Shown piece by piece: positions 1 to 64,000 of a stretch of DNA of 64,000 bases. Position numbers and translations under genes: made by a program. A model generated the notes under the pieces. The model was not told the origin of the DNA. It ran no database searches and was given only the letters and a program-made list of their open reading frames with translations. The DNA is taken from NCBI RefSeq assembly GCF_005503555.1, contig NZ_SCNG01000002.1:682001-746000 (forward strand), in the 5' to 3' direction. This DNA comes from Rudaea sp. 3F27F6 (GTDB lineage: Bacteria; Pseudomonadota; Gammaproteobacteria; Xanthomonadales; Rhodanobacteraceae). How positions within the stretch are numbered: position 1 is the first letter of the stretch; each line of letters starts with the position of its first letter.

Positions 1-717
1 CGTGACGGTCTCGTTGTCCTCGCCGAAACCCTTGAAGCTCGAACGCGAGGTGCGCGTCTTCGCCACGAGGCGGCCGGCGGAGACGGCGTAGCGCGTGTTC
101 GACGATTCCGAACCCTCGAAGCCGATCAGCAGCTTGCGTCCGCTGAACTTGTAGGTTTCCTCGCTCGCCAGCGGCGTGCCGTCGGCATCGAGCCAGAGCT
201 TGAGCTGGCCTTCGAAGTGCTTGAGGTCGTCCTTCTGCTTGGCCGACAAATGCCCGGGAACGTCGAGCACGAGCAGTTGCGCGGGCTTGCCGTCGAGCGC
301 GTCGCCGCGGCTTTCCTTGACGGTCGCGCCATCGAGACTGCGCAGCAGGCCTGGAGCCGAGCCGAGCAACTGCGCCGCACGCGTCGGCGTGACGACTGCA
401 AGCAGTTCGCCGAGCGGCGTCGGCAGCTCGGGATTCGCGGTGTGCGCCTGGGCTTCGCGCTCGGCCTGCTGCATCAGCTCGGGCGGAAAAATCAGCTGCA
501 GGCCTTGCGCGCCGGACTGCAGATTGAGCTTGACCTGGCCTGCCGACGGCTTCTGCCCGCCGGAATCGCGCACGCTCTGCTTGATTTCGAGTCCGGCGCT
601 GATCGCATCGCCGCCCTGCAGGCGTGCGAGCGCGGTGCGCAGATCGGCCAGCGGTTCCGCATGCAGCGGAGCCACCGCGCCGAGGGCCAAAAGCGTCGCT
701 AACGTGAAGGCCCGCAT
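1..717 (-). CDS. exported hypothetical protein, 3' end outside window
   Basis: The reading frame is open from the ATG at 717 to the window edge, giving at least 239 residues; the C-terminus is missing. It begins MRAFTLATLLALGAVAPLHA, a clear Sec signal peptide with an AxA-type cleavage site, so the product should be periplasmic or outer-membrane associated. A GGAGCAGGGG stretch just upstream fits a ribosome binding site. The mature part is polar and beta-rich, with a segment near residues 165-200 (LKLWLDADGTPLASEETYKFSG) that resembles a lipoprotein-sorting-like or curved-sheet fold, but I do not recognise a family. It is divergent from the EF-G-like gene at 1021. Confidence 0.7.
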   Translation of the reverse strand, partial: MRAFTLATLLALGAVAPLHAEPLADLRTALARLQGGDAISAGLEIKQSVRDSGGQKPSAGQVKLNLQSGAQGLQLIFPPELMQQAEREAQAHTANPELPTPLGELLAVVTPTRAAQLLGSAPGLLRSLDGATVKESRGDALDGKPAQLLVLDVPGHLSAKQKDDLKHFEGQLKLWLDADGTPLASEETYKFSGRKLLIGFEGSESSNTRYAVSAGRLVAKTRTSRSSFKGFGEDNETVT

Positions 718-1020
718 ACCCCTGCTCCGGATCGTCGATGGCGCCGGACTATCGCATCGGCTGCCCGAACCGGGGATTAATTGCCGAGCCGCTCACGCTC
801 GGCGTCCTGCCGCAACGCGGCTTGACCCGACGCCGAGAAAGGAGAAGGCTTGGGCTTCCTTCTCCGACCGGAGAAGGTGGCGCGACCGCGCCGGACGAGG
901 GAATCGCCGTTCGAATGATTTCGCCCCCTCCCAGTTTTTCTCTCGTCCGCCCCTTCGCGGCGCCTGCTGCCAAAAGGAGAACGGAAGCATTCGCTTCTTT
1001 TTCGCGCAAAGGAGACCGTC
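718..1020. other. divergent intergenic region with REP-like hairpin
   Basis: This 303-base gap separates the minus-strand exported protein from the plus-strand EF-G-like gene, so it must hold both promoters. No clear -35/-10 pair is visible. Around 858-879 there is a small inverted repeat (CCTTCTCCGACCGGAGAAGG), a REP-like hairpin of the kind seen in many proteobacteria; a related one lies upstream of purK near 25912-25935. An AAAGGAGA ribosome binding site lies just before 1021. Confidence 0.4.
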
Positions 1021-3078
1021 ATGGCATACACCACCGAAGGCATCCGAAACATCGCGCTCGTCGGGCATTCCGCCGCGGGCAAGACCACGCTGCTCGAAGC
1101 CCTGCTGCACGCGGGCGGCGCAATTCAGATTCCCGGCTCGATCGAGCGCGGCACCACGGTTTCCGACCACGACCCACTCGAAAAACAGCGACAACACTCG
1201 CTCAACGCCTCCATCGCCTCGATCGACTCGGGTGACTGCCACATCAACCTGATCGACACCCCGGGCTCGCAGGACTTCCGCGGGCCGACCCTGACCGCGC
1301 TCGCCGCGGTCGAAACCTGCGCCGTCGTCGTCAACGCGCACGCGGGCATCGAGTACGGCACGCACCGCATGATGCACCACGCCAAGCAGCGCGGCCTTGC
1401 GCGCGTGATCGTGGTAAACAAGATCGACGGCGGCAATCCGCGCGCGTTGGTCGAGCAGCTGCGCGAAGCCTTCGGAACGGAATGCCTGCCGATCAACCTG
1501 CCCGCACAGGGCAGCAAGACCGTCGTCGACTGCTTCTTCAAACCGGATGCGGCCGCGCACGGCGGCGTCGCCGATTTCGACAGCGTCGCCGCCGCGCACC
1601 AGCGCATCATCGATCAGGTCGTCGAGATCAACGAAAGCGTGATGGGCCGCTATCTCGATGCGGGCGAAGAATCGCTCAGCGGCGCCGAACTGCACGATGC
1701 GTTCGAGCAATGCCTGCGCGAAGGCCATCTCGTGCCGATCTGTTTCGTCTCCGCGCGCACCGGCGCGGGCGTGCGCGAGTTCCTGCACATCATCGAGAAA
1801 TTGTTCCCGAACCCGCTCGAAGGCAATGCGCCGCCGTTCGTCAAAGGCGTCGGTGCTGCGGCGACGCCGATCGAGGCCAAGCCCGATGCGAACGCGCACG
1901 CGATCGCCGACGTGTTCAAGATCGTCAACGATCCCTTCGTCGGCAAGCTCAGCGTGTTCCGTGTCTACCAGGGCACGATCCGCAAGGACTCGCAGCTCTT
2001 CGTCGACGACGGCAAGAAGCCGTTCAAGGTCGGCCATCTGTTCAAGCTCAAGGGCAAGGACTACGTCGAGATCGATCAGGCGATACCGGGCGATATCGCG
2101 GCCGTGGCCAAAGTCGAAGAAATCCATTTCGACGCAGTGCTGCACGACTCGCACGACGAGGACCAGATCCACCTCGCCCCGCTCGCCTTCCCGCAGCCGA
2201 TGTTCGGCCTCGCTGTCGAACCGGCGCACAAGGGCCACGAGCAGAAGCTGGCGCAGTCGCTGCACAAGCTCGCCGAGGAAGATCCGTGCTTCCGCTACGA
2301 GCACAACAAGGAACTCAACGAGTCGGTGATCCGCGGGCTTTCCGATCTGCATCTGCGCCTGATGCTCGAACGGCTCAAGGAGCGCTACGGCGTCGAAGTG
2401 AAGACGCGGCCGCCGCGCATCGCCTACCGCGAGACCGTCGCGACCAGAGCCGAAGGCCACCATCGCCACAAGAAACAGACCGGCGGCGCCGGCCAGTTCG
2501 GCGAAGTCTATCTGCGCATCGAGCCGCTGCCGCGCGGCACGGGTTTCGAGTTCGTCGACGAAGTCAAAGGCGGCACGATTCCGGGCCAATTCCTGCCCGC
2601 GGTGGAGAAAGGCGTGCGCTTCGTGCTCGAACACGGCGCGATCGCCGGCTATCAGATGCAGGACGTGCGCGTCATCGTCTACGACGGCAAGTACCACACG
2701 GTCGACTCCAAGGAAGTCGCCTTCGTCGCCGCGGGCAAGAAGGCCTTTCTCGATGCAGTCGCCAAGGCCAATCCGCAGGTGCTCGAACCGATCGTCAATC
2801 TCGAAGTGTTCGTGCCCGATGCGCACGTCGGCGACGTCACCGGCGGCCTTGCCGGCAAGCGCGCGCAGATCAACGGCACCGACGCGCTCGGCGCCGGCGA
2901 ACTGGTCATCCGCGCGCAGGCGCCGCTGGCCGAAGTCGCCGACTACCAGACCGAACTCAAATCGATGACCGGCGGCAAGGGCCGCTACGCGATCGAGTTC
3001 AGCCACTACGACGCGGTGCCGCTGCAGGTGCAAAAGAAACTCGTGGAAGCCTATAAGCCGAAGCACGATGACGAGTAG
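1021..3078 (+). CDS. fusA: elongation factor G-like translational GTPase (EF-G2 type)
   Basis: A 685-residue ribosome-associated translational GTPase with EF-G domain order: G domain (residues about 1-270), beta-barrel domain II, then the EF-G III/IV/V domains. Visible G motifs are GHSAAGKTT (15-23), DTPG (79-82) and NKID (133-136). The G3 motif reads DTPGSQDF; canonical EF-G and EF-Tu have DTPGH, with the catalytic histidine at the fifth position, so that residue is absent. This and the short N-terminal domain place it with EF-G-like paralogues rather than the str-operon EF-G, and there are no rpsL/rpsG/tuf neighbours. The AAAGGAGA site fixes the start. Role beyond GTP-dependent ribosome binding is uncertain. 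Confidence 0.9.
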   Translation: MAYTTEGIRNIALVGHSAAGKTTLLEALLHAGGAIQIPGSIERGTTVSDHDPLEKQRQHSLNASIASIDSGDCHINLIDTPGSQDFRGPTLTALAAVETCAVVVNAHAGIEYGTHRMMHHAKQRGLARVIVVNKIDGGNPRALVEQLREAFGTECLPINLPAQGSKTVVDCFFKPDAAAHGGVADFDSVAAAHQRIIDQVVEINESVMGRYLDAGEESLSGAELHDAFEQCLREGHLVPICFVSARTGAGVREFLHIIEKLFPNPLEGNAPPFVKGVGAAATPIEAKPDANAHAIADVFKIVNDPFVGKLSVFRVYQGTIRKDSQLFVDDGKKPFKVGHLFKLKGKDYVEIDQAIPGDIAAVAKVEEIHFDAVLHDSHDEDQIHLAPLAFPQPMFGLAVEPAHKGHEQKLAQSLHKLAEEDPCFRYEHNKELNESVIRGLSDLHLRLMLERLKERYGVEVKTRPPRIAYRETVATRAEGHHRHKKQTGGAGQFGEVYLRIEPLPRGTGFEFVDEVKGGTIPGQFLPAVEKGVRFVLEHGAIAGYQMQDVRVIVYDGKYHTVDSKEVAFVAAGKKAFLDAVAKANPQVLEPIVNLEVFVPDAHVGDVTGGLAGKRAQINGTDALGAGELVIRAQAPLAEVADYQTELKSMTGGKGRYAIEFSHYDAVPLQVQKKLVEAYKPKHDDE

Positions 3079-3121
3079 CCGCCGCCGTATGCGGACACCT
3101 TAGGCAGGTTCAAGAAAACGC

Positions 3122-4270
3122 ATGGCACGCGATCTCGTTATTTGCTGCGACGGTACCGGCAACCAGTTCGGCGACCGCAACAGCAACGTGGTCAAGTTGA
3201 ACGACTGCCTGGTCCGCGACAAGACCCGGGTACTGCATTTCTACGACCCCGGCGTCGGCACGTTCGGCCTGCAGGAAGCGTTGTTCGAGTGGCAACAGAT
3301 CGCCCCGCGCGTCGCCGGCCTCGCCTTCGGCTGGGGCTATCGAAGCATGGTCGAGCGTGGCTACCGCTTCATCGCCGAGAATTACGTCGAAGGCGACCGC
3401 ATCTGGCTGTTCGGATTCAGTCGCGGCGCCTATATCGCACGCGTGATCGCCGGCATGATTCACGCGATCGGCCTGCTCGATCCGGCGCATCTGAATCTGT
3501 TCGAGTACGCATTCCGCATCTACGAACGCAGCGCCGGAGACGATCGTCTTCCGATCGCGACGCGCGAGCGGTTCGCGCGCCAATTCTGCCGCTCCGCTCC
3601 CATCCATTTCATCGGCGCGTTCGACACGGTCAAGTCGATAGGCTGGTTCATACGCTGGAAGCAGCTTCCGTGGACGATGAACAATCCGAGCGTGAAGTTT
3701 TTCCGTCATGCCATCTCGATCGACGAGAGGCGCTGCTTCTTTCGCACGAACCTCTGGAGAAACGGCGCCAAAGCCAAAACCGACGTTCGCGAGCTCTGGT
3801 TCGCCGGAGTGCATTCCGATGTGGGCGGGGGTTATCCGGAAAAGGAAAGCGGCCTGTCGAAGTTTCCGCTCGCGTGGATGATCGCCGAGGCGGAGCAAGC
3901 CGGTCTGCCCATCGACGCCAAACGCCGCGAACGTCTGCTCGGGAAGGGCGGTCGCTACGCAAAACCCGAACATAACGCGCAGTTGCACACCTCGTTGAAA
4001 GGTGCCTGGTGGCTCGCGGAATATCTGCTGCCGCGCCGAATGATTTACGTCGACGAGAACAAGCGGCGACGAACATACTGGGTATGGCTGCCGCTGCTCG
4101 AGTCGCAATGGATCGCGTATCCGCGCGGAATGAAACCCGGCCCCAATGAGCGCATCCGGATTCACAGCAGCGTCAGAGATCGCATGAGCGATCCTGCATT
4201 GGAATACGCTCCGGTCAACTTGCCGAAAGACGAGGACGGCTGGCCGCTATACGATTTTGTCGATCGCTGA
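3122..4270 (+). CDS. DUF2235 domain protein, putative alpha/beta hydrolase
   Basis: A 382-residue protein beginning LVICCDGTGNQFGDRNSNVVKL, the hallmark opening of DUF2235. The nucleophile-elbow motif GFSRGAY (98-104, Ser100) follows, and VHSDVGGGYPE near residues 237-247 gives the conserved acid and glycine-rich segment. DUF2235 includes the Tle1 phospholipase effectors of type VI secretion, but no VgrG, PAAR or immunity gene is adjacent, so a chromosomal lipase or esterase role is equally possible. No signal peptide is seen. It lies 43 bases after the EF-G-like gene with no strong ribosome binding site, and converges with the next gene, six bases apart. Confidence 0.85.
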   Translation: MARDLVICCDGTGNQFGDRNSNVVKLNDCLVRDKTRVLHFYDPGVGTFGLQEALFEWQQIAPRVAGLAFGWGYRSMVERGYRFIAENYVEGDRIWLFGFSRGAYIARVIAGMIHAIGLLDPAHLNLFEYAFRIYERSAGDDRLPIATRERFARQFCRSAPIHFIGAFDTVKSIGWFIRWKQLPWTMNNPSVKFFRHAISIDERRCFFRTNLWRNGAKAKTDVRELWFAGVHSDVGGGYPEKESGLSKFPLAWMIAEAEQAGLPIDAKRRERLLGKGGRYAKPEHNAQLHTSLKGAWWLAEYLLPRRMIYVDENKRRRTYWVWLPLLESQWIAYPRGMKPGPNERIRIHSSVRDRMSDPALEYAPVNLPKDEDGWPLYDFVDR

Positions 4271-4276
4271 ATTCGC

Positions 4277-5164
4277 TCAGCCGAGAATCGTGCCGAGCGC
4301 GGCGGACAGATCGGGATTGCGAAAGCGGAAGCCCTGCGCGAGCGCGCGCTGCGGCATCACGCGCTGGCCGGTCAGCAGCAGGTCGGCCATCTCGCCGAGC
4401 ATCAGGCGCAGCGCAAACGCCGGCGCGGGCAGCAGCGCCGGCCGATGCAGGGCCATGCCGAGTGCGCGCGCGAAGTCGGCATTGGTCACCGGTGCCGGTG
4501 CGGCGGCATTGTAGGCGCCCTGCGCGGCCTCGGTCTTGATCAGCCAGCGGATAACGCAGACCGCGTCCTTGCGCGTGATCCAGCTCATCCATTGCCTGCC
4601 GTCGCCGAGCTTGCCGCCGAGCCCGAGCCGGAACGGCAGCAGCATTTTCTCGAGCGCGCCGCCGTCGACGTCGAGAACGATGCCGGTGCGCATGCGGCAG
4701 ACACGCACGCCGAGCACGCTGGCCTTGTCCGCTTCGGCTTCCCAGTCGCGGCAGAGATGGGCGGCGAAGTCGTCGCCCGGCGCGGCGTCCTCGCCGAGTT
4801 CCTCGTCGCCGCGCGCGCCGTACCAGCCGATCGCCGAACCCGAAATGAGCACGCGTGGCCTGCGTTCACGCGCCGCCATCCAGTCGACGAGACGCCGCGT
4901 GATACCGATGCGCGATTCGCGGATCGCCTGTTTGCGCGCGTCCGTCCAGCGCGCCGCGGCGAGGCTTTCGCCGGCGAGATTGACAACGACATCGACGTCG
5001 CCCACTTCGCTGAGGTTCTCGACCAGCACGACTTCCTCGGGCAAACGCGAGCGCGCACGACCCGCGTTGCGCGTCAACACGACGACATCGTGTCCGTCAC
5101 CGGTCAGGGCACGGCTCAGCGCTTGACCGATGAAGCCGCTGCCGCCGGTGATCAGATGACGCAT
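4277..5164 (-). CDS. TIGR01777 family NAD(P)-dependent epimerase (YfcH-like)
   Basis: A 295-residue extended short-chain dehydrogenase. The N-terminus MRHLITGGSGFIGQAL carries the GxxGxxG dinucleotide-binding motif at 7-13; NLAGESLAAARW near residues 60-72 and ISGSAIGWYG near residues 106-115 are signatures of the YfcH/SDR39U1 family. The C-terminal part, with LLPFRLGLGGKLGDGRQWMSWI, is the DUF1731 region typical of the family. The substrate is not known. GAGGAA precedes the ATG at 5164. Length matches E. coli YfcH (about 297). Confidence 0.9.
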   Translation of the reverse strand: MRHLITGGSGFIGQALSRALTGDGHDVVVLTRNAGRARSRLPEEVVLVENLSEVGDVDVVVNLAGESLAAARWTDARKQAIRESRIGITRRLVDWMAARERRPRVLISGSAIGWYGARGDEELGEDAAPGDDFAAHLCRDWEAEADKASVLGVRVCRMRTGIVLDVDGGALEKMLLPFRLGLGGKLGDGRQWMSWITRKDAVCVIRWLIKTEAAQGAYNAAAPAPVTNADFARALGMALHRPALLPAPAFALRLMLGEMADLLLTGQRVMPQRALAQGFRFRNPDLSAALGTILG

Positions 5165-5322
5165 GAGCCAGTTCCTCGTTGCAGTGGCGTAGGCCGCCGC
5201 ATCCGAGCTGTCTGCTGCATACGACGCGGCGGCCGCGCGGGCCGCGGCCGTTCAGGACGCAGCGGCTCGCGAAGACCGTGACATGCTACCCATTCGGACA
5301 GACAAGGGCCGTGACGCTGCAC

Positions 5323-6018
5323 TCATTCCGCCGTGCGCAGGCGCTGGATGAACACCGTCGCGCCGCTCGCGAAGCGCAGCTTCATCTGCGAACCGTCGTG
5401 CGTGGACTCGACCACTTTCTCCGGGCCCTTTTCCTGCGCAGCCGTCACATCGCATTGATGGAACTGCTCGGGAGTCCCGGTCGGATTGAATACCAGCGGC
5501 GGGCTGCTCGGCTCGAAACCGTTGAACGTGCCGCCGCCGGCCATCGGAAAGCGCTGCATCCACATGAAGAACTTGCCGCCGTCGGGAATCCAGAACTTGT
5601 TCGGGTCGCGGCTGGTCAGGCCGAGCGCGCCGTTCTTCGTCCAGACCTGGAGGATGCGCGCCATGGTGCAGTCGAGCGAGGCGCATTCCTGCAGGACGAA
5701 ATACTCGTCGTCGCTCATGTGCACCGTGCGGAAATCGAAGATATCGCCCTTCTGAAACGCTTCGGCTGGAAAGATCACGGCCGACATCTTCGGGTCGATC
5801 TTGAAGTCGCTCGAAATCAGGTAGCCGCCGCGGCGCGTTTCCCATTTCGGCCCGATCACTTTGACGTCGGGCAAGGTCGTCTCGGTCTGCTCGCGTGCCT
5901 GAGTCTGTGCCGGCGGCGCCTGGGCTTGCGCGAGCGCTTGTGCCTGCGCGCCGGTCGCGGCCAGGCCGAAGCACAGACACAAAAAACCATTGCGTATTCC
6001 GCGAGTTCGCTGCTTCAT
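5323..6018 (-). CDS. exported hypothetical protein
   Basis: A 231-residue protein starting at the ATG at 6018, which has GGGAGGA eight bases upstream; the frame continues further upstream but lacks a comparable site. Residues 1-27 (MKQRTRGIRNGFLCLCFGLA then ATGAQAQ) form a signal peptide, followed by an Ala/Gln-rich linker. The mature part has two cysteines (in LQECASLDC, near residue 110) probably forming a disulfide, and an aromatic segment GGKFFMWMQRFPMAGGGTFNG. I do not recognise a family. It is divergent from the yceH-like gene. Confidence 0.75.
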   Translation of the reverse strand: MKQRTRGIRNGFLCLCFGLAATGAQAQALAQAQAPPAQTQAREQTETTLPDVKVIGPKWETRRGGYLISSDFKIDPKMSAVIFPAEAFQKGDIFDFRTVHMSDDEYFVLQECASLDCTMARILQVWTKNGALGLTSRDPNKFWIPDGGKFFMWMQRFPMAGGGTFNGFEPSSPPLVFNPTGTPEQFHQCDVTAAQEKGPEKVVESTHDGSQMKLRFASGATVFIQRLRTAE

Positions 6019-6149
6019 GCAAGAATCCTCCCGCTCGATGCACCGTATCCTGCGACGCGGCGCAGATGCCGGCAAGTGCCGGCACTCCGAATTTTTACCA
6101 CCACGATCCGCTAGCACCGACCGGATCGCAACGAAGACCCGTATCCACC

Positions 6150-6827
6150 ATGACCGATCCGACCAGCGACACCTCCGACCATGAACCGGCGCCCTCGGTT
6201 CTCATCCTCAGCGCGATCGAAGCGCGCATCCTCGGCAGCCTGATCGAAAAGGCCGCGATCACGCCCGACGTCTATCCGCTCACGCTCAACGCCATCGTCC
6301 AGGCGTGCAATCAGAAGACCAGCCGCGAACCCGTGATGCATCTCGAACCGGGTGAAACCGGCCATGCCCTGCGCGAGCTGGAAGCGAAGAACTTGGTAAA
6401 ACTCGATCCGTTCTCACAGCGCGCGGCGCGCTACTCGCACGGTTTCGACGCGGTCTACGCCGTCACGCCGCGCCAGCGCGCCCTGCTCTGCGTGATGCTG
6501 CTGCGCGGCCCGCAGACCGTCAGCGAGCTGCTTGCGCGCTGCGACCGCCTCGCCGATTTCCCGGGACTCGACGACGTGCGCGATTCGCTCGACCGCCTGA
6601 TCGCGCGCGAGCCGACGCTCGTCGTGCGTATCCCGCGCAGCGGCGGCCAGCGCGAAGACCGCTACATGCACCTACTCTGCGGGCCGTTCGACGTGGCGGC
6701 CTACGCGGAAACCGCCGCCGCGCACGCCGCGCCGGCTTCGGCCAACAGTGAACTGGCCGAGCGCGTCGCCCGACTCGAAGAAGAAGTGGCGGCGCTCAAG
6801 GAACAACTTGCCCAGTTGCTGAGCTGA
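6150..6827 (+). CDS. YceH family protein (DUF480)
   Basis: A 225-residue DUF480 protein, close to the 215 residues of E. coli YceH. Typical segments are LSAIEARILGSLIEKAAITPDVYPLTLNA (residues about 18-46) and CNQKTSREPVM, which are part of a tandem winged-helix fold. The C-terminus (about 190-225, ELAERVARLEEEVAALKEQL) is a coiled coil. The biochemical role of YceH is unknown; the fold suggests nucleic-acid or protein binding. The start at 6150 was chosen because the frame upstream of it encodes proline- and arginine-rich sequence with no family match. It precedes the tyrA-like gene by 12 bases, so the two are probably cotranscribed. Confidence 0.9.
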   Translation: MTDPTSDTSDHEPAPSVLILSAIEARILGSLIEKAAITPDVYPLTLNAIVQACNQKTSREPVMHLEPGETGHALRELEAKNLVKLDPFSQRAARYSHGFDAVYAVTPRQRALLCVMLLRGPQTVSELLARCDRLADFPGLDDVRDSLDRLIAREPTLVVRIPRSGGQREDRYMHLLCGPFDVAAYAETAAAHAAPASANSELAERVARLEEEVAALKEQLAQLLS

Positions 6828-6839
6828 GCGGCGCCGCGC

Positions 6840-7970
6840 ATGTCCACGCCTTCCGTTCCAGCCAAGCCGGTCGTCGGCATCGTCGGCAGCGCCGGTGCCT
6901 TCGGGCGCTGGTTCAAGCGCTTCTTTGAGCAGAACATGGGCCTGACCGTGATCGGCCGCGACCCGAACGGCGACGAAGCGCTGCCGCCCGACGAGCTGAT
7001 CGAACGCGCCGACGTGCTCATCTTCTCCGCGCCGATCCGCGCGACGGCGGCGCTGATCGCCGATTACGCGGAGTGCGCGGCGGGCCGCGAACGCGGCAAG
7101 CTGTGGCTCGACCTCACCTCGATCAAGGCGGCGCCGGTCGCGGCGATGCTGCATTCGCAGGCCGAGGTCGTCGGCCTGCACCCGATGACCGCGCCGCCGA
7201 AGACACCGACACTCAAAGGCCGCGTCCTCGTCGTCTGCGAGGCGCGCGTCGAGGCCTGGCGCGGCTGGCTCGACGCCTTCCTCGCCGCGACCGAAGCGGA
7301 CTGCGTGCAGGCTCAACCCGAACAGCACGATCGGGTGATGGCCGTCGTGCAGGGCATGACCCACGCCACGCATATGGCGCAGGCCGCGACCCTGCGCGAG
7401 CTGGCGCCCGCGCTCGGCGGCCTCGACGCGATCCAGCCGTTCCGTACGATCGGCTACGAACTCGACGGCGTGGTCACGCGGCGCATGCTCGCGAGCAATC
7501 CGGCGATCTACGAGGACATTCAGTTCGAGAATCCGCATATCGGTGCGATGCTCGAACGTCTCGCCGCGCATATCGATTTCCTGCGCGATCGCGTGCGCGA
7601 CCGCGCCGACACAGCGCGCGCGGCGATGCGCTCACGCCTGCTCGTCGAGCCGCAGGCGTTCTACGGCGATGCCGCATTGGCCGAAGGCAGCTACGGTTTC
7701 GAGCGTTTGGGCTATCTGCTGTCCGACATCGCGTCGCCCGCCTACATCAGCGTGTTCCTGCCGCTCGACGAGCCCGGCTCTCTGCGCGCGTTGCTGCAAG
7801 TGTTCGAAACGCACGCAATCAATCTCGACTCGATTCATTCCTCACGCACGCCCGAAGGCGAGCTGCATTTCCGCATCGGCTACGATCCGCGCAGCGATGC
7901 GGACAACGTGAAAGCCGCCATCGCCGCGATCGGCGAGCGCGGCATCGGCCGCGTGCTCGGGCCGCGATAG
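6840..7970 (+). CDS. tyrA: prephenate dehydrogenase with C-terminal ACT domain
   Basis: A 376-residue cytoplasmic enzyme for tyrosine synthesis, oxidatively decarboxylating prephenate to 4-hydroxyphenylpyruvate with NAD+. The Rossmann motif GIVGSAGAFGRW (14-25) opens the protein; LHPMTAPPKTPTLKGR and MAVVQGMTHATHMAQ are the prephenate-binding helical-domain signatures. From about residue 290 (YISVFLPLDEPGSLRALLQVFETHAINLDSIHSS) there is an ACT regulatory domain, the likely site of allosteric aromatic amino acid control. No chorismate mutase domain is present at the N-terminus, unlike the E. coli bifunctional enzyme. A Glu/Ala-rich leader precedes the fold. Confidence 0.88.
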   Translation: MSTPSVPAKPVVGIVGSAGAFGRWFKRFFEQNMGLTVIGRDPNGDEALPPDELIERADVLIFSAPIRATAALIADYAECAAGRERGKLWLDLTSIKAAPVAAMLHSQAEVVGLHPMTAPPKTPTLKGRVLVVCEARVEAWRGWLDAFLAATEADCVQAQPEQHDRVMAVVQGMTHATHMAQAATLRELAPALGGLDAIQPFRTIGYELDGVVTRRMLASNPAIYEDIQFENPHIGAMLERLAAHIDFLRDRVRDRADTARAAMRSRLLVEPQAFYGDAALAEGSYGFERLGYLLSDIASPAYISVFLPLDEPGSLRALLQVFETHAINLDSIHSSRTPEGELHFRIGYDPRSDADNVKAAIAAIGERGIGRVLGPR

Positions 7971-8085
7971 AAGCCGCGCGGCGCAGGAATCGAACATAGG
8001 CCAAAGTCGAGGCAACAGCAGATCGTCTCGACTTCAGCTCGACGCCCTGCGCACTATGCCGTGCGCAGGCTCCGCATCGGAACGT

Positions 8086-9543
8086 TCAGTGACCGCCGCC
8101 TGCGGCGAGCTTGTCCAGATCGATGCCCTGCTTCTTGAGGATTCCCGAGCAGGTCCAGGCGTAGAACGCGAGGTAGGCGAAACAGGCGACGCCGACGATA
8201 TAGCTCGCATGGATGCCGATCGCCTCGGAGACGAAACCCTGGAACCAGCTGACGAAGCCGCCGCCGCAGATCATCATGATCAGGAAGCTCGAACCTTCGT
8301 TGGTGTTCTTGCCGAGGCCGGCGATCGCGAGCGCGAAGATGCACGGCCACATGACGCTGCAGAACAGGCCGGACGAAATGAACGCGAACGTCGATACCAG
8401 ACCGCCTGTGGACATGCCGACCAGCAGCGAGACGATGCCGCCCACAGCGAAGTTGAACAGCATGCGCGCCGGATTGCCACGGCTCAGCAGTGCGGCGACG
8501 ATCATCGCGATGATGACCACGGAATAGACGAGGAACTGGCGGACGTCGTGCTGCGCGATCGTGTTGACGAGCAGGAACACGCCGAAGGCGAGATAAGGCA
8601 GGACGAAGGTCAGCATCTTCTTCGCCGACGCGCTCACGTCGAACGCGCCGGCCGCACCGGACCAGCGGCCGATCATCAGGCTCGCCCAATACAGCGAGAC
8701 GAACGGCGCGATATGCGCGGTCTGCATGCCGAGTCCCTGTTCGAGATAGGCCGGCAGGTTGGCGACCGTCGACACTTCCACGCCGACGTAGACGAAGATG
8801 CCGATCATGCCGAGCACGAGCTGCGGATATTTGAATGCAGCGAAGGTCGAGCTGCTTTGGATCAACTTGGAGCTGTCGCCGGCCTCGTCCGCCGCGACAT
8901 GGTCGAGATCGATGTGATTCGGCACCGGTGAGAAGTAGAGGAACAGCGCGACGAGAATGAACACGACGCCGAGCACGAGATACGGCGTCTTCACGTTCTC
9001 GATGCTCGCCTCAGTGCCACCCGCGGCGACGGCGCCGAAGATCGCGATGCTGACGATCAGCGGACCGATCGTCGTGCCGAGGTTGTTGATGCCGCCGGCC
9101 ATGGTCAGGCGCTGCGAGCCGGTGCTCGGATCGCCCATCACGATCGCGAGCGGATTCGCCGCAATCTGCTGCAGCGAGAATCCGAGGCCGACGACGAAAA
9201 GACCCGAAATCATCAGCACGAACGAACCTGCGTTCGCCGCCGGATAGAACAACAAGGTGCCGAGCGCGGAAATGACCAGGCCAAGACAAATGCCGTTCTT
9301 GTAACCGATGCGGTTGAGCACGTCGGCGCCGGTCAGCTTGGAAACCGCGAAGTAGATGATCGAGCCTACGGTGTAGGCGACGTAGAACGCGACCGAAACG
9401 AGCTGGCTCTGCGCCTGGCTCAGTTGGAATGCTTTCTTGAAGACCGGAATCAGGATGTCGTTGCTTGCCGCGACGAATCCCCAAAAGAAGAAAACGGTGA
9501 TCAGGGCGCCGAACTGCGACCACCGGGTTTGCTGTGTCGTCAT
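8086..9543 (-). CDS. FucP/GluP-type MFS sugar transporter
   Basis: A 485-residue major facilitator with about 12 hydrophobic helices. The start FGALITVFFFWGFVAASNDILIPVFKKAF matches the FucP/GluP (fucose:H+, glucose/galactose) family, which opens with FFxWGF and a conserved N/D in helix 1; LQQIAANPLAIVMGDPSTGSQRLTMAGGINNLGTTIGP is the other family signature. It should import a hexose or N-acetylated sugar across the inner membrane by proton symport. The cytoplasmic loop near residues 230-250 is longer than in FucP. A LacI-type operator-like palindrome lies about 250 bases upstream, consistent with sugar-inducible control. The exact sugar cannot be told from sequence. Confidence 0.85.
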   Translation of the reverse strand: MTTQQTRWSQFGALITVFFFWGFVAASNDILIPVFKKAFQLSQAQSQLVSVAFYVAYTVGSIIYFAVSKLTGADVLNRIGYKNGICLGLVISALGTLLFYPAANAGSFVLMISGLFVVGLGFSLQQIAANPLAIVMGDPSTGSQRLTMAGGINNLGTTIGPLIVSIAIFGAVAAGGTEASIENVKTPYLVLGVVFILVALFLYFSPVPNHIDLDHVAADEAGDSSKLIQSSSTFAAFKYPQLVLGMIGIFVYVGVEVSTVANLPAYLEQGLGMQTAHIAPFVSLYWASLMIGRWSGAAGAFDVSASAKKMLTFVLPYLAFGVFLLVNTIAQHDVRQFLVYSVVIIAMIVAALLSRGNPARMLFNFAVGGIVSLLVGMSTGGLVSTFAFISSGLFCSVMWPCIFALAIAGLGKNTNEGSSFLIMMICGGGFVSWFQGFVSEAIGIHASYIVGVACFAYLAFYAWTCSGILKKQGIDLDKLAAGGGH

Positions 9544-9790
9544 TGCTTATCCGCCGTGTTGATGGTTGTCTCCCGGCATGCCGGGCCGCGTGCGGATTGC
9601 GGGGTGCAAGACGTCTCCGGCGGGCGCGGCAACGTACGTCGCCGCACCATCGTGCTTCGAAACGGGCGACGATTCTTTTGTTCCGACCGCCTGCCGCGAT
9701 TGCCCCGTTACACGAACACAACCATCCTGCCGCCCACGAATCCCTCCCTCGTGTAGCTCGCCGACTCTAACATCCGCGCACGAAAAAGCC

Positions 9791-9807
9791 AGTGGAAACG
9801 TTTACTT
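9791..9807 (-). promoter_or_regulatory. LacI-family operator-like palindrome upstream of sugar transporter
   Basis: On the minus strand this reads AAGTAAACGTTTCCACT, close to the ACGT-centred AAACGTTT palindrome bound by many LacI-family sugar regulators. It lies between the SET-domain gene and the sugar transporter, upstream of the latter. The remaining gap (9544-9845) shows no other gene and no convincing sigma-70 promoter by eye. No LacI-type regulator gene is in the window, so the regulator would be encoded elsewhere. Confidence 0.4.
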
Positions 9808-9845
9808 TTTCGCCGGGACGCGTCCATCCGACCGGACGCGGCGGT

Positions 9846-10313
9846 TCAGCGCTTGGGCTTGAGCAAGGTGCCGGTGCAGTTCTTCGCGCCGCACCTGCAG
9901 GCCCAGATCGCCTTGAGGCGCGGGGTGTGGCGTTCTTCGAGCTTGATGCCGTAGTCGTAGGTCAGCTCTTCGCCGGCCTTGACCGCACGCCGGGTCTCGA
10001 TGACGACCTTGTCGAGGCGTTTGTCGCCGCCCTCGTCCTCGATCATCCACGCTTCGCAGTTCGGTGCGCAGCTGTGGTTGAGCCAGCGCGCGTCGTTGCC
10101 GCCGTCGCCGCCGTCGATCAGGTATTTCTCGTTGAGGGTGAACAGGAAGGTGTGCCCGGAGTCGGAATCGTTCGCATAGACCCGGTTGGCTTGCGCGTGG
10201 GTCAGCAGGCGCCCTTTGTATTCGATGATGCGAACGCCCTTGGCGAGGTCTTGTGCGGCGAACACGCCGTTGCCGTGAATCGGCGACGAACGCCGGATGA
10301 AACGTTTGGCCAT
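9846..10313 (-). CDS. SET domain protein-lysine methyltransferase
   Basis: A 155-residue stand-alone SET domain, a fold that transfers methyl from S-adenosylmethionine to protein lysines. Visible are SSPIHGNGVFAAQDLAKG (N-terminal SET strand), NHSCAPNCE (the NHS/C pseudoknot motif), GEELTYDYG (catalytic Tyr), and a post-SET zinc-type cysteine cluster CRCGAKNCTGTL near the C-terminus. The start at MAKRF was chosen because an upstream in-frame ATG (10361) would only add a low-complexity leader. Similar small SET proteins occur across Xanthomonadales and other proteobacteria; substrates are mostly unknown. Confidence 0.88.
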   Translation of the reverse strand: MAKRFIRRSSPIHGNGVFAAQDLAKGVRIIEYKGRLLTHAQANRVYANDSDSGHTFLFTLNEKYLIDGGDGGNDARWLNHSCAPNCEAWMIEDEGGDKRLDKVVIETRRAVKAGEELTYDYGIKLEERHTPRLKAIWACRCGAKNCTGTLLKPKR

Positions 10314-10486
10314 GCGATGACTCTGAGTCTGCTGCGGACGAGGAAGCGAAGCGCGCATCATAGCGCGATCGCGGTCTGCGCGCGCCGGGTTTGAGTATCT
10401 TGATTGCCGCTGCGCCGCCCTGCCCTTATTATCCGCGGCGTTCTTCCCGCCGTCGCCGTCGCAAGCGCAAAACCCAAGGAGTCTCC

Positions 10487-11170
10487 ATGTCAGGCAAGTC
10501 GAAGATCATCTCGTTCTGCACGCTCGCGCTCGGCCTGCTGCTCACCCTTGCCGCGGCCCCAGACGCCGGCGCACGCGGCAAAGGGCAGCGCGGCGGCGAA
10601 ACCAAGCCTGGCCGCTTCGACTATTACGTGGTCTCGCTGTCTTGGTCGCCGAGCTATTGCGCCGTGCATCCCGGCGAATCGCAGCAGTGCGGCAAGGGCT
10701 ACGGCTTCGTCCTGCACGGCCTGTGGCCGCAGTACCGCAAGGGCGGCTGGCCGGAAAATTGTTCGACCAGCCGCGAGCCCGACGATGCAGTGATCACCCA
10801 GATGCTGCCGATGATGCCGAGCCGCGGCCTGATCGAACACGAATGGAAAACCCACGGCTCCTGCTCCGGCCTCGACCCCAAAGGCTATTTCGCCCTCGCC
10901 GAAGACGCGTTCTCGCGCGTGACGATCCCACAGGCGCTGAAGACCCCGGCGACCTCGCCCTCGCTGTCCGCCGTCGAGATCGAACAGGCCTTCATGGACG
11001 TCAACCCGGGCCTCGAAGACAACATGATCAGCGTCGAATGCAAGAACGGCGGCACCCTCGAAGAAGTGCGCATCTGCGTCGACAAGGACAATCTCTCGGT
11101 GAAGTCCTGCGGGGGGCGCGTGCGCAATTCTTGCCGGGTTGGGAAGTTGACGATACCGGCGGTGCGCTGA
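10487..11170 (+). CDS. exported ribonuclease T2
   Basis: A 227-residue secreted or periplasmic endoribonuclease that cleaves RNA through 2',3'-cyclic phosphate. AAGGAG lies six bases before the ATG at 10487. Residues 1-29 form a signal peptide (FCTLALGLLLTLAAAPDAGA). Both active-site blocks are visible: CAS I GFVLHGLWPQY (about 78-88) and CAS II IEHEWKTHGSC (about 124-134), each with its catalytic histidine. Several cysteines are placed for disulfides. It is divergent from the SET gene and is followed by the long repeat region rather than a simple terminator. Confidence 0.93.
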   Translation: MSGKSKIISFCTLALGLLLTLAAAPDAGARGKGQRGGETKPGRFDYYVVSLSWSPSYCAVHPGESQQCGKGYGFVLHGLWPQYRKGGWPENCSTSREPDDAVITQMLPMMPSRGLIEHEWKTHGSCSGLDPKGYFALAEDAFSRVTIPQALKTPATSPSLSAVEIEQAFMDVNPGLEDNMISVECKNGGTLEEVRICVDKDNLSVKSCGGRVRNSCRVGKLTIPAVR

Positions 11171-11185
11171 TCTTGCCCTTGCTCG

Positions 11186-11954
11186 TCATTCCCGCATGCT
11201 CTTAGCGGGAATCCAGTGACTTTGCTTTTGTTTGTTATTGGTTTCAGAGCAAAGGCTTCCACTCGTCCTTTGGACGAGCGGGTCACTTTCTTGTCTCCAG
11301 CGACAAGAAAGTAACCAAAGAAACGCCGCCCCGGGAGCCGCGCCCTTCGCGCTGCGCGCTACGGGTACGCAAGGTCATGCCGGGGTTCGCTCGATGGACA
11401 TCCGTGTCCATTCGCGAACTCGCGCGCATCCTGCGCGCGACCCTAACGGGCGAATCCGTCATGCCCTCGCCGCGGCTGACGGGGACCCGAGATCAAGAGA
11501 CGGATCAAGAGCATCGAGCGAAGCAGAGCCGAGCGCGAAAGGTTTGATCGCTTTAGCACGATGCGCACGAAAGTCGCGCCCATGAATGCGGAGTGCCTGC
11601 TTCTTGCTTTGGTTTCGGCGCGCACGATGCGCGCTGCTCCGGCTTCTCCGGGTCCCCATTACATTGCGGCGGCAGTGGACGAAAAGGCCCGCAGGGTGCG
11701 CGCGATGGATCGCGCGCATTCCGCTATTGCACACGGACGTGCAATTAGCGGAACCCGGCCGCTGACGCGGACCCTATGGGCAGGATGCCCATAGGGCGCA
11801 ATGTTCTGGGGCGTGTCTCTTTGCTTACTTTCTCTGCACGAGCAGAGAAAGTAAGACGCTCGTCCCCAGGACGAGTGGAAGCCTTTGCTCTTAACCAACA
11901 AAAGCAAAAGCAAAGTCACTGGATTCCCGCCAAAAAACACGCGGGAATGACGAG
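11186..11954. repeat. composite structured repeat with inverted ends
   Basis: The gene-free stretch 11171-12033 between RNase T2 and transaldolase is nearly all repeat. Its ends are inverted: GTCATTCCCGC and GCGGGAATCCAGTGACTTTG on the left (11186-11226) mirror CAAAGTCACTGGATTCCCGC and GCGGGAATGAC on the right (about 11911-11952). Inside are two partial copies of one hairpin-chain element in opposite orientation: a plus-oriented copy (11618-11889) and a minus-oriented fragment (11245-11330). The middle (11330-11610) is GC-rich, with short inverted repeats such as around 11392-11416. No coding frame in it is convincing. Confidence 0.75.
11618..11889 (+). repeat. hairpin-chain dispersed repeat, copy 1
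   Basis: Six consecutive stems can be drawn: 11618-11634 (GCGCGCA/TGCGCGC), 11698-11717 (GCGCGCGAT/ATCGCGCGC), 11719-11753 (TTCCGCTA with TTGCAC inside, paired to GTGCAA and TAGCGGAA), 11772-11796 (CCCTATGGGC/GCCCATAGGG), 11824-11855 (14-bp perfect stem around ACGA), and 11859-11875 (CTCGTCC/GGACGAG). The same order occurs at 48382-48650 with compensating differences in several stems, which argues that folding is conserved. It may act as an RNA or as a DNA structure. Transcript status is unknown. Confidence 0.8.
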
Positions 11955-11971
11955 CAAAAAAGCAAAAGCTA

Positions 11972-11996
11972 GGTTCCGGCTTCCGCCGGAATGACG
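11972..11996. repeat. REP-like GTCATTCC palindrome
   Basis: A short palindrome (TTCCGGCTTCCGCCGGAATGAC) directly downstream of the composite repeat and just beyond the end of the transaldolase gene. It belongs to the same REP-like family as those at 27830-27855, 43097-43187 and 56348-56374. It could end transcription of the transaldolase gene, but no T-run follows on that strand. Confidence 0.6.
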
Positions 11997-12033
11997 AGCT
12001 AAAAGAAAGCCCAATCAAATCCAACCAACGAGA

Positions 12034-13113
12034 TCAGGCGGCCGCCAATTCGGCACTCTTCGTCGCTATACGCTGCATTAGCTCGTGCCATGAATCGACG
12101 AATGCCTTGGCGCCGTCGACCTGCAGCTTGAGCGCCAGGGCATCGACGTCGACGCCGGCCTTGGCGAACTGCGCGAGCAGTGCCTCGGCCTCGCTGCCGT
12201 CTTGGGCCATCGCCGAACCGACCTTGCCGTCCTTCGCGAATGCGAGCAGGGTCTTTTCCGGCATCGTATCGACAGTGTCGGGCGCGGCGAAGGCTTCGAT
12301 GTACAGGCTCGGCGAGAGCTTCGGATCTTTGGTGCCCGTGCTGGCCCAGAGCAGGCGCTGCGGATGTGCGCCCTGCGCGGCGAGTTTCTGCCAGCGCGGC
12401 GATGCGAGCAGATCGAGATAGGCGCGATAGGTGCGCCCACCGATGGCGATGCCGAGCTTGTTGTGCAACTCGGCCGGCACGTCGGCACCGAGCGAACGGT
12501 CCCAGCGGCTGATGAAGACCGAGGCCACCGATTCGACCACGGGATTGAGGCCGGCCGCGATGCGCCGTTCGATGCCGCGCAGATAGGCTTCCGCAGCGGC
12601 AAGGTACTGTTCGCGCGAGAACAGCAGGGTCACGTTGACCGGCACGCCGGCGTAGATCGCCTCTTCGATCGCCGGGATGCCTTCGGGCGTGCCCGGAATC
12701 TTGACGAACAGGTTGGGTCGCTGCGCGGCCGCGAAGATTTCCTCGGCCGCGGCGATCGTGCCGGCCGTATCGGCGGCGAGCAGCGGCGAAACTTCCATCG
12801 ACACCCAGCCGTCGACGCCGTTGGTGCGCTCGTGCACCGGCTTGAACAGATCAGCGGCGCGACGCAAGTCTTCGAGCGCAAGCTCGATGAACAGGGCCTC
12901 GCCCGATTTGCCGGCCTTGGCCTTCTCGCGCACGCTGGCGTCGTAGTAACCGCTGCCGATCGCCTCGTTGAAGATGGTCGGGTTCGAGGTCAGGCCGGTC
13001 ACCGACAACTCGTCGATGTAGCGCTGCAGCGTACCGTTGTCGAGGATTTCGCGCGTGATGTTGTCGAGCCAGAGGCTCTGGCCGAGGGCATGGAGTTGCT
13101 GGGTCGCTTTCAT
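12034..13113 (-). CDS. tal: transaldolase
   Basis: A 359-residue enzyme of the non-oxidative pentose phosphate pathway, moving a dihydroxyacetone unit between sedoheptulose-7-phosphate and glyceraldehyde-3-phosphate. Family blocks seen are GLTSNPTIFNEAI (40-52), and LFVKIPGTPEG (135-145), where Lys138 is the Schiff-base lysine, followed by VNVTLLFSREQY. The length and the GTKDPKLSP block match the longer TalA/TalB-independent subfamily found in actinobacteria, cyanobacteria and xanthomonads. The start MKATQQ was chosen since residues encoded upstream are not family-like. A cytosolic housekeeping gene without operon partners here. Confidence 0.95.
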   Translation of the reverse strand: MKATQQLHALGQSLWLDNITREILDNGTLQRYIDELSVTGLTSNPTIFNEAIGSGYYDASVREKAKAGKSGEALFIELALEDLRRAADLFKPVHERTNGVDGWVSMEVSPLLAADTAGTIAAAEEIFAAAQRPNLFVKIPGTPEGIPAIEEAIYAGVPVNVTLLFSREQYLAAAEAYLRGIERRIAAGLNPVVESVASVFISRWDRSLGADVPAELHNKLGIAIGGRTYRAYLDLLASPRWQKLAAQGAHPQRLLWASTGTKDPKLSPSLYIEAFAAPDTVDTMPEKTLLAFAKDGKVGSAMAQDGSEAEALLAQFAKAGVDVDALALKLQVDGAKAFVDSWHELMQRIATKSAELAAA

Positions 13114-13221
13114 TTCGCTGTGCTCGCTGAAGAAAAACCGATAAAACCGCCGACGGACGCAGGAAAGCACGCCCGTTTTCGTTCGATCTTATCCGTATAC
13201 ATCCGTGTCAAAAAATAGTTT

Positions 13222-14592
13222 TCAAGTCTTCACGCGATAGCAAGGCACGTAGGCGGTCCCAGGCAGCTTCATGCGCTGCTGCTCGACGAAGCTCGCGAGC
13301 ATCTTGTCGAGCGCGCGCATGATCTCGGGGTCGCCGTCGATCACGAACGGGCCCTTCTCGGCGATCGCGCGCATGCCCTCTTCCTTGACGTTGCCGGCGA
13401 CGATGCCCGAGAACGCGCGGCGCAGGTCGGCGGCGAGCAAATGCTTGGGCTGGTCGCGGTGCAGGTTCAGCGCGGCCATGTTCGCGTGGGTCGGCTTGAA
13501 CGGCTGCTGGAACGGCAGCTCGATGTGCAGGCCCCAGTTGAAGAAGAACGCGTCCTGGCTCTCGATGCGGTATTCGCGCACCTTCTCGATGCCCTTGTAG
13601 ACGACCTTGGCCGTCTCGAGCGGATTGTCGATGACGATGCGGTAACGCTGGGCAACCTCGTCGCCGAGCGCGAGGCGCAGGAAGGCGTCGATCTGCTCGA
13701 AGTACGCCGCGGACTCCTTCGGCCCCGCGAACACGAGCGGAAACGGCACGTTCACGTTCTGCGGATGCAACAGGATGCCGAGCAGATAGAGAATCTCTTC
13801 CGCAGTGCCGACGCCGCCCGGAAACACGAGGATGCCGTGGCCGATGCGAACAAACGCTTCGAGGCGCTTCTCGATGTCCGGCATGATCACAAGCTGATTG
13901 ACGATCGGGTTCGGCGACTCCGCCGCGATGATGCCCGGCTCGGTGATGCCGATGTAGCGCTTGGTACGCTGACGCTGCTTGTCGTGCGCGATCGTCGCGC
14001 CCTTCATCGGCCCCTTCATTGCGCCTGGGCCGCAGCCCGTGCAGATGTCGAGCCCGCGCAGGCCGAGGTCGTAGCCGACGAGCTTGGTGTACTTGTACTC
14101 GACGCGGTTGATCGAATGGCCGCCCCAGCAGACAACGAGGTTCGGATCGGTGTTCGACCGCAGCACGCGCGCGTTGCGCAGGATCTCGAACACCGCGTGA
14201 GTGATACCGTGCGAATCGCCGAGATGGAAACGTCCCGCGTCCATCTGCGTGGCGACGTAGGCGATGTCACGCACGACCGCGAACAGCAGCTCGTTGATGC
14301 CGCGGATAATCTTGCCTTCGACGAAGGCGCGCGCCGGCGCGTTCTTCAGTTCGAGCTTGACGCCGCGGTCCTGCTGCAGCACCTGGATGTCGAAATCGGG
14401 ATAGCGCTCGAAAATGCTGCGCGGATCGTCGTTGGTCGTCTCGCCCGAAACGAGGACCGCCAGCGCGCAGCGCTGCAGCAAGGTATGCAGGCCGCCCTGG
14501 CTCGCGTCGCGCAGACGTGTGACTTCGTCGCGCGAGAGCACGTCCATGCCCGCGACGGGGGAAATGCGGGCGTTCACCGTAATCTGTGACAT
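13222..14592 (-). CDS. ppnN: nucleotide 5'-monophosphate nucleosidase PpnN
   Basis: A 456-residue YgdH/PpnN protein that hydrolyses purine and pyrimidine nucleoside monophosphates to base and ribose-5-phosphate and is a (p)ppGpp target in E. coli. An N-terminal DUF4478 region is followed by the LOG-like Rossmann domain with CWGGHSIN (near 173), GCGPGAMKGPMKGA and the catalytic-loop PGGVGTAEEILYLLGI; a C-terminal DUF3412 region completes the family layout. E. coli PpnN is 454 residues, matching the start at 14592, which has GAGGAAAA upstream. Cytosolic. Confidence 0.94.
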   Translation of the reverse strand: MSQITVNARISPVAGMDVLSRDEVTRLRDASQGGLHTLLQRCALAVLVSGETTNDDPRSIFERYPDFDIQVLQQDRGVKLELKNAPARAFVEGKIIRGINELLFAVVRDIAYVATQMDAGRFHLGDSHGITHAVFEILRNARVLRSNTDPNLVVCWGGHSINRVEYKYTKLVGYDLGLRGLDICTGCGPGAMKGPMKGATIAHDKQRQRTKRYIGITEPGIIAAESPNPIVNQLVIMPDIEKRLEAFVRIGHGILVFPGGVGTAEEILYLLGILLHPQNVNVPFPLVFAGPKESAAYFEQIDAFLRLALGDEVAQRYRIVIDNPLETAKVVYKGIEKVREYRIESQDAFFFNWGLHIELPFQQPFKPTHANMAALNLHRDQPKHLLAADLRRAFSGIVAGNVKEEGMRAIAEKGPFVIDGDPEIMRALDKMLASFVEQQRMKLPGTAYVPCYRVKT

Positions 14593-14723
14593 TGTATATT
14601 TTTCCTCAAAGCGTACTTCATGCTTCCGGGCCCGCGACGGCGATGCCGTCGGAGCCGAGCCGCCCGCCTGAATGCGGAAACGACCCTTTAGTATCTGAGC
14701 GTGATTCGCTCTGCGCAAGGTCT

Positions 14724-14760
14724 CGGAAAAGAAAAAGCCGGCGCCCTTGCGGACGCCGGC
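14724..14760 (-). terminator. rho-independent terminator of the Oar-like receptor gene
   Basis: On the minus strand the stem GCCGGCG/CGCCGGC (14754-14760 and 14737-14743) is followed by TTTTTCTTTT. It lies 36 bases past the receptor stop codon. Confidence 0.85.
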
Positions 14761-14796
14761 CGTGTTTCCCCAATCGCGTTGTTGCGTCGTCTACGG

Positions 14797-17700
14797 TTAG
14801 AACGTGTAGCGTGCCGTCATCATGACCGACCAGCGCTGGCTCGGAATGGACGTGCCGCCGCCGCCGGTCTCGTTGACGATCAGCTGCTGCGGGCGATAGT
14901 TGCCGTTGGCATCCTTGTACTGCGAGCCGGTGATGTCGTAGATGTACTTGCCCGACGCCGGATCGATACCGGTGACGTTCGCGAGCTGACGGAACAGCGG
15001 GAACGTTGCACGCTTCTCCACGCCCCACTTGCTGTTGAGCAGGTTGCCGAAGTTGAAGAAGTCGAAGCGCAGTTCGCCCTTGTTGCCCTCGAAAATGCCC
15101 GGGATTTCCTGCTTGAACGACAGGTCGATCTGGTTGACCCAGGGCGAGCGCGTCGCGTTGCGGCCGGCGATCTGGCCCATGTGGTCACTCAGATACGAGT
15201 TGTTCTGGATGTAGCTCATGAACTGCTGGATCTGCGTGGCCGTCGTGCCCGGCTTCCAGGCCACGTCGGTGGCCGACTTCGGGATGTAGATCAGGTCGCG
15301 CGAATAGCCGTCGCCGTTGACGTCGTTGCCGGCGATCCAGCTGTACGGCGCACCCGAGTGCAGATCGGCGAACATGCTGACCGTGGTCTTGTAGTCGCCG
15401 AAGAACTTGTGCTGCCAGGTCGCACCGGCGATCACGCGCTTGGGCACGTCGTAGTTCGACGTCGTGATGCTGTCCAGGTTCGGGTTGACCCACATGTTGG
15501 CCTGGATGTTCGAGTTGGCCACGCTGGACGCGCCCGCGTTCGCATCGGTCGAATGACCCACGCGGAACGCCATCATCGCACTCCAGTCGTCGGACATCGG
15601 CTTGGTGAACGACCAGGTCAGCGAGGTGGACTGGCCGCCGTGCGAATTGGTCAGCCTGGTCACCGTGCCGAACGCCGGGTTCGCATTGGCCCTGGTGGTC
15701 GCGAACGTTCCAGAGATCGTCTTGTAGTACAGATTGCGCCCGTCCGGGCCTACGCCGGTCGGCGCGCCGTAGTTGAGCATCTGGTACAGGATGTCGTCAT
15801 TGGTCTTGGTGTAGTTCAGTTCCAGCGAGCTGATGATCCCCATCCACGGCAGCTCACGGTCGAACGCAAGCGCGATCTGCGTGGTGCGCGGCATCTTGAA
15901 GTTCGGATCGATCGTATCGACCGCCATCTGCGCGCCGCTGGCCCCCGGAGCCGCCGGCGTGGTGCCGCCCGGAATCAGCGGATTGCCCGCATTGTAGGAC
16001 GGCGCCTGCTTGACATAGGAAATCTGTCCCGCCGGGCAGGTGGCTCCCGCCGCCTTCGTGAACGAGGTTCCGTTCTGGCTGCACAGCAGCGTGCCAACCG
16101 GATTACTGGCTTGATCGGTGATGCTGTACGTCACTGAAGTCAGGCCGGAATTGCCGAACGAGTTCGAGTACCACACCGTCGGTACGTCGGAAACGAACAC
16201 GCCAACACCGCCGCGCAACTGCGTCTTGTATTCGGTATCGAAGTCGTAATTGAACGACACGCGCGGTTGGAACAGCGGCGAGGTGCTCGGCAGCGTGTTG
16301 TTGGTGTAGCCGAAGCCGCCCTTGGACGCCGTGCACAACGTCGAGCCGTCCGCGTTCTTCGCAGTGAACGCCGCGCCCGGCGCCGCGGCAAAGCACGGAT
16401 TGTAAAGCGGGCTGCCCGGGAAACGCGGCGCATCCATGCGGATGCCGTAGGTCAGCGAGAGGCGGTCGGTTGCCTGCCAGGTATCCTGGATGAACGCACC
16501 GTACTGCTGCTTCTTGAAATTCGCCTGCGCGCTGTTGAGATCGAAGCCCGGCGCCGGCTGCTTGATCGAATACGCTTCCCACGCGCCGTTGGCAAAGTTG
16601 TCGACCGAGTTGTTGCTTGGTGCCCAGTACGTGTAGCTACCGTAGTAGCCCTGCATGAAGGCGTTGAAGACCTTGTCCTGCGCGCCGTTGAAGCCGGCCT
16701 TGACCGTATGCTCGCCCAGATGCCAAGTACCGGCGAAATAGCCGGAAATCTGCTTGATGTCGAGCGCGTTGACGTGACTCGAAAACTCCGTGCCAAGGGT
16801 GACGTTCGGAGTGGAGGAGGACGTCGAATTGGATACCGACACCGAGGGCTGATAGCCGCCGACCAATGGTCCGCGTGCGGTGACGACGTGGGTATATTGC
16901 AGATTGGCTTCGGTCGAGAACACGTCGGTCCAGTCGCTGAACAACTGGCCGAGATAGCTCTTGATATTGCGATTGTTGAAATACCAGTTGCTGTTCGGAC
17001 TGACCTGGGTCGCGCTGCCGGTCGCCACGGGCTGGAATTCCTTGGTCTCGCTGTAGCGGAACACCGCGCGGTGCTGGTCGTTGATGTTCCAGTCGACCTT
17101 GGCGAGATAGCGTTTGTTGGTCAGGTTGGCGAGCGTCTGGTCGCCGGGGTTGAGACCAAGCTGCTGCGCCTTGCCGAGAACGCTGTTGTAGAACGCAGTG
17201 TTGATGCCCTGCACGGGCGTGGTGCCGGCGGTGATCGAGTCGCTCGGTCCCGACGAAGCGGCGTAGCCGATGCGCTTGCTCTCTTCATAGCTCAGGAAGA
17301 AGAACAGCTTGTCTTTGATGATCGGGCCGCCGACGTTGAAGCCCGCGGTCCACTCGCGCTTCCAGCCGTAATACGGGCTGTCCGTATTGCCGCCGACCGG
17401 GGCGATCTCGCCCATGAAGCCGTCTTTGGACGTGCGATAGCCGTAGTAGACCTCGCCGTGATATTCGTTGGTACCGCTCTTCGACACCATGTTGATGTTG
17501 GCGCCGACGCAACCGCGCTGCGACACGTCGAAGTTCGAGGTCGAGATCTGCACGGAGTCGATCGCGTCCATCGTGATCGGCGCGCCAGTGATCGTCGCCA
17601 GGCCGTTGCCGTTCAAGCCGAACGGGTCGCCGGCGTTGACGTTGTCGACCATGATGCAGTTGTAACGGTAGTTCTTGCCGTTCGCGGAAACGTTGCCCGA

Positions 17701-18237
17701 GTCGCGGTCGGTGATCGAGACGCGCGGGTCGAGGCGCGCGATGTTCTGGAACGAACGGTCGGCGTTGACCGCAGCTTCAAGCTGCGCGTGCGAAATGTTG
17801 GTCGAAAGACCCTTGTTGTCCGAATTGAACACCGCGACCTGCGCCGCGTTCGCGGTAACCGTCACGCCTTCGAGCTGGGCCGTTGCCGCCGCCGTCTCGG
17901 TGAGGTTGATGGTCGAGGTTTCGCCGAGGTTGAGGAAGACATTTTCGGCATCGATTTCCTTGATGCCGGTGCCTTGCGCTTCGATATGGTACGGGCCGCC
18001 GACGCGCAGACCCTGGGCCTGATAGCGGCCGTTGGCATCGGCCGTCGCGTTCGACGTGGTGCCCGAAGGCACGTGGACGATCTTCACCTTCGCACCGGCA
18101 ACGGGAGCGCCCTTGGCGTCTACCACACGTCCGGTCAGCCCCGACGTCGTATCCTGCGCGTACACCGGCGCGGCAACCGACAAAGCGGATGCGATCACAC
18201 CGGCAAGCAACTTGACCCTCAACTGATTCTTCATCAT
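14797..18237 (-). CDS. Oar-like TonB-dependent outer membrane receptor with CarboxypepD_reg domain
   Basis: A 1146-residue outer membrane protein. Residues 1-28 are a signal peptide ending VYAQ. Residues about 31-115 form a carboxypeptidase regulatory-like beta-sandwich (LTGRVVDAKGAPVAGAKVKI), then a plug domain (QLEGVTVTA... NMVSKSGTNEYHGEVYYG) and a 22-strand beta-barrel ending in RYTF, an outer membrane sorting signal with C-terminal Phe. This layout is that of Oar (Myxococcus) and xanthomonad OmpA/Oar-like TonB receptors. There is no STN domain, so FecR-type signalling is not expected. TAGGAGA precedes the start. The substrate is unknown; a Pho-box-like repeat lies about 190 bases upstream. 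Confidence 0.92.
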   Translation of the reverse strand: MMKNQLRVKLLAGVIASALSVAAPVYAQDTTSGLTGRVVDAKGAPVAGAKVKIVHVPSGTTSNATADANGRYQAQGLRVGGPYHIEAQGTGIKEIDAENVFLNLGETSTINLTETAAATAQLEGVTVTANAAQVAVFNSDNKGLSTNISHAQLEAAVNADRSFQNIARLDPRVSITDRDSGNVSANGKNYRYNCIMVDNVNAGDPFGLNGNGLATITGAPITMDAIDSVQISTSNFDVSQRGCVGANINMVSKSGTNEYHGEVYYGYRTSKDGFMGEIAPVGGNTDSPYYGWKREWTAGFNVGGPIIKDKLFFFLSYEESKRIGYAASSGPSDSITAGTTPVQGINTAFYNSVLGKAQQLGLNPGDQTLANLTNKRYLAKVDWNINDQHRAVFRYSETKEFQPVATGSATQVSPNSNWYFNNRNIKSYLGQLFSDWTDVFSTEANLQYTHVVTARGPLVGGYQPSVSVSNSTSSSTPNVTLGTEFSSHVNALDIKQISGYFAGTWHLGEHTVKAGFNGAQDKVFNAFMQGYYGSYTYWAPSNNSVDNFANGAWEAYSIKQPAPGFDLNSAQANFKKQQYGAFIQDTWQATDRLSLTYGIRMDAPRFPGSPLYNPCFAAAPGAAFTAKNADGSTLCTASKGGFGYTNNTLPSTSPLFQPRVSFNYDFDTEYKTQLRGGVGVFVSDVPTVWYSNSFGNSGLTSVTYSITDQASNPVGTLLCSQNGTSFTKAAGATCPAGQISYVKQAPSYNAGNPLIPGGTTPAAPGASGAQMAVDTIDPNFKMPRTTQIALAFDRELPWMGIISSLELNYTKTNDDILYQMLNYGAPTGVGPDGRNLYYKTISGTFATTRANANPAFGTVTRLTNSHGGQSTSLTWSFTKPMSDDWSAMMAFRVGHSTDANAGASSVANSNIQANMWVNPNLDSITTSNYDVPKRVIAGATWQHKFFGDYKTTVSMFADLHSGAPYSWIAGNDVNGDGYSRDLIYIPKSATDVAWKPGTTATQIQQFMSYIQNNSYLSDHMGQIAGRNATRSPWVNQIDLSFKQEIPGIFEGNKGELRFDFFNFGNLLNSKWGVEKRATFPLFRQLANVTGIDPASGKYIYDITGSQYKDANGNYRPQQLIVNETGGGGTSIPSQRWSVMMTARYTF

Positions 18238-18414
18238 GTTCGTTTTCTCCTAACCGTTTCTAGCTCTGTTTTTCAAACCCAATGGCTATCGCGGCGCGCA
18301 AGCGCGCTGCGGGCTTGGTAATCGTTGCGACCCCAAAAGAATGTCGACCCGGCGCTCGGCCGATTCGATGCGTACTGACACTGTCCGCGACGCGCGCAGG
18401 ACGTGTTAACACGA

Positions 18415-18447
18415 GCTTAACTACACTTTATGACAGTTTTCTAACGT
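18415..18447 (-). promoter_or_regulatory. PhoB-box-like direct repeats upstream of Oar-like receptor
   Basis: The minus strand carries CTGTCATAAAG (18436-18426), a near-perfect half of the Pho box (CTGTCATAnAn), flanked by two weaker 11-base units, ACGTTAGAAAA before it and TGTAGTTAAGC after it. A perfect GTGTTAACAC palindrome (18403-18412) follows. The spacing to the gene start is about 190 bases. Evidence is sequence similarity by eye only. Confidence 0.35.
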
Positions 18448-18482
18448 TTGCCAGTTTTGTAGTGAAATTTACAAAACTGAAT

Positions 18483-18509
18483 CCAACCGGGCGCTTGGCA
18501 CCCGGTTGG
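18483..18509 (-). terminator. hairpin terminator after the double acyltransferase gene
   Basis: The inverted repeat CCAACCGGG/CCCGGTTGG (18483-18491 and 18501-18509) lies 11 bases past the stop of the acyltransferase gene; on the minus strand it is followed by the T-rich ATTCAGTTTTGTAAATTT. It separates that gene from the receptor promoter. Confidence 0.65.
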
Positions 18510-18519
18510 GGCGGCCCGA

Positions 18520-20229
18520 TCAGGCCGCTTCGAGGTAGCGCGAACGCTTGGCGGCGCGCAGGGAATGCAGATCGAGACGGATCAAACCGTCGACGCAGTG
18601 GCCGAACGCAGGGTCCGTGCCGAAGGCGAGGAAACGCACACCTTCGGGCTCGCAGAGATCGACGTAATGCTTGTACAGCGTCGGGATCGAGCATTCGAGC
18701 TGGGCGAGCTGGCGCTTGAGGCAGAGCAGGCCCGATTTGGCGTCCTTGTCGGCCCAGGCCAGCGTCGCCGCGGCTTCGACGTGCGGCGAAATGCGGATCG
18801 GATTGCGCGAGGCGGCCAGACCCGAATCGTCGCCGAAATAGTGCCGATGACAATGCACGATCCATTCGCGCGCCACGGGCGGCAGCATGGCGCTGATCGA
18901 CACCGGGCCGAACAGATAGCGCAGATCGGGACGATGGCGCAGATACGCGCCTATGCCCTGCCAGAGATAGTCGAGGCTGCGTGAGTTCCAGTACGCCGGC
19001 TGGACGAAACTACGGCCGAGTTCCACGCCTTCGGCGATGAACTGCTGCGCGCTCGGCGCGTAGTCGAACAGGGTCGACGAATACAGGCCCGGCATGCCCT
19101 GCGCGCCGAGGATGCGCGCGCCCTCGCCGAGCCGGTAAGCGCCGACGATCGCAAGCGCCGACTCGTCCCAGAGCACGAGGTGGCGATAGTGCGCGTCGAA
19201 GCGGTCGAGGTCGCGGCGCGCGCCCGAGCCTTCGCCGACGCGGCGGAAAGACAGCTCGCGCAGGCGGCCGATCTCGCGCAGCACCGGGCAGTCCGGCTGC
19301 GCGTCGATCAGCAATATGCGCTTGCCGTCCTGGGTCGCGCCGAGTTCTTCGGCGCGCTTGAGCGCGTGGCGGATCGCGAGCGGCGATTCGGGATGGGCGA
19401 TCGTGCGCGAGGTGACGAACACGGTCGGGCGGCGCTTGGCCAACTGATAGACGTGGCGCCGCATCGCCTGGGCGACCGGCTCGGCCTCGGCCGAGGCGAG
19501 TTCCGAAGCGGCGACCGGCTCACCGACGCTGATGCCGAGCTGCTGCGGAGCGAACATCTCGCGCGGAAGCAGCAACGAGGACAAGGGCTTGGCCAGCATC
19601 GACACGCCGTAGAAAGTCGGCGAATTGTGCGCGGCGATATGCACCGGCAGCACGGGCGAACCCGCATGCCGCGCCATGCGCACGAAACCGGACGACCAGC
19701 GCCCGTCGCGCACGCCGGCCGGCCCCATGCGTGAGACTTCGCCCGCGGGGAATACGATCAGCGCCTGTTCGTTTTCGAGCGCGCGATAGGCGTCGCGCAG
19801 ACGTCCCGCGGACGCACCGCTGGCGCCGAACACGTTGACCGGCAGCAGCAGCGAAGACAACTGCGCGAGCTGCGAGAGCACGTCATTAGCGAGGATGCGC
19901 ACATCGCGGCGAACACTGCCGACCAGATGCACCAGAGCCAGCGCGTCGAACGCGCCAAGCGGATGATTGGCGACAATGACCACGCGGCCTTCCGCCGGAA
20001 TGTTCTCGCGGTCGGTATGCGCGATGCGGTAGCTGACGCGGAATTTTTCCAGCGCGCGCTCGACGAAATCGAAACCGGTCAGCGGCGCGAAATCGGCAAG
20101 GACGCGGTTGATGCGATCCTCGCAGGCCACCTTGCGCAACAGGTCAACGACCGGTTGCGAGAAACTGCGTACCCGCCCTTCGGCAAGGCGTGGAAACTTC
20201 TCGAAAAAACTGCGCTCGACACTGATCAT
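18520..20229 (-). CDS. bifunctional acyltransferase, OlsF-like (PlsC-type plus GNAT-type domains)
   Basis: A 569-residue fusion. The N-terminal half is a lysophospholipid acyltransferase domain with VANHPLGAFDAL (about 86-97, catalytic His and Asp), and FPAGEVSR further on. The C-terminal half (from about residue 280, KRILLIDAQ... RELSFRRVGEGSGARRDLDRFD) is an OlsB/hemolysin-type N-acyltransferase that uses acyl-ACP. This order matches OlsF, which makes ornithine lipid by acylating ornithine and then lyso-ornithine lipid; this assignment is by architecture. Another possibility is a different amino-lipid or phosphatidic acid enzyme. The codon before the chosen ATG is an in-frame GTG at 20232. 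Ornithine lipids often replace phospholipids under phosphate limitation. Confidence 0.8.
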   Translation of the reverse strand: MISVERSFFEKFPRLAEGRVRSFSQPVVDLLRKVACEDRINRVLADFAPLTGFDFVERALEKFRVSYRIAHTDRENIPAEGRVVIVANHPLGAFDALALVHLVGSVRRDVRILANDVLSQLAQLSSLLLPVNVFGASGASAGRLRDAYRALENEQALIVFPAGEVSRMGPAGVRDGRWSSGFVRMARHAGSPVLPVHIAAHNSPTFYGVSMLAKPLSSLLLPREMFAPQQLGISVGEPVAASELASAEAEPVAQAMRRHVYQLAKRRPTVFVTSRTIAHPESPLAIRHALKRAEELGATQDGKRILLIDAQPDCPVLREIGRLRELSFRRVGEGSGARRDLDRFDAHYRHLVLWDESALAIVGAYRLGEGARILGAQGMPGLYSSTLFDYAPSAQQFIAEGVELGRSFVQPAYWNSRSLDYLWQGIGAYLRHRPDLRYLFGPVSISAMLPPVAREWIVHCHRHYFGDDSGLAASRNPIRISPHVEAAATLAWADKDAKSGLLCLKRQLAQLECSIPTLYKHYVDLCEPEGVRFLAFGTDPAFGHCVDGLIRLDLHSLRAAKRSRYLEAA

Positions 20230-20438
20230 CACCGCTACCCTCGGCTTGATTGCAGCGAAGGTAGCGGGGGTTTGTTACAAACTGGCGTATGCGCGGCTCG
20301 GGCGGCTGCGCACTGCGGTCATTCCAGTGGCTGCGAACTGCAGCCGTGCACGGCAAGCGCGAAAACGGCCTGCATCCGCAACCGCATTGCAGGAGGAAGC
20401 CGAACCGCGGATTCCGCGCGCACGACGCGCAAAAAAAA

Positions 20439-21044
20439 TCAGCTCAGCTTCACGTAGGCGGTCAGTCCGTCGAGAAACATCTGCACCGACAAGGCGACGA
20501 GCAGCATGCCGACGAGACGCTCGATCGCGGTCAGCACGCTGTGTCCGAGCAGACGGAACAGGTACGTCGAAGACAGCAGGATCAGCGCGGTCGCGAGCCA
20601 GGCGCAGAACAGCGCGATACTCCAGTCGGCGGTGCGCCCCGGTTGCGAGTTCGCCATCAGCATCAACGCGGCCATCGCCGAGGGGCCGGCGACGCCCGGT
20701 ATCGCCATCGGCACGATGAACGGCTCGCCTGCGCCGGCATCGCCGAACACGCCGCCTTCACGCGGCGGAAACACCATCTTCACGCCGATCAGGAACAGCA
20801 CGATGCCGCCGGCGATGCTGACCGATTCGATGCGCAGTTGCATCAGCTTGAGCACGTAGCTGCCGCAGAACAGGATGACGAACAGGGTAACCAGGGCGAT
20901 TACGAGCTCGCGCATCAGCACGTAGCGCCGCCGCTCCGGCGCGACGTTCTTCAGCAAGCTCAGAAAGATCGGAATATTGCCGAGCGGATCCAGGATCAGG
21001 AACAGCATGATCCCGGCCGATAGCGTGGTGATGCTGGTACCCAT
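20439..21044 (-). CDS. MarC family integral membrane protein
   Basis: A 201-residue inner membrane protein with six predicted helices, two halves each containing a conserved block: FLILDPLGNIPIFLSLLK (about 13-30) and PFIVPMAIPGVAGPSAMAALML (about 106-127). These are the diagnostic DPxGNxPxFL and PLAxPxxAGPG-type signatures of the MarC/YhgN (UPF0056) family. Function is not established; the old link to multiple antibiotic resistance was not supported for E. coli MarC. The ATG at 21044 has GGGGGAA before it; a TTG 21 bases upstream is less likely. Confidence 0.92.
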   Translation of the reverse strand: MGTSITTLSAGIMLFLILDPLGNIPIFLSLLKNVAPERRRYVLMRELVIALVTLFVILFCGSYVLKLMQLRIESVSIAGGIVLFLIGVKMVFPPREGGVFGDAGAGEPFIVPMAIPGVAGPSAMAALMLMANSQPGRTADWSIALFCAWLATALILLSSTYLFRLLGHSVLTAIERLVGMLLVALSVQMFLDGLTAYVKLS

Positions 21045-21113
21045 GGTTTCCCCCGGAATCGGCAATGCCGCTAAGCGCGTCGCTCCCGCCCCCGCAGGAA
21101 CGACGGCGCAGGA

Positions 21114-21896
21114 TCAGCGCAAATCGAGAATCTTTCCGCGCGCGGCGGCACCTTCGTCCGCGAGCAGGTATACCACCGCCTGCGCCGCGCCGTCCGCGGT
21201 CGGCAGCTCCAGCGTATTCTCGCCGAAATAGGCCATGCGCCGCAGCGCGCTGCGCATCGGCGCGGGCAACAGGGCGTGCACGCGCACGCGGGTCGATTCC
21301 CATTCCTGATGCAGGGTCGATACGAGTCCGAGCAGGGCATGCTTGGCCGTGCCGTAGCCGCCCCAGAACGCCTTGCCGACACGTGTGGGATCGTCGATCG
21401 TAAAGATCACGCTCGCCTCGCCGTCGTCAGCCGATGCGCGCAACAGCAAATCCGCACAGGCCTGCAGGATCAGAAACGGCGCATTGAGATTCACGTGCAG
21501 GGTTTTCAGCCAGGCCTCGGCCTTGGCATCGAACATCGGCTGCAGGCCGTCGAACTGCGCGGCGGCGAAGACGACGCCGTCGAGACGGCCGAACTCGCGC
21601 TCGATCGTCGCGGCGAGATCGTCGTAGTCCTTCGGCGAGGCGCCGGCGAGGTCGAGCGGATAGATCGCCGCGCAGCCCGGCTGCGCCACCTCGATCTCGT
21701 CATAGAGTTTTTCCAGCGGACGCACTTTGCGCCCGAGCAGGATCACTTTCGCGCCAGCCTGCGCCGCGGCGCGCGCGCTCGCGCTGCCGAGTGCGCCGGC
21801 CGCGCCGACGACGAGCACGACGCGGCCGTGCAGAGAATCGGGCTTCGCCGTCCAAGCGGCGGGCAGACGCGCGGTGTCGCGCAACTCGATCGTCAT
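21114..21896 (-). CDS. short-chain dehydrogenase/reductase
   Basis: A 260-residue classical SDR. The cofactor site VLVVGAAGALGSASARAAAQAGAKVILLGR (about 26-55) and the catalytic YGTAKHA (Tyr and Lys of YxxxK) are present; the Ser position reads FTIDDPTRVG, so the usual catalytic serine is replaced or displaced. Its closest known relatives appear to be the YciK-like proteins of unknown substrate. The start ATG overlaps the stop of the glutaredoxin gene by four bases (ATGA), so the two are translationally coupled. Confidence 0.88.
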   Translation of the reverse strand: MTIELRDTARLPAAWTAKPDSLHGRVVLVVGAAGALGSASARAAAQAGAKVILLGRKVRPLEKLYDEIEVAQPGCAAIYPLDLAGASPKDYDDLAATIEREFGRLDGVVFAAAQFDGLQPMFDAKAEAWLKTLHVNLNAPFLILQACADLLLRASADDGEASVIFTIDDPTRVGKAFWGGYGTAKHALLGLVSTLHQEWESTRVRVHALLPAPMRSALRRMAYFGENTLELPTADGAAQAVVYLLADEGAAARGKILDLR

Positions 21897-22216
21897 GCAG
21901 GCGCTTTCTGCGCGTCTTTGACCATGCGTTCGAGCTCGCCGCTGTCCTTGAGTTCGAGCGTGATGTCGCAGCCGCCGATCAACTCGCCGTTGATGAAGAG
22001 CTGCGGGAAGGTCGGCCAGTTCGAGTAGCGCGGCAGATTCGCGCGAATGTCCGGGTCTTCGAGCACGTTGACCGAGGCGAACTGCGCGCCGCAGGACTTC
22101 AGCGCCTGCACCGCGCGCGAGGAAAAGCCGCACATCGGAAACTGCGGCGTGCCCTTCATGAAAAGCACGATCGAATTGTCGTGCACGACCTGGCGGATGC
22201 GTTCTTCGATGTTCAT
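21893..22216 (-). CDS. grxD: monothiol glutaredoxin Grx4 (CGFS type)
   Basis: A 107-residue cytosolic monothiol glutaredoxin. The active site CGFS is at 29-32, preceded by FMKGTPQFPM; WPTFPQLFINGELIGGCDI supplies the glutathione-binding TVP-like and GG motifs. CGFS glutaredoxins bind a glutathione-ligated [2Fe-2S] cluster with BolA partners and serve iron-sulfur trafficking. The start MNIEER gives the family's usual length (E. coli 115). It is divergent from sodB: together the two face iron and oxidative stress, a common neighbourhood in gammaproteobacteria. Confidence 0.95.
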   Translation of the reverse strand: MNIEERIRQVVHDNSIVLFMKGTPQFPMCGFSSRAVQALKSCGAQFASVNVLEDPDIRANLPRYSNWPTFPQLFINGELIGGCDITLELKDSGELERMVKDAQKAPA

Positions 22217-22434
22217 GGTTCCAGCAATGTCTAGGGCGGCCATGGCGGCCGCGATGCGCATAATTGTAGCAGTTGAGGGCCGCAGACTGCGGGCCGGAAG
22301 TCGAATGCACGCACGCGCCGAAGCTGCGTTCTTCGCCGCATCGGCCTCTGCTGCGGGCCATGACCTTGATATCGGCCGATCCCGCGCCATCGTCTATACT
22401 CGACACCCCTTCAAGCCCAAGCCAGGAGACGCCA

Positions 22435-23013
22435 ATGGCGATTGAACTTCCCGCCCTCCCCTATGCGCGCGACGCGCTCGCCCCGCACATCTCGGCCGAG
22501 ACGCTCGACTATCACTACGGCAAGCATCATCAGGCCTACGTGACCAATCTCAACAACCTGATCAAGGGCACCGAGAACGAGAACCTCGATCTCGAGACGA
22601 TCATCAAGAAATCGCAGGGCGGCGTGTTCAACAACGCGGCGCAGATCTGGAACCACACGTTCTACTGGAACTCGCTCTCGCCCAAGGGCGGCGGCGATCC
22701 GTCCGGCAAGCTCGCCGACGCGATCGTGAAAGCGTTCGGCGGCGTCGCCCAGTTCAAGGAAGAGTTCACCAAGACCGCGGTCGGCACCTTCGGTTCGGGC
22801 TGGGCCTGGCTCGTGCAGCGCGCCGACGGCAGCCTCGGCCTCGTCTCGACGAGCAACGCGGCGACGCCGATCACCGGCAGCGACCGCCCGCTGCTCACCT
22901 GCGACGTGTGGGAACACGCCTACTATATCGACTACCGCAATGCGCGTCCCAAGTACGTCGAGGCGTTCTGGAATCTGGTCAACTGGGAATACGCCGCGAG
23001 CCTGCTCAAGTAA
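22435..23013 (+). CDS. sodB: iron superoxide dismutase
   Basis: A 192-residue Fe/Mn-family superoxide dismutase converting superoxide to oxygen and peroxide in the cytosol. It opens FELPALPY-like ([34 protein letters not shown]), with metal ligands His27, His in NHTFYWN (about 74), and Asp and His in the [11 protein letters not shown] block (about 157 and 161). [11 protein letters not shown] matches Fe-type enzymes such as E. coli SodB (193 residues). AGGAG at 22424-22428 sets the start. A strong terminator follows. Confidence 0.95.
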
Positions 23014-23037
23014 TTCTGCGCAACTTCCTGTTCTACG

Positions 23038-23069
23038 CAAGGGCGCGATTTATCGCGCCCTTGTTTTTT
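23038..23069 (+). terminator. rho-independent terminator of sodB
   Basis: Stem CAAGGGCGCGA/TCGCGCCCTTG with TTTA-type loop at 23038-23063, followed by six T residues. The GGGCGCGATTTATCGCGCCC core resembles the hairpin at 48296-48315, so it may derive from a dispersed motif. Confidence 0.9.
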
Positions 23070-23203
23070 GTGCGGTCGGGCCGCGAAGCGCAACACGGAC
23101 GCAGTTGTCCCGGCGTTGCAACAGGCATTGTTAGCGTCTCCTGAAAGTTCCGCCGCGGATCGCCGCTACCATTCGCGCCAACTTCCGCGATACGGAGCAT
23201 CGC

Positions 23204-24538
23204 ATGCGAGGCTGGTCGAGACGTTGCCTATCCATCCTGTTGCTCGTCAGCGCCGCGACTTGTGCGATCGCCGACGACAAATCACCGCCCCCCGCTCCTG
23301 CGCCCGCAACGCCCGACCGCGACGTCGACGCAGCCGCCGTGCAGAACGCCGGCCTGCGCGACGTGCTCAAGGCGATGAACGAGGCCGACAGCAAAACCCT
23401 GTTCGATCTCTACCAGTCGAAAGACCCGATCGTCCACGTCTTCGCCGCCATTGCGATCGAACGCACGCGCTTCAATCTCGAAGCGGCGAGCAAGGACGCA
23501 AAAGTCTGCGAAGACAGCCTGTTCGAGACCAAGCCCGGCATCGCCCTGGCCTGCGGCCAGTTCCGCGTCGGCAATCTGCGTCTCGCCGGCAAGGGGCAGG
23601 AAGCGGTCGATGCCGAAGCCGAACTCGTGCGCCGCTACCGCGGCCACGGCGGCGCGGGCATCGAACGCTCTCTCGCCGCGATGCAGAAATTTCTCGACGG
23701 CGAAGCCGGCGTCGCGCAGTTCTCGATCGATGCCTTGCCCGCGGGCGACGTGGTCCTGCCGGTCAAGCACGATTCGCGCAACAAGGAATCGTTGCGGCCG
23801 ATCCTCGCGGCCAAGGCCAACGGCCGCGACCTCGATCTGCTGTTCGACACCGGCGCCGGCAACATGATTCTTGGCGAAGACCAGGCGCGCGACCTCGGAG
23901 TCAAGCCGCTCGATGCGCACGGCCATATCAGCGGCTGGCTCAGCAAAGGTGTCGAGACCCAGCGCGGCATGCTCGACGTCCTGCAGCTCGGCCCGATCAC
24001 GCTGCGCAACGTGCCGGTGGTCATTACGCCGCGCAAGAACGCCTTGATCGGCGTCAACCTGCTCGCGCCACTCGGCACGTTGGGGCTGACGACAAAGGCG
24101 CTGACGGTCTACGCCGAACAAAGCCCGGTGCCGAGCTGCGAGCGCGACATGCAGGCGGCCACCGACATCTGGGGCCGCAAGCTGCGCATCATTCCCGAAT
24201 TTCTCGTCAACGATCAGCCGCACCGGGTGATGCTCGACACCGGCGCAGGATTTTTCCTTATCGGCAGCAAGGCCGCGCTCGACGAGGTGACGAAAATCCG
24301 CAGCGGCCGCCTCGCCCTCAACGATGTCGGCGGCAGCCACCCGTTCGCCAACGCGGAAGCGGCCAAGGTCAAGATGCAGATCGACCGCCAGCCGTTCAAC
24401 ATCTACTTCATCGTCTACACCGAATCGACGTTTCCCTACGCCATCACGCTCGGCGCCAATGCGCTCGAAGACATGGACTACGTGCTCGACTTCCGCCGGC
24501 ACAAGCTCTGCTTCCAGATGCACCCGAATCTGCACTGA
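23204..24538 (+). CDS. exported tandem retropepsin-like aspartic protease
   Basis: A 444-residue exported protein: signal peptide (1-22, ending CAIA), a Pro/Ala linker, an all-helical region (about 45-165), then two retropepsin-like domains in one chain. Each has the catalytic signature: LLFDTGAGNMIL with Asp215 and VMLDTGAGFFLI with Asp345. Single-domain bacterial retropepsins work as homodimers, each giving one DTG; here both could come from one polypeptide, as in pepsins, though each domain may also dimerise with another molecule. It probably acts in the periplasm. No ribosome binding site is obvious. Target unknown. Confidence 0.82.
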   Translation: MRGWSRRCLSILLLVSAATCAIADDKSPPPAPAPATPDRDVDAAAVQNAGLRDVLKAMNEADSKTLFDLYQSKDPIVHVFAAIAIERTRFNLEAASKDAKVCEDSLFETKPGIALACGQFRVGNLRLAGKGQEAVDAEAELVRRYRGHGGAGIERSLAAMQKFLDGEAGVAQFSIDALPAGDVVLPVKHDSRNKESLRPILAAKANGRDLDLLFDTGAGNMILGEDQARDLGVKPLDAHGHISGWLSKGVETQRGMLDVLQLGPITLRNVPVVITPRKNALIGVNLLAPLGTLGLTTKALTVYAEQSPVPSCERDMQAATDIWGRKLRIIPEFLVNDQPHRVMLDTGAGFFLIGSKAALDEVTKIRSGRLALNDVGGSHPFANAEAAKVKMQIDRQPFNIYFIVYTESTFPYAITLGANALEDMDYVLDFRRHKLCFQMHPNLH

Positions 24539-24589
24539 GCGGCGAGAGCGAACGCGACGCAGCCGATTCGTCGCGACTCGGAATTTGTC

Positions 24590-24715
24590 CACAAATACCC
24601 CGTTCGTGTTGAGCGTACCGAGGCTTCGCGAAGTCCAAATACCGCGGATTCCACGACTTGCGGCACTTCGACTCCGCGCCTTCGGCGCTACGCTCAGTGC
24701 GAACGGTTGTTTACG
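24590..24715. repeat. dispersed inverted repeat (type B), copy 1
   Basis: This fills most of the gap between the retropepsin-like gene and purK. It is the reverse complement of sequence at 36920-37070: shared blocks include CGTTCGCACTGAGCGTAGCG, GAAGTCGAAGTGCCGCAAG and the ACTTCGCGAAGC element. Each copy is itself an imperfect inverted repeat built on TGAGCGTAGC and ACTTCGCGAAG, and could form a long hairpin. Related TTCGAC...GCTCAG...GAACGG sequences are widespread in proteobacterial intergenic DNA. Confidence 0.75.
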
Positions 24716-24724
24716 GGCGAGTTC

Positions 24725-25849
24725 TTAGAGAGCGGCAAGCACCGGCGCAGCCTGTGCCTCGCGGCCGAGCGCGCGCGCGACACGGGTGAGGCGATCGCGC
24801 ATCTCCGCATTCGTCTGCGCGCACAGAGTCGCGTGGCCGACCTTGCGCCCCGCGCGCGGCGACTTGCCGTAGTCGTGCCAATGCGCGCGCGGTTCGGCGA
24901 GCACGGGCAGCGGGTCCGGCAACTCGCCGATGAAGTTGAGCATCACCGAGGTACCGAGCGCCGCGCTGTCGCCGAGCGGCAGGCCGAGCACGGCGCGCAC
25001 GTGATTCTCGAACTGACTGCAGGCCGTGCCCTCGATCGTCCAGTGCCCCGAGTTGTGCACGCGCGGCGCCATCTCGTTGCCGAGCAGCTTGCCGTCCTTG
25101 ACGAACAGTTCGAGCGCAAAGGTACCGACGTAGTCGAGATGCTCGGCGATCGCGCGCGCATGCTGCGCGGCGGGCGCGGTCAGCGCCTCGGCGCCCGGCG
25201 CAGGCGCCAGGGTCGCAGAAAGAATGCCGTCTTCGTGCCAATTCTGCACAAGTGGATAAGTGGAAAATGCGCCATCGCGGCCGCGCACCGCGACCAGCGA
25301 CACTTCGCAGTCAAAAGCCACCCAGGCTTCGAGAATCAGCGCCGCGCCGCCGAGCGCGGCCCAGGCTGCGTCGATATCGGCCGGCGACTTGATGCGGAAC
25401 TGGCCCTTGCCGTCATAGCCGAGCCGGCGCGTCTTCAGCACGGCCGGACAACCGATCCTGGCGAGCGCTTGTTCGAGATCGGCGCGGCTGTCGACCGCGG
25501 CGAACGCGGGCGTGTCGAGGCCGAGTTCGCGGAACAGGGTCTTTTCGACCAGCCGGTCCTGCGTCGCGGCGAGCGCGCGCGGATTCGGGAATACCGCCAC
25601 GCGCTCGGCCAGCCACTGCGCGGTATCGGCCGGCACGTTCTCGAAATCGAAGGTGGCGACGTCGATGCGCTTGGCGAACTCTTCGAGCGCGGCGAAATCG
25701 CGCCAGTCCGCCTTGATCTGCGGCGCGACCTGGCCCGCGCAGGCATCGGCAACGTTGTCGACGACGAGGAAGCGCACGCCGAGCGGCGCGCCGGCCAGCG
25801 CGAGCATGCGCGCGAGTTGGCCGCCACCCAAAATACCCACAGTTTTCAT
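24725..25849 (-). CDS. purK: N5-carboxyaminoimidazole ribonucleotide synthase
   Basis: A 374-residue ATP-grasp enzyme of purine synthesis that makes N5-CAIR from AIR, ATP and bicarbonate. It starts MKTVGILGGGQLARMLALAG, the PurK Rossmann-like motif; KTRRLGYDGKGQ is the ATP-grasp lysine/glycine-rich loop and LGNEMAPRVHNSGHWTIEG is the metal-binding signature. It works with PurE, encoded 118 bases upstream; the two are probably one transcript. The spacer (25850-25967) carries a REP-like CCTCTCCC/GGGAG repeat. Length is close to E. coli PurK (355). Confidence 0.95.
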   Translation of the reverse strand: MKTVGILGGGQLARMLALAGAPLGVRFLVVDNVADACAGQVAPQIKADWRDFAALEEFAKRIDVATFDFENVPADTAQWLAERVAVFPNPRALAATQDRLVEKTLFRELGLDTPAFAAVDSRADLEQALARIGCPAVLKTRRLGYDGKGQFRIKSPADIDAAWAALGGAALILEAWVAFDCEVSLVAVRGRDGAFSTYPLVQNWHEDGILSATLAPAPGAEALTAPAAQHARAIAEHLDYVGTFALELFVKDGKLLGNEMAPRVHNSGHWTIEGTACSQFENHVRAVLGLPLGDSAALGTSVMLNFIGELPDPLPVLAEPRAHWHDYGKSPRAGRKVGHATLCAQTNAEMRDRLTRVARALGREAQAAPVLAAL

Positions 25850-25967
25850 AGAAACAAACTCACTCGACTGGCGAGCTGCCTGATTGAAATCGCCCGGCCC
25901 ACAACCGCCTTCCCCTCTCCCGCTAATGGGAGAAGACAAGGGGCGGGGATGGTGCAACGGAAAGATG

Positions 25968-26474
25968 TCACGACGGCCGTGGGTCGGGCTTGGCCAGCAC
26001 CGCCTCGGTCTGCGTGCTGCGGAATTCGTGCAGGGCCTTGGCGACAGCCGCGTCTTCGAGCGCCAACAGACTCGCGGCGAACAGCGCGGCGTTGGTCGCG
26101 CCGGCCTTGCCGATCGCGAACGTCGCCACCGGCACACCGGCCGGCATCTGCACGATCGACAGCAGTGAATCCATGCCGTTGAGCGCATGCGACTGCACCG
26201 GCACGCCGAGCACCGGCAGCGCGGTCTTCGCCGCAAGCATGCCGGGCAGATGTGCCGCGCCGCCCGCACCGGCGATGATCGCCTTCAGGCCGCGCGCCGC
26301 CGCGTTCTCGGCATAGTCGAACAACAGATCGGGCGTGCGATGTGCCGAGACCACGCGCACTTCGTGGGCGACGCCGAGTTTGCCGAGCATTTCCGCGGCA
26401 TGGCTCATCGTCTCCCAGTCCGAACGCGAGCCCATGACGATGCCGATGCGCGCTGCCGCAGTGTCTTGATTCAT
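25968..26474 (-). CDS. purE: N5-carboxyaminoimidazole ribonucleotide mutase
   Basis: A 168-residue class I PurE that isomerises N5-CAIR to [17 protein letters not shown] (near the N-terminus), VVSAHRTP and [13 protein letters not shown] are the diagnostic nucleotide-binding and catalytic blocks, with the catalytic His in SAHR. It functions as a cytosolic octamer. The start MNQDT gives the usual length (E. coli 169); the frame extends 16 codons further upstream without family similarity. It is divergent from the Trm112-like gene 61 bases away. Confidence 0.95.
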
Positions 26475-26535
26475 GGCGGGGCCGTAGCAAAAACGATATT
26501 CTACGGGCACTTCGCGAATCACGCATCCTTACTGC

Positions 26536-26802
26536 ATGGACAAACGCCTGCTCGACATTCTCTGCGATCCGGTGACCAAGACTCCGGTCAAGCCGCTCAA
26601 TCGCGCCCAGCTCGACGCGCTCAACCGCGAGATCGCTCGCGACGCGGTGAAGACGACCGCCGGCGCGAGCGTCGGTGCCGCGCTCAAGGCCGGCCTGATC
26701 ACGACCGACGGCAAGGTGATCTACCGTATCGAGGACGATATTCCGGTGATGCTCGCCGATGAAGGCATCGGTACGACGCAGCTGCACGACTTTCCGGCCT
26801 GA
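26536..26802 (+). CDS. Trm112 family protein (YcaR-like)
   Basis: An 88-residue small protein starting MDKRLLDILCDPVTKTPVKPL, characteristic of the UPF0434/Trm112 family; it ends with VIYRIEDDIPVMLADEGI, the conserved ending. In eukaryotes Trm112 activates several methyltransferases; in bacteria the role is unknown, but some are linked to lipid A or methyltransferase genes. Most bacterial members have two CxxC pairs for zinc, but here only one Cys (Cys10) remains, so zinc binding is unlikely. It stands alone. Confidence 0.9.
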   Translation: MDKRLLDILCDPVTKTPVKPLNRAQLDALNREIARDAVKTTAGASVGAALKAGLITTDGKVIYRIEDDIPVMLADEGIGTTQLHDFPA

Positions 26803-26811
26803 GAACCCGTC

Positions 26812-26935
26812 CCCAGCGCTGCTGCGCTCGGCATTTCGCTTGCGTACGCTGCCCGGAATCCTCATGTACTCGACTGCGCACTCCGGCCCCTACGCTCCGT
26901 GCGCACGCGAACTGCCTTCGCTCGCCACGCTTTGA
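26812..26935. repeat. possible dispersed intergenic repeat
   Basis: This GC-rich gap before nadC has short mirrored blocks (GCTTGCGTACGCTGCCCGGA and TACGCTCCGTGCGCACG) reminiscent of intergenic repeats common in beta- and gammaproteobacteria. Only one copy occurs in the window, so the repeat status is a guess. GAAAGG at 26937-26942 may serve as the nadC ribosome binding site. Confidence 0.3.
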
Positions 26936-26953
26936 CGAAAGGTACTAACCCAG

Positions 26954-27814
26954 ATGACTGATTTCCGCCCACCCGATGCCGCCGTCGTCGCGCAGGACGT
27001 GGCGCGTGCGCTCGCCGAGGATTTCGGCACAGGCGACGCCACCGCCGATCTGCTGCCAGCCAGCGCGAGCGCCAGCGCGACCGTGATCACGCGCGAGAAC
27101 GCCGTGCTCTGCGGCACGGCCTGGTTCGATGCCTGCTTCAAGGCGCGCGATCCCGCCGCCGTGATCGAATGGCAAGCGCGCGACGGCGACCGCGTCGCCG
27201 CGAACGCGACGCTGTGCACGCTGCGCGGCAATGCGCGCGCGCTGGTCGGCGCGGAGCGTTCGGCGCTCAACTTCCTGCAGACGTTGTCGGCCACGGCCAC
27301 GGTCGCCGCGCAATACGCCGATGCCGTGCGCGGTACGCGCACGCGCATTCTGGACACGCGCAAGACCTTGCCCGGCCTGCGCCTCGCGCAGAAATACGCG
27401 GTGCGCTGCGGCGGCGCGACGAATCATCGCATCGGCCTGTTCGATGCGATCCTGATCAAGGAAAACCATATCGCCGCGGCCGGTTCGCTCGCTGCCGCCG
27501 TCGCGGCCGCGCGCGCCGCGCATCCGGACCTGCTGCTCGAAGTCGAAGTCGAGAATTTCGCCGAACTCGACCAGGCGCTCGCCGCGCGCGTCGATCGCAT
27601 CCTGCTCGACGAATTCTCGCCCGAGGACATGCGCCGCGCCGTCACCCACGTGGCCGGCCGCGTTGCACTCGAAGTCTCGGGCAGCGTCAACCTTGAACGC
27701 GTGCGCTCGATCGCCGAAACCGGCGTCGACTTCATCTCGGTCGGCGCGCTGACCAAGCACGTGCGCGCGATCGATCTGTCGATGCGCGTGCGCATGGAAA
27801 CGGCGGCGAGTTAG
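26954..27814 (+). CDS. nadC: nicotinate-nucleotide pyrophosphorylase (carboxylating)
   Basis: A 286-residue quinolinate phosphoribosyltransferase that makes nicotinate mononucleotide from quinolinate and PRPP in NAD synthesis. Early block EDFGTGDATADLLP; the core RILDTRKTLPGLRLAQKYAVRCGGATNHRIGLFDAILIKENHI is the family signature with the conserved Arg, His and Lys; the end FISVGALTKHVRAIDLSM closes the TIM-like barrel. It is cytosolic. nadA and nadB are not in the window. A REP-like palindrome follows the stop. Confidence 0.95.
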   Translation: MTDFRPPDAAVVAQDVARALAEDFGTGDATADLLPASASASATVITRENAVLCGTAWFDACFKARDPAAVIEWQARDGDRVAANATLCTLRGNARALVGAERSALNFLQTLSATATVAAQYADAVRGTRTRILDTRKTLPGLRLAQKYAVRCGGATNHRIGLFDAILIKENHIAAAGSLAAAVAAARAAHPDLLLEVEVENFAELDQALAARVDRILLDEFSPEDMRRAVTHVAGRVALEVSGSVNLERVRSIAETGVDFISVGALTKHVRAIDLSMRVRMETAAS

Positions 27815-27829
27815 AAGCAATTCCTCGTC

Positions 27830-27855
27830 GTCATTCCTGCGTCGGCGGGAATGAC
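27830..27855. repeat. REP-like GTCATTCC palindrome
   Basis: GTCATTCCTGC and GCGGGAATGAC form an imperfect hairpin between the convergent nadC and metallopeptidase genes. It may help end transcription from either side. Confidence 0.6.
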
Positions 27856-27899
27856 AAGCTTGAATAATCCGATTCCACCTCGTCGGCGATTGCCGCCGA

Positions 27900-29387
27900 T
27901 TAATTCGCCTTGGGCCGCATGATCGCCTCGCGGATCGCCGCATCGCGCGCCTGCTCGTCGAAGCGCATGCGACCGCCGCGGTCGCCGATGCCGAGATCGG
28001 CGTAAATAGATCGCCAGTCGGGGAAACCGCGCATCGCGGCGAATTCGCGATAGCGTGCCGAGATCAGCGTGGAACCTGCGAGCGCATCGAGCTTGGCAAC
28101 GAAATCCTCCGGCCGCCATTGCCGATACGCCGGCAGAGAACCATCGCGGAAACGCGACAGCGCCGTGTCGAGACCGACCTTGCCGCCGCTCGCGCGGCGC
28201 AGATCGCGGTCCACGGTCAGCCAGAACGCCGCGCCGGCCCAATACACGCGCTGGAAATTGTGCGTGTGCTCCATGCCTTCGGCGGTCTGCTCCAAGGTCT
28301 CGTCGCCGCCCGCGCCGGCGCCGCGGCCGAATCCCTCGGCCAGCCGGTCCCAGGCCTGCGCGGGCGTGAGCAAACCGCCGCGCGCGCGCAGCACATTCTG
28401 GTAGTAGGTCGCCAGGCCCTCGGCGAGCCAGGAACCGCGATCGCCGAGATACGGATGCATGAGATGACTGAGTTCGTGCACGGCCATCCAGTCGTCATCG
28501 AACTCGCTTTCCGCACGGCTCGGATCGATCAGCAGCTGCAGCGCATTGCCCTGCCCGCGCACCGACTGACCGAAAACGACCGCGCGACCGCGGCCGGCGA
28601 CCGGGATCATCAGCACCTGCACGTCGGGCAGCGGCACGCGGCCATAGGCGCCGAGCACCGCGCGCGCGACGCGGCCGAACCAGCGCTCAAGTTTTTCCTT
28701 CTGCGCCGGCTCGACGCCGCCGAGAATCGACAGGCGCAGTACGCCGCCGGGCAGTTCGATGCGCCGTTCGTCGAAATGGCCGAAGGCGACCGATGCCGAC
28801 CAATCGGCCGGCGTATCGGGAATAACGAATTCTTTGATCGCCACATCCTTGGGCGGCTGCTTTTCGTCACCTTTCGTCGGCGAGGGCGCAAGCACGCTGC
28901 GCCACGGCGCCGAAATCGACCATCCCGCGGGCAATTCGACGCGGATGCGCGCCTCGCCCGCCGGCGCGTCGGGGCGCAGCAGCCACAACTGCGGCGCGGC
29001 GACGATGTCATCTCCCGAACGCCAGCCGACGTCGGGCTTGTGCTCGGCCGCGATCGCAGCGAGATCGGCGCGATACGACAGACATTCGCCGGCATGCCAA
29101 TCGTCCGCGCTCCAGCCGCCCGAGCCTTGGGTCATGGCGCCGCTGCCGTCGCGGGCAATGTCGGCAATAAAGCGCATCGCCCAGGCCGAATCCGCGGCGA
29201 ACGCGATCCGCGCGTGCGCGTCGCGCGCGCAGACACTCACGCGCATGCTCTGCTTGGCCGCGTCGAACACCGCGCGGTAGCGCCAGGCTTCGTCGGCCGC
29301 GGCCGTGGCGATGGCCGGCAGCAGCCACGCGCAGCAGCACAGCGCGAGCTTGCGCGCCCTGCCCGATCCGGAACGCATATCGGCCAT
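27900..29387 (-). CDS. exported gluzincin-type metallopeptidase-like protein
   Basis: A 495-residue exported protein. The start at 29387 was chosen because AAGAGGA lies six bases upstream. A basic then hydrophobic N-terminus (KLALCCCAWLLPAIATA) is a signal peptide. The zinc motif HELSH is at about 304-308, followed by WLAEGLATYY about 20 residues later, giving HExxH plus the glutamate typical of M1/M61-like gluzincins. The flanking regions are unlike M1 aminopeptidases and I cannot name the family. The position suggests a periplasmic or surface peptidase. It is divergent from uvrD. Confidence 0.78.
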   Translation of the reverse strand: MADMRSGSGRARKLALCCCAWLLPAIATAAADEAWRYRAVFDAAKQSMRVSVCARDAHARIAFAADSAWAMRFIADIARDGSGAMTQGSGGWSADDWHAGECLSYRADLAAIAAEHKPDVGWRSGDDIVAAPQLWLLRPDAPAGEARIRVELPAGWSISAPWRSVLAPSPTKGDEKQPPKDVAIKEFVIPDTPADWSASVAFGHFDERRIELPGGVLRLSILGGVEPAQKEKLERWFGRVARAVLGAYGRVPLPDVQVLMIPVAGRGRAVVFGQSVRGQGNALQLLIDPSRAESEFDDDWMAVHELSHLMHPYLGDRGSWLAEGLATYYQNVLRARGGLLTPAQAWDRLAEGFGRGAGAGGDETLEQTAEGMEHTHNFQRVYWAGAAFWLTVDRDLRRASGGKVGLDTALSRFRDGSLPAYRQWRPEDFVAKLDALAGSTLISARYREFAAMRGFPDWRSIYADLGIGDRGGRMRFDEQARDAAIREAIMRPKAN

Positions 29388-29452
29388 ATCGATCCTCTTC
29401 GTCTCGATCATTCACTGACCAGATTACGGCACGCCCCATTACAATTGCCGCA

Positions 29453-31753
29453 ATGGATGTTTCGTATCTGCTCGACGATCTCAACCCGGCCCAGCGCGAA
29501 GCGGTCAGCGCGCCGCTCGGACACTATCTGGTTCTCGCCGGCGCCGGCTCCGGCAAGACGCGCGTGCTCACCCACCGCATCGGCTGGCTGCTCGAAGTCG
29601 AGCGCGCCTCGCCGTGGTCGGTACTCGCGGTCACCTTCACCAACAAGGCCGCGGGCGAGATGCGCACGCGCGCGCAGACGCTGCTCGAACGCTCCTCGCT
29701 GCTGAACACGCGCGGGCTGACGGTCGGCACCTTCCACGGCATCGCCCATCGCCTGCTGCGCCAGCACTGGCGCGAGGCCAGGCTGCCGGAGACCTTCCAG
29801 ATCCTCGACAGCGACGACCAGCAGCGCCTGATCAAGCGCACGATCGCCGCGCTCGGCCTCGACGAGTCGCGCTTTCCTCCGCGCCAGGCGGCCTGGTTCA
29901 TCAACAGCGCGAAGGACGAAGGCAAGCGGCCGGCGAACTTCGAGCGCGAAGGCAACCCGCTGACGCGCAGCTTGGTCGATATCTACAAGGCTTACGAAGA
30001 ACAGTGCCAGCGTTCCGGCCTGGTCGACTTCGCCGAGCTGCTGCTGCGCGCGCACGAGCTGTTCCTCACCGACGACCGCCTGCTCGCCCACTACCGCGAA
30101 CGCTGGCGGCATCTGCTGATCGACGAGTTCCAGGACACCAACACGCTGCAGTACGCCTGGGTACGCGTGCTCGCGGGCGACACCGGCCAGGTTTTCGTCG
30201 TCGGCGACGACGATCAGGCGATCTACGGCTGGCGCGGCGCACGCGTGGAGAACGTGCATCAGTTCCTCAAGGACTTCCGCAACGCGAAGACGATCCGCCT
30301 CGAACAGAACTACCGTTCGACCGGCACGATCCTCAAAGCCGCGAACGCGATCATCGCGAACAATCCGGACCGCCTCGGCAAACAGTTGTGGACCTCGGGC
30401 GACGCCGGCCAGCCGATTTCAGTCTATGCCGCCTACAACGAGCAGGACGAAGCGCGCTACGTGATCGAAGCGATCCGCGAACACATACGCCAGGGCGGTA
30501 ACGCTCGCGACTGCGCAATCCTGTACCGCTCGAACGCGCAGTCGCGCAACTTCGAAGAACAACTGATCCAGCACGACATCCGCTATCGCGTCTACGGCGG
30601 CCTGCGCTTCTTCGACCGCGCCGAAATCAAGGACGCCCTCGCCTATCTGCGCCTCGTCGCGAACCGCCACGACGACGCTGCGTTCGAACGCACGGTCAAC
30701 ACGCCGCCGCGCGGCATCGGCGAACGCACGCTCGATACCGTGCGCCAGCGCGCGCGACGCGACGCCTCGTCGCTCTGGGACGCCGTGCTCGCCGAGTTCA
30801 TCACCGGCGGATTGGCCGGGCGCGCGAAGAATGCGCTGCGCGGCTTCGTCGAACTGATCGAGACCCTGGCACGCGATTGTGGGGGTAGGCCGGGATTGGG
30901 GATTGGGGATTCGGGATTGGTAGAGCAAGAGCCGGGGTCGTCGCCAGACGCAACAATGCCGGGATCAGATTCCGGTTCTTCCGAATCCCGAATCTCGAAT
31001 CCCGAATCCCTGCCCCTCTCCGAACAAATCGATATCGCGATCCAAAAGTCTGGCCTGCGCGATTTCTACGAAGCCGATGCGCGCGGCAGCGCCGAATCGC
31101 GCGTGGAGAACCTCGACGAACTGGTCAACGTCGCCAGCCGCTTCGAGCGCACGCCCGAAGACCTCGACGCGGGCCTTGGCGAACTGGCCGCGTTTCTCGC
31201 CCATGCCGCGCTCGAAGCGGGCGAGTCGCAGGGCGAGGCCTGGGAAGACTGCGTGCAGCTTATGACCTTGCACTCGGCCAAGGGGCTCGAATTTCCGATC
31301 GTCTTCCTCGTCGGCCTCGAAGACGGCCTGTTCCCGAGCCAGCGCTCGCTCGACGAGCCGGGCCGTCTCGAAGAAGAGCGCCGCCTCGCCTACGTCGGCA
31401 TCACGCGTGCGCGCGAAACGCTGATGCTGAGCTACGCCGAATCGCGCCGCCTGCACGGCATGGAAAGCTACAACCGCCCGTCGCGCTTCCTGCACGAACT
31501 GCCGCGCGAACTGCTGCACGAAGTGCGTCCACGCGTGCAAGTCTCGCGCCCGCTATCGAGCAATCACTACGTCGCCGACGCACTCGAAGTGACCCAGCTC
31601 AAACTCGGCCAGCGCGTGCGCCATGCGAGTTTCGGCGAAGGCGTGGTCATGGACGCCGAAGGCTCGGGCGCGCATGCGCGCGTGCAGGTCAACTTCGAAG
31701 ACGCCGGCGCGAAATGGCTCGTGCTCGCCTATGCGAATCTGACGCCGCTATAA
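29453..31753 (+). CDS. uvrD: DNA helicase II (UvrD)
   Basis: A 766-residue superfamily 1A 3'-5' helicase for nucleotide excision and mismatch repair. Motifs: I AGAGSGKT (about 30-37), Ia TFTNKAAGEMRTR, II DEFQDTN (about 225-231), III GDDDQAIYGWRGA, IV QNYRST, V LHSAKGLEF, VI YVGITRARE. The C-terminal tail (from about 705) ends in a Tudor-like RVRHASFGEGVVMDAEG segment. It is about 45 residues longer than E. coli UvrD because residues about 478-521 (30886-31016) are encoded by an in-frame repeat with inverted ends; flanking sequences FVELIETLARD and LPLSEQIDIAIQKSGL align with the uninterrupted family. Confidence 0.95.
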   Translation: MDVSYLLDDLNPAQREAVSAPLGHYLVLAGAGSGKTRVLTHRIGWLLEVERASPWSVLAVTFTNKAAGEMRTRAQTLLERSSLLNTRGLTVGTFHGIAHRLLRQHWREARLPETFQILDSDDQQRLIKRTIAALGLDESRFPPRQAAWFINSAKDEGKRPANFEREGNPLTRSLVDIYKAYEEQCQRSGLVDFAELLLRAHELFLTDDRLLAHYRERWRHLLIDEFQDTNTLQYAWVRVLAGDTGQVFVVGDDDQAIYGWRGARVENVHQFLKDFRNAKTIRLEQNYRSTGTILKAANAIIANNPDRLGKQLWTSGDAGQPISVYAAYNEQDEARYVIEAIREHIRQGGNARDCAILYRSNAQSRNFEEQLIQHDIRYRVYGGLRFFDRAEIKDALAYLRLVANRHDDAAFERTVNTPPRGIGERTLDTVRQRARRDASSLWDAVLAEFITGGLAGRAKNALRGFVELIETLARDCGGRPGLGIGDSGLVEQEPGSSPDATMPGSDSGSSESRISNPESLPLSEQIDIAIQKSGLRDFYEADARGSAESRVENLDELVNVASRFERTPEDLDAGLGELAAFLAHAALEAGESQGEAWEDCVQLMTLHSAKGLEFPIVFLVGLEDGLFPSQRSLDEPGRLEEERRLAYVGITRARETLMLSYAESRRLHGMESYNRPSRFLHELPRELLHEVRPRVQVSRPLSSNHYVADALEVTQLKLGQRVRHASFGEGVVMDAEGSGAHARVQVNFEDAGAKWLVLAYANLTPL
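30892..31010. repeat. ATTCGGGATT-type repeat inside uvrD
   Basis: The left end 30892-30920 (GGGATTGGGGATTGGGGATT then CGGGATTGG) is mirrored by the right end 30981-31010 (CCGAATCCCGAATCTCGAAT then CCCGAATCCC), with about 60 bases between. Such ends are typical of intergenic repeats in xanthomonads. Here the element lies in frame within uvrD with no stop codon, encoding a Gly/Ser/Pro-rich insert. Confidence 0.85.
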
Positions 31754-31768
31754 GCGCGTGCCCAAAAC

Positions 31769-31796
31769 GCGATCGGCGCCGTGGGGCGCCGATCGC
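31769..31796. terminator. bidirectional hairpin between convergent uvrD and S9 peptidase genes
   Basis: A perfect 12-bp stem GCGATCGGCGCC/GGCGCCGATCGC with a GTGG loop. On the minus strand GTTTTGGG follows, a weak T-run; on the plus strand there is none. Position between two converging genes supports a terminator role. Confidence 0.6.
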
Positions 31797-31824
31797 CTGC
31801 ATTGGGCAAATCACCCCGGCCCGG

Positions 31825-33777
31825 TCAGGGCTGCGAAAGCAGAGTCTTCTTCCAGAACTCCACACGCGTCCAGAAAATAAAATCGCTGTTCTCGCGCTTG
31901 TGGAAGCCGTGGCCTTCGTTCTTGGCGAGCACGTGCCAGGCCTCGTTGCCCTGCTTGCGCAGCGCATCGACCATCTGCTTGGCCTCGCTGGCCGGCACGC
32001 GCGGATCGTTGCCGCCCGCGGCGACCATCATCGGAATGCGGATATTGCCGACGTTGTGCATCGGCGAAATCTCGACCAGCTTGGCGCGCTGCTTGGGATC
32101 GCGCTCGTCCCCGTACTCGACGCGGCGCAGATCCTGACGGTACTTCTGCGTGTTGGTCAGAAAGGTGACGAAATCCGATATCGCGACGGCGCAGCTCGCC
32201 GAGCGCAGCTTGGCGCTGAAGTGCGTCGCCGAGGCGTAGCACATGTAGCCGCCGTAGCTGAAACCGTAGACGGCGAAGCGCGACGCGTCGAGTGCGGAAT
32301 CGGCCGCTAGGGTGTCGAGGAAAACACCGATGTCCTTGACCGTGTCCTCACGCTTCCACGGCCCGTTGTCGAGACCGAGGAAACGCGCGCCGTAGCCGTC
32401 GGAACCGCGCACGTTCGGATAGAACAAGGCGATGCCGAGTTCGTTGACCAGGTAATTGTCTTCGCCGAGATAGTTCGGCCGGCTCTGCCCTTCGGGACCG
32501 CCGTGGATGTCGACGACCAGCGGACGCTTGCCCGGGAAACGCTGCGGATCGGGCCGATAGAGAAAGCCCGACATCGCTTCGCCGTCGAAACTCTTGATCG
32601 CGATGAGTTCGGGCTCGCGGTTTTTCGCCACGTCGAGACCGCCGGCCTCACTGTAGGTCCAGCGTTTCACTGCGAGGGTCTTCGCATCAACCGTGAACAC
32701 GTCGCCCGGCACACGTGCGGCCGACATGCTCAGGCCGATCTCGCCCCACGGCGCCACCTGCAGCAGCTTGCCGAAACTCCAGTCGAGCACGCCGGCGGGC
32801 AGCCCGTCGACGCGGCGGCTCGCGCCGGAGGCCGTGTCGTAGACGTACAGCCGCGACACGCCGGCCTCGTTGGTCGCGTAGGCGATGAAGCTCTCGTCGG
32901 CAGCGAAGGCGACATTGGAAACGTCCCATTTCGCCGCGGCGATCACCGGCGTGAATTTGCCCGAGCCGCGATCGAGTTTGCCGAGGCGCTGGAAATCCGA
33001 TCCCTTGTTCGAGATAGTCCAGATCGATTTTCCGTCGGCCGCGTAGTGCGCGTCGGTATAGGAGACGTTTTCCTTCTCGCCGGCGATCGTGCGCAGCTTG
33101 CCGCTCTTCAGGTCGATCTCGGCCACGACCGAGTGCGTGATCGACATGCGGTTCACCGCGAGCGCCCTGTCGCCGTCGGGCGAGAAGTCGCTGACGTTCC
33201 AGCCGCCGCCGCTGACCTGCGCGATAAGGCGGTCGGAAGACGGATCGCGCGGATCGACCATGTACAAGTCCATGTCGGCGCCATTGCGCCGGCTCGATGC
33301 GTAGCCGACCGATTTGCCGTCGCGGCTCCACGCGCCGAACCAGTTGCGCGCCTTGCCGTCGGTGAGCAGGGTCAGTTGCCCGGCGTCGAGCCGGTAGAGC
33401 TGGTAGAACTCGTCGCCACCCTGGTCTTTCTGCACGACCACGGTGCCGTCTTTCGACGACAGGCTCGCGTACGGCACGGGCTCGGCCTCGAAGCTGATCT
33501 GCCGCCGCGCCGAGCCGGGCGCGCTCACGCTGATCAACTGCTCGGTGCTGCCGAAGCGCGTCTTCGCGAGCACCGAATGGTCGGCCGCGTTCCAGCCAAG
33601 GAACTTCGCGGTGCGGAATTCCAGATAGCGCCGCGTGGCCGCGGCCGTGGCCTCCGGTATCGGCGGCACTTGATCGGCGACGATCGACGGCGGCGGTGTC
33701 ACCGTCGGCGATGCCGCGGCGACCGCCGAGATCGAGATCAGTGCCGCGAGCAGCGCGGTGGACGATGGTTTGTTCAT
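31825..33777 (-). CDS. exported S9 family prolyl oligopeptidase-type peptidase
   Basis: A 650-residue serine peptidase with an N-terminal signal peptide (LLAALISISAVAAA), a beta-propeller domain (about 40-390) and an alpha/beta-hydrolase domain. The catalytic Ser is 507 in YGFSYGGYM; Asp in GNDPRVP and His in EGHGF complete the triad, an arrangement typical of the S9C acylaminoacyl/dipeptidyl-peptidase group. It probably acts in the periplasm on short or cyclic peptides. It starts 17 bases after the STN-type TonB receptor, on the same strand, so receptor and peptidase likely work together: import of a peptide then cleavage. The lasso-peptide isopeptidases also belong here. Confidence 0.9.
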   Translation of the reverse strand: MNKPSSTALLAALISISAVAAASPTVTPPPSIVADQVPPIPEATAAATRRYLEFRTAKFLGWNAADHSVLAKTRFGSTEQLISVSAPGSARRQISFEAEPVPYASLSSKDGTVVVQKDQGGDEFYQLYRLDAGQLTLLTDGKARNWFGAWSRDGKSVGYASSRRNGADMDLYMVDPRDPSSDRLIAQVSGGGWNVSDFSPDGDRALAVNRMSITHSVVAEIDLKSGKLRTIAGEKENVSYTDAHYAADGKSIWTISNKGSDFQRLGKLDRGSGKFTPVIAAAKWDVSNVAFAADESFIAYATNEAGVSRLYVYDTASGASRRVDGLPAGVLDWSFGKLLQVAPWGEIGLSMSAARVPGDVFTVDAKTLAVKRWTYSEAGGLDVAKNREPELIAIKSFDGEAMSGFLYRPDPQRFPGKRPLVVDIHGGPEGQSRPNYLGEDNYLVNELGIALFYPNVRGSDGYGARFLGLDNGPWKREDTVKDIGVFLDTLAADSALDASRFAVYGFSYGGYMCYASATHFSAKLRSASCAVAISDFVTFLTNTQKYRQDLRRVEYGDERDPKQRAKLVEISPMHNVGNIRIPMMVAAGGNDPRVPASEAKQMVDALRKQGNEAWHVLAKNEGHGFHKRENSDFIFWTRVEFWKKTLLSQP

Positions 33778-33794
33778 GTCGATCCTCTTGCGCC

Positions 33795-36773
33795 TCAGAA
33801 TTTGTAGCGGAAGCCCGCGGTGTAATAGCGTCCGATCACGTCGTAGTACGGCGAGAAGGTCGAACCGATCGGCGACTTCTTGTTGCCGAGGTTGCTGACG
33901 TTGGCATACGCCTCGAACGCGTTGTCCTTGCCGAAGCGGTACGCACCGCCGACGTCGAAATACACGTAGTTGCCGATCTCGTTGTTGACGATGGCCTGGT
34001 TGCGGTCGTATTTGCCGGCCGAGATGTAGCGCGCCCGCGCGTTGAAGGAATAGCGCTCGCTGTCGTAGGAAAAGCTGCTGATCGCGCGCCAGCGCGGCAC
34101 GCCGAGGTTGAACGCATAGCCCTGCGAGCCGACGTATTCGAGAGTGTTCACGCCGTCGTCGGTGGTCAGGCTGTGCACCCAGGTCGCGAGCGTGCGGAAG
34201 CGCGCACGGCCTTCGACGCCGAACCAGTCGACCTTCCACTTGTACGAGGCTTCGAGGTCGGCGCCGTCGGTCTTGTACTGGGCAAGGTTGGTGAACGAAT
34301 TGACGATGCGCACGATATTGCCGCTGCTGTCGCGCTCGACGCGCGCGCACAGCTCCTGATTGCCCGCCTGGCAGCGGTTGAGGATGTCCTGCGGATTGAT
34401 CGCGATGATCACGTCCTGGATGTCGATGTTGAAGTAGTCGAGCGAGAAATCGAGTCCCTCGACCGACTTCGGCGACCAGCTCACGCCGAGCGTGGTCGTG
34501 TCGGCGGTTTCCGGACGCAGGTTGCGATTGCCGCCGCCGTTGGTCAGCGCGTACACGGTCTGGTTGTTGGTCGGATCGACCACGTTGTTCCAGCCGGTGG
34601 TCAGCGTGGTGAACAGTTCGGACAGATTCGCCGAGCGGATGTCGCGCGAACGCGCGGCGCGCAGGCGGAAGCCGTCGAACACTTCGTCGGTCGCACCGAC
34701 TTTCCACGACCAGATCGAACCCGTCGTGCTGTAGTCGGAGACGCGCGCCGCGGCGTTGAAGGCGAGATTCTGAAAACCGGGCACTTCCTTCAGCACCGGC
34801 ACGAGCACTTCGCCGAATGCTTCCTTGACCGTGAAACTGCCCTTCATCGGATTGAAGCTGAACGAGCGGAACGCCTTGGCCGCGTCCTGCGCGCCGACGC
34901 GCTGGTCGATCGCTTCGCGGCGGCCTTCGAGACCGTAGGCAACCGACACTTCACCCGCGGGCAGCGAGAACGGTTCGCCGCGCACGCTCGCGCCGTAGGT
35001 GTCGAGCGTGGTGGTCGAACGCTGTTGCGGCGTGCCGGTCACGTAGGCAACGGCTTCCTTCGACGGCGCACCGCGGCCGAACAGATTGATCGGCACGCAA
35101 TGCACCGACGGGTTCGACAGCGTGACGCGGCAGACCGGCTTGCCCGAAGCGGGATCGATCACCGAGTCGACCGCGTAGTTCCACTCCTTCGACAGGATGA
35201 ACCCCGGCGTATCGATGTTCATCTGGTAATCGCCGTGGCTGTAGTAGCCGGTCCAGCGCCAGCTCTCGCCGAAGTAGCCGTCGAGCGCAAAAGTCGCCTG
35301 CGTCGTCTCGCGGTTGTAGTTGATGTGCGGATAGTTGATGTCGTCGTTGAAGCGGCCGATGCGCAGCTGGCTTTCGCCGGCCGCGGCCATCGCGTCCTTC
35401 ACCGCCTGCGGCAGAAACGCGTTGTCGGCCTGCACGGTGAGGTTGCCGCGGTTGTGGTCGCCGAACCAGATGTAGTTGTTGAACATGCGCGAATGACGCA
35501 GGTCGGCGGTGGCGCGCACGGTATCGGTCAAGTCGTAGCGCACGCTGGCCAGGGCTGCGTAGCGCTTGAGCGGCGCGCTGAGCGGACTGTAGTCGTCGTT
35601 CGACGGCCCTTCGCCGCCCTGCATGACCGCGCCGACGACGCGGCCGTAGTCGAAATTGCGCAGCGAACCGTCGGGGTTGAACGCCTTGCCCTTGAGCACG
35701 CCGGAGAGAATCAAGCCGCCGTAGCCGGCATCGGAGAAACCGACGTCGGGCGTCAGCGCGAGTTGCCCGTTCGCATTTTTCATCACCGCCCAGCGGCCCG
35801 CGCGCGGCCGCGCGCTGCGCGGCACGATGCCGTCGTTGTCGAGATACTCGCCGCCGATCACGAAGTGGCCGCGGCCGTCGGCAAACGCGGTGCCCCAGGC
35901 CGCTTCGACGCGGCGCTCGTCGGCGTCGTCGAACGCTGAACGCCCGCCCTGGATGCCGACTTTGCCGCCCTGCAGATCGTGATTCAGAGTGATGTTGACC
36001 ACGCCGCCGACGGCGCCGGAGCCCCAGGCGGCCGACGCGCCGCCGGTGACGACGTCGACCGTCTTGACCAGGATCGACGGCACGGTGTTCAGATCGTTGT
36101 CGCTGGAAATACGCCGGCTGTCCACGAGAACCAGCGTGCGCGAGATGCCAAGTCCACGCAGGTCGACCGGCGCATTGCCCGCGCCCGTGTTCGAGCCGGT
36201 GGTCTGCGGCGAGCTGGTCGCACGGAAGTAAGGCAGGTCGTTCAACGCCGCGCCGATATTGGTGCGCGAGTCGAGTTCGAGTTCTTCGGCGGTGATCGGG
36301 ATCGACGGCGTCGGCGCGACCAGATCGGGCCGATCGATACGCGATGCGGTCACGCCGACCGATTCCATCACCACGGTCGTCTTGTCTTTCGGTTCTTTGA
36401 CCTCGCCGGCCGGCGCGCGCGGCGCGGGTTCCGCGGCCGTGGCAGCCTGCTGCAGCACGATCGTGTTCTCGTCGGTCTGCGCCCACTTGAGGCCGCTGCC
36501 GGCAAGCAGCTGATCGAGCGCGCGATGCAGGGACATGTGGCCCTTCAGCGACGACGCGGTCTTGCCCTTGAGCAGACTCAGGTCGTAGATCACCTGGATC
36601 TTGCTCTGCTGGCTGAGTTTGTTCACCGCCTGGGCGAGATCGCCGGCCGGCACTTCGTAATCGTGCTCCGCTGCACCCGCCTGTGCCTGCGCGGCGCCCG
36701 CGCAAGCCAATAAACCAACGAGAACCCATCGCAGGCGCGAAGCCGCGCCCTTGTTATACCTATTTGACCCCAT
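33795..36773 (-). CDS. TonB-dependent receptor with N-terminal STN signalling domain
   Basis: A 992-residue outer membrane receptor. After a signal peptide (LVGLLACAGAAQAQA), residues about 38-88 (YEVPAGDLAQAVNKLSQQSK... LDQLLAGSGLKW) form a secretin/TonB short N-terminal (STN) domain, which relays substrate binding to a FecR anti-sigma factor. The plug follows (VTASRIDRPDLVAPTP... VDLRGLGISRTLVLVDSRR) and the barrel ends YYTAGFRYKF with C-terminal Phe. The start at 36773 was chosen as the first methionine giving a normal signal peptide. FecR and an ECF sigma factor lie just upstream; the S9 peptidase lies downstream. The ligand may be a peptide or siderophore. Confidence 0.92.
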   Translation of the reverse strand: MGSNRYNKGAASRLRWVLVGLLACAGAAQAQAGAAEHDYEVPAGDLAQAVNKLSQQSKIQVIYDLSLLKGKTASSLKGHMSLHRALDQLLAGSGLKWAQTDENTIVLQQAATAAEPAPRAPAGEVKEPKDKTTVVMESVGVTASRIDRPDLVAPTPSIPITAEELELDSRTNIGAALNDLPYFRATSSPQTTGSNTGAGNAPVDLRGLGISRTLVLVDSRRISSDNDLNTVPSILVKTVDVVTGGASAAWGSGAVGGVVNITLNHDLQGGKVGIQGGRSAFDDADERRVEAAWGTAFADGRGHFVIGGEYLDNDGIVPRSARPRAGRWAVMKNANGQLALTPDVGFSDAGYGGLILSGVLKGKAFNPDGSLRNFDYGRVVGAVMQGGEGPSNDDYSPLSAPLKRYAALASVRYDLTDTVRATADLRHSRMFNNYIWFGDHNRGNLTVQADNAFLPQAVKDAMAAAGESQLRIGRFNDDINYPHINYNRETTQATFALDGYFGESWRWTGYYSHGDYQMNIDTPGFILSKEWNYAVDSVIDPASGKPVCRVTLSNPSVHCVPINLFGRGAPSKEAVAYVTGTPQQRSTTTLDTYGASVRGEPFSLPAGEVSVAYGLEGRREAIDQRVGAQDAAKAFRSFSFNPMKGSFTVKEAFGEVLVPVLKEVPGFQNLAFNAAARVSDYSTTGSIWSWKVGATDEVFDGFRLRAARSRDIRSANLSELFTTLTTGWNNVVDPTNNQTVYALTNGGGNRNLRPETADTTTLGVSWSPKSVEGLDFSLDYFNIDIQDVIIAINPQDILNRCQAGNQELCARVERDSSGNIVRIVNSFTNLAQYKTDGADLEASYKWKVDWFGVEGRARFRTLATWVHSLTTDDGVNTLEYVGSQGYAFNLGVPRWRAISSFSYDSERYSFNARARYISAGKYDRNQAIVNNEIGNYVYFDVGGAYRFGKDNAFEAYANVSNLGNKKSPIGSTFSPYYDVIGRYYTAGFRYKF

Positions 36774-36863
36774 GAATCGACACCCCGAGGAAAGCAAGCC
36801 GGCGGCACCATTGCCGCACGGCCATACTTGCCTTGGACGCTCGAGGCCCAACACCCCCTACCG

Positions 36864-36887
36864 GATTCGGAAAAATTTTTCCGAATC
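36864..36887. promoter_or_regulatory. 24-bp perfect palindrome upstream of the STN-type receptor
   Basis: GATTCGGAAAAA followed by its exact complement TTTTTCCGAATC lies about 90 bases upstream of the receptor start and 195 bases after fecR. GGAAA-type elements are the -35 boxes of FecI-class sigma factors, so this could hold the ECF promoter; a repressor site or terminator are alternatives. No second copy was noticed upstream of the sigma gene. Confidence 0.4.
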
Positions 36888-36919
36888 GGAAATTTGCGTC
36901 TGCATAGAACTCACCAGGA

Positions 36920-37070
36920 GCCTGTACACAAATAGCCCGTTCGCAAATGCGTTCGCACTGAGCGTAGCGCCAAAGGCGCGAAGTCGAAGTGCCGCAAGCC
37001 GTGAAATCCCCCGTGTTTCGACTTCGCGAAGCAAAGCTTTGCTACGCTCAGAACGAACGATTTCTTATTT
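36920..37070. repeat. dispersed inverted repeat (type B), copy 2
   Basis: This occupies most of the 308-base gap between fecR and the receptor. The first half (GCGTTCGCACTGAGCGTAGC, then GCGAAGTCGAAGTGC) is mirrored by the second (GTTTCGACTTCGCGAAGCAA, then TTGCTACGCTCAGAACGAACG), so the strand can fold back on itself. It is the inverted counterpart of the copy at 24590-24715. Confidence 0.75.
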
Positions 37071-37081
37071 GCCGGCAAGCT

Positions 37082-38095
37082 CTAAGGACGCGCGAGGACG
37101 ATATCGTCGCCGTCCTTGCTCACGCGCACCGGCAGCACCTCGGGCAGCGCGCGCGCGATCATCTCCGCGTTGCCGATATGGAAACTGCCACTGACCTTCA
37201 ATGCGGCCAGGGTCGGATCGGCGAGGCGCAGCTTGTGCGGCGAATAGCGGTTGATCTGGCGCACCGCGTCGTCGAGCGGCGTGTCGGCGAACACATGGAA
37301 GCCGAGCGCCCAGCTCATTCCCGGTTCGATGTCGATCTTGCGTTTCGCCCACTGTTTGTCGCGCAACGAGTACACGCCCTGTTCGCCGGGCGTGAGGCGC
37401 ATCGCCTCAGCCGCGTCGCCCGCGCGGCCGAGCGTCACCACGCCTTCGGCGAGCGAGACGCGGATTTCGCCGGCGTCGCGATCGACCTGGAAGCGCGTGC
37501 CGAGCGCGGTGATCGTGGCCGCATCGGCCTCGACCACGAACGGGCGCGCGCCGTCGCGCGCGACATCGAAGACGGCGCGGCCGCTTTTCAGATCGACGTC
37601 GCGCCGCTGCGTGCCGAAATTCACGTCGATGCGCGTGGCGAGATCCATGCGCACGCGCGAGCCGTCGTCGAGAACGACGCTGTCGATCGCGTCGCCGGTG
37701 TGGAATTCCTTCGCGGGAACAACACCAATGCGCGTGCCCTGGTACAGCGCCAATGCGGCGAGCAGCAGGCTCGCGGCCATCGCCGTCGGAATCGCCCAGC
37801 GCCGCAGCGCGCGGCGCGGCGCGGGCTTCGCAGGTGCGGTCGCATGCGTCGCGGCTGCGTCGGCACCGGCAAGCGCCTCGGCAACGAACGGGCCGATCAC
37901 GTCATCGTCGGCCAGCCCGTCGAGCCGGTCCCACAGGCGCTGCGTCGCCGCATAGGCTTCGGCATGCGCCGGGCGCGCGTCGCGCCAGCGCGCGAACTCG
38001 GCGCGCTCATGCGCGCTGCAGTCCGGCGCCAGCAGGCGCGCGAACCAATCCTCGGCCTGTTTGTTCACTCGATCCATGTTGTCCGTGTGGTCCAT
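37082..38095 (-). CDS. FecR family anti-sigma/sigma regulator
   Basis: A 337-residue inner membrane regulator. The N-terminal cytoplasmic part carries AEDWFARLLAPDCSAHERAEFARW, the DUF4880 sigma-binding region; one membrane helix lies at about 98-118 (IPTAMAASLLLAALALYQG); the periplasmic FecR domain has DLKSGRAVFDVARDGARPFVVEA and TALGTRFQVDRD. It should receive the signal from the STN domain of the receptor and control the ECF sigma factor. The gene starts 17 bases after the sigma gene; an in-frame ATG at 38077 is an alternative start. A DUF4974-type region lies near the C-terminus. Confidence 0.92.
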   Translation of the reverse strand: MDHTDNMDRVNKQAEDWFARLLAPDCSAHERAEFARWRDARPAHAEAYAATQRLWDRLDGLADDDVIGPFVAEALAGADAAATHATAPAKPAPRRALRRWAIPTAMAASLLLAALALYQGTRIGVVPAKEFHTGDAIDSVVLDDGSRVRMDLATRIDVNFGTQRRDVDLKSGRAVFDVARDGARPFVVEADAATITALGTRFQVDRDAGEIRVSLAEGVVTLGRAGDAAEAMRLTPGEQGVYSLRDKQWAKRKIDIEPGMSWALGFHVFADTPLDDAVRQINRYSPHKLRLADPTLAALKVSGSFHIGNAEMIARALPEVLPVRVSKDGDDIVLARP

Positions 38096-38112
38096 ATCCA
38101 ATAAGACGCGGC

Positions 38113-38694
38113 TCAGCCGCGATCCCCCAATTTCCCGCGCAAGGCGGCGAGCGCCTGCGAAATGTATTTCTCCACCATCTTCACCGAAATGCCGCAGAGC
38201 GCAGCGATCTCGGGATAGGTTTTGCCGGCGCTGCGGCTCAGCACAAATACTTTGCGGCACTTCGGTGAAAGTTCGGCGATGGCGGCGCGGATCAGCGCGA
38301 GTTCCTGGCCGGCGGTGATGCGATGCTCGTGCGATGGCGCCTCGCAGACCAGGTCGACCTCGTCGATCGACTGGCGGCCGGCGACGTGATGCGCCCGGTC
38401 CATGCGCAGGCGGCTCACGGCCAGATTCGAGGCAATGCGATAGAGCAGCGACTTCCACACGCCGGGCGGCCGTGAGCTGCCGTAGCCGTAGCTGAGGATG
38501 CGCGCGTAGCTCTCCTGCACGATCTCCTGCGCGTCTTCCTCGCTCGCCGTGCGCCGGCGCAGGTAGCCGGCGAGTGCGCCCTGGTGGGTCTTGAAGAACG
38601 CGTCGAAGCTCTGCGCTTCCTCGGTCAGGAAACTTTCTTCGGATGGAGCTTCGTTGACGAGAACTTCAAAGGCGCTGTCGGAGCCGTTGGCCAT
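38113..38694 (-). CDS. ECF sigma factor, FecI-like
   Basis: A 193-residue extracytoplasmic-function sigma factor. Region 2 (FDAFFKTHQGALAGYLRRRTASEEDAQEIVQESYARIL) and region 4 (AIAELSPKCRKVFVLSRSAGKTYPEIAALCGISVKMVEKYISQALAALR) are clear. It is followed by fecR, an STN-type TonB receptor and an S9 peptidase, the standard cell-surface signalling order. The ATG at 38694 has GGGGATC before it; a TTG three codons upstream is possible. The sigma factor likely drives the receptor operon. The gap upstream (38695-38904) shows no gene. Confidence 0.93.
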   Translation of the reverse strand: MANGSDSAFEVLVNEAPSEESFLTEEAQSFDAFFKTHQGALAGYLRRRTASEEDAQEIVQESYARILSYGYGSSRPPGVWKSLLYRIASNLAVSRLRMDRAHHVAGRQSIDEVDLVCEAPSHEHRITAGQELALIRAAIAELSPKCRKVFVLSRSAGKTYPEIAALCGISVKMVEKYISQALAALRGKLGDRG

Positions 38695-38904
38695 GATCCC
38701 CAATCTTTCGGTACAACCTGCGTGCCGAAATCTCTCATTTTGTCAACGCGGTGACAAGCGAAGTGCCAACTGTGCACTCTTCGTACGGTGTATCGCAGAC
38801 CGCAGTGCGAACGACGCAAGCGTCACGCGGACGATGCAAGACCCGCGTGCCGCTCGTTCGATTTCAGCCAGCAGAAGCAAATACTTTCGCGCAGCGAAGC
38901 ACGA

Positions 38905-40428
38905 CTAAGCTGCCCCGCTCTCCTTCTTCAGCCACGCGCGCATCACCGTGTCGAGTTCGTCGTTGCCGCTCGGCAGTTCGGTCGGATCGAGCGCCGAGCC
39001 CGCTTCGAGCAACAGGGCCAAGGTGCGCACGTGATCCTGCGGGTGCCCTGTCGTCCAACCGTGTACCGAGCCATGAATGCACGCGCCGAGTGGCGTGCCG
39101 CCGAACTCGTTGAGCGCGGCCACGGGCGGATTCGCATCGTGCGCGAGCAGCATGGCGACGATATCGGCATAGCCGTGGAAGCCGGCGCGGTCGAGCGGTG
39201 TCGCGTTGTGTGCGCCGGTCGCGTGCGGATCGAAGCCGGCTTCGAGCATCAAGCGCACGCTGTCGGGCCGATACCACCAGGCCGCCGCGGCGAGCAGGCC
39301 GCGCTCGTCGGCTTCGAGATTCTTCAATGCCGACGGATGCTGCGCGAGTTCATGGCGGACACGCTCGCCGTCGCCGCACCAGAGGGCGTCGATCAGCCGC
39401 GCCTTCGGCGACAGCCGCGACACGATCGACTCGGCGATCTGCGCATGCCCGAACTTGCGCGCCACGTCGGCCGGCGAAAGATCGAAGCCGAGCGTCCAGC
39501 CGTAGATGTGGCCGCCCGGTGCCACGTACGCGCCGCGATCGATCCGCGCTTCCGCACAGGCCGGAGGGTCGCGAAGGCAGCGCTCGACCAACGCACCGTC
39601 GCCCAATCGCGCCGCGGCGAAAATATCCACCTCGGCGCCGCGCGCGACGAGCAGACGCGCGACCGCCTCGTCCGCAATCAGATACTGCAGCGCCGTCGCG
39701 CCGTGGTCGATGTCGCGGATGCGCGTGTCGGCGCCGCGGTCGAGCAGCAGCTCCGCGATCGCATACGATGCGGCGCAGTGCAGCACGGTCTTGCCGTCGC
39801 CGCCGCGCGCGTTGACCGCGCTCGGATCGGCATCGATGATCGATTTCAATTCGTCGAACAAGCCGAGCCCGGCCGCCGCCCACGGCGTGATACGCGCGCC
39901 GCGCTCGATCAGCGGCGTGGCCTGCTCCAGGCTCAGATCGAATTCCAGGATGCCGAAACCGCCGGCCCACCAGGTCGAGCGCGCGTTGATGTCGGCACCG
40001 TATTCGAGCAGCACGTCGACGAGCGGCAGATTCTTCTTCGCCTGATGAATCGCCGGAGAGTCGAAGTCGAAACGCCGCTCGTTGATGCCTGCGCGCACAT
40101 CGGCGTGCGCCGCGAGCAGCTCGCGCGCACGCGCGGCGTCGCCTTCGCGCACGGCGATGTCGAATTGTTCGAGCGGCGAGGCAGTCAGCGACTCGATCTT
40201 GCGCTTCATCGCGGCCCAGGAATCGAAGCCGTAGCCGCGCGCGACGACCAGCTGGGCGTCGTGCAGTTTCAGCGTATCGGGGTTCGGCGCCTGCGGCAGG
40301 AACGTGCGCACGCGCGCGAGCGCGTCAGCCTCGCCGGCCCAGGCGTCGCGCAACAGGCGCTTGGCAAGCTTTTGCTGATGTTCGAGATTGGGGCTCGGCG
40401 GCAGGGGTTCGACGGCGAAGTGCTTCAT
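38905..40428 (-). CDS. ankyrin repeat protein
   Basis: A 507-residue protein without signal peptide. It contains about six or more ankyrin repeats, seen as LLxxGADxxARxxxGxTxLHxAA-like units at LVDVLLEYGADINARS (about 135-150), GKTVLHCAASYAIAELLLDRGAD and SVRLMLEAGFDPHATGAHNATPLDRAGFHGYADIVAMLLAHDAN. The N-terminal 60 residues (LARVRTFLPQ... LVVARGYGFDSWAAMKRKIE) resemble the segment seen in proteins with ankyrin repeats and a peptide-repeat leader in other bacteria. Likely a cytosolic protein-interaction scaffold; partner unknown. Confidence 0.88.
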   Translation of the reverse strand: MKHFAVEPLPPSPNLEHQQKLAKRLLRDAWAGEADALARVRTFLPQAPNPDTLKLHDAQLVVARGYGFDSWAAMKRKIESLTASPLEQFDIAVREGDAARARELLAAHADVRAGINERRFDFDSPAIHQAKKNLPLVDVLLEYGADINARSTWWAGGFGILEFDLSLEQATPLIERGARITPWAAAGLGLFDELKSIIDADPSAVNARGGDGKTVLHCAASYAIAELLLDRGADTRIRDIDHGATALQYLIADEAVARLLVARGAEVDIFAAARLGDGALVERCLRDPPACAEARIDRGAYVAPGGHIYGWTLGFDLSPADVARKFGHAQIAESIVSRLSPKARLIDALWCGDGERVRHELAQHPSALKNLEADERGLLAAAAWWYRPDSVRLMLEAGFDPHATGAHNATPLDRAGFHGYADIVAMLLAHDANPPVAALNEFGGTPLGACIHGSVHGWTTGHPQDHVRTLALLLEAGSALDPTELPSGNDELDTVMRAWLKKESGAA

Positions 40429-40823
40429 CGCGCACCGCCTTGGACGGACGCCCGGAAAAACGGAACGAGTTGCAACATGACGAATGCCTCCTCTGAAGGA
40501 TCGGCCCCGGGTCCGCGCAACATGGGGCGAAAGAGGTTCGTCTTGAGCGAATCGACCAGCGTCGTACAGGCGGGAGTATCCCTTTCCGCGGACGCGGTGC
40601 GCCCTGTCAGCGCGCCGGAAAAACTACGCGACCGGCGTATCGCGTGTCAAGCGGGCGCGCCGGCGCTGAACGGCGCCGGTCCGCGCGCGACGACGGCGAA
40701 ATCGCACCGGCTTCTTTCATCCGCCGCGCCACGGTGGCATGCTCGCCGACGGAACTAATGCGCGAAGCGCACAGTCACAGAGCAGTTCCGATCCGATCGC
40801 GCCCTCCCACCGAAACGTCTGTC
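40429..40823. other. divergent intergenic region
   Basis: 395 bases between the ankyrin gene and the MotA-like gene. A 7-bp hairpin CCGGCGC/GCGCCGG lies at 40661-40680 in a very GC-rich stretch. No convincing gene or sigma-70 promoter is seen; a reading frame at 40477-40758 has no family features. Confidence 0.4.
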
Positions 40824-41879
40824 ATGACCAAACCCACCCAAGTGCTCGTCTGGATGGCGGGATTTCTCGTCGCCGTCGCCGTACTCGCCGGCCTGCTCGC
40901 GCCGAAGCTGCTCGCGAACTTCGAGGCGAATCCGTTTTTCAACAGCGTGATTCTCGTCGTACTGCTGTTCGGCATCGTCTGGAACTTGCGCCAGGTGCTG
41001 CAGCTTTCGCGCGAAGTCGAATGGATCGAGACGTTCAAGCGCTCCGATCCCAGCCGTCCGCTCGCGCCGCCGAAGCTGCTCGCGCCGATGGCGCGCATGC
41101 TCTCGGGCCGCGAGCGCTCGAAGTTCTCGCTGTCGACGACCAGCCTGCGTTCGCTGCTCGACAGCATCTACCTGCGCCTCGAGGAAACGCGCGACCTGTC
41201 GCGCTATCTGGTCGGTCTGGCGATCTTCCTCGGTCTGCTCGGCACGTTCTGGGGCCTGCTTGTGACGATCCGCTCGGTCGCCGACATCATCGCCTCACTC
41301 GGCGTCGGCGCCGATCCGGTCGCCATGTTCAACGACCTGAAGAATCATCTGAAGGAACCGCTGTCCGGCATGTCGACGAGCTTCTCGACCTCGCTGTTCG
41401 GCCTCGCCTCGTCGCTCGTGCTCGGTTTTCTCGACCTGCAGACCGGCCATGCGCAGAACCGCTTCTATAACGAACTCGAAGAATGGCTGTCGGGACAGAC
41501 GCGGCTGTCGTCGGGCACGTTGCAGGGTGACGGCGAGGCGAACGTGCCGGCCTATGTGCAGGCGCTGCTCGAACAGACCGCGGACGGCCTCGAACGCATG
41601 CAGCGCGCGCTGATCGAATCGGAGCGCGAACGGCGCAATTCCTCCGAGCAACTCGGCGAACTCAACACGCAGCTCGCGCGCCTCGCCGATCTGCTCGGCC
41701 GCGAATCGCGCGAGATGCGCGGCATGAGCGAGACCCAGGAAGAGTTGAAGAACGTGCTGAAAACGCTCGCCGCCGCGCCGAACAACAATGCGCGCCTGAC
41801 CGACGATCTGCGCAGCGAATTCCGCCTGCTCTCGCGCACGATCGCCGCTGCGGTCGATGGCAAGCGCAACGGTGCTTGA
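40824..41879 (+). CDS. MotA/TolQ/ExbB-type proton channel protein
   Basis: A 351-residue inner membrane protein. Two N-terminal helices lie at about 7-27 and 39-57; a cytoplasmic region follows, then TM3 (YLVGLAIFLGLLGTFWGLLVTI, about 130-151) and TM4 (SFSTSLFGLASSLVLGFLDL, about 186-207), the conserved proton-channel pair with the Thr/Ser residues facing the path. From about 245 to 340 it is a coiled coil (LLEQTADGLERMQRALIESERERRNSSEQL). The next gene encodes its MotB-like partner. No flagellar, Tol or Exb genes are adjacent, so it is an orphan peptidoglycan-anchored ion-driven unit of unknown output. Confidence 0.88.
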   Translation: MTKPTQVLVWMAGFLVAVAVLAGLLAPKLLANFEANPFFNSVILVVLLFGIVWNLRQVLQLSREVEWIETFKRSDPSRPLAPPKLLAPMARMLSGRERSKFSLSTTSLRSLLDSIYLRLEETRDLSRYLVGLAIFLGLLGTFWGLLVTIRSVADIIASLGVGADPVAMFNDLKNHLKEPLSGMSTSFSTSLFGLASSLVLGFLDLQTGHAQNRFYNELEEWLSGQTRLSSGTLQGDGEANVPAYVQALLEQTADGLERMQRALIESERERRNSSEQLGELNTQLARLADLLGRESREMRGMSETQEELKNVLKTLAAAPNNNARLTDDLRSEFRLLSRTIAAAVDGKRNGA

Positions 41880-41891
41880 AGAGCTTTTTTT

Positions 41892-41980
41892 GCCACGGAT
41901 TCCGCGGATGAACACGGATAGATCAAAAAATCGAACTGCCCCTCTTTCTCGATCCGCGTTTATCCGTGCAATCCGTGGCC
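41892..41980. repeat. CCACGGAT-type palindromic repeat between the stator-like genes
   Basis: GCCACGGATTCCGCGGATG (left end) and the mirrored GTTTATCCGTGCAATCCGTGG (right end) bracket about 40 bases. Repeats built on CCACGGATT...CACGGAT are scattered widely in bacterial intergenic DNA. It fills most of the 121-base spacer between the two cotranscribed genes and could form a stem in the message. Confidence 0.7.
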
Positions 41981-42000
41981 AAATCTTTCTTTGACCTGAC

Positions 42001-43065
42001 ATGAATTCACTAGCACGCCGCCGCAGGGGACTCGATATCTGGCCGGGATTCGTCGATGCGCTGACGAGTCTGATCCTCGTGATGATCTTCGTCTTGCTGC
42101 TGTTCGCGGTCGGCCAGTTCGTGCTGTCGCAGACGCTGGCCGGCAAGAACAAGGCGCTCGCCGATCTCAACGCGCAGATCGCCCAGCTCGCGCAGACGCT
42201 GTCGCTCGCGCAGGACGCAAAGACCAAGCTCGACGCCAAGGTCAACGAACTGTCCGCCTCGCTCGGCCAGTCCAACAGCGCGCTCGACACGGCGCATGCC
42301 GAAGCGGCCAAGCTCGCGGCCGACATCGCCGCGCTCAACGAGCTGAAGACCCAGCTCGAACAGCAGGTCGCGCAGATGGCCGCGCAGCTCGACCAATCGA
42401 AGAAGGACCTCGTCTCCGCGACCGATCTCAACGCCAAGTCCGCCGCCCAGGTCGAGCTGCTCAACCGCCAGCTCGCCGCCGTGCAGGAACAGCTCAAGCA
42501 GATCACCGCCGCGCTCGAAATCGCGAACAAGAACGTCAAGGACAAGGACGTGAAGATCGCCGAGCTCGGCAAGGAGCTCAATCTCGCGCTCGCGAACAAG
42601 GTCAACCAGCTCGAAAAGTACCGCTCGGAATTCTTCGGCAAGCTACGCGAGGCGCTCGGCAACCGCGCCGACATCCAGGTCGTCGGCGACCGCTTCGTCG
42701 TGCCGACCGACATTCTGTTCGCGACCGGCTCGGCCGAACTCTCGCCCGACGCGCAGTCCTCGATGGGCAAACTCGCCAAGACGCTCAACGAAGTCGCCGC
42801 GGAGATTCCGTCCAATCTCGATTGGGTGCTGCGCATCGACGGCCACACCGACAAGCGCTCGATCCACACCGACCAGTTCCCGTCGAACTGGGAACTGTCG
42901 ACTGCGCGCGCGACCGCGATCGTCAAGCAGCTCGTCGTCCAGGGCATCCAGCCGCGCCATTTGTCGGCGAACGGCTTCGGCCAGTTCCAGCCGCTCGATC
43001 CGAAGGACACCGAGGCCGCCTACGCGAAGAATCGGCGCATCGAGATTCAGTTGACGAATCGTTGA
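42001..43065 (+). CDS. MotB/OmpA-like peptidoglycan-binding protein with long coiled coil
   Basis: A 354-residue partner of the MotA-like protein. One N-terminal membrane helix (WPGFVDALTSLILVMIFVLLL, about 14-34) begins with Asp19, placed like the proton-carrying Asp32 of MotB. Residues about 50-205 are one continuous coiled coil, far longer than in flagellar MotB. The C-terminal OmpA/MotB domain (LFATGSAELSPDAQSSMGKLAKTLNEV... DGHTDKR... LSTARATAIVKQLV... NRRIEIQL) binds peptidoglycan. Together the pair should form a stator-like motor that converts proton flow into force or signal across the periplasm. Similar pairs are seen in other xanthomonads, but their role is unknown to me. Confidence 0.9.
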   Translation: MNSLARRRRGLDIWPGFVDALTSLILVMIFVLLLFAVGQFVLSQTLAGKNKALADLNAQIAQLAQTLSLAQDAKTKLDAKVNELSASLGQSNSALDTAHAEAAKLAADIAALNELKTQLEQQVAQMAAQLDQSKKDLVSATDLNAKSAAQVELLNRQLAAVQEQLKQITAALEIANKNVKDKDVKIAELGKELNLALANKVNQLEKYRSEFFGKLREALGNRADIQVVGDRFVVPTDILFATGSAELSPDAQSSMGKLAKTLNEVAAEIPSNLDWVLRIDGHTDKRSIHTDQFPSNWELSTARATAIVKQLVVQGIQPRHLSANGFGQFQPLDPKDTEAAYAKNRRIEIQLTNR

Positions 43066-43096
43066 TGCGCGCAAAGCGGTAAAGAAGAAGCCACCG

Positions 43097-43187
43097 TCAT
43101 TCCGGCGAAAGCCGGAATCCAGTGCCTTTGTCCTTGTAGATACAAGCAACTGCAGAGACGCTGGATTCCGGCTTTCGCCGGAATGAC
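43097..43187. repeat. paired REP-like palindromes (GTCATTCCGGC)
   Basis: Two copies of the 27-base REP-like palindrome in opposite orientation (43097-43123 and 43161-43187) with a 37-base spacer, between the convergent MotB-like and Lrp genes. Each copy is internally palindromic (CCGGCGAAAGCCGG), and the pair can fold as one long hairpin. Confidence 0.8.
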
Positions 43188-43214
43188 GAGCTAATGAAGA
43201 CGATCGCTTACCCC

Positions 43215-43688
43215 CTAAACCGGCAACTCCGTCGTCTTCTTCACCGTGCGCAATGCCAAAGTCGACTGCACGCGCACGACGCCGGGCAACTGGGTCAGTA
43301 TCTCGGTGTGAATGCGCTCGAAATCGGCCGAGTCCGCATAGGCCACGCGCACCATATAGTCCGCCGCGCCGGCGAGCAGGCAGCATTCGGTGACTTCGGC
43401 GTGATCCTTAATCGCGGCCTCGAATGCGTCGAGCGCCGTGCGCCCTTGCTGGTCGAGCGTCACCAGTACGAACGCGGTGCCCGGCAGGCCCGCGGCCTTT
43501 TCGTCCATCAGCATCACGTAGCGCGCGATGAGTCCGCGCTCTTCGAGCAGCTTGACCCGGCGCAGGCAGGCCGAAGGCGACAGATTGACCTGGGCGGCGA
43601 GGTCCAGATTGGTCAGGCGCCCGTCCTGCTGCAGCAGGCGCAGAATCGCCCGATCGCGTTCATCGAGGAGCAAATCCGGCATCGACAT
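43215..43688 (-). CDS. Lrp/AsnC family transcriptional regulator
   Basis: A 157-residue regulator: an N-terminal winged helix-turn-helix (LDERDRAILRLLQQDGRLTNLDLAAQVNLSPSACLRRVKLLEERGLI, about 8-54) and a C-terminal RAM ligand-binding domain (about 75-150, ALDAFEAAIKDHAEVTECCLLAGAADYMVRV). It is divergent from alanine dehydrogenase; Lrp/AsnC proteins beside ald genes commonly activate or repress them in response to alanine or leucine. The AT-rich intergenic stretch includes GCGAAATATTCTAC, similar to Lrp-type sites. Confidence 0.92.
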   Translation of the reverse strand: MSMPDLLLDERDRAILRLLQQDGRLTNLDLAAQVNLSPSACLRRVKLLEERGLIARYVMLMDEKAAGLPGTAFVLVTLDQQGRTALDAFEAAIKDHAEVTECCLLAGAADYMVRVAYADSADFERIHTEILTQLPGVVRVQSTLALRTVKKTTELPV

Positions 43689-43858
43689 AAAATTTCGCCA
43701 AAAAGGAGAAAAGCCGCGAAATATTCTACAGCCAAGCCCGAAAGCACGAAGAATCGGCGATCAATTGCTTGATGCCTCAATCATACTGCCGCACCGGCCG
43801 CGCCGTCGCCGACGCGCGCGCTCAAAGACCAACAAGCCAACTCGAGGGAGCTTCAGTC

Positions 43859-44977
<1,119 letters not shown>

Positions 44978-45001
44978 GACGCTCTGCGAAATCGCAGAAA
45001 C

Positions 45002-45037
45002 AAAAAAAAAAGGGGGCCATCGGCCCCCTTTTCTTTG
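45002..45037. terminator. bidirectional rho-independent terminator between ald and the TonB receptor
   Basis: Stem AAGGGGGCC/GGCCCCCTT with an ATC loop (45010-45030), flanked by an A-run before and TTCTTTG after. It can end both convergent genes. Confidence 0.9.
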
Positions 45038-45051
45038 TCCCAAACGTCGCC

Positions 45052-47346
45052 TCACCAGAGGCCGAGCGACACCGACGCGTACCAGTTACGTCCCGGCAGA
45101 ACCAGATAGTAGATATTGCCGTTCTTGATCGAGTCGGCGACCTGGTTGTGCGCGTTGAACAGGTTCTCCACCTGCAGGCGGAACTTGTAGCTCTTGATGA
45201 ACGAGCCGTCGATATTGCGCCCGTAGCCGAGGCTCAGCGCGGTCTGCCAGAAACCGTCGGACTTGCCGACCGAAGTCACCGTGGTCGCGTCGTCCGGACT
45301 GAAGCCGCTGTTGTAGACCTTCTGCCCGCCGATGTACTTGCTCGTGAGCGAGCCGAACAGGCCGTCGCCCTCGTAGCTGAGGCCGAGCGCCATCGTGCCG
45401 TCCGGCACGTTCGGGATATCGAGGCTCGACAGCCTGAACGCCGCGTCGATCGTCGAGAAGTTCGCGAACGCACTGACGCCGTTGCCGAAATAGTAAGTCG
45501 CCGTGCCTTCGACGCCGTACAGGCGCGCGCCGCGTGCGAGCGCGAAGATCGGGTCCTTGGTGACCGGATCGACCGACGACAGCGGGAAGTTCTTGTAGTC
45601 GATATAGAACACGTCCGCGTCCATGCTGAAGCGGTCGGTCTTGTACACCGTGCCGAACTGGTAGTTCATCGTCTGCTGCGGCGCGGCGCGGTTCTTCGAC
45701 GGATCGGGCACATAGAACTGGTTGAGGTTCGGCGCGAGGAAGCCCTGCGCGGCCTGGCCGTATACGCTCCATTCCGGCGTCAGCAGATAGTTCGCCGCGA
45801 GATAACCGAGCGTCTTGCGCCAGGTCTGGTCGTAGTACAGCGGCGTCTTCGTCGTCTGGTTGATCGGCGCCTCGATGTCGCGCGTGAACTGCAGGCTCTT
45901 CACGCCCGGCGTGACGGTGAGTGCGTCGGTCGCCTTCCACTCGTACTCGGCGTAGAGCTGCGCCGTGCGCAGCCAGTCGCGCATGGTGTACTTGTACGCG
46001 CTCGAATCGGGCTTGCCGGGCTTCACGTCGTGGATGCCGCCGAGCGTGTAGTCGAGCAGGACCTGGTTGCGGTCGTTCTTCTGCATCTCGTACCAGCCGC
46101 CGACGCGCAGCGTGCCGTAGGCCGTCGCGTAGGACAGGGTCAGCACGTCGCCCCAGGCGCGGTACTTGTTGACCTTGTAGGCGCCGCCCATGTTCGTCTT
46201 CGACGCGTTGGTGCCGATCGTCGGCGACTCGTGGCTGTCGTTGTTGTAGTAGTACGTGTAGGTCTTGTTGTCGACCGTCCAGTCCGGCGTCAGCGCGCTC
46301 TTGATGCCGATGTATTCCAGGTCGGTCTGCTTGGTCTGGAAGTTGTAGCAGGTGCAGTCGGTCGTGGTCGGATCGTGGTTGAGGCCGAAGTTGCGCCCGA
46401 GCGTGTTGATCTGCGCCTGGGTCAGCGTGGTCTTGTCCGGGTTGTTGAACTTGATGTCGTTGTAGTTGCTCAGCACGGTGATTTCGGTGTCCGTGCCGAT
46501 CGGCTGCACGTACTTGATGTACGCCGTCTTGCGGTGCACGCCCGAGTCGGTGCGGAAGGTGTCGCTGTCGTAGTACTGCGCACTCGCGATCAGCCTGCCG
46601 CCGCCGACCTGCTCCATGCGCCCGGTGTTCAATTCGAGATGGCTCAGCGTGGTCGAGTAGCTGCCGAAGGTCTGCGTCGGAATGATTTCGAACTGATCGA
46701 GCGGGTCCTTCGAGCGAAGCGCGATCGTGCCGCCGAAGGTCGCCTCGCCGATCGTGCTCGCGCCGCCCGGGCCGCGATCGACCGAGACCTGGCCGATCAT
46801 TTTCGCCGGAAAATAACTCGACGTGTGATGCGAAAAGTCGTTCGTGTCGCCGAACGGAATGCCGTCGTAAGTGACGTTGTACTGGTTGTCGTTGAAGCCG
46901 CGCATCGTCACCTGCTTGGCTTCGCCGAGGCCGGGGCCGGCTGGGCTGATCGAGCTCACCGACGGCGCCATCGCCGCGATCGCCGCATAGTCCGCGGTCG
47001 GCGGCTCGTGGTTGGCGATCCAGTCGAGGCCGATCACCGAAGTCGGCTGAGTCACTTCGAGTTCGCTCTGCACCGGCGCCATCGTGATTGCCGAACGCGC
47101 GGAGCTGGCATTGACTTCAACTTCCTGCAACTGCATGGCCGCCGGCTTGTTCGCCGCATCGGCCGACGCGGGTGAATTGGCCGGCGCAGCCGGATCGACG
47201 TTGGTATCGGCGGCGAAAACGGCGGGCGCAACGCCCGCAAGCATCATGGCGAGAGCCAGCGGCCGCAGCCGCGAGGCCCCGGCGAGGCGCGAAGACAGGC
47301 AGGGCGCGGCCTGCGGCGAGAACGGCACGCAACGGAACTGGGTCAT
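45052..47346 (-). CDS. TonB-dependent receptor
   Basis: A 764-residue outer membrane receptor. The signal peptide is long, LRPLALAMMLAGVAPAVFA following a charged leader; no STN domain is present. The plug has TQPTSVIGLDWIANHEPPTADYAAIAAMAPSV... VTMRGFNDNQYNVTYDGIPFGDTNDFSHHTSSYFP and VDRGPGGASTIGEATFGGTI. The barrel ends WYASVSLGLW, with a C-terminal Trp. A Cys pair lies in an exposed loop (TDCTCYNF). A GTG 14 codons upstream is an alternative start. The architecture suggests import of an unknown ligand; siderophore and other organic ligands are possible. It is divergent from the acid phosphatase gene. Confidence 0.9.
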   Translation of the reverse strand: MTQFRCVPFSPQAAPCLSSRLAGASRLRPLALAMMLAGVAPAVFAADTNVDPAAPANSPASADAANKPAAMQLQEVEVNASSARSAITMAPVQSELEVTQPTSVIGLDWIANHEPPTADYAAIAAMAPSVSSISPAGPGLGEAKQVTMRGFNDNQYNVTYDGIPFGDTNDFSHHTSSYFPAKMIGQVSVDRGPGGASTIGEATFGGTIALRSKDPLDQFEIIPTQTFGSYSTTLSHLELNTGRMEQVGGGRLIASAQYYDSDTFRTDSGVHRKTAYIKYVQPIGTDTEITVLSNYNDIKFNNPDKTTLTQAQINTLGRNFGLNHDPTTTDCTCYNFQTKQTDLEYIGIKSALTPDWTVDNKTYTYYYNNDSHESPTIGTNASKTNMGGAYKVNKYRAWGDVLTLSYATAYGTLRVGGWYEMQKNDRNQVLLDYTLGGIHDVKPGKPDSSAYKYTMRDWLRTAQLYAEYEWKATDALTVTPGVKSLQFTRDIEAPINQTTKTPLYYDQTWRKTLGYLAANYLLTPEWSVYGQAAQGFLAPNLNQFYVPDPSKNRAAPQQTMNYQFGTVYKTDRFSMDADVFYIDYKNFPLSSVDPVTKDPIFALARGARLYGVEGTATYYFGNGVSAFANFSTIDAAFRLSSLDIPNVPDGTMALGLSYEGDGLFGSLTSKYIGGQKVYNSGFSPDDATTVTSVGKSDGFWQTALSLGYGRNIDGSFIKSYKFRLQVENLFNAHNQVADSIKNGNIYYLVLPGRNWYASVSLGLW

Positions 47347-47546
47347 GGTCTGTGAGTTCTTGTAAGGAGGGGCAAAAACACCGTGCACCTTACGGTCAAC
47401 ACATGTCCGAATTGCTGCAGATTCCTTACCGTCGCTCGAACCCGATCCGATTCACGGCGGACTGCAACGAAACCGTCATTTCCCCTCGGCACAGTGCCCG
47501 CGCGCACCGCGCCCCTCGGTGCGCATCAACCCCGGAGATAATAAGA

Positions 47547-48260
47547 ATGCGTACTTTCAAAGCGTGTCTCGCTGCGTTGACCCTGCTCGCCGCTTGCACA
47601 GCCGGTGCAGCCGAAGTAAAGCCTTACCTCGATGCGAGCGCGGTCGACCTGTTGCACATCCTGCCGCCGCCGCCCGCGGACGACTCGGCGCAGACGCTCA
47701 AAGAACTCGGCGAAATCCTCACTATCCAGGTCGCGCGCACGCCGGCCATGGCCGATCGCGCACGCGCCGACAGCGAGGAGAGCATCTGGCGCTTCGCCGA
47801 CGTGCTCGGAGAAAAATTCAACGCGGCCAGCCTGCCCAAACTCGCCGCCCTGTCCGAACGCCTGATCAAGACCGAAGACGTCGTCGTCAAGCCGGCGAAG
47901 AAAGGCTTCAACCGCCCGCGCCCCTACGTGCTCAACAAACTCGTCGAACCGCTGCGCGCCGGCACGAGCAGCACGCCGTCCGGCGCGTGGCCGTCGGGCC
48001 ACACTACGCTCGGCACCCTGATGGGCATCGTTCTCGCGAACATGCTGCCGGAAAAGAAAGCCGAACTGATGCACCGCGCCTGGGAATACGGCGACAACCG
48101 CGTTATCGCCGGCGTGCACTACCGCTCCGACGTCGAAATGGGCCGCATCGCCGGCTCGGTCATCGCCGCATCGCTGACGACGCGGCCCGAGTACAAGTCG
48201 GAATTCACCGCGGCGCAGAAAGAACTGCGTGCAGTGCTCGGTTTGCCCGCGGCGCCCTGA
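47547..48260 (+). CDS. class A nonspecific acid phosphatase (PAP2 family)
   Basis: A 237-residue periplasmic phosphatase hydrolysing phosphomonoesters. GGAG lies 11 bases before the ATG at 47547. The signal peptide includes LTLLAACTAGAA, possibly a lipobox (LLAAC). The PAP2/PhoN catalytic motifs are all visible: KKGFNRPRPY (K-x6-RP), PSGHTT (about 146-151) and GDNRVIAGVHYRSDVEMG (R-x5-H-x3-D). A hairpin (48296-48315) follows the stop. It is divergent from the TonB receptor. Confidence 0.92.
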   Translation: MRTFKACLAALTLLAACTAGAAEVKPYLDASAVDLLHILPPPPADDSAQTLKELGEILTIQVARTPAMADRARADSEESIWRFADVLGEKFNAASLPKLAALSERLIKTEDVVVKPAKKGFNRPRPYVLNKLVEPLRAGTSSTPSGAWPSGHTTLGTLMGIVLANMLPEKKAELMHRAWEYGDNRVIAGVHYRSDVEMGRIAGSVIAASLTTRPEYKSEFTAAQKELRAVLGLPAAP

Positions 48261-48295
48261 CCGCGGCCGACCGAGTCTGCAAGAACAGAAAAGCC

Positions 48296-48315
48296 GGGCG
48301 CGATAAATCGCGCCC
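48296..48315. terminator. hairpin after the acid phosphatase gene
   Basis: Perfect stem GGGCGCGA/TCGCGCCC with a TAAA loop. It lacks a T-run, so termination strength is doubtful, and its sequence resembles the sodB terminator hairpin, suggesting a dispersed motif. Confidence 0.5.
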
Positions 48316-48381
48316 CTACACGCTTCTCTTTTGATCCAGCTTTTTGCTCTGGCTTCTGCCCCAGCTTCTGCTCCAGCTTTT

Positions 48382-48650
48382 GCGCGCACGATGCGCGCCG
48401 CTCTGGCTTCTCCGGGTCCCTATTACATTGCGGCGGCAGCGGACGAAAAGGCCCGCAGGGTGCGCGCGAGGATCGCGCGCATTCCGCTATTGCGCACGGA
48501 TGTGCAATTAGCGGAACCCGGCCGCTGACGCGGACCCTTCGGGCAGAAGCCCAAAGGGCGCAATGTTCTGGGGCGGCGTTTCTTTGGTTACTTTCTTGTC
48601 GCTGCTGACAAGAAAGTGACCCGCTCGTCCGCAGGACGAGTGGAAGCCTT
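48382..48650 (+). repeat. hairpin-chain dispersed repeat, copy 2
   Basis: The same order of six stems as at 11618-11889. Differences that keep pairing include 48586-48621, a 15-bp stem ending TTGTC/GACAA where copy 1 has TCTGC/GCAGA, and 48535-48558, CCCTTCGGGC/GCCCAAAGGG where copy 1 has CCCTATGGGC/GCCCATAGGG. The gap 48261-48673 between the phosphatase and the methyltransferase contains nothing else except a hairpin and a Ctgcttc-rich lead-in (48335-48381). Confidence 0.8.
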
Positions 48651-48673
48651 GCACTGCTCCCGCAAGTAGAAAT

Positions 48674-49426
48674 TCAAACCTTGCCCGCAAGCAGATGAAA
48701 CTGCCAAACAACCTCACGCATCCGCGCGGAATCACCCCACGCCGCGCGCAGATCGGCCTCGACGATCGCCACCGGATCCGCGCCATTCGCCTTGATGTAA
48801 CGCTGCGTCGCCGACCACGAACGCAGATACGCCAGCAGTTGATCGAGATTCCAGCGCATCACCATCGGAAATTCCGGCGCGGCGATTTTTTCGAACGGAA
48901 ACGGGATCGTGCGATAGCCCGCATCGACATAGGCGCGCTCGGCAGGCCAATACGGGCCGGTCAACGCATCGCCATAGAGATGATCGATCACCTTGTCCAC
49001 CGCCGCATCGACGCGGCATGCGGCGTAGCTCCAGGCGGCGATCACGCCGCCCGGCTTGAGCACACGCCGCACCTCCGCGTAAAACGCCGCATGATCGAAC
49101 CAGTGCAGAGCTTGGGCAATGGTCACAAGGCTCGCGCTCGCGTCGGCGAGCGACGAGCGTTCGCCGGGCTCGACGCGGTACTCGACGTTCGCACGCTGTT
49201 CGGCGTCGGCGATCTGGTTCGCGCTCGGATCGGTCGCGACGACGCGGTCAAAACGCTGCGCGAGCGCGACGCTGGCCTGGCCGTTGCCGCAGCCGCAGTC
49301 CCAAGCGAGCGCGCGGTCGGGCGCCAGCGCGGCAAGCCAGTCGAACAGCGCGTCGGGATAGGTCGGCCGCGCCTCGCGGTAGAGATCGGCATGGCCGGAA
49401 AAATGGTCTTTGAACGCAGTGCTCAT
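48674..49426 (-). CDS. class I SAM-dependent methyltransferase
   Basis: A 250-residue cytosolic methyltransferase. Motif I is LAWDCGCGNGQASVALAQ (about 39-56), the acidic residue follows in VVATDPS, and LVTIAQALHWFDHAAFYAEVRRVLKPGGVIAAW is the Methyltransf_11-like post-motif block. It opens FSGHADLYREARPTYPDALFDWL, as in a group related to yeast TMT1-like enzymes and bacterial Smt-type proteins. The substrate is unknown. Its ATG overlaps the rluE-like stop by four bases, implying coupled translation. Confidence 0.9.
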   Translation of the reverse strand: MSTAFKDHFSGHADLYREARPTYPDALFDWLAALAPDRALAWDCGCGNGQASVALAQRFDRVVATDPSANQIADAEQRANVEYRVEPGERSSLADASASLVTIAQALHWFDHAAFYAEVRRVLKPGGVIAAWSYAACRVDAAVDKVIDHLYGDALTGPYWPAERAYVDAGYRTIPFPFEKIAAPEFPMVMRWNLDQLLAYLRSWSATQRYIKANGADPVAIVEADLRAAWGDSARMREVVWQFHLLAGKV

Positions 49427-50037
49427 TTTGACGCTCGCCCTTTTCTTTTCGCCCGTCCCGGATCGCGCGGCTCAGGAAGCGGCCACTCCGGACCGCCCTC
49501 TTCGATATTGCGAATCTGACCCGGCTTCAGGTCGTCCAGAGCTATATGGCCGATGCGCACGCGGATCAAGCGCAGGGTCGGCAGGCCGACCGCCGCGGTC
49601 ATGCGCCGCACCTGGCGGTTGCGGCCTTCGCGGATCGTCAGTTCGACGTAGGCGTCGGGCACCGACTTGCGGAAGCGCACCGGCGGATCGCGCGGCCACA
49701 GCCATTGCGGCGCGCCGTCAAGCAAGGTTGCTTGCGCCGGCAAGGTCGGGCCGTCGTTCAAAAGTACACTTTTGCGCAATTGCGCCAATTGTGCGTCCGT
49801 CGGTTCGCCTTCCACCTGGACGAGATAGGTCTTCTCGACCTTGAAGCGCGGATCGGTCAGGCGCTGGGCGAGGCGGCCGTCGTCGGTCAGCAGCAGACCT
49901 TCCGAATCGTAGTCGAGGCGGCCGGCCGGATAGACGTCAGGCAGCCCGACGAAATCCGCGAGCGTGCGCCTCGGCGGCACGCTACGGTCGGTGAACTGGC
50001 AGAGGACGTTGAACGGTTTATTGAGGGCGACAAGCAT
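49423..50037 (-). CDS. rluE: 23S rRNA pseudouridine synthase, RluE-like
   Basis: A 204-residue pseudouridine synthase of the RsuA/RluB/E/F group. The catalytic block PAGRLDYDSEGLLLLTDDG-like (VYPAGRLDYDSEGLLLTDDG, with Asp in RLD) is near residues 35-54, and IREGRNRQVRRMTAAVGLPTLRLIRVRIGHIAL is the second family signature. It lacks an N-terminal S4 domain, like E. coli RluE (217 residues), which modifies U2457. The lysine/arginine-rich tail fits RNA binding. It is coupled to the methyltransferase gene. Confidence 0.9.
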   Translation of the reverse strand: MLVALNKPFNVLCQFTDRSVPPRRTLADFVGLPDVYPAGRLDYDSEGLLLTDDGRLAQRLTDPRFKVEKTYLVQVEGEPTDAQLAQLRKSVLLNDGPTLPAQATLLDGAPQWLWPRDPPVRFRKSVPDAYVELTIREGRNRQVRRMTAAVGLPTLRLIRVRIGHIALDDLKPGQIRNIEEGGPEWPLPEPRDPGRAKRKGRASK

Positions 50038-50091
50038 GCTCGCGTCTGCCCTTCCCCGCCGGACGCGGGGAAGGGTTTCGTCGTTGTCGTC

Positions 50092-50949
50092 TTAGTTGGC
50101 CGGCTTGACGAACTTCAGCGTCATGCGGTCGGACTCGCCGATCGCCGCGTACTTCTCGCGGTCCACGTCTTTGAGTGCGTAGCTCGGCGGCAACGTCCAC
50201 ACGCCCTTCGGATAGTCCTTGGTGTCCTTCGGGTTGGCGTTGACCTCGCTCTGCGCTTCGAGCTTGAAGCCCGCATCGGTCGCAAGCTTGACCACGGTAT
50301 CGACCGGCAGATAGCCCGAATCCTTGTCCTGCTCGAGCGTCGTGCCGGGCTTGGCGCGGTGATCGACCACGCCGAGCGTGCCGCCGGGCTTGAGCACGGC
50401 ATACATCGCCTTGAACATCGCATCGGCGCTGCCGTCGTCAGTCCAGTTGTGCACGTTGCGGAAGGTCAGCACGACGTCGGCCGATGCGGGCGGGCCGAAC
50501 ACCGGCGCCTTGCCGTCGAACTCGACGACCTTCGCCGCGCCGAGCTGGGCGGGATCCTTGGCGATGCGGTCGGTGTACAGCTTCGAGTACTTGTTCGGCG
50601 AGCCGTCGGCCTTCGTCGACTTGAACACCGCGCCGATGTACTGCCCGCTGTCTTTCAGATACGGAGCGAGGATTTCGCTGTACCAGCCGGTGCTCGGCAC
50701 GAGTTCGATCACGGTCTGGTTCGGCTTGACTCCGAAGAACGCGAGCGTCTCCTTCGGATGGCGGTACTTGTCGCGCGCCTTGTTCGCGTCGGAACGCCAG
50801 CTGCCGGCAAGAATCCTGTCCATCGCCGCCGCCGAGTACTGGCCGAGCGAAGCCGGCGAGACCGGCGCTTTCGGCTGGTCGGCGAACGCGGCGGAATTCG
50901 CGGCCAGGGCCGCGGCGAGCGCCAGCATCAGCGTTGCAGTGTTGCGCAT
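50092..50949 (-). CDS. exported predicted methyltransferase (COG4798-like)
   Basis: A 285-residue protein with a strong signal peptide (1-23, LMLALAAALAANSAAFA) and GGGAG before its start. The body is a Rossmann-like methyltransferase domain: VIELVPSTGWYSEILAPYL in place of motif I (the family pattern is ExxPxxGWYTEILAPYL), VVEFDGKAPV, VLTFRNVHNWTDDG and AVLKPGGTLGVVDHRA. The usual GxGxG is degenerate. An exported protein would not meet cytosolic S-adenosylmethionine easily, so catalytic activity is uncertain. It precedes aceK in the reverse order on the same strand, separated by 27 bases. Confidence 0.85.
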   Translation of the reverse strand: MRNTATLMLALAAALAANSAAFADQPKAPVSPASLGQYSAAAMDRILAGSWRSDANKARDKYRHPKETLAFFGVKPNQTVIELVPSTGWYSEILAPYLKDSGQYIGAVFKSTKADGSPNKYSKLYTDRIAKDPAQLGAAKVVEFDGKAPVFGPPASADVVLTFRNVHNWTDDGSADAMFKAMYAVLKPGGTLGVVDHRAKPGTTLEQDKDSGYLPVDTVVKLATDAGFKLEAQSEVNANPKDTKDYPKGVWTLPPSYALKDVDREKYAAIGESDRMTLKFVKPAN

Positions 50950-50976
50950 AAACGTACTCCCTCTCTGGATGGTGGT

Positions 50977-52764
50977 TTACAGACCGGCATCGGCCGGAAA
51001 AGATTTCGCGCCGACGCGGACTTCCTCCGCGTACGGCGGCACGTCGACGACGAGGCCGCGGGCCAGGCTCTGCTGCAGATCCTGCCACCAGCGCACGGTG
51101 AAAATCTCGCCGTGCGCATCGAGCAGCGCCGCGCGCTGCGCCGCGTCCATGCCGAGAAAGCGCGGGAACTGTTCGGGGAACACGTCGAGCGGACCGACAT
51201 AGAACGACTCGCCGCGATCGTCGTCCTCGGGCAGTTCACGGAAGCGGCATTCGCTGACGAGGCAAAGCTCGTCGTAATCGTAGAAGATCGTGCGGCCGTG
51301 GCCGGTGACGCCGAAATTCTTGAACAGCAGATCGCCTGGGAAAATATTGCTCGAAGCCAGATCGCGGATCGCCTGGCCGTAGTCGATCACCGCGCGGATC
51401 GCGGCATCCGGGGCGGCCTCGCGCGCATACAAGTTCAGCGGGCGGACGCGCCGCTCGACGTAGCAATGCGCGACGACGAGATCGGCGCCGTCGATCTTCA
51501 CCGTTTCGCTGCAGCTCGTCAGCAGTTCGTCGAGCAGGGCCGGCGCGAATTGTTCTTTCGGAAAGCGCAGGAAGCGGAACTCCTGCGCATCGACGAGGCG
51601 GCCGCAGCGATCGTGGCGGAAAACCAGGGTGTACTTCTGCATCACCTCGGCGCGCACGCTCTCCTTCGGAAACGCGAACTTGTCGCGAATCAGCTTGAAC
51701 ACGAGCGGATACGACGGCAGGGTGAACACGGCCATGACCATGCCGCGCTCGCCGTCGGCGTGCACGAACTGCTCATCGCGGTGCGCGGCGAGGTGGCGGA
51801 AGAAATGGCGATAGCGTTCGGTCTTGCCCTGCTTCGCGCGGCCGAGCACGGTGTAAAGCTCGTCGATCGGCTTGTACGGCAGCAGCGTGCGCAGAAACAC
51901 CACCGCGTCGCCGACCGTCGGCAGGTCGGCCTGAAAATAACTGCGCGTGTAGCCGAATACCTGAGCGACGTGAGCGCGCTCGGTCAGCACCGCGTCGACG
52001 CGCAGGCCGCTGTCTTCGTTGATCAGGGCGATCACGAGCGGCGCGATGCGCTCGGCGCCGAAGATGCGGCCGACCAGATAGGCGCGGCGCTCACGGTAGA
52101 ACACCGTGTCGAGCAGTTCGATCGCGCGGATCGGATTGGCATTACCCGCGTCGGTGCGCCAATCGGCGAGGCGCCGCGTCAGAGTCTCGGCAATGCGCAA
52201 AGCACACAGTCCGAGATGCGCGTAGGCGACGTCGAATGCGTAGTCGCCGAGCATGCGCCGGCAAACACGCGGCAACTGGCCCCAGACCGCATAGCTGTGG
52301 CGGCCGACCGGATGCGTGATGCTGTCGGTCGGCTCGATGTCGAGGGCGACGAATTCGATCTGCGCATCGACGCCCGAGGTGCCGAAGAAGCGCCGCGTCA
52401 GCGTGTTGTAGAAAGTCTTGTTGAGTTCCTGGTCGAGCAGCGGCGCGATCAGCTCGGCGAAGCTGCGGCGTATCTCGATCCACAGCGCGCGGTCGTGCAG
52501 ACGCTCGCGCAGCAGGCGTTCGAGCCGTGCCGTGGTCGCGCGCACGCAGATGTCGTAGAGATCCATGCGCTCGACGTTGTCCATCCGCGCCGAAGCGAAA
52601 TCGCGCGTCTCGAAGCGCTGCTTCGCGCGCCGCGTCACGGCACGGAAGCGTTCGTTGTAGTCGGCGAAGCCGTTGCGGATGTCGATCGCCGCCGCCGCTG
52701 CGAGCGCCTCGCGCTCGCCGGCCGGCGCGTCCGGTTCCAGTATGGCGGCGTCCACGGTATTCAT
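50977..52764 (-). CDS. aceK: isocitrate dehydrogenase kinase/phosphatase
   Basis: A 595-residue bifunctional enzyme that phosphorylates and dephosphorylates isocitrate dehydrogenase, directing carbon to the TCA or glyoxylate route. Family blocks include [55 protein letters not shown] (ATP-binding loop) and the C-terminal [10 protein letters not shown] with metal-binding acids. Length agrees with E. coli AceK (578). aceB and aceA are not next to it, so it is not in the classical aceBAK operon here. Its start codon lies 69 bases after the protease stop. Confidence 0.95.
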
Positions 52765-52833
52765 CGCGCCGCTACCATACCGGAATTCCGCACCGCTGCG
52801 CAGCGATGCGCCGCTCGCACGGATCAGTGCGGT

Positions 52834-54834
52834 TCAGCGCTCGTCGACCTTGGCGTTCTTCAGCAGCAGGTCGAGCTTGGCCTTCATTGCGTCCTGGGCC
52901 GTGCCGTTCTCGGCGCGATACTGGAATGTGTAGAGCACGCCCGGCGCGGGCTGCGGGTCGGGCTTGCCGAAGATCGTGCTGATCGACTGGCGGTCGTTCG
53001 CGCTCACCGCGACCGCATCGTACGGATGTCGGTGGTGAAGCCGTTTGTCCCACTCGTTTTTCGCGTCTTCGCCGGCGCTCTGCGCGGGCGCGCCGTGGCG
53101 GAACACGCCAACCTCGGTCTTCTCCTCGCGGTCGTAGGCGGCGACGCCGGCGATGTCGAGCACCGCGCCGCGAGCGTCGGGGATGAAACCGAAGTCGAGG
53201 CGCAGGCGGCTGCCCTGGTCGATCTTCTGCAACTCGGGCCCGTAGGAGAAAGTCACGCGGCGGCCGTCGAAGGCGAAGCTGCGGCCGTAGTCGACGTGCA
53301 GCACGGGCTGCGCGAGCGCCTTCGGCAGCAGCGCTTTCTGCGCGAGGAATCCATTCCACTGCGCGAGCGTGCCTTCATAGGACACGGCGAGGAATCCGGT
53401 CAGCAGTTTCATGCGTTCGATCTGGCCGCTGCGCCCGAGCGCGCCGAGGTTGCGCTCGAAACCGACGTGGCCGTCCGGCACCGGCAGATCGAATTCGACC
53501 AGCCAATTGCTCGTGAACCAGCTGGTCACGTGCCAGATGCACACCTGCCAGACGCGCCCCCATACGTCGGTGAACGTGGAATCTTCGTCGGGCTTGCCGA
53601 ACGAAAGCACCTTCGCGTTCTCCGCGTTGACATGGATCGTGCTCGGCGAGGACTTGAGCACCAATTCCTTGACCAGTTGCGGGTCCGCGTACCACTTCGC
53701 CTGATCGATGTCCTCCGGCTTGTGCCGGTGATAGATCAGTTCGCCTTTGAACGAGGCCGCGTCCTGCCAGCCTTCGTTGCCGAGATCGAGCCGCGCATAG
53801 CGCGGCGCGTCGATCGTCCACGTGCCGCTGCCGTTCTGCACGATCACGCCGGGCAGGTTGCGTTGATAGAGCGCCCGCAGCAGTTTCTCGCTACCGCTGC
53901 CGTGCGGAAACGTCTCGCCGGCGTTCTCCGCGAGCAGGTCGTGCAATTGGCGCGCGTTGAAGTCGTCGACCGATTTCATGTACGCCGCGGAAAATTCGGC
54001 GAAGCTCTTCGGCATCGGAATATCCGCCTTGAACTGCGCCGTGCGCGTTTTCTCAAACACGGCGACACCGGTGACCACGCGCGAATCCACCTGGACGACG
54101 CCGTCCGCCGCGCCCGTCACGAGCGCGATCGGCACGGCGAAATTCAAGGTGTTTTCGGATACGCGCTTGGCGCGCACGATGCCGATCACCCTGCCCTTGT
54201 CGTCGAGCAGCGGGCCGCCGCTGTTGCCTCCCGAGATCGGCGCGGAGAAGCGCAGCCATTGCCAGCGGCCGTTCTCGTCCTCGGGCGTATCCGAGGTGTA
54301 GTTGCCTTCGCGTACGACGATGCCTTCGCCGAGTGCGTTGCCGACCGCGTAGACGGTCTCGTTGAGCTGCGGCTTTTCCTCGATATCGAACGCGGCGGCG
54401 GTGCTCGGCGCCTTGGCCAGGGTGAAGACGACGAAATCCTTGTCCGCCGAGCCCTTCACGATCTGCCCGATCGGATAGACGTTGCCGCCCGCGTCGCGCA
54501 GCAGCGGCTCGCCGCGCGTGTCGCCGAACACCGCAAACAGCACGTGCATCGCGGTGACATAGCGCCCGTGACCGATCGAGAACGCCGTGCCGACCGGCAA
54601 ATAATGATCCGAGCGGACTTTGTACGGGATGAGATTTTCCCAAGGCTTGTCGAACGTAGCCGACTCCTTGGCCGGCTTCGGCACAACGACCTCGAACGTC
54701 GCCTGCTGTACCTTGCGCTGCACGTCGACGTCGAGCGGCACCGCGACGACCGCGCGGCAAACCAGCAAAACACAGATCAGCGCTGCACCGACGCGCGCCA
54801 TCCGACCCGCCCCTGCCCGCACGCAAATCCGCAT
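52834..54834 (-). CDS. exported trypsin-like serine protease, large
   Basis: A 666-residue exported protein. AAGGAG precedes the start; residues about 14-32 are a signal peptide. The S1-type protease domain has the full triad: His97 in TAMHVL, Asp133 in DKDFVVF and Ser205 in GGNSGGPL. The remaining 430 residues have no named domain that I recognise; they include aromatic-rich segments such as VWQVCIWHVTSWFTSNWLVEFDLPVP. Its closest known types are long bacterial DegP-like or glutamyl endopeptidase-like proteins without PDZ domains. Acts in the periplasm or outside. Confidence 0.85.
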   Translation of the reverse strand: MRICVRAGAGRMARVGAALICVLLVCRAVVAVPLDVDVQRKVQQATFEVVVPKPAKESATFDKPWENLIPYKVRSDHYLPVGTAFSIGHGRYVTAMHVLFAVFGDTRGEPLLRDAGGNVYPIGQIVKGSADKDFVVFTLAKAPSTAAAFDIEEKPQLNETVYAVGNALGEGIVVREGNYTSDTPEDENGRWQWLRFSAPISGGNSGGPLLDDKGRVIGIVRAKRVSENTLNFAVPIALVTGAADGVVQVDSRVVTGVAVFEKTRTAQFKADIPMPKSFAEFSAAYMKSVDDFNARQLHDLLAENAGETFPHGSGSEKLLRALYQRNLPGVIVQNGSGTWTIDAPRYARLDLGNEGWQDAASFKGELIYHRHKPEDIDQAKWYADPQLVKELVLKSSPSTIHVNAENAKVLSFGKPDEDSTFTDVWGRVWQVCIWHVTSWFTSNWLVEFDLPVPDGHVGFERNLGALGRSGQIERMKLLTGFLAVSYEGTLAQWNGFLAQKALLPKALAQPVLHVDYGRSFAFDGRRVTFSYGPELQKIDQGSRLRLDFGFIPDARGAVLDIAGVAAYDREEKTEVGVFRHGAPAQSAGEDAKNEWDKRLHHRHPYDAVAVSANDRQSISTIFGKPDPQPAPGVLYTFQYRAENGTAQDAMKAKLDLLLKNAKVDER

Positions 54835-54981
54835 ATGTCCTCTCCTTGCCCTGATTGCACGGCGCAGGCGGCGCCTGCGCGAAATCCCGACGCGATCGGA
54901 AAGTAGGCGATATTTTTGTATTTCGGGGTTAAGAAAACTTAAATAAGGTTAGCCGTCGGAATCGACGCAGCCCGCACGGGA

Positions 54982-56226
54982 TCAAGGCCGCTTAGCTGTC
55001 GGCGCGGTGGCCGGCACAAACGGATTGCGTCGCGTGGCCGCAAGCGTAGCCCAGGCCGTCGCGCCAAGATGCGGACGGCGGTAGTAGTAGAAATCGGCCG
55101 ACGTGCTGTCGCCGCCGATGGCGAGGCCGGTGGTGATGCGCGGCTCGCGCGTCGCGTAGAAAAATCCGCCGGGCGATTCTTGCCCCGCAATCGTCGCGAA
55201 CAACTTGTCCGCGTCGGCCTCACGGCCGAGCCGGCGATAGACTAATGCGACCTGCGCGGTGCCCTCCGTCCACAGGCCGTCGCGGTCGGCGTTGAAATCG
55301 AAACCGCCCGGCACGGCATGTTCGCGTTCGACATAGGTCAGCGCGCGCCGCCACTCGGGCCGCGCGTTCGCCAGCAGTTGCGCCCAGAGCTGCGCATCGA
55401 GGCCCGAAGTGCTGCGATTCGGCGTGACGCCGTCGGGCAAAGTGCCGACGAAGAAATGTCCGCTCGCCGCGTCCCATTGCGCGGCGACGAAATCGCTCGC
55501 CTGCTTGACGTACTTTTTCCAGTCACCCGGCGCGCCGGCGCGATCGAGCCAGGCGAACATCGCCGCGAGGTCGATATTGTGCTCGGTCGCTTTCCACAGA
55601 ATCTTTTTCGGCGCGGCGTCGAAGCCGTCGATGCCGCCGCTGAAACCGCCGGCGCCGCGCGCATCGGCCGTATTCGCAACGATCCAGTTCGCGAGCTTCG
55701 CCGCGGCGTCACGCCAGCGCACGTCGCCGGTCACGTCGTGCAAGGCAAGCAATGCGAGCGCCGCCCAGGCGACGTTGCCGGTCGCCGTGCCGTCCTGATA
55801 CGCGTCCTCGACCCAACGGTTTTCACGCGCGTCCCACCAGCCGTTCGGCAGCGGTTTGTCGGCGACTGCGCCGGCACGATAGACATTACGCAGACGCGCA
55901 TCGCCGGTCGCGGCGATACGCAGAGCTTCGCCGATCCGCAGCGCTTGTGCTTTGCGCTCGCAGGCGAGCAAGGCGATCACCGCGAGTGCGTTGTCGTAGG
56001 TGAATGCCGCGGTGCGCAGCGCGGGCTCGGCAGGCTCTCCGCTGCCATGCTCGTGATCGTAGCTGCGCAGGAAAATCGGCGCCGATCCGGCTATGGCGTC
56101 AACGCGCGTGGCAAGCGCAGCGCAGCTTCTCTCGGAAACCGTCCGCACGGTCGTCACCGCATGAGCGGCGAACGGCACGACGAGCAAAGCCGCCGCCACA
56201 ATCCGCAGTCTGCGTACGCGAAACAC
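54982..56226 (-). CDS. exported alpha/alpha-toroid-like hypothetical protein
   Basis: From the GTG at 56226 the protein has 414 residues and a signal peptide (RIVAAALLVVPFAAHA). The open frame continues up to 56391, but that extension translates a REP-like palindrome (SFPRKRES-type sequence) and is unlikely to be coding. The body is made of helical repeats with W/G-rich turns (GNVAWAALALLALHDVTGDVRWRDAAAKLANWIV; EGTAQVALVYRRLGREADADKLFATIAG), as in six-hairpin glycosidases and related proteins. No catalytic residues are certain. It may handle a polysaccharide. The start is uncertain. Confidence 0.7.
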   Translation of the reverse strand: MFRVRRLRIVAAALLVVPFAAHAVTTVRTVSERSCAALATRVDAIAGSAPIFLRSYDHEHGSGEPAEPALRTAAFTYDNALAVIALLACERKAQALRIGEALRIAATGDARLRNVYRAGAVADKPLPNGWWDARENRWVEDAYQDGTATGNVAWAALALLALHDVTGDVRWRDAAAKLANWIVANTADARGAGGFSGGIDGFDAAPKKILWKATEHNIDLAAMFAWLDRAGAPGDWKKYVKQASDFVAAQWDAASGHFFVGTLPDGVTPNRSTSGLDAQLWAQLLANARPEWRRALTYVEREHAVPGGFDFNADRDGLWTEGTAQVALVYRRLGREADADKLFATIAGQESPGGFFYATREPRITTGLAIGGDSTSADFYYYRRPHLGATAWATLAATRRNPFVPATAPTAKRP

Positions 56227-56347
56227 TGCTTTTGCGCGCGCGCTGCGGAAGACGTCCAATGGATCGCCTACGATCTTTTTTGCTTGCTCTTCATCACCGC
56301 ACAGGCGGGAATCCGCTTCCAACTTTGAAAAGCATGAAAAGAAAAAG

Positions 56348-56374
56348 CTGGATTCCCGCTTGCGCGGGAATGAC
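56348..56374. repeat. REP-like palindrome near the tldD stop
   Basis: CTGGATTCCCGC and GCGGGAATGAC form a hairpin in the 161-base gap between tldD and the toroid-like gene, both on the minus strand. Confidence 0.65.
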
Positions 56375-56387
56375 AGCCGAAGAAGCC

Positions 56388-57827
56388 TCACGCCGCCGTT
56401 CCACCGACCGTCATTGCATCGATGCGCAAGGTCGGCTGGCCGACGCCGACCGGCACGCTCTGCCCTTCCTTGCCGCAGACGCCAACGCCTTCGTCGAGCT
56501 TGAGGTCGTTGCCGATCATCGACACGCGCGTGAGCACTTCAGGCCCCGAACCGATCAAGGTCGCGCCCTTGACCGGCCGCGTCACCTTGCCGTTCTCGAT
56601 CAGGTAGGCCTCGCTCGCCGAGAAGGTGAACTTGCCGTTGGTGATGTCGACCTGGCCGCCGCCGAAGTTGACCGCATAGAGTCCGCGTTCGACCGACGCG
56701 ATGATCTCGCCCGGATCGTGCTTGCCGGCGAGCATGTAGGTATTGGTCATGCGCGGCATCGGCAGATGTGCGAACGATTCGCGGCGGCCGTTGCCGGTCG
56801 AGCGCTGGCCCATCAACTGCGAATTGAACTTGTCCTGCATATAACCCTTGAGGATGCCGTCTTCGACGAGCACCGTGCATGCGCTCGGCGTGCCTTCGTC
56901 GTCGACGCTGAGCGAGCCGCGCCGGTTTGCCAGCGTGCCGTCGTCGACGACGGTGACGCCCGGCGCGGCGATGCGGTCGCCGTAGCGGCCGGCAAAGGCG
57001 CTCGTGCCCTTGCGGATGAAGTCGCCCTCGAAGCCGTGGCCGATCGCCTCGTGCAATAGCACGCCGGGCCAACCGGGGCCGAGCACCACGGTCATGCTGC
57101 CCGCCGGCGCCGGCACCGATTCGAGATTGACCAGGGCCTGGCGCACCGCCTCGCGCGCGAAGCCGTGCGCGCGCCCGTCCGCGAGCAGTTCGCGGTAACC
57201 GTAGCGGCCGCCGCCACCGGAACTCGCCGACTCGCGCCGGCCATTCTTTTCGGCGATCACGTTGACGTTCATGCGCACGAGCGGACGCACGTCGGCCGCG
57301 AGCGTGCCGTCCATCGCCGCGACGAGCACCGTGTCGAGCGTCGCCGACAAGCTCACGATCACCTGGGTGATGCGCGGATCGAGCGAACGCGTGTATTTGT
57401 CCACTTCACGCAGCAGGGCGATTTTTTCTTCGTTGCCGATGCTCTCGACGGGATCGAGCGGCGGATATAGCGCCTGCGCCTCGCGTGCGCTGAGCGCATG
57501 CGCGGCGCGATCATTGCCCGACTGCGCGATCGCGCGCGCACTTTTCGCGGCGGTCAGCAGTTCCGGCAGCACGATCTCGTCCGAATAGGCAAAGCCGGTC
57601 TTCTCGCCGCTCATCGCGCGCACGCCGACGCCCTGCTCGATCGAGTGATTGCCTTCCTTGACGATGCCGTCTTCGAGCATCCACGACTCGCTGCGCGAAT
57701 GCTGGAAATACAGGTCGGCCGCATCGATCGACGGCCCGACCAGGGAGGCGAACACGCGGTCGAGATCGGTGGCGGCGAGTCCGCCGGGCATAAGCAGGCG
57801 TTGTTCGGCAAGAGTCAGCAGGGTCAC
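56388..57827 (-). CDS. tldD: metalloprotease TldD
   Basis: A 479-residue TldD, which with TldE forms a zinc protease that processes microcin/PQQ-type peptides and CcdA. The GTG at 57827, after AAGGAA, gives 479 residues, matching E. coli TldD (481); longer versions start in non-conserved sequence. Diagnostic segments: [32 protein letters not shown] near the N-terminus, and the zinc motif [18 protein letters not shown] with HExxxH, then [36 protein letters not shown]. tldE (pmbA) is not in the window. Confidence 0.95.
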
Positions 57828-58110
57828 GGGGTTTCCTTGAAACGATTCGATTGAAGCGGGTGCTGCGGGCACCGGAAGCGATGCAACGCTCGCATCCGGC
57901 ATGACGCCAACCGCCACACAGGTGCGGCACAAGGTAACAAATGGGTCGTAACGTGCAAGTTTCAAACGCTTTCTTGCGCCAACGGGGGGCTGCGCGGCCG
58001 TCATCGCACCCACTTGTTCGCTTTCAAGACTGCAAGCCTGTGCTATAACCGGGGCGCTGGTGTCATTGTGCAAGTGGGATTCGCATCGTTCCAATCAACA
58101 GGAGAAGATC

Positions 58111-58698
58111 ATGCAAATACGCAAACTCGTACTCCACCTCGCTCTCGCCGTCGCCGCCGGCGGCCTCGTCCTCGCCGGCTGTACCACGACGCCGAACAAG
58201 GCCAATTCCGCCGCCACCAATGCGTCGAAACGGCAGGCCATCGATGCCGACGTCAACGCCACGCTGTCGCGCGCCTACACGCTCGTACCCGGCTCGCGCG
58301 AACTGATCGCGAAGGCCAGCGGCGTGCTCGTGTTTCCGAACGTGATCCAGGCCGGCCTCATCGTCGGCGGCGAGAGCGGCAACGGCGCCCTGCGAGTCGG
58401 CGGAAACACCCAGGGCTACTACAACACCTCGTCGATCTCGGTCGGCCTGCAGGCCGGCGGTCAGTCGAAAGCGGTGATTTTCCTGTTCATGACCCGCGAT
58501 GCGCTCTCCGACTTCCGCAAGTCTTCCGGCTGGTCGGCCGGCGCCGGTGCGTCGGTCGCGGTGGTCAAGGTCGGCGCCAACGGCGCGGTCGACACGAACA
58601 CGGCCACCGCTCCGGTCGACGTCATCGTGCTGACCAACGCCGGCCTGATGGGCGATCTGTCGGTCGACGGCACCAAGGTCACCAAGCTCGATCTTTGA
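58111..58698 (+). CDS. SYLF/YSC84 domain lipoprotein
   Basis: A 195-residue lipoprotein: AGGAG lies at 58100-58104; signal peptide with lipobox LAGC (Cys24), followed by TTTPNK. The SYLF (DUF500) domain fills the rest: IDADVNATLSRAYTLVPGSRELIAKASGVLVFPNVIQAGLIVGGESGNGALRVGG and SDFRKSSGWSAGAGASVAVVKVGANG. SYLF domains bind lipid or membranes. It is probably anchored in the outer membrane. A strong hairpin follows. Possible stress-related gene; function unknown. Confidence 0.92.
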   Translation: MQIRKLVLHLALAVAAGGLVLAGCTTTPNKANSAATNASKRQAIDADVNATLSRAYTLVPGSRELIAKASGVLVFPNVIQAGLIVGGESGNGALRVGGNTQGYYNTSSISVGLQAGGQSKAVIFLFMTRDALSDFRKSSGWSAGAGASVAVVKVGANGAVDTNTATAPVDVIVLTNAGLMGDLSVDGTKVTKLDL

Positions 58699-58739
58699 GC
58701 GCAGAGCAACCGCGCCTTCTCGGCAACCAGCGCAACCGC

Positions 58740-58772
58740 AACGAAATCCGGGGCTCAGCCCCGGATTTCGTT
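58740..58772 (+). terminator. hairpin terminator after the SYLF lipoprotein gene
   Basis: A 16-bp perfect inverted repeat AACGAAATCCGGGGCT/AGCCCCGGATTTCGTT around a single C. No T-run follows on the plus strand beyond TTATCC, but the stem is very strong and could act both ways with the convergent oxygenase gene. Confidence 0.75.
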
Positions 58773-58843
58773 ATCCAGTAACGGCACCCGCCTGCTTCGC
58801 TGTTCTGTTCCGTCGAGTCTTCCGTCGCTCAACAACGACGGGG

Positions 58844-59758
58844 CTAGCGCCGATAGCGCACGTATAAGCGCTTGAGCAGGTACAAAAGCTTCCCCGATAA
58901 ACCACGTTCCTGCGCCTGCAGCAGGTTCGCGTTCTCGGCGAACAACTGTTGCAGGCGATTGTCGCGGTGCGCGATCAAGTCGCGCAGTTCGGCGACGTCG
59001 GCGGCGCTCAGTGTGTGGCCCGCGACATAGCGCTCGGGCAATTGGCGATTGACGTAGTGAGTGGAGTGCTTGCCCGCTGCCTCTTGCTCCGGCCGATTCT
59101 TGGTATAGAAATACAGCGCAACCGACTTGCGCGAGCGCAGCGTCTGGCCGTCGCCCGAAACGATCATGTCGAAGCCGTGCCAGCTGTGCTCGGTCGTCTC
59201 AAAGATCACGCAGCGATTGAACACGGGCGCGATGCGCGCGGCCGGCTTCGCGTCCGTATACGGATCGCGCCACAGTTCTAGATTGCCGCCCCAGCCCTCT
59301 TCCCAACCGTGGTTCAGATACACGATCAGGTTGAGACGTCGGTGCCAGCGCTCGCTTGGGTGGTAGTTGAAATCGATATGCGCCTGCAGCAGTTGGCCCG
59401 AACGGTTCTCATGCGTACCGCCGCCAAGATAGAACGGATCGTAGAGCAGATCGTCGATGCCGGTGATCGTGCCGATGAGCTTGAGGAATTCTGCACTTTG
59501 GATCGCCGTGTCGAGTTCGCGGTAATGCGCGCCGAGTACGCTCATGCGTTCGACGGTCGATTTGCCGCCGGGTCGGCCATCATCGCCGATATTGTTGCCT
59601 CGCTCGAATGCGGGAAATTCGTCGAGCAGTCGCCGGGCGAAATCGGGCGCGAGGAAATTCTCGATCACGATGTGGCGAAACGGCTGCGCCTCGGCGAATC
59701 GCGTGCCAAGGCGCGCGGCGTCGCGCGACACATCGGAATTAAAAACTTGGTCGATCAT
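58844..59758 (-). CDS. 2-oxoglutarate/Fe(II)-dependent oxygenase, prolyl 4-hydroxylase-like
   Basis: A 304-residue cytosolic protein. The double-stranded beta-helix core has the metal triad HxD...H: AHIDFNYHP (about 130-138) and HSWHGFD (about 197-203), with the 2OG-binding Arg likely in RKSVALYFYTK (about 216-226). PFRHIVIENFLAPDFARRLLDEFPAF is typical of the family start. The C-terminus (about 255-304) is helical and basic, ending YLLKRLYVRYRR. Substrates could be a protein, a sugar or a lipid-linked group; it is not adjacent to a glycan cluster here. Confidence 0.88.
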   Translation of the reverse strand: MIDQVFNSDVSRDAARLGTRFAEAQPFRHIVIENFLAPDFARRLLDEFPAFERGNNIGDDGRPGGKSTVERMSVLGAHYRELDTAIQSAEFLKLIGTITGIDDLLYDPFYLGGGTHENRSGQLLQAHIDFNYHPSERWHRRLNLIVYLNHGWEEGWGGNLELWRDPYTDAKPAARIAPVFNRCVIFETTEHSWHGFDMIVSGDGQTLRSRKSVALYFYTKNRPEQEAAGKHSTHYVNRQLPERYVAGHTLSAADVAELRDLIAHRDNRLQQLFAENANLLQAQERGLSGKLLYLLKRLYVRYRR

Positions 59759-62115
<2,357 letters not shown>

Positions 62116-62161
62116 TCGCGCCGCACGAACCGCGCTCCCGCACGTTCCCCCTGCCGGAAGA

Positions 62162-63283
62162 TCAATCGTCGTTCGCGTCCATGTAGCCGCTGCCCGACAC
62201 GGCGTCGATGCGTCCGTACGCGCCATGCGCTTCGTCGCCGGGGCCCGCGGCATAGAACAGCGTATCGACCGGCTGGCTGGCGAAGCCGTTGCCGAAGCTG
62301 ATGCCCCACAAGCCGTCGATCTCGATCGGCCTGCGCTGTGAGTCGCGCAGGCTGCCGAGCGGCAGGCCGAACGTCTGATCGTACGCATTGATGTGGCCGT
62401 CGCCGAAATTGCCGACCAGCAGGCTGCCGCCGAAGCGGCCGAAACCGGCCGGTGCGAGTGCGATGCCCCACGGCGCATTGAGCAGACCGCGCGAAGCGAC
62501 GCGGCGCAGCAGTCTGCCGTTCGGATCGTACACGTCGACATAGCCGAGACCGGGGCCGCTCACGTTGTCCGTTTTGGCGGCGTCCTGCTTGGCGTAGGTG
62601 ACGTAGACATCGCCGTTGATCGCCGCGATGCCGAACGGCGCGTAGCCTGAAGGAATGCGCGGATCGGTGAACGCCCCTGCGGGCAGAGTGACCGGGCTGA
62701 ATTTGGCGTCGAATACATCGACTTTGGCATTGTGAAAATCGGTTGCGTAAAGCAGCTGCCCGCTGCCTCCCGCGCTGAGCGCGAGACCTTTGTAAATCGC
62801 GCCTCCTGCCGAATTGTCGACCGCGCGCAGCGCATGTGCCGTATCGACGTTCGGCGCCCAGCCGGCGATGACGCCGTCTTCGGTGGCGAAGATGAAACGG
62901 CTCGGTCCGCTCGTGCTGCCGTTGCTCACGGTGAATCCGTTCGATGCGTTGAAGACGATGCCGGTCGGGCTGCCGCCGTCGGCCACGGTCGGACTGGGAA
63001 TCGCGACGACGAGCGAGGCGGGATTACCTGCACCGTCGTACAAGGTCGAAGTGCCGCTGTGATTGTTCGCGACCCAGACCACGGCGGTCGGATTGAAGGC
63101 GATGCCCCAGGCGTTGACGAGGTTCGGATCGGTATGGTCGGCGGGAATCGAACCGTCCGAAACCAGCGTATGCACTTGATACGCGCTGTTGTCTCTCGCC
63201 AGCACTGGCGTGGCGCCGGCGATGGCGACTCCAGCGACAACGAATGCGGCAACGAGGCGCGTGCGGGGTTTGAAAAAAGACAT
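62162..63283 (-). CDS. TIGR03118 family exported NHL-type protein
   Basis: A 373-residue exported protein: GGAG before the ATG at 63283, then signal peptide (VAAFVVAGVAIAGATPVLA). The body is typical of the TIGR03118 family: QVHTLVSDGSIPADHTDPNLVNAWGIAFNP near the start, GLALSAGGSGQLLYATDFHNAKVDVFD, and WGIALAPAGFGRFGGSLLVGNFGDGHINAYDQTFG. These are blades of a beta-propeller. Its biological role is unknown. It is convergent with fadH. Confidence 0.9.
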   Translation of the reverse strand: MSFFKPRTRLVAAFVVAGVAIAGATPVLARDNSAYQVHTLVSDGSIPADHTDPNLVNAWGIAFNPTAVVWVANNHSGTSTLYDGAGNPASLVVAIPSPTVADGGSPTGIVFNASNGFTVSNGSTSGPSRFIFATEDGVIAGWAPNVDTAHALRAVDNSAGGAIYKGLALSAGGSGQLLYATDFHNAKVDVFDAKFSPVTLPAGAFTDPRIPSGYAPFGIAAINGDVYVTYAKQDAAKTDNVSGPGLGYVDVYDPNGRLLRRVASRGLLNAPWGIALAPAGFGRFGGSLLVGNFGDGHINAYDQTFGLPLGSLRDSQRRPIEIDGLWGISFGNGFASQPVDTLFYAAGPGDEAHGAYGRIDAVSGSGYMDANDD

Positions 63284-63506
63284 AGCAATCTCCGGTTGAC
63301 TGCCCCCTGATTGCGCTACCACAGCACGTTGGTGGCGGTGGCAAAGGTTTATTCCGCCTTGTGCGCTACAGGTTCAATCCACGGATCGATGTGACGCGCA
63401 TCGCACGTCGACACAACACACGGTAATTCCCATCCACGCGACGTCTCCACAACCACGCGCTCGGCTAATATGACCGCACCCGCTGCCACAGATCGGAAAT
63501 GCACGC

Positions 63507-64000
63507 ATGCAATGCCGCCTCGCTCTCGCACTTGCGTTGACTGTGTTCGCTGTTGCTTGCGCCCCGGCGCAGAAACCGGACCCGGCGCCGTTCTTCCATA
63601 TCGACCCGGTGCGCCCGGTTGCGGAATTGTTGCCGGCCGCGCTGGCGGCAAAACCGCCGGCCGAGCAAGGCGAATTTCGCCAATCCGATCTGGTCGAACT
63701 CGTCACCCTCGACCCGGCAATCAAACTCGACATTCGCTACGCAACGACGCGCAATTTCCTCGGCACGCCGCTCTACAGTCAGGCGCGCGCGTTTCTGCAG
63801 CGTCCTGCGGCGGAAGCACTCGTACGCGTCGAGCATGCGTTGGCGCAGGACGGCTACGGCCTGCTCGTGCACGACGCCTACCGGCCGTGGTACGTGACCA
63901 AGATATTCTGGGACGCAACGCCGCCCGACAAACATGAGTTCGTCGCCGATCCGGCCACCGGCTCGCGCCACAACCGCGGCTGCGCGGTCGACCTGACTTT
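63507..64000 (+). CDS. D-alanyl-D-alanine dipeptidase, VanX/DdpX-like, lipoprotein, 3' end outside window
   Basis: At least 164 residues; the end lies beyond the window. A signal peptide ends in AVAC, a lipobox (Cys18), so the protein is likely membrane-anchored. The M15D zinc motif SRHNRGCAVDLT (SxHxxGxAxD, about 152-163) is seen at the end, with the upstream DIRYATTRNFLGTPLYSQARAFLQ and VHDAYRPWYV blocks of VanX/DdpX. These enzymes split D-Ala-D-Ala; in non-resistant bacteria the role is often peptidoglycan nutrient recycling. No vanHA-type genes are adjacent within the window. Confidence 0.9.
   Translation, partial: MQCRLALALALTVFAVACAPAQKPDPAPFFHIDPVRPVAELLPAALAAKPPAEQGEFRQSDLVELVTLDPAIKLDIRYATTRNFLGTPLYSQARAFLQRPAAEALVRVEHALAQDGYGLLVHDAYRPWYVTKIFWDATPPDKHEFVADPATGSRHNRGCAVDLT

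Follow-up and report, generated by a model that had tools for sequence, protein, structure and literature searches.

The best-studied antagonists of CsrA/RsmA are encoded at one or few loci. With regard to dispersed repeats, REP, BIME and REPIN elements are intergenic, palindromic and present in many copies, with REPs representing short simple hairpins, and in neisserial intergenic mosaic elements inverted repeats of the dRS3 type (ATTCCC-N8-GGGAAT) border repeat units. According to the accessible portion of PMC7652899, a CsrA-type site is an ANGGAN hexaloop, which is bound by RsmE, and CsrB carries CAGGA(U/A/C)G repeats; the same portion reports that SELEX ligands mostly contained four or fewer contiguous stem pairs and that very stable structure may disfavour CsrA. 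The accessible text of PMC7694677 states that no homologue of CsrB, CsrC or RsmV-Z is found in sequenced Xanthomonas genomes and describes RsmU (sRX061), a new find of its authors, as an RsmA-binding RNA of Xanthomonas that comes from a 3'-UTR and whose two isoforms carry four or three GGA motifs. As described there, RsmA binding and phenotype were largely retained when all four GGA motifs of RsmU were changed; GGA loops thus need not decide, which is a warning for the CsrA reading developed below. For the E. coli rrA/rrB/rrF sRNAs, the accessible part of PMC8144298 describes near-identical copies that arise from terminator read-through and interact with CsrA in vitro.

Here we describe a family of structured intergenic elements, apparently unnamed, to which the feature at 48382-48650 belongs; coordinates refer to the window, i.e., the whole stretch of 64,000 bp of Rudaea DNA that was analysed. 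A sequence-only reading of the window had proposed two copies of a hairpin chain, at 11618-11889 and 48382-48650, and one partial inverted copy at 11245-11330, sharing six ordered stems. Both copies were found in the window and could be aligned; the stem arms CTCTGC/GCAGAG versus CTTGTC/GACAAG and the outer change from C-G to G-C are as quoted, and the stem given as CCCTATGGGC/GCCCATAGGG versus CCCTTCGGGC/GCCCAAAGGG is also present, except that the 48382 copy has one broken C.A pair in the last stem. The inverted homologue is real but not partial, as 11245-11330 represents the tail of a complete arm on the minus strand (Table 1); this tail and that of the 48382 copy are 95% complementary, and the core of the arm matches our covariance model R1 with E 1.9e-14. 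The family also proved far larger than two copies and a part of a third. BLAST searches of the genome yielded 70 matches for the 48382 copy and 68 for the inverted arm at 11245. Sorted BLAST matches from the whole genome represent two homologous arm types, A (approximately 265 nt) and B (approximately 245 nt), with at least 34 A arms and at least 39 B arms at no fewer than 42 intergenic loci; copy numbers from the genome searches are lower bounds because only part of the candidates was scored. At 31 of these 42 loci a B and an A arm are arranged head to head, with tails outward, while three loci (including the 48382 copy) carry A alone and eight carry B alone. Paired arms are separated by 30-117 nt in 30 pairs and by 634 nt in one, and a simple codon-usage ORF caller placed no gene over any of the 42 loci, with 40 nt of overlap allowed. 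In the 11245-11889 element the 49 nt at the ends are 88% complementary and thus constitute terminal inverted repeats such as define MITEs.

Table 1. Coordinates of arms, loops and flanking palindromes in the window (R1, core model; R2, tail model).
Feature	Position	Strand	Remarks
A-type arm without partner	48382..48650	+	R1 178.8 bits; R2 80.5 bits; fold z -6.85; no B partner found
Parts of the 48382 arm	5' hairpin; core 48416-48574; tail hairpins 48582-48644	+	
AGGAU loop of H5, 48382 copy	48469..48473	+	
ACGGAU hexaloop of H6, 48382 copy	48496..48501	+	
A-type arm of composite element	11618..11889	+	core 11652-11812; tail 11819-11879; R1 193.9 bits; R2 82.4 bits; fold z -9.27
AUGGAU hexaloop of H5, candidate CsrA/RsmA site	11705..11710	+	A(N)GGA at H5 in 63 of 69 family arms
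ACGGAC hexaloop of H6, candidate CsrA/RsmA site	11733..11738	+	
AGGAU loop of H7, candidate CsrA/RsmA site	11782..11786	+	
B-type arm, head to head with 11618 A arm	11245..11500	-	core 11328-11486; tail 11258-11320; R1 81.5 bits; R2 77.9 bits; fold z -5.22
ACGGAU hexaloop of H6, B arm	11400..11405	-	
AGGAU loop of H5, B arm	11428..11432	-	
Spacer between 5' ends of B and A arms	11501..11617	.	no sigma-70-like promoter found
REP-like palindrome GTCATTCCCGC..GCGGGAATCC outside B arm	11185..11214	+	
Inverted REP-like palindrome(s) outside A arm	11921..11995	-	

Other repeats were observed in the window as well. An inverted pair of similar REP-like palindromes with 22 nt between them lies at 43095-43188 and is possibly an empty counterpart of the composite element; an 83-nt inverted repeat (24623-24705 and 36950-37032) is 90% complementary, with its halves 12 kb apart and away from the arms; and a hairpin of the GGGCGCGATTTATCGCGCCC type is repeated at 23041-23071 and 48285-48315, the latter copy just upstream of the 48382 arm.

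In each arm, a multibranch core is succeeded by a tail made up of two hairpins. In the core of A arms, CCCC/GGGG forms the closing helix and CATTGCG/CGCAATG the inner helix; the latter bears hairpin H7, and a third helix encloses hairpins H4, H5 and H6. The tail of A arms consists of a T-rich/A-rich hairpin (GGTTACTTTCTT..) and of CTCGTCC..GGACGAG. B arms have the same layout, with the inner helices swapped for AGCCGCG/CGCGGCT and GCGAGG.CATG/CATG.CCTCGC. Nested closing helices, four core hairpins, two tail hairpins and, in A arms, a 5' hairpin amount to more than the six stems initially counted. This folding is not due to chance, as none of 200 shuffles was as good for any of the three arms in the window (z scores in Table 1). 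Discrete hairpin variants occur among the 34 A arms, i.e., two for H5, four for H7 and four for the first tail hairpin; the three common H7 types are each seen with both H5 types, and 12 H7-by-tail combinations are found, which suggests exchange or recombination between copies, with hairpins resembling exchangeable cassettes. The H7 variant GGAGCG (12 of 34 A arms) contains an internal loop of non-standard pairs, so its pairing is imperfect. Tail-only BLAST matches (query positions about 190-269) were also observed in several relatives, and the tail may be an older or separate unit.

A covariance model, as the sequence-only reading had proposed, was built and tested. Model R1 (161 positions, 51 pairs) was trained on 45 A cores of the genus, drawn from 58, and model R2 on 50 of 73 distinct tails; a further alignment comprised 55 of 113 cores, and a joint A and B alignment, which misaligns some B hairpins, was kept out of model building. 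Arms from relatives were included only if they matched more than 180 query positions, and three loci (L031, L033 and L034) were dropped as duplicates of others. The family set consisted of 40 loci that were hand-picked from the strongest R1 matches and represent 26 genomes in 11 genera, the window's own genus being one of them. R1 yielded 70 matches on these loci, i.e., 69 sense arms and one partial antisense match (25.7 bits), the latter being kept in the 70-row covariation score and left out of the tree null and of the loop, strand, G.U and context counts; an R2 tail match follows immediately downstream of 66 of the 69 sense cores. In the 70-row alignment 96.4% of cells are paired, a value that is somewhat inflated by the fitting of the alignment to the model. 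Double changes occur in 47 of the 51 pairs, and covariation scores 0.702, as compared to 0.175 in shuffles and at most 0.119 with slid partners. Against a tree-aware null (AliSim simulations on an IQ-TREE tree; 40 of 200 simulated alignments scored), 28 of the 51 pairs reach E<0.05, with 27 of those above every null score, and one unlisted pair (columns 24-133), placed to extend the third helix, also passes. Covariation hence exceeds that expected from phylogeny, as in a conserved structured RNA. These data support the initial claim that a folded RNA or DNA is under selection and undergoes compensatory changes, which had been made dependent on significant covariation among many copies. The accompanying statement that sequence changes while pairing is kept holds for the cells of the alignment as a whole and less well for one-sided changes; in six between-species comparisons of loci with a common flanking gene (MAFFT, element masked in flank matching), which depend less on the model, 57 of 63 double changes keep the pair, and one-sided changes keep a standard pair in only 16 of 48 cases, so pairs do break. 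Rfam 15 gave no match at gathering threshold across the whole window, and at 11150-12010 the four Rfam matches up to E 1 (best E 0.5) include no Csr/Rsm family.

With regard to strand, G.U pairs outnumber A.C in the paired cells of 58 A arms (210 to 22, with 131 other mismatches), 55 B arms (197 to 36, with 72 others) and the 69 family cores (54 to 14, with 110 others), part of the A-arm count being a fixed consensus G.U pair. The sense strand is more stable than the antisense strand in 33 of 34 A arms, 38 of 39 B arms and 65 of 69 family cores, as well as in 38 of 40 arms of a further set. DNA folding parameters also favour the sense strand (34/34 A arms, 39/39 B arms and 56/69 family cores); strand sense therefore names the strand and does not prove RNA. 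As A and B arms lie on opposite strands, each arm is read outward on its own sense strand.

Judged by sequence, the A(N)GGA of the core loops is the CsrA/RsmA recognition motif. It caps H5 in 63, H6 in 68 and H7 in 49 of the 69 family arms, as compared to none of 69 for H4, the neighbouring hairpin in the same core. In the H5 and H6 loops the A and GGA columns are 93-100% conserved, no single base exceeds 50% at N, and the stems take many pair types; CANGGANG is present in 64 of 69 family cores. Three or more A(N)GGA hairpins with a stem of at least 4 pairs are found on the sense strand of 61 of the 69 arms, with none on the antisense strand in 67, and 44 arms have a further A(N)GGA hairpin within 60 nt upstream. 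Since the training set of R1 contained GGA loops and the 40 loci belong to the best R1 matches, GGA is somewhat favoured in these counts; the GGA loops account for a small share of R1 scores near 100 bits. Within this genome, 25 of 34 A arms carry three A(N)GGA hairpins and 36 of 39 B arms carry two, the 5' hairpin is without GGA in 30 of 34 A arms, and in the 48382 copy neither the H7 loop (CAGAAG) nor the 5' hairpin loop (CACGATG) contains GGA. The arms make up 820 of the 64,000 bp of the window and contain all six of its A(N)GGA hairpins with a stem of at least 7 pairs, seven of eleven with at least 6 and seven of 14 with at least 5, whereas each of seven control loop patterns gave 1 to 8 hairpins with a stem of at least 6 pairs in the whole window. 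Arm hairpin stems are often 7 to 10 pairs long, i.e., longer than the SELEX stems. One match to csrA was found in this genome, and csrA was found in 143 of 147 family genomes; with csrA near universal in the family, its presence is permissive and discriminates little. One draft genome (87% complete) has the element, and csrA was not found in it (G138).

R1 matches occur in 96 of 147 genomes sampled in the family (22 of 26 genera), in 75 of 299 sampled in the order (26 of 85 genera) and in 11 of 229 sampled in the class, where the order and class samples include own or same-order genomes. Weak E-values (1e-4 to 1e-3, model E-values being rough) apply to three of the eleven class matches, and the 218 unmatched class genomes represent a specificity control. 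Outside the order, R1 matches (families labelled f135 to f138 and a few others) include full-length cores with GGA loops, and in several cases a tail match follows directly. The exact A-core pattern matches Rudaea cellulosilytica DSM 22992 and two metagenome-assembled genomes labelled Proteobacteria and Gammaproteobacteria; the NCBI taxonomy places Rudaea in the Rhodanobacteraceae, Lysobacterales. An adjacent -/+ head-to-head pair is present at 26 of the 40 family loci (exactly -/+ at 24 and contained in two more), and two of the 40 overlap a called gene. At the place corresponding to the 11245 locus, three relatives (G008, which belongs to the window's genus, G002 and G011) have a single arm that best matches B queries. 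In G002 and G011 the genes that flank the 48382 locus (PAP2 family and methyltransferase) are adjacent, with no arm detected, and reading this empty site by eye revealed no clear target-site duplication. The arm-less site in relatives and the arms common to several species indicate that loci were gained or lost and that some are old.

A transcript that reads an arm outward on its sense strand would form the closed multibranch core, which would present the A(N)GGA loops, followed by the two-hairpin tail, and these loops would be binding sites for homodimeric CsrA (RsmA). Owing to the head-to-head arrangement, a transcript from either direction would hold one sense arm, with two to four potential CsrA sites. 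No sigma-70-like promoter was found in the element, which makes passing transcripts, probably through read-through, the likely source of RNA; spacers of the family loci show no conservation and resemble promoters no more than shuffles do. The copies, which would have spread by some mobile or recombination process, might jointly titrate CsrA (i.e., act as a sponge) or singly mark host transcripts as CsrA-responsive UTRs. We thus infer, with a confidence somewhat above even, that the feature is an arm of a dispersed intergenic CsrA/RsmA-binding RNA cassette that is transcribed and serves as a sponge or as CsrA-responsive UTRs. More tentatively, and with greater doubt than belief, we propose that this repeat family has spread ready-made CsrA/RsmA-binding folds to tens of intergenic sites across the order, with paired arms working in either direction, so that a transposon-like element would provide a collective sponge or UTR wiring in lineages related to those in which no CsrB/RsmXYZ homologues were found.

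Several observations could also arise if the family were a selfish mobile element (MITE- or REPIN-like), of which only foldable copies multiply and whose GGA loops serve a mobilising enzyme or an exploited host factor, with no regulatory benefit. The presence of arms at 42 or more loci, the arm-less 48382 site in two relatives, the hairpin variants that assort in many combinations between copies and the inverted REP-like palindromes beyond both ends in 24 of 31 pairs all fit such an element, and there is a precedent, since the accessible portion of PMC11109978, which contains no mention of Xanthomon-, Lysobacter, CsrA or Rudaea, judges a single-stem motif that covaries and reaches dozens of copies per genome to be likely selfish. 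However, no transposase was found inside or tied to the element, the empty site lacks a clear target duplication, and some loci are common to several species, so that we consider a purely selfish origin rather unlikely, while still giving it more weight than the alternatives below. With regard to a RAYT link, the only gene for a Y1-type transposase (Y1_Tnp) found in the genome (contig C13:324627-324956) shows no GTCATTCCCGC palindromes in the portion of its flanks that was examined.

The preference of DNA parameters for the sense strand, together with the failure to find a sigma-70-like promoter and the inverted pairs, which would supply one sense arm per DNA strand, would also be consistent with a folded single-stranded DNA element that functions in replication, transfer or recombination and has its loops bound by an ssDNA-binding protein. 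This appears improbable given that the loops fit a known protein-RNA motif, that plasmid and phage collections searched with the A arm at E 1e-5 contained no match and, as a weak argument, since G.T is also tolerated in DNA hairpins, that G.U exceeds A.C. We see a similarly small chance that the arms are structured RNAs with another role (e.g., mRNA 3'-end protection, RNase processing or binding of another protein), the GGA loops being meant for a different ligand. The tail hairpins are conserved, yet their loops are without GGA in the aligned rows, and 16 of the 31 pairs in this genome lie between convergent and three between divergent genes (window gaps above 60 bp: 11 and 10 of 33), as might be expected for such a role; by contrast, the A-N-G-G-A loop pattern with a free N is specific, the family loci (eight convergent, nine divergent) have no convergent bias, and none of the four terminator-like sites at 11160-12040 (1.6 expected) lies on the sense strand of an arm at its outer end. 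A preference for convergent 3' ends as a general rule was thus rejected, and gene orientation supports the CsrA/RsmA cassette mechanism weakly.

If the CsrA/RsmA reading is correct, a multicopy, order-wide structured repeat with a CsrA motif would point to a further source of capacity for CsrA binding in Rudaea and related bacteria, and would exemplify a repeat family that was recruited, or is evolving, into the role of a protein sponge. Independently of CsrA, the arms constitute a structured family that is strongly supported, has a working covariance model and lacks a match in Rfam 15, and Rudaea cellulosilytica, as a named species that carries the element, can be used for tests. Mostly open-access literature, without preprints, on repeats, stem-loops and structured RNAs of Xanthomonadaceae/Xanthomonadales, on dRS3, on RsmA in Xanthomonas and on CsrA with repeats yielded no description of the element in the searches made, and literal tail sequences led to no paper on such an element as judged by title and start of abstract. 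In the Beggiatoaceae, TAACTGA intergenic repeats have been proposed to form a post-transcriptional network, according to the accessible part of PMC4679880, and may represent a parallel.

Like CsrB/CsrC and RsmX/Y/Z, for which the accessible text of PMC7652899 describes several GGA hairpin loops (ANGGAN or CAGGA(U/A/C)G) in one RNA, the arms combine multiple such loops, and family arms display two features of sequestering sRNAs, multiple GGA hairpin loops and a conserved loop on varying stems. They differ from these RNAs in their multibranch core, long covarying stems and two-hairpin tail, and in occurring as tens of intergenic copies, mostly inverted pairs, with no recognisable promoter and no Rfam gathering match. 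By analogy, the element would work like RNAs of the CsrB/RsmZ type; we do not class it as one, because no Csr/Rsm family of Rfam matches, because binding is a prediction and because no sigma-70-like promoter for a discrete transcript was found. RsmU, as described in the accessible text of PMC7694677, is processed from one mRNA and reported to be conserved only in Xanthomonas, and is by this description set apart from the multicopy arm family. With REP, BIME and REPIN elements the arms have in common that they are dispersed, intergenic and multicopy, and they differ in their multibranch fold of about 265 nt and an order-wide covariance model; the likeness to neisserial mosaic elements with dRS3 lies, by description, in the bordering inverted repeats, while the bordered unit here is a covarying RNA-like fold. 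Finally, the rrA/rrB/rrF sRNAs, in the accessible account, resemble the arms in having several near-identical copies, but these are three and located in rRNA operons, whereas the arms are dispersed between unrelated genes and share a fold that extends across the order.
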